Of a DNA stretch of 10,776 bases, positions 1 through 10,776 are shown piece after piece. The stretch is from Nitrospinota bacterium (GTDB lineage Bacteria; Nitrospinota; Nitrospinia; UBA9942; JAHJSF01): NCBI GenBank assembly GCA_018830405.1, contig JAHJSF010000085.1, forward strand, positions 1-10,776. The letters are read 5' to 3'. The notes under the pieces are model-generated. The model saw nothing but the letters and a program-made list of their open reading frames with translations. It made no database searches and was not told where the DNA came from. Within the stretch, counting starts at the first letter, position 1; each line of letters opens with the position of its first letter. A program made the position numbers and the translations under genes.

Positions 1-231
1 AACGGTCTCTCTAAAGATGGAGGAGATATCAACCACATGATGCTCAATTCCCATCTCTTCACAGACCTTGCGTGCCCCTTCAACCGCCGTCAAGCTATTA
101 TCAACGCCAAGTGAGGGGAGGGTAATACGCATGGTGAACCCGGCCACATCATACCCTTTATCCTTCAACATAAAGGCCGAAAGGGAAGAATCAACCCCGC
201 CGCTCATGGCTACTGCAACCCTCTTAGTCAT
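1..231 (-). CDS. mnmA: tRNA-specific 2-thiouridylase MnmA, N-terminal part (runs off left edge)
   Basis: Only the first 77 codons are in the window. MnmA activates U34 of Lys, Glu and Gln tRNAs by adenylation and inserts sulfur received from a cysteine desulfurase relay, in the cytoplasm. The visible part starts MTKRVAVAMSGG and carries the PP-loop ATP-binding motif SGGVDSS at residues 10-16, followed by the beta/alpha pattern of the N-type ATP pyrophosphatase fold (KGYDVAGFTM, then GARKVCEEMGIEHHVVD). The catalytic cysteines of MnmA lie further downstream and cannot be checked. The ATG at 231-229 follows the stop of the upstream gene by 5 bases and has a modest AGG-type ribosome site inside the end of that gene, so the two are probably translated together. 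It could be a paralogue within the MnmA-like PP-loop family, but MnmA is the best fit. Confidence 0.85.
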   Translation of the reverse strand, partial: MTKRVAVAMSGGVDSSLSAFMLKDKGYDVAGFTMRITLPSLGVDNSLTAVEGARKVCEEMGIEHHVVDISSIFRETV

Positions 232-236
232 CTTAC

Positions 237-1265
237 CTATCCCGCCTTTGGTTGACCTATCCAATAGTCAAGATAGTTAACATCTTCTGCCCTAATCTCT
301 TCTTCTATGCTCCCCCCATCGTCGGTAATCTCAACAGAAAAGCTATCCCCTCCTCCAGCCTTGGCAAATGCCCTTATTACATTTGATACATAGCCAACAG
401 AAAGACGATTGTCTGCATTGGCCTCAATAAGGGCCGTGGCCCCGAGGAATGACGTAGGTTCTATTACTATGTCCCCTGCTCCTCTATGGGAGGACAAAAC
501 GTTATTTTCTCCAAGGTCTCGGCCAAGGACAAACTTGATACCGTTATCAAGCCTAAAATGCCTCCCAATCTTAAGCCTTGATATATCTTTTAGGGTCACC
601 TCTCTATTATGGGCGAATAGATCTAAAATCTTTTCTTTCATGTTTTTATCGGTAAGAAGACAGCCCCCTGTTCCGCACAAGATACCATCAAGGCCGATAT
701 CGGCCGCCATTTCAAGCTGTTTAGTCCGGCCACGGCCGATAATATCGAGAAGCTTTTCCCTATCGACAATCCCTTCTTTCTCTATATCTGTTTCGGGGAA
801 ACAGGCGGCGGATAGGGGACGGAGTATCTTCCCTTTGAGACCGCTCTCCCTCTCGATCTTCATAATGGCGTCCCGTCTCTGCGACATAGGTCTCTGCCCC
901 AGCACCTCGCCGGTCACAATGGCAACGGCCCCTACTTCCTCCATAAACTCTTTCGCCTTTACAAAGGTATATATTCTGCAATCTATACAGGGGTTAAGAC
1001 CACTCCCATAACCAAACTTTGGGTTACGAATAACCTCAACGTAGTCCTCCCCCTTGGCCTTTAAGACCACCTCTATTCCTATCTGCCGCCCCATCTCCAC
1101 CGCCAAGTTGTGGCAGCCCGACTTCTTGGGAGTACAGGTACAAAAGGGGCTAACCATATTAAAGGCAACAACCTCAAGCCCTTGATCAACCATCATCTTA
1201 GCGGCCAGCGTGCTGTCCAAGCCACCTGACAACATGGCCACAACCTTCTCTCTCTTTACAGCCAC
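237..1265 (-). CDS. ThiI-like PP-loop sulfurtransferase with C-terminal NFACT-R-like domain
   Basis: This 342-aa protein looks like an ATP-dependent tRNA thiolation or sulfur-transfer enzyme of the ThiI/MnmA superfamily; the substrate is not known to me. The PP-loop SGGLDST is at residues 13-19. Cysteines are clustered: FCTC at 41-44, C51, the CxxC NPCIDC at 91-96, C155, and a CGTGGC pair at C197/C202. The stretch GEVLGQRPMSQ near residue 119 is typical of a ThiI-like group often annotated as tRNA methyltransferase or thiouridylase. The last ~110 residues (from about 232, with LGRDLGENN and IEPTSFLGA) resemble the RNA-binding NFACT-R domain seen in that group. The start is a GTG at 1265-1263, supported by an AGAGGTGG ribosome site five bases upstream; the next ATG lies too close to the PP-loop. 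It sits 40 bp after cysE and 5 bp before mnmA, pointing to a sulfur operon. The cysteines could bind a metal or Fe-S cluster, which is inference. Confidence 0.8.
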   Translation of the reverse strand: MAVKREKVVAMLSGGLDSTLAAKMMVDQGLEVVAFNMVSPFCTCTPKKSGCHNLAVEMGRQIGIEVVLKAKGEDYVEVIRNPKFGYGSGLNPCIDCRIYTFVKAKEFMEEVGAVAIVTGEVLGQRPMSQRRDAIMKIERESGLKGKILRPLSAACFPETDIEKEGIVDREKLLDIIGRGRTKQLEMAADIGLDGILCGTGGCLLTDKNMKEKILDLFAHNREVTLKDISRLKIGRHFRLDNGIKFVLGRDLGENNVLSSHRGAGDIVIEPTSFLGATALIEANADNRLSVGYVSNVIRAFAKAGGGDSFSVEITDDGGSIEEEIRAEDVNYLDYWIGQPKAG

Positions 1266-1305
1266 TATTCCACCTCTACAAAAAAATATTCAGCCGATAC
1301 CATTT

Positions 1306-2274
1306 CTATCCAATATCTCCGGAAGACCCCTTTATAACAAGGTCCGGATTGGATATGGTTACCCTGCTGTTAGGCGGGACAGAGCTTGTAAGCCAGACGT
1401 TACCCCCTATAACCGAGTTTTTACCGATAACAGTCTTCCCCCCCAGTATAGTGGCATTGCTGTAGATGGTCACATTATCCTCAATGGTCGGGTGACGTTT
1501 TTCTCCATCTCTTAAGGCATTCCCTTCACTGTCTCTGGGGATACTCAGCGCGCCAAGGGTGACCCCCTGATAGACCTTAACATTCTTCCCTATAACGGTG
1601 GTCTCGCCTATAACCACACCGGTGGCATGGTCGATAAAGAAACTCCGCCCGATTGTTGCCCCAGGATTTATATCTATTCCTGTCCGGCTATGGGCCCGTT
1701 CCGACATCATCCTTGGAATAAGTGGGATATCATAGCCATACAATACGTGGGCAATCCGGTGGGTGGCAATCGCCTCGACACAGGGGTAGCTCAAGATTAT
1801 CTCGTCATAAGAGGTGGCAGCCGGGTCTCCGTTATAGGCGGCCTCAACATCATCCTTAAGATAATCGCGTATCTCCGGCAGCTTCTCAAGTAAGGCCCGC
1901 ACCGCCTTATTGGCCTGAATCAGGCACTTATCCTCAGGAACCGGGTTGCAAACCGCCTGCTTGCACTGATATCTCAAGGCCCGCACCGCCTGCTCGGTCA
2001 GGTGCTGAAAGATGCTGTTTACCTTCTCCCCGACAAAATAATCTATATCGGCCCAGGTAACATCGGTATGCCCCAGATAACCGGGGAAGAGAACCTCAAA
2101 GAGGTCATCCATTATATGGTAAACCTCCTTACGGCTGGGGAGATTCTTCTCCTGGATATGGTTTATCCCCTTCAGGTCGCTATAGGTCTTAGAGACCGCC
2201 CCTACAATTTCTTCAAGTTCCTTCCGCTCCAAACGAGCCCCGTGGTTAGAATCTACTTTTTTTTGTTCAGACAT
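1306..2274 (-). CDS. cysE: serine O-acetyltransferase, long form
   Basis: CysE transfers acetyl from acetyl-CoA to L-serine, giving O-acetylserine, the carbon skeleton for cysteine synthesis in the cytoplasm. The protein is 322 aa, longer than the ~273 aa of E. coli CysE, with an extended helical N-terminal domain (about residues 1-195). The C-terminal part is a left-handed beta-helix of hexapeptide repeats from about residue 200. The catalytic pair known from E. coli (Asp143/His158) corresponds to D201 in GIDINP and H216 in IDHATG. The acetyl-CoA region contains YQGVTLGALS and a longer loop (SIPRDSEGNALRDGEKRHP) typical of the long SAT subfamily. The start ATG at 2274 has an AAGGAA ribosome site about nine bases upstream. 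It is the first gene of the minus-strand set leading into the ThiI-like gene and mnmA, so cysteine supply and sulfur use may be co-expressed. No cysK is visible. Confidence 0.93.
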   Translation of the reverse strand: MSEQKKVDSNHGARLERKELEEIVGAVSKTYSDLKGINHIQEKNLPSRKEVYHIMDDLFEVLFPGYLGHTDVTWADIDYFVGEKVNSIFQHLTEQAVRALRYQCKQAVCNPVPEDKCLIQANKAVRALLEKLPEIRDYLKDDVEAAYNGDPAATSYDEIILSYPCVEAIATHRIAHVLYGYDIPLIPRMMSERAHSRTGIDINPGATIGRSFFIDHATGVVIGETTVIGKNVKVYQGVTLGALSIPRDSEGNALRDGEKRHPTIEDNVTIYSNATILGGKTVIGKNSVIGGNVWLTSSVPPNSRVTISNPDLVIKGSSGDIG

Positions 2275-2365
2275 GTTTATAATTCCTTATGATTTTCTAA
2301 ACCTTTTTATGTTTCTGCACGATCATATTTAAAACGATAACAAGGCGGCGATAAGTAAGCGACTC

Positions 2366-2409
2366 ACAACCCCCTTATTCCCCCTTAACAAAGGGGGATA
2401 GGGGGTTGT
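2366..2409. repeat. C-rich dispersed palindrome, copy 1
   Basis: This is a two-tier hairpin. The outer arms ACAACCCCC (2366-2374) and GGGGGTTGT (2401-2409) pair over 9 bp. The inner arms CCCCCTT (2380-2386) and AAGGGGG (2391-2397) pair over 7 bp around the loop AACA. A related copy in opposite orientation is at 10617-10659, with the same inner stem and one decayed outer arm. It could end transcription or be a non-autonomous mobile palindrome; the sequence does not decide this. Confidence 0.8.
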
Positions 2410-2430
2410 ATATTGAGGAGCTTACGACAA

Positions 2431-2454
2431 AGCCAACGCAGTTAACGTTTGAAT
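2431..2454 (-). repeat. 24-bp intergenic repeat, copy 1
   Basis: Read on the minus strand, this matches 10266-10289 (plus strand) at 23 of 24 positions; the shared core includes TAACTGCGTTGGCT. Both copies lie in intergenic DNA close to C-rich palindromes, which suggests a family of dispersed intergenic repeats and not chance. Confidence 0.7.
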
Positions 2455-2522
2455 AGAGTTATGCAGTGGTTAGTATAATACTTTGGGGGTTATATGTCAT
2501 CAAGATGCTGTTAATTTGTTAA

Positions 2523-2690
2523 CCCCTTTCTTGCTCGTCCAAGAAAGGGGAAAAGAATACGCCGCCTGCTCATTTTCTTGACGGCTTGAAATAACGTCTC
2601 TTTAAAGCGCCTCAAAAACTCGCTCCGTTCAAACAGTTTGAGGCTTGTTTCTTTAAAGAGCCTATTCCAACCCTAAAAATGAGATGGCGG
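2523..2690 (+). repeat. structured ~168-nt element, copy A (plus orientation)
   Basis: Four helices can be drawn. P1 is a perfect 11-bp hairpin, CCCCTTTCTTG (2523-2533) with CAAGAAAGGGG (2540-2550), loop CTCGTC. P2 is CCGCC (2562-2566) with GGCGG (2686-2690), continued after a 2x2 internal loop by CTCATTTT (2569-2576) with AAAATGAG (2676-2683). P3 is CTCTTTAAAG (2598-2607) with CTTTAAAGAG (2651-2660). P4 is GCCTCAAA (2609-2616) with TTTGAGGC (2637-2644). Conserved unpaired blocks are ACGGCTTGAAATAACG and CCAACCCTAAAAAT. An inverted copy lies at 3587-3755, and the paired bases differ between copies in a compensating way. It could be a structured RNA or a non-autonomous mobile element; I do not recognise the family. 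Confidence 0.8.
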
Positions 2691-2808
2691 GAGAAAAAAT
2701 CGGTTGCCTTCGGCTCTTCATACGTTGGTTAAAATTTTTCACTGAAATACCTAAGGATTATAGACATCCACTCTCCCTTTAAAAATAAACACCGTATCCC
2801 AGAAATTC

Positions 2809-3528
2809 TTATCCTCTCATTCTTTTCGCCAATCTCTTCATAATTATTGCCTCCCTACTACCCCAAAAATCACGTTGTATCAGACACAGAGGAGCGTCCG
2901 GGCGCATTTGCGTGACATCAAAGGGGTATTTAGCTCTCTGGCTATCGACTTTGATGTAGGCAACTATGTTAGCAAGATAAAATCGGTAGTATCGTATACC
3001 ATCAATCCTTTCTGGAAAAGGATCCATTATCTTGGCCCATTTGCTAGGGTCATCAAATATGGCAAGAACCACACCAAAGAAGTCTGTTTCCCCTGGATTA
3101 TGGCTTAAGATTGCCTGACGTAGAACCTCTTGGTGGGAACCAAGATTCACTTTTTTAAACATAGAGTGGGATGATGCTGCAGACCTCCACAACATGGACA
3201 TGAAGAAGAGTTTGAGCTTAGCATAGTCAAAGCTCTTGTAGAAATAGGCCGCAGTTTCCTCTCCATCATTTAGAGGTTCTGCGTTCGGAAACTCGTGGAT
3301 AAGTAGATGACAAGCATAGTCGTCAAACTCTTGAAAAATGTGTTCTCCCTCAGCGGTCACAATGGTCTTATCATATACTCCAACTGGGGCTTTCTTCGGG
3401 TATTCGCCGGGAACATTGGAAAGAATCCTAAGGGAAGGGCTTGCCGTCTTGTCTATGAGATAGAAACTCTTAGGAATAACATGTGCCTTGACCCCTAGAC
3501 CTTCGATTCCTGTGAGTTTACATATCAT
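2809..3528 (-). CDS. orphan protein with HNH-like N-terminal motif, function unknown
   Basis: This protein of about 239 aa has no function I can assign. Its N-terminus, MICKLTG followed by AHVIPKSFY, resembles the start of HNH-type zinc-finger proteins, where a CxxC precedes an H-I-P-x-S/A-F segment. The cysteines are mostly absent: CKLTG has one Cys, and the later block IVTAEGEHIFQ stands where a second CxxC often lies. The middle (FFMSMLWRSAASS, then VNLGSHQEVLRQAI) looks like a conserved helical core of a group of uncharacterised proteins. There is no signal peptide or membrane helix. I chose the ATG at 3528-3526, since TAGGT lies about seven bases upstream and the motif begins at once. 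An in-frame ATG at 3543 would add five residues but lacks a ribosome site. The gene stands alone between cysE and ligA, flanked by inverted structured repeats, which suggests it was acquired as a unit. Nuclease activity is not supported. Confidence 0.75.
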   Translation of the reverse strand: MICKLTGIEGLGVKAHVIPKSFYLIDKTASPSLRILSNVPGEYPKKAPVGVYDKTIVTAEGEHIFQEFDDYACHLLIHEFPNAEPLNDGEETAAYFYKSFDYAKLKLFFMSMLWRSAASSHSMFKKVNLGSHQEVLRQAILSHNPGETDFFGVVLAIFDDPSKWAKIMDPFPERIDGIRYYRFYLANIVAYIKVDSQRAKYPFDVTQMRPDAPLCLIQRDFWGSREAIIMKRLAKRMRG

Positions 3529-3586
3529 TATGAAACCTAACATAGAAAGATTGTGTCAAAAAAACTAAGACTCCCATTCCCCAACT

Positions 3587-3755
3587 CCGCCATTTGATTT
3601 TTAGGATTGGGATAGGTTGGTTGAAGGGACAGCCTAAAACTGTCTGAGCGAAGCGAGTTTTTTAGGCGCCGAGACCAACCGTAATTTCAAGCCGTTTAAA
3701 AAATCAACAGGCGGTGTCTTCTTTGCTTCGTTTCTTGGACAAGCAAGAAATGAAG
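3587..3755 (-). repeat. structured ~169-nt element, copy B (minus orientation)
   Basis: On the minus strand this aligns along its whole length with 2523-2690. P1 pairs 3744-3750 with 3731-3737 (TTTCTTG/CAAGAAA, loop CTTGTC), extended past one A-C mismatch by CTTC/GAAG (3752-3755 with 3726-3729). P2 pairs 3710-3714 with 3587-3591 and 3699-3707 with 3594-3602. P3 pairs GGTTGG (3675-3680) with CCAACC (3615-3620). P4 pairs GCCTAAAA (3660-3667) with TTTTAGGC (3632-3639). The unpaired blocks ACGGCTTGAAATTACG and CCAATCCTAAAAAT are nearly unchanged from copy A while stems have changed on both sides. It lies 58 bases before the orphan gene's chosen start. Confidence 0.8.
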
Positions 3756-3771
3756 AAGAAAACATATTTCA

Positions 3772-3804
3772 AATCTCCCCTAACCCCTCTTTGCTAAAGA
3801 GGGG
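3772..3804 (+). repeat. 33-bp C-rich hairpin repeat, copy 1
   Basis: The hairpin CCCCTCTTT (3784-3792), loop GCT, AAAGAGGGG (3796-3804) is preceded by AATCTCCCCTAA. The 33 bp match the reverse complement of 10661-10693 at 32 positions. Both copies lie just beyond the 3' end of a minus-strand gene, here ligA, so they may help end transcription. The identity of the non-hairpin part shows they are copies of one repeat. Confidence 0.8.
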
Positions 3805-3809
3805 AAAAT

Positions 3810-5820
<2,011 letters not shown>

Positions 5821-6012
5821 TTATTTGTAGGTCTCAATAAATTTTTCATAGGAGCGGTCGTAGGTTTTCTCTACGTCGTCAGGAAAGAAGCAGGCCGGAA
5901 TCTGCCTCATATTGCGGTGATAGGTAACACATTCGCAGCAGACCCCTTTTCGGCTGCAAGGCTCGTATGAGCAATTACAGTTAGCCATGTTTTTTTCTTT
6001 TTTGCATTCCAT
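5821..6012 (-). CDS. DUF6485 family small cysteine-rich protein
   Basis: This 63-aa protein has eight cysteines (C3, C12, C14, C19, C25, C26, C28, C41). The pattern [20 protein letters not shown], then PACFFP and EKTYDRS, fits the uncharacterised DUF6485 family as I remember it. The cysteines probably bind metal, perhaps zinc or iron-sulfur; this is inference from their density. The function is unknown. The ATG at 6012 is backed by a strong GAGGAG ribosome site; M9 as an alternative start has none. The stop codon lies three bases before the ligA start, so it is very likely in one transcript with ligA. Confidence 0.82.
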
Positions 6013-6062
6013 GCTTCTCCTCTTTGATTATTTTTGTATATCCCGAGGACAGGTTTTAATAG

Positions 6063-6126
6063 GCTCCCCTTGGCAAAAGGGGGGAAGGGAGAACTGCTCT
6101 TGCCCCTCCCTTCAGGGAGAGGCAAG
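6063..6126. repeat. tandem GC-rich hairpins
   Basis: There are two hairpins. The first uses CCCCTT and AAAGGGG near 6066-6082. The second pairs CTTGCC (6099-6104) with GGCAAG (6121-6126) and CTCCCT (6106-6111) with AGGGAG (6114-6119), with one mismatch and a 2-nt loop. They start 14 bases beyond the stop of the 121-aa gene. There is no T-tract, so this may be a dispersed palindromic repeat that slows or partly ends transcription between that gene and the DUF6485 gene. Confidence 0.65.
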
Positions 6127-6139
6127 GTGTGAATTGAGA

Positions 6140-6505
6140 TTAAGCCTTGGAGGTGTGCTCAACATAATCAGCTACTTTGACAAGCTTTCTGTTAATAAGC
6201 CCGAACAGAGCCTCCGGAAGCTCCTTACTACGAACTTCACTGGCAACCTTATCCTGCAGGTGCTTAATCATCTCATCGAGGTTCTTATAGTCATCAGGAT
6301 TGATTGCGTTAACGATTCTCTCAAAGGTATTTACTCCGAGAATTTCAGTTTTAAGAACGGTGATATTTCCGAGGAAAACATGGTCCGACATATGACCATG
6401 GTGACGCCCCTCTTCAATCCCCTTAATCATGAAGGACATATCCTCTTTCAGGTCTTCCAACTCTATCTTAAGTATTTTTAGATAATTTACCCTCTTGTGA
6501 CGCAT
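6140..6505 (-). CDS. 121-aa helical protein of unknown function
   Basis: I do not recognise this protein. It is predicted to be almost wholly alpha-helical and soluble: YLKILKIELEDLKEDMSFMIKGIEE at its N-terminal third has heptad-like hydrophobic spacing that could form a short coiled coil, followed by a histidine-rich turn (GRHHGHMSDH), then helical segments to the C-terminus. There is no signal peptide or membrane helix, and cysteines are absent. The ATG at 6505 follows an AGGGAGAGG ribosome site closely, so the start is well supported. It lies 77 bp after lptE on the same strand and has its own candidate promoter in that gap. It is followed by the hairpin region and then the DUF6485 and ligA genes. 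Helical bundle proteins of this kind can be structural or binding partners; nothing in the sequence tells which. Confidence 0.75.
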   Translation of the reverse strand: MRHKRVNYLKILKIELEDLKEDMSFMIKGIEEGRHHGHMSDHVFLGNITVLKTEILGVNTFERIVNAINPDDYKNLDEMIKHLQDKVASEVRSKELPEALFGLINRKLVKVADYVEHTSKA

Positions 6506-6538
6506 AACCTCTCCCTGTTAAAGTTAGTCTACTCCCTA

Positions 6539-6568
6539 ATGCTAAACGTAAGTCTCCGTATAAGTCAA
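6539..6568 (-). promoter_or_regulatory. candidate sigma70-type promoter for the 121-aa gene
   Basis: On the minus strand TTGACT (6568-6563) is separated by 18 bases from TAGCAT (6544-6539), about 33 bases before the start codon at 6505. The -35 fits well and the -10 matches four of six positions. It lies in the spacer after lptE and could give the downstream genes separate expression. Confidence 0.5.
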
Positions 6569-6582
6569 GGGGAAGCTAGAAC

Positions 6583-7134
6583 TCAAAAATTGTCAATAAT
6601 TATACTAACCATATTTTGACCGAGCGTCTGCCCAATCTCCTTAATCGCCCTCTCCTTGTTGATGTCACTCCCCGAAATATATTCCATTGTCTTATAATCC
6701 TTTGTGGCGGCGAAGGTCTGTTTAATATTATATTTGTCGTCAAGCTGATCCCTAATGTCTACCGAAACGGCAATATTTACATTGTAGGTAACCTCATCCG
6801 TATTGGTTCCGAAAGAGACAGGGGCATGCGTATAACCGACAATCTCCCCCTTTAGAACAAGGTCGGCCTTGTCCCCCTGAACCACTTTCAAGCGGCCGTC
6901 AACAAGAAACTCTCTCCTGATGGCCGCTGTAATGAGGGTATCAAGATTATCCTCCTTGGTCTTATTCTCCATGATAGGGATCGATATTGTTTTAAACTTG
7001 GTGGGAAGCGCCCTCCCACGCCCGACTAGCGTATAACCGCAAGCGTTCAGAGAAATGGCTGAAGAGAGGACGAGAAGGGAGATGAGACCCCTTACTAACC
7101 CTTTTCTATAGATATCTTTCGTATAATTAAACAT
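6583..7134 (-). CDS. lptE: LPS-assembly lipoprotein LptE
   Basis: LptE sits inside the LptD barrel of the outer membrane and helps deliver lipopolysaccharide to the cell surface. This 183-aa protein has a signal peptide with basic residues (YRKGLVRG) and a hydrophobic stretch LISLLVLSSAISL. It ends in the lipobox LNAC, so Cys32 would be the lipidated first residue of the mature protein. The mature start CGYTLVGRG and the KTISIPIMENKT strand are the classical opening of the LptE family (PF04390), followed by TLITAAIRREF and alternating beta strands. The length is usual. The ATG at 7134 has no strong ribosome site; no better start is seen, and the signal peptide needs this region. Neighbours often seen with lptE (leuS, holA) are not here. 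It is transcribed away from radA across a spacer occupied by a long palindrome. Confidence 0.88.
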   Translation of the reverse strand: MFNYTKDIYRKGLVRGLISLLVLSSAISLNACGYTLVGRGRALPTKFKTISIPIMENKTKEDNLDTLITAAIRREFLVDGRLKVVQGDKADLVLKGEIVGYTHAPVSFGTNTDEVTYNVNIAVSVDIRDQLDDKYNIKQTFAATKDYKTMEYISGSDINKERAIKEIGQTLGQNMVSIIIDNF

Positions 7135-7228
7135 TATGTAATTCTACTCTATAGTAGCGCTTTTAAGGTAAAAAATTTTCTCCATAAACCATTTAGCGGA
7201 TGTAGTAGAATGGAGGAAACAAAAAAAC

Positions 7229-7405
7229 TTTGTCCTAGTGTTTAGTTGCCTAAGTCTGCGTAGTATCAAGACCGAGAATTTGGCGCGACTGGCACGAAGA
7301 CAACCGCAGCCATAGCAGGGCCTATGGCGAGGATTGACGACAAAGCCGGGCGTGTCAAAGGCCGGTCGACTACAGCAAGATTTAGGCAATTAAGCACTAA
7401 CCAAG
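7229..7405. repeat. ~170-bp imperfect palindrome in the lptE/radA divergent spacer
   Basis: The outer arms 7237-7253 and 7382-7398 (starting AGTGTTTAG and ending AAGCACT) pair at 15 of 17 positions, or at all 17 if G-U pairs count. The centre is a hairpin GCCATAG (7309-7315), loop CAGGGC, CTATGGC (7322-7328). Between these the two halves still resemble each other as inverted copies, for example ACTAC and CGGTC blocks and the CAAA stretch, with indels. Weak pairing goes on outward to CTTTGT and CCAAG. No coding sense is seen. It looks like a miniature inverted-repeat element or other dispersed palindrome, and its right end touches the radA start codon. Confidence 0.75.
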
Positions 7406-8779
7406 ATGAAACCAAAGAAAAATTATACCTGCCAATCATGCGGAGCGAAGTCCCCCAGTTGGCTCGGGAGATGTCCCGAGTGCCGCGAATGGAATAGCTT
7501 CGTTGAAGAGATAGAAAATGCCGCCCCTAAAGGGAGGGTCATTATAGATGGGGGGGAGAAGGCAAGACCGACAAAGCTGAAGGATATTAAGGGGGATACT
7601 CAAGATCGCGTTTATACCGGGATAAATGAGTTTGACCGTGTCTTGGGAGGAGGAGTAGTTCCCGGTTCCCTCGTTCTTATAGGGGGCGACCCGGGGATAG
7701 GAAAATCGACCATTATGCTTCAGGTCTCCCTTAACCTATCGGATGCCGGGGAGAAAATATTATATATAAGCGGAGAGGAGTCGAAGGAGCAGGTTAGAGG
7801 TAGAGCGGAACGAATTGGGGAGGGGAAGGGGGAGTTATATATACTCTGCGAAACATATATGGAAGAGATTATCCCCCATATCGATCAGATTAAACCAAGC
7901 CTCATCGTTATCGATTCTATCCAAACCCTTTACACATCGCAGATAGAATCATCCCCGGGGAGCGTAAGTCAGGTTAGAGAGGTTACGGCCCAGCTCCTTC
8001 AGATATCAAAAAAGAGGGGCATACCTATATTTTTGATCGGTCATGTCACCAAAGATGGGGCGATAGCCGGCCCGAAAATACTTGAGCATATGGTCGATAC
8101 CGTCCTCTATTTTGAGGGGGAACGGGGCAATTCTTACCGAATCCTAAGGGCAGTTAAAAACAGGTTTGGGCCGGTAAATGAAATAGGTGTCTTCGAGATG
8201 GACAGCATCGGCCTAAAAGAGGTCACAAACCCTTCCGCCCTATTCCTGTCTGATAGACCGACTGCTGTATCAGGGTCTCTGGTAACAGCCGCCATGGAGG
8301 GGACACGCCCCATACTGGTCGAGATTCAGGGATTGGCCACGCCGTCAAACCTTGGGATGGCCAGGAGAAATGTTATCGGAACCGATTCAAACCGCGTATC
8401 CCTCTTGATTGCCATACTTGAAAAAAGGATCGGGATACACCTAACCGCTATGGATATATTTATAAACATTGTCGGAGGTATGAACGTGTCGGAACCATCG
8501 GCCGACTTGGCCATAATTGCTGTCCTCGTCTCAAGTGCCAAGGATATTCCTGTGGATCCTGAGACGATTGTCATGGGGGAGGTTGGACTTTCGGGAGAGG
8601 TGAGGAGCATTCCTCAGGCAGATCTGCGTATCTCCGAGGCCTCAAAACTTGGCTTTAAGAGGTGTATTCTTCCTAAAAAGGGAAAAGGTAACTATAAAAA
8701 TAAAGGGATGGAACTTACAGAGGTATCTACAGTATCGGAATGTATGGAATATCTCTTTAAAGGGATTAAGAAGGGGAAT

Positions 8780-8785
<6 letters not shown>
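7406..8785 (+). CDS. radA: DNA repair protein RadA (Sms)
   Basis: RadA is a RecA-like ATPase that drives branch migration and processing of recombination intermediates. The 459-aa protein has the full family layout: a zinc finger with C9, C12, C23 and C26, Walker A GGDPGIGKST (93-102), Walker B SLIVIDS (165-171), the RadA signature KNRFG (251-255), and a C-terminal Lon-protease-like domain (from about 275, with GGMNVSEPSADLA). The start ATG at 7406 fits the family N-terminus, but no ribosome site is seen before it: the long palindrome runs right up to the start, so the leader may have been altered by its insertion. The last sense codon (TGG) and stop (TAG) at 8780-8785 lie on the complement of the acceptor 3' end of a tRNA gene facing it. 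Confidence 0.96.
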
Positions 8786-8856
<71 letters not shown>

Positions 8857-8866
8857 ATATCTTTGT

Positions 8867-8895
8867 ATTCTATTTTTTAGTTCAGATTAAGTCAA
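8867..8895 (-). promoter_or_regulatory. sigma70-type promoter of the tRNA-fMet gene
   Basis: On the minus strand TTGACT (8895-8890) and TAGAAT (8872-8867) are separated by exactly 17 bases, and the -10 lies ten bases before the first base of the tRNA. Each hexamer matches the consensus at five of six positions. Spacing and position fit a strong stable-RNA promoter. Confidence 0.8.
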
Positions 8896-9159
8896 GCTTA
8901 TACTCTTCTTTTATCCCTTAATCTTAGAAAAAACCATAATAAAGAGCAATCCGCTTGCTTTTGCCCCCCCCATTTTCTACAATATCGGAACAATGAAGGG
9001 ATTGGTTTTGATTGCGCCGTATCTTAAAAGGCGGGTCTTGCTTCTTATATTCACCTCCCCTATTTTGCCCGATTCCGCTAAGTTCTGCAGGGCACCAACG
9101 TCAATAAACTTCCTCTATCTAAAAGATAAGAGGTAAAACAAATTATATAGGTAAATATC
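8896..9159. other. spacer between the tRNA promoter and ychF
   Basis: I see no convincing gene. A 47-codon open frame (8993-9136, plus) has no strong ribosome site and no recognisable sequence. A hairpin CCTCTATCT (9112-9120), loop AAA, AGATAAGAGG (9124-9133) with one bulged base lies 26 bases before the ychF start and would sit in its leader. No clear ychF promoter can be named. Confidence 0.5.
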
Positions 9160-10254
9160 ATGGGTTTTAACTGCGGCATCGTTGGGCTCCCCAATGTCGG
9201 AAAATCAACGCTCTTTAACGCCATCACCTCGGCCGGTGCCAAGGCATCCAATTTTCCATTTTGCACCATCGACCCTAACGTCGGAATAGTTAAGGTTCCT
9301 GATTACCGACTCGACAGGCTGACAGAGCTGGTTAAACCGGAGAAGACCATTCATACCTCAATGGAGTTTGTTGATATTGCCGGTCTGGTCAAAGGGGCCA
9401 ACAAGGGAGAAGGGCTTGGGAATAAATTTCTGGCTCATATTAGAGAGGTAGATGCTCTGGCCCATATCGTCCGCTGTTTTGATGACGATAATATAATCCA
9501 TGTCCATGGGAAGGTCTCCCCCAAGGAGGATGTAGAAATAATAAATTCGGAACTTATACTGGCCGACCTTGAAACAGTTGATAAACGCCTAAAATCTGCC
9601 TCCAAGATGTCGCGTATCGGAGACAAGAAGAACGCAGAGCTGGCCACAGTCTATAAGAAGGTCTACGAGGGGCTGGAAAAAGGACTTCGGGTAAAGCAGA
9701 TAGGTTTAACGGCTGATGAGTCGGAGGCTATAAGGGATCTCCACCTCCTGACCAATAAGCCCCTCTTCTATGTGGCCAATATGGATGAGGATTCTCTAAC
9801 AAAAGGGAATAAATATGTAGAGGAGCTCAAAGCCCTGGCCGATGCCGAAGGGTCTCCCATGGTATCAATATGCGGCCAGCTTGAGGCAGAGATAGCCGAG
9901 TTAGATGGGGAGGAAAAGATTTCATTCCTGAAGGATTACGGGTTGGAGGCCTCGGGGCTCGACCAGATGATTAAGGTTGGCTACAAGATGTTAAACCTTA
10001 TCACCTTCCTTACCGCCGGAAAACAGGAGGTTCGGGCCTGGACAATCCAAAACGGATTCCTTGCCCCGCAGGCAGCCGGAACAATCCATACCGACTTTGA
10101 ACGGGGATTCATCAAGGCCGAGGTTATCTCCTACGACGACTATATTGCCTGCAGGTCAGAGGCAGCCGTTAAGGAAAAAGGGCTTATGAGACTTGAGGGA
10201 AAGGAGTATGTTATGAAGGATGGGGACATAGTCCACTTTAAATTTAACGTCTGA
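9160..10254 (+). CDS. ychF: redox-regulated ATPase YchF (OLA1 family)
   Basis: YchF is an Obg-related P-loop protein that binds ribosomes and prefers ATP over GTP; in E. coli it is linked to the oxidative stress response. The 364-aa length matches the family. Motifs: G1 GLPNVGKST (9-17), the conserved C35 in FPFCTIDPN (the redox-sensitive cysteine in E. coli), G3 DIAGL (72-76) followed by VKGANKGEGLGN, a coiled-coil insertion (~130-200), NMDE (207-210) in place of NKxD, which gives the altered nucleotide preference, and a C-terminal TGS domain (~280-364) with TAGKQEVRAWT. The ATG at 9160 has a modest TAGGT site upstream. The frequent neighbour pth is not beside it. The gene stands alone between the tRNA and the DUF2934 gene. 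Confidence 0.97.
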   Translation: MGFNCGIVGLPNVGKSTLFNAITSAGAKASNFPFCTIDPNVGIVKVPDYRLDRLTELVKPEKTIHTSMEFVDIAGLVKGANKGEGLGNKFLAHIREVDALAHIVRCFDDDNIIHVHGKVSPKEDVEIINSELILADLETVDKRLKSASKMSRIGDKKNAELATVYKKVYEGLEKGLRVKQIGLTADESEAIRDLHLLTNKPLFYVANMDEDSLTKGNKYVEELKALADAEGSPMVSICGQLEAEIAELDGEEKISFLKDYGLEASGLDQMIKVGYKMLNLITFLTAGKQEVRAWTIQNGFLAPQAAGTIHTDFERGFIKAEVISYDDYIACRSEAAVKEKGLMRLEGKEYVMKDGDIVHFKFNV

Positions 10255-10265
10255 TACGAAGTCGC

Positions 10266-10289
10266 ATTCAAACGCTAACTGCGTTGGCT
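10266..10289 (+). repeat. 24-bp intergenic repeat, copy 2
   Basis: This matches the reverse complement of 2431-2454 at 23 of 24 positions. In this copy AACGC (10271-10275) and GCGTT (10281-10285) form a small stem, and an outer stem CATTCAAA (10265-10272) with TTTGAATG (10297-10304) competes with it. It starts 11 bases after the ychF stop and might serve as a weak 3' end structure, without a T-tract. Confidence 0.7.
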
Positions 10290-10376
10290 CCCTTGCTTTG
10301 AATGTTAGGTGGTGATAGTATTCTGGTGTAGGTTTCAGTGACTTGTCATAGTAACCATTTCTTAAGGAGTAGTATT

Positions 10377-10565
10377 ATGGGCACGGACAAAGATGTGGCA
10401 AAAATAGCCTATGAATTGTGGTTAAAAAACGGCTGCATCCATGGAAAAGATTGCGAGCATTGGCTTGAAGCTGAAAAGATTGCAGGGCAGGGTCAAGCCG
10501 TTGTAAAGAAGGCTAAGCCGAAATCACCCCCTAAAAAGCCCAAGACAAAAAAGAAGACCCCATAG
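10377..10565 (+). CDS. DUF2934 family small protein with basic tail
   Basis: This 62-aa protein has the DUF2934 signature in residues ~5-35: IAYELWLKNGCIHGKDCEHW followed by LEAEKIAG. DUF2934 proteins are small, have no known function, and occur as a conserved Trp/His-containing helix pair. The C-terminal third is lysine- and proline-rich (KPKSPPKKPKTKKK), suggesting contact with nucleic acid or another anionic partner, which is inference. I place the start at the ATG 10377, because AAGGAG (10364-10369) sits at the right distance; a reading frame extends 13 codons further upstream but without a ribosome site and with no family-like residues. It seems to be a single-gene unit. A GGGGAC/GTCCCC hairpin with a 10-nt loop (10565-10586) overlaps its stop codon. 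Confidence 0.82.
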   Translation: MGTDKDVAKIAYELWLKNGCIHGKDCEHWLEAEKIAGQGQAVVKKAKPKSPPKKPKTKKKTP

Positions 10566-10616
10566 GGGACAGAAGAAATCGTCCCCACGAACAAAAGGTA
10601 AACAATAGAATTTATA

Positions 10617-10659
10617 ACAACCCCCTTAATCCCCCTTTGTTAAGGGGGAAGTCTGTTGT
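10617..10659. repeat. C-rich dispersed palindrome, copy 2
   Basis: The inner hairpin CCCCCTT (10631-10637), loop TGTT, AAGGGGG (10642-10648) and the left arm ACAACCCCC match the reverse complement of 2366-2409. The right outer arm has decayed (GTCTGTTGT). It lies between two convergent genes and could serve as a two-way terminator together with the next repeat. Confidence 0.75.
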
Positions 10660-10660
10660 G

Positions 10661-10693
10661 CCCCTCTTTAGCAAAGAGGGGTCAGGGGAGATT
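10661..10693 (-). repeat. 33-bp C-rich hairpin repeat, copy 2
   Basis: The stem CCCCTCTTT (10661-10669), loop AGC, AAAGAGGGG (10673-10681) with its flank is 32/33 identical, on the opposite strand, to 3772-3804. Its outer end overlaps the stop codon of the minus-strand gene at the right edge, so it lies directly at that gene's 3' end. Confidence 0.8.
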
Positions 10694-10776
10694 ACTTGGC
10701 CAGTTTAAATGTAACCTTTACCGGTGTGCCGTTTTCGGGGAGGATATCTCTCTTGACCCTAAATTTTCTTTCCCTA
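10692..10776 (-). CDS. C-terminal end of an unidentified protein (runs off right edge)
   Basis: The last 27 sense codons of a minus-strand frame are open to the window edge and end in TAA at 10694-10692. The residues include KFRVKRDILPENG and TPVKVTFKLAK, which look like two beta strands joined by a turn. That is too little to name a family. Support comes from the clean open frame, the coding-like composition, and the hairpin repeat placed exactly at its stop, as at ligA. Confidence 0.5.
   Translation of the reverse strand, partial: RERKFRVKRDILPENGTPVKVTFKLAK

Follow-up and report, generated by a model that had tools for sequence, protein, structure and literature searches.

Passenger genes that lie between inverted repeats with no transposase inside are known from mobile insertion cassettes (MICs) such as MIC231 of Bacillus cereus and mic-qnrD, the latter having 24-bp terminal repeats and a target duplication (PMC3913671). 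In Neisseria, dRS3 repeats (consensus ATTCCC-N8-GGGAAT, ~700 copies), RS repeats and Correia elements form mosaic elements, and arrays of these have been proposed as recombination handles (PMC3898611). Two further kinds of element bear on the comparison: the MITEs of prokaryotes, which are non-coding, shorter than 500 bp and dispersed in many copies with imperfect inverted ends (PMC10969869), and REP-targeting insertion sequences, which insert in a fixed orientation beside extragenic palindromes (PMC1525189).

Here we compare with these systems a locus from a Nitrospinota bacterium. The source genome (GCA_018830405.1) is a 1.42-Mb draft, 87% complete, and is the sole member of its own family among the genomes compared. 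The window, that is, the whole stretch of DNA analysed, is a complete contig of 10,776 nucleotides (JAHJSF010000085.1, labelled C57).

The cysE-ligA interval

The interval under study (2275-3816) separates two minus-strand genes: cysE, whose 5′ end is at 2274, and ligA, which has its 3′ end at 3817. It and its two neighbours comprise the following features.

1306-2274, minus strand: cysE (serine O-acetyltransferase), left neighbour, GC 50%; from the ORF list, named by sequence recognition
2326-2454, plus strand: repeat R2, ~128 bp, ~15 genome copies, with a 33-bp central palindrome; from a repeat search of the genome
2366-2399, no strand: palindrome ACAACCCCCTTATTCCCCCTTAACAAAGGGGGAT in the centre of R2, with a second copy at 10617-10650; from a repeat scan of the window
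2519-2692, plus strand: R1 copy 1, GGCGG end towards the gene; from repeat search, alignment and fold
~2523-2551, plus strand: outer 5′ hairpin of R1 copy 1, whose other part is the long inner hairpin ending GATGGCGG; from alignment and fold
2809-3543, minus strand: 244-codon accessory gene, the candidate cargo; from the ORF list and homologue searches
3586-3757, minus strand: R1 copy 2, in the opposite orientation to copy 1, GGCGG end towards the gene; from repeat search, alignment and fold
3772-3804, no strand: palindrome AATCTCCCCTAACCCCTCTTTGCTAAAGAGGGG beside the hairpin end of R1 copy 2, with a second copy at 10661-10693; from the repeat scan
3817-5817, minus strand: ligA, the gene for NAD-dependent DNA ligase, to the right of the interval, GC 50%; 37 of 40 genomes have a homologue

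The earlier note on this DNA had placed the gene between two inverted structured elements, and the two R1 copies confirm this arrangement. Three inverted arms, I1 (2552-2645/3631-3724, 94 nt, 78%), I2 (2646-2690/3587-3631, 45 nt, 78%) and I8 (2527-2546/3731-3750, 20 nt, 95%), proved to be fragments of the single element R1; no other inverted repeat in the window is as long as I1 or I2. The island also contains other repeats, namely R2, its palindrome and the palindrome at 3772-3804. It is the spacer of the window that is richest in repeats, but repeats also occur in others (6062-6084, 10266-10289 and 10617-10693). The last 24 bp of R2, a 128-bp repeat with a fixed central palindrome, are found alone at 10266-10289, after a ychF-like gene.

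R1 is a genome-specific repeat with two hairpins

With the island as the query, dozens of matches were obtained in its own genome. A search with the R1 consensus as the query recovered ~30 full or near-full and ~12 partial copies from the same genome, with E values down to 4.5e-66, so these are not chance matches. The copies are ~170-185 bp long and share a mean identity of ~81%, and the family is therefore not young. Each of the two parts of R1 forms a hairpin: the outer 5′ hairpin is CTTC-TTTCTTG...CAAGAAA-GAAG, with CCCC/GGGG and CTCC/GGAG variants in the alignment, and the long inner hairpin has a sharp end at GATGGCGG. Compensatory changes were seen at 17 of the 41 pairs predicted for the two-hairpin fold. 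The inverted arms read CCGCC..CTCATTTTT / AAAAATGAG..GGCGG, with the outer hairpin as an addition. In form, R1 thus resembles a MITE, being short and non-coding with terminal inverted repeats and ~30 full dispersed copies; unlike MITEs, it has no target site duplication and carries an extra hairpin outside its inverted ends, and no parent element was found.

A BLAST search of 59 further genomes from the phylum yielded no match to R1, and a conserved R1 23-mer had no exact match among GTDB species genomes or IMG/VR contigs, from which the records of its own genome may be missing. An Rfam search of the window returned tRNA only, with island matches at a loose threshold being chance-level and no Rfam family for R1, and a literature search with the R1 loop sequence gave no match. 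None of the 29 relatives that have ligA loci carries cysE next to ligA, and none of the 59 genomes contains R1, so the relatives offer no empty site with which the interval could be compared. We also looked for the gene being conserved at this place without the flanking elements, which would have spoken against a cassette, and did not find it.

R1 hairpin ends often adjoin palindromes

All R1 copies examined are intergenic and most are single copies between housekeeping genes (gene names by sequence recognition), with several lying directly 3′ of a stop codon, hairpin end towards that gene. Perfect stems of at least eight pairs were present within 70 bp on the hairpin side of 12 of 28 copies. 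The opposite side had such a stem in 2 of 28 copies, and random 70-mers had one in 3% of cases. The genome contains 14 exact dRS3-like ATTCCC-N8-GGGAAT palindromes (sites include C11:12080, C44:2603, C48:1424 and C119:15318); half of them (7/14) lie within ~50 bp of an R1 hairpin end, and those that adjoin R1 do so at the hairpin end in every case. The R1 hairpin end thus often adjoins a REP-like palindrome, either dRS3-like or of the CCCCTCTTT-AAAGAGGGG type, and in many cases a native gene's 3′ end. Both R1 copies of the window have palindromes other than dRS3 near them: the one at 3772-3804 takes the dRS3-equivalent position at copy 2, and no strong palindrome lies directly at the hairpin end of copy 1. 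Several R1 right flanks (among them 2701-2718 in the window, and loci L032 and L033) carry a small GCGGTAGCCTTCGGCTTTT module and CTCTGTGTCTCTGTGGTTAAA-like sequence as further pieces of the mosaic array.

As a feature of the genome, the R1 system appears closest, by analogy, to the mosaic intergenic arrays of Neisseria: both are mosaic and intergenic and combine ATTCCC-N8-GGGAAT with larger structured repeats near variable genes (PMC3898611), a combination that was found here genome-wide. The differences are that the phylum is another, that there are 14 exact dRS3-like copies as opposed to ~700, and that R1 is likened to the neisserial repeats by description, not by sequence. Insertion in a fixed orientation beside extragenic palindromes, as in REP-targeting insertion sequences (PMC1525189), would explain the polarity of R1; unlike those elements, R1 has no transposase and lies 13-45 nt from the palindrome, not inside it.

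The accessory gene belongs to a patchy, widespread family

The 244-codon gene has a GC content of 43%, compared with 50% in both neighbours; among all genes of the R1 and R2 loci that were fetched, it ranks at the 10th percentile. It had been called an orphan, which it is not: a scan of GTDB species gave 84 homologues, from Proteobacteria, Cyanobacteria, Acidobacteria, Bacteroidota, Verrucomicrobia, Planctomycetes and other phyla, and the gene is present in 7 of 60 genomes including its own, at 32-40% identity. It is a member of a patchy, widespread family, and it was probably acquired. Its true start is likely the ATG at 3528 (MICKLTG).

Residues conserved in the family are C8, H21-x-x-P24, Y57-D58, D74 and F113-x-x-S-x-L-W-R. 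Many members have the pattern CxxC...HIIP...CxxCE; the other cysteines of the pattern are missing from the window protein and several relatives. Pfam HNH_5 matched weakly in 6 of 37 family members (best E 0.016), and the window protein itself matched no Pfam or NCBIfam family. Its predicted fold is confident (pLDDT 91.5), and the model gave no credible PDB match. Our best guess for the protein is an HNH-like nuclease or a form derived from one. No neighbour recurs in more than 5 of 80 loci of the family, and defence models gave no match for the window protein. Candidate vehicles were also considered: a phage origin was rejected, as there was no phage match, as was a plasmid origin, for which there were only distant plasmid homologues, at 25-31% identity.

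Other R1 pairs enclose accessory genes

The earlier note had proposed looking for further genes that sit between inverted copies of this element; we did so and found at least three more inward-facing pairs. Together with the window (C57), inward-facing inverted R1 copies thus surround accessory genes at four places, 0.9-1.5 kb apart. In the three further pairs the members are 1.3-1.5 kb apart. The pair on contig C44 encloses genes for a lipoprotein-like and a 238-aa protein and the pair on C119 a gene for a SIR2_2-domain protein; the pair on C63, where all that is left of one R1 is 30 bp at the edge of the contig, encloses genes for an FMN-reductase-like and a 203-aa protein. Most of the genes inside these three pairs look acquired, in that they are low in GC and the two that were tested, those for the SIR2_2-domain and the 203-aa protein, are absent from all 59 relatives. 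R1 neighbours in direct orientation with toxin-antitoxin-like genes between them are present on C44 and, twice, on C161. On the latter (locus L016, 75-6131), two diverged higBA-like modules each have a remnant of R1 on one side and a full copy on the other, the two being in direct orientation; the R1 3′ end with ~110 bp of flank is duplicated (75-215 and 1637-1780), and the homology shared by the modules stops short of R1, at unequal distances.

Seven R1 gaps are shorter than 1.5 kb, compared with a mean of 1.8 expected for uniform placement of 40 copies (P ~0.001), a null that ignores the confinement of R1 to intergenic space. Among the close pairs, four are inward-facing, three or four direct and none outward, which is suggestive and, as reasoned from these small numbers, not significant against the chance expectation of 1:2:1.

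The genes next to R1 were also compared by GC content, over fetched stretches covering ~574 kb of the genome. With a cut-off of 39% that was picked after the data had been seen, 9 of 25 genes on the GGCGG side fall below it. The corresponding counts are 11 of 269 for contigs that lack R1 (Fisher P 5e-6) and, for the hairpin side, 3 of 26 (P 0.05). Rank tests, which use no cut-off, gave P 0.006 and 0.04, respectively, for the two comparisons. Genes inside R1 pairs are also lower in GC than the other genes of the fetched loci (Mann-Whitney P 0.001). The excess of low-GC genes at the GGCGG side and the absence of the SIR2_2 and 203-aa genes from relatives therefore indicate that the inner side of R1 tends to face acquired genes. 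Hypothetical genes with a GC content of 36% lie directly at the GGCGG end of a single R1 at L025 (6416-7813), L023 (1095-2344) and L027 (1352-2332); beyond these genes, no second R1 could be detected.

Tests of joint mobility

The layout of the window is that of a MIC, with an inverted R1 pair bracketing the passenger gene at 2809-3543 and, in agreement with the earlier note, no transposase within the island, the single gene-sized ORF there having no Pfam or NCBIfam match. In contrast to MICs, the repeats are ~170 bp long, belong to different subfamilies, stand mostly alone elsewhere and have no target duplication. Around single R1 copies or pairs, the mean shared word was 3.82 compared with 3.83 in permuted flanks, and thus no target duplication was detected, although one could have decayed; the outer flanks of the window pair have a 5-mer in common, which is of chance length. 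In the R1 tree the window copies fall into different clades (local support 0.97 and 0.93) and are not sisters, and the members of R1 pairs are of different subfamilies with no consistent left or right type.

Targeted searches gave two transposase genes, neither bounded by R1: a RAYT-like Y1_Tnp gene (locus L046 on C26, 1465-2316) with its own flanking repeat of the GTCATTGCAAGACCTGACCCC type, unrelated to R1, and an IS110-type gene (locus L170 on C7, 808-1878) with no R1 at its ends. Both were rejected as drivers of R1, the RAYT because its flanking repeats are of another kind and the IS110-type gene because R1 does not flank it. A portion of the GTCATTGCAAGACCTGACCCC-type repeat is also found after one R1 copy (L027). 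The layout also differs from that of integron gene cassettes, in which a recombination site follows each gene in direct orientation; the R1 copies are inverted around the gene.

Discussion

The explanation we favour, at about an even chance of being correct, is that the interval is an accessory-gene island within a mosaic intergenic repeat array, in which the R1 copies arrived independently around an acquired gene. R1 would have spread as a small non-autonomous element, its copies arriving singly, next to palindromes that lie where native genes end, with the adjoining palindrome setting the orientation, while foreign genes came to occupy the same spacers. If orientation is set in this way, a foreign gene in a spacer can sit between R1 copies that face inward and yet arrived separately. 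The 244-codon gene would have come by horizontal transfer, its product working by itself as an accessory protein, perhaps an HNH-like one, and the R1 repeats may later serve as recombination handles, by analogy with the Neisseria arrays. This account, the simplest of those considered, accords with the intergenic and mostly single R1 copies, the stems and dRS3-like palindromes at their hairpin ends, the window copies not being sisters, the lack of a target duplication, the higBA homology that stops short of R1, and the low GC and patchy occurrence of the gene. Independent arrival alone leaves the excess of close R1 neighbours and the low-GC inner genes unaccounted for, and the lack of a strong palindrome directly at the hairpin end of window copy 1 also counts against it.

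Were the window copies the ends of a transposase-free, MIC-like mobile cassette, with the gene as its cargo and a transposase acting in trans to move it, the four inward pairs 0.9-1.5 kb apart around accessory genes, the low GC of the inner genes and the lack of a transposase inside would all be expected, and the bracket layout together with the polarity of low-GC genes towards the GGCGG end favours such a cassette. The cassette layout proposed earlier is borne out to this extent, but not beyond it: there is no target duplication at pairs or singles, pair members are of different subfamilies without a consistent left or right type, R1 is mostly solo, the homology between the two higBA modules on C161 ends at unequal distances from R1, and the Y1_Tnp and IS110-type genes lack R1 flanks. 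We therefore regard a cassette as unlikely, and movement of the gene by the R1 pair as a unit as possible at a similarly low level. The same GC polarity would arise if R1 copies were recombination handles or landing sites, with incoming DNA taken up beside them so that foreign genes gather at the GGCGG side and between copies; on C44, C161 and C63, the clustering of both full and truncated copies around genes of the toxin-antitoxin and hypothetical kinds points the same way, as does the analogy with the Neisseria repeat arrays (PMC3898611). At ~81% identity, however, R1 copies are poor substrates for homologous recombination, and as R1 was found in no other genome searched, no R1-bearing donor is known, which leaves this explanation improbable too.

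The least probable of the explanations considered, and one to which we give little credence, is that R1 serves chiefly as a structured RNA that is expressed, or as an element at transcript ends, its proximity to accessory genes being incidental. The compensatory changes in the two hairpins (17/41 pairs) and the copies directly after stop codons would suit such a role, but a DNA hairpin fits the compensatory changes equally well, R1 belongs to no Rfam family and occurs in both orientations relative to genes, and a simple scan revealed no terminator-like site at the window copies. A more speculative possibility, which we consider doubtful, is a gene-capture system without a transposase, whose polar boundaries would be R1 pairs or single R1 ends: foreign genes would be inserted at the GGCGG end and could be moved, between copies that face inward, by a trans-acting enzyme.

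Repeats that mark the sites of foreign genes offer a route to learning how compact uncultured genomes take up genes, and R1 is a concrete polar marker of this kind, its hairpin end pointing to a native gene and its GGCGG end to an acquired one. If this polarity is causal, it would represent a new gene-capture route; if it is not, R1 would still provide a clear example, outside Neisseria, of accessory genes surrounded by mosaic repeat arrays.

Follow-up and report, generated by a model that had tools for sequence, protein, structure and literature searches.

Folded repeats facing each other around a gene in a Nitrospinota bacterium: candidate ends of small mobile cassettes with a predicted triple-stranded pseudoknot

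The Locus and Its Repeat Family

The window is the whole stretch of DNA that was analysed, 10,776 nucleotides from a Nitrospinota bacterium. Two inverted copies of a folded repeat, A and B, lie 1.2 kb apart in the window and face each other around an open reading frame (ORF) of 244 amino acids (Table 1). A preliminary description of the window had placed and oriented both copies correctly, and the differences that it quoted between them in helices P1, P2 and P4 are found in the sequence; it was incomplete in treating A and B as separate copies rather than as facing ends round a gene. The enclosed ORF has no match in Pfam, NCBIfam or PADLOC. It weakly matches phrog_19960 and phrog_7075 (phage families of unknown function), its N-terminus appears HNH-like by eye only, and distant relatives are found on Agrobacterium and Megaera plasmids, with none confirmed among viral contigs. 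A single-sequence AlphaFold model of the protein was uninformative (pLDDT 31). This ORF is the sole gene enclosed by A and B, and a Y1 (HUH) transposase gene is absent from the unit.

Table 1. Features of the proposed unit and its two ends, in window positions
Feature	Position	Strand	Remark
Proposed cassette unit (end A, one ORF, end B)	2523..3755	.	P1 hairpins outward
Enclosed ORF, 244 aa	2809..3543	-	putative cargo
End A, full-length element	2523..2690	+ (P1-first)	probable folded strand -
P1 of A	arms 2523-2533 / 2540-2550	+	covarying helix; loop CTCGTC 2534-2539
Linker of A	2552..2557	+	AAAGAA; mirrors P1 purine strand AAGAAA; predicted third strand
Pseudoknot partner of A	2558..2561	+	TACG; pairs with loop bases 2536-2539; 3/4 pairs form
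Long arm of A	2562..2690	+	P2-P5, covarying helices
P2 of A	2562-2566/2686-2690 and 2569-2576/2676-2683	+	
P3 of A	2583-2592/2664-2673	+	
P4 of A	2598-2607/2651-2660	+	
P5 of A	2609-2616/2637-2644	+	
End B, full-length element	3587..3755	- (P1-first)	probable folded strand +
P1 of B	3727..3754	-	loop CTTGTC 3738-3743
Linker of B	3719..3724	-	AAAGAA
Pseudoknot partner of B	3715..3718	-	GACA; pairs with loop TGTC

Copies A and B are members of a repeat family with matches (blastn) at 41 places in the 1.42 Mb host assembly, including 29 full-length copies of about 165-178 nt, far more than chance would produce. Most host copies are solo and flanked by housekeeping genes, and divergent promoter regions are avoided (1/25). 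The host has three facing pairs in total: the window unit, a pair on contig C44 that encloses a lipoprotein-like and a membrane protein, and a pair on contig C119 that encloses a SIR2-like gene. Three genes that lie inward of host copies, on the P2 side, match defence models (SIR2, PD-T7-3 and PDC-S52), as against one weak match on the P1 side, and these are small numbers; left out of the counts were a desaturase-named model that matched on both sides, an LmuA match (E 2.4e-6) and a DpdA match on a tgt-like gene.

The family is widespread across phyla and consists of almost undescribed, folded DNA or RNA elements. Rfam 15 yields a tRNA as the sole match in the window at gathering score and no match at that score in seven host loci with copies, in agreement with the earlier view that the element was not a described one. 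A hit to a known Rfam family, which the preliminary description had named as evidence against its reading, does not occur in the host; a partial one, to TwoAYGGAY RNA (RF01731), occurs only in gammaproteobacterial relatives, where the model matches the interior arm of several elements at gathering score. The whole host genome has no TwoAYGGAY match even at E up to 10, and the TwoAYGGAY model, unlike the elements described here, has no end composed of P1, pseudoknot and linker. The 2010 description of TwoAYGGAY considered it a probable RNA that is not cis-regulatory. A search with model R1 in 39 relatives of the host's order or class found no matches, and a literature search for the P1 strings and for the concept found none in its scope, with figures and most subscription papers outside it. 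Descent from a phage or plasmid element was rejected, as blastn of copy A gave no matches and the core pattern occurred in 2 viral contigs only.

Several other repeats accompany the family. A separate family of short, G+C-rich palindromes (CCCCCTT..AAGGGGG type) occupies intergenic positions (window 2366-2409, 3772-3804, 6064-6084 and 10617-10693), and palindromes of similar form border several host copies immediately on their P1 side. Unrelated to the element is an inverted repeat pair of 24 nt with 96% complementarity (AGCCAACGCAGTTAACGTTTGAAT; window 2431-2454 / 10266-10289). The region at about 7226-7402 of the window resembles, by eye, the flank of a partial copy at another host locus (L013, after 1653; CCTATGGCGAGGATTGACGACAAAGCCG) and probably represents a further repeat family of the host's intergenic regions. 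A further palindromic element of about 130 nt (AGAGCGGCATAAATTTGTAG...TTTTTTCTGCCGCTCTG) is inserted in or beside family copies (L012 1426-1662, L010 101-212 and L013 near 1702). Elsewhere in the host, two small ORFs (76 and 75 aa; L019 228-682, minus strand) lie beside a partial and a full copy; by eye they resemble a DUF2283/DUF4258-type pair, and PADLOC finds no match.

Fold of the Element and Choice of Strand

Read from the P1 end, the element begins with the P1 hairpin, followed by the linker AAAGAA, a four-base pairing partner of the P1 loop, and a long arm (helices P2-P5) that closes at the element's exact other end (GGCGG). One fold fits the alignment of the 29 full-length host copies. 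Covariation was assessed over 56 named pairs, pseudoknot included, with shuffled partners as the control. Pairing is seen in 92.7% of cells (86.0% shuffled), 26 pairs are changed on both sides (13 shuffled), and 110 cells are double-changed (33 shuffled); when partners are slid by one column, pairing drops to 54%, with 7-11 double-changed pairs. The earlier proposal of selection on structure is thus borne out by covariation in the 29 copies. The P1-loop pseudoknot and the mirrored linker had been missed. Two blocks read as unpaired, ACGGCTTGAAATWACG and CCTAAAAAT, are in fact involved in helices: GGCTTGAAAT (2583-2592) pairs with ATTCCAACCC (2664-2673), and the remaining A-rich part of CCTAAAAAT falls in P2.

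The P1 loop, which had been described as kept, varies in other copies jointly with the bases after AAAGAA. Loop and partner combinations in the host alignment include CGTC/GACG, TGTC/GACA, TGCC/GGCA, GCGG/CCGC, GCAG/CTGC, GTGG/CCAC and CGGG/CCCG, and double changes are present in all four pseudoknot columns. Pairing of the pseudoknot helix reaches 72.7% in the alignment, a figure lowered in part by rows that are one base out of register; some copies pair incompletely. The covariation leaves both the helices and the pseudoknot well supported.

Mismatches within the helices are asymmetric between strands. Paired columns of the host copies contain 50 A.C mismatches versus 12 G.T, and P1 stems from other genomes contain 43 versus 10; the P1 stem of B itself has an A.C mismatch on the strand first described and a G.U on its complement. 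Because an A.C mismatch is a G.U pair on the complement, the folded strand is probably the complement of the P1-first strand, although strand-biased mutation could add to the excess of A.C over G.T. The Rfam matches to TwoAYGGAY fall on this same strand. The counts choose a strand and not a molecule, and so both alternatives of the preliminary description, RNA or single-stranded DNA, stand.

The orientation of this strand bears on a possible role as an RNA device, in which the folded strand would form the 3' part of outgoing transcripts and would stabilise them or bind a regulator such as CsrA. At both ends of a unit this strand is oriented outward, so that it would be included in cargo transcripts from either strand, and TwoAYGGAY shares an Rfam clan with RsmW, a small RNA of the CsrA/RsmA type. 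Against such a role, the folded strand in the host has no consistent sense orientation to neighbouring genes, GGA-type loops are absent from host copies on inspection, and the element borders have no conserved promoter or terminator. An RNA device is, on balance, an unlikely explanation.

Mirror Symmetry of the Linker and a Predicted Triple Helix

A search pattern composed of the P1 apex, AAAGAA and the pseudoknot was run on the genome collection and matched at least 119 stretches; among the matches listed are Flavobacteriaceae, Gammaproteobacteria, Selenomonadaceae, Desulfobacterota and a Spirochaetes metagenome-assembled genome. With the purine strand of P1 written as CA^mGA^n and the linker as A^pGA^q, p equals n in 92% of 371 distinct instances with a pseudoknot, and q equals m or m+1 in 99%. 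After thinning to 102 non-redundant instances, with one kept for each locus or genus and length type as the sole correction for phylogeny, both relations fit in 88%; across 2000 permutations the fit averaged 27% and never exceeded 44%. The search pattern put lower limits on p, q and m, from which the correlation could not arise. The Methylomonas elements have two stem types, each with its own linker type, and p equals n in 56/57 distinct instances.

The informative cases are those in which m and n differ (81 non-redundant, from several phyla). The linker is a mirror image of the P1 purine strand in 91% of these and a direct repeat of it in 1%; a third strand lying parallel to the purine strand needs the mirror form. 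Neither duplication nor inversion of a P1 arm yields a mirror image, and both were rejected as sources of the linker; the mirror therefore reads as the signature of a parallel third strand. Pairing of the linker with a T-rich 5' flank was likewise rejected, since by inspection the mirror is kept in other genomes that have no such flank. The evidence for the mirror relation is strong, and to our knowledge the relation is new.

The folded strand carries the linker as U^qCU^p, placed between P1 and the pseudoknot stem, and a spacer of near-fixed length (5-6 nt in 94%) connects it to the base of P1. This pattern predicts a triple-stranded pseudoknot in which the linker is the third strand. The pyrimidine linker would occupy the major groove of the hairpin, forming U.A-U and C+.G-C triples, while the hairpin loop would pair with upstream bases. 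Pseudoknots of the telomerase type have such an arrangement of linker and stem with U.A-U and C+.G-C triples. The likeness consists of a predicted U-rich linker in the major groove of an A-U-rich stem within an H-type pseudoknot; the differences are that the present structures lie at the ends of dispersed bacterial elements and that their physical triple helix is a prediction from covariation.

By itself, the mirror relation is compatible with both triplex motifs, and its source might instead be H-DNA in the duplex or, on the opposite strand, a DNA triplex of the purine motif. The A.C versus G.T counts favour the complement, where the linker consists of pyrimidines and has the same polarity as the purine strand, and make the purine-motif alternative improbable. 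If the pyrimidine-motif triple helix is real, the family would constitute a natural triple-helix pseudoknot represented by hundreds of distinct sequences, in which the covariation of base triples is directly readable.

Facing Pairs, Cargo, and Possible Mobility

The inverted arrangement of A and B that was first described is, in its convergent form around an ORF, one that the family shows repeatedly. Among 60 pairs of neighbouring elements separated by less than 6 kb in six Methylomonas genomes, 48 are convergent, 6 divergent and 6 same-direction, and other fetched loci have 16 convergent versus 3 divergent pairs by our own count. Mainly one or two genes of varied kinds lie between facing Methylomonas copies. 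At one intergenic locus, four Methylomonas species are empty (flanking matches 30-75 nt apart) and ten others hold facing ends around differing cargo, including PDC-S14 (G051), PDC-S19 (G040) and an EcoRV-type nuclease with its methylase (G067). Cargo elsewhere includes PDC-S20, PDC-S59 and DUF4145 proteins; all of these names are PADLOC and Pfam matches, and the defence roles are putative. Some units hold IS transposases, and a nif segment conserved in the genus sits between two copies, so not all enclosed genes are mobile.

The ends of this family resemble those of mobile cassettes because they often enclose, in facing pairs, one or two exchangeable genes, several of these being putative anti-phage defence genes. 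The reading that we favour, and consider probable, is that A and B are the structured facing ends of a small mobile gene cassette with one accessory gene, and that the window pair would move as a unit. Counted against this reading are the window's own unit, for which an empty site was not found, the predominance of solo copies and the mere three facing pairs in the host, and the resident nif segment and IS transposases enclosed elsewhere. The solo copies, the few facing pairs and the resident nif segment, together with the intergenic position of the host copies and their avoidance of divergent promoter regions, would suit solo, MITE-like structured insertions that enclose genes by chance or by tolerated insertion, the window pair then being a coincidence. 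Such an origin is unlikely given the excess of convergent over divergent close pairs and the differing cargo at one Methylomonas site. Alternatively, the facing ends may be resident and the cargo swapped by homologous recombination via the shared ends, without dedicated transposition. At the Methylomonas hotspot, the outer ends stay similar and the cargo differs between strains that are about 97% identical, as homologous recombination would have it; yet convergent pairing at many loci needs an origin, and the site empty in four species calls for at least one gain or loss of a whole unit. We regard recombination as a rather unlikely explanation.

Between strains of about 97% identity, the intergenic sequence was too diverged for the borders of an exact empty site to be read. 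Flank matches of 29 solo copies, a weak test because borders are uncertain, did not exceed those of mismatched pairs, giving no sign of a target-site duplication. The six Methylomonas genomes have no orientation bias relative to replication, which leaves a simple lagging-strand account without support.

Under the cassette reading, the 3' end of either strand of a unit would fold as the long arm plus hairpin. This folded end, as single-stranded DNA or RNA, would be the recognition target of an enzyme acting in trans, and the unit would move or exchange cargo without an enzyme of its own. The likeliest mobiliser would be a HUH transposase of the RAYT/TIRYT kind, the best candidate on the strength of Y1 proximity, enclosed RAYT-like genes and published TIRtrons. 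Y1 (HUH) transposase genes in five Methylomonas genomes lie within 1.5 kb of an element in 11/47 cases, as against 0.5 expected at random positions, and four Methylomonas units contain a RAYT-like protein or fragment. The RAYTs could instead be passengers rather than mobilisers. No protein recurs beside the elements across taxa, nor was an integrase seen there, and the single Y1 gene of the host lies in a 3.3 kb locus without an element. A broader and more tentative proposal is that the units form cross-phylum mobile cassettes, often with defence genes, defined by terminal triple-helix pseudoknots of which a dedicated enzyme reads one strand. We know of no end recognition via a triple-helix pseudoknot among described transposons or recombinases.

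Several known systems share features with these units. Mobile insertion cassettes and composite MITE-like units have inverted ends around passenger genes and, like the units here, no transposase of their own; the present ends, in contrast to plain inverted repeats of IS origin, are folds that are large and conserved, and no IS family was identified. Integron cassettes are small, interchangeable accessory genes adjoining a folded single-strand attC site, a likeness offset by the two facing ends per unit, the scatter across the chromosome and the lack of a neighbouring integrase here. REPs, REPINs and RAYTs are similarly intergenic, palindromic, often in inverted pairs and sporadic between species, and Y1 transposases are enriched near the present copies. 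REPs, however, are hairpins of 20-40 bp with a GTAG or CGTC tag (PMC3733652), whereas the ends here measure 165-300 nt and contain a pseudoknot.

In TIRtrons, a RAYT-like gene lies between long terminal inverted repeats, and these repeats form families, often as dimers (PMC3733652; PMC6006769). Resemblances to TIRtrons and TIRYTs include inverted repeat families in dimers or clusters beside HUH Y1 genes, some self-complementary repeats, and the RAYT-like gene enclosed in some Methylomonas units. The published account of TIRtrons (PMC3733652) describes a GGGGWSAS motif and, in contrast to the present elements, mentions neither a pseudoknot nor a triple helix, and no cargo for defence. The genes in most of the present units are of other kinds, and a transposase is missing from the host unit. 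If the cassette reading is true, repeats passed over as intergenic junk in several phyla would be the ends of cassettes that move or swap defence genes, facing pairs would provide a sequence handle for new defence candidates, and HUH transposases might be tied to large structured ends.

The Methylomonas elements vary further. Strains whose flanks are 98-99% identical (L190 and L191) carry, at one shared intergenic site, different elements that point in opposite directions. Many elements (L190-L209 and L261-L271) have a second hairpin outside P1 with its own loop pseudoknot (CTCGG/CCGAG, CCCGC/GCGGG, CGCGG/CCGCG and CTCGC/GCGAG), and these terminate in a TGTCGCTATCGCGACG palindrome. In several copies (L190, L192, L193, L199 and L206), a multi-hairpin domain of about 75-110 nt takes the place of the upper P1 stem, with the pseudoknot bases kept. 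On the folded strand, the arms of L190-L209 frequently have ANGGAN-type loops like those of CsrA/RsmA-binding RNAs, which host copies do not have.
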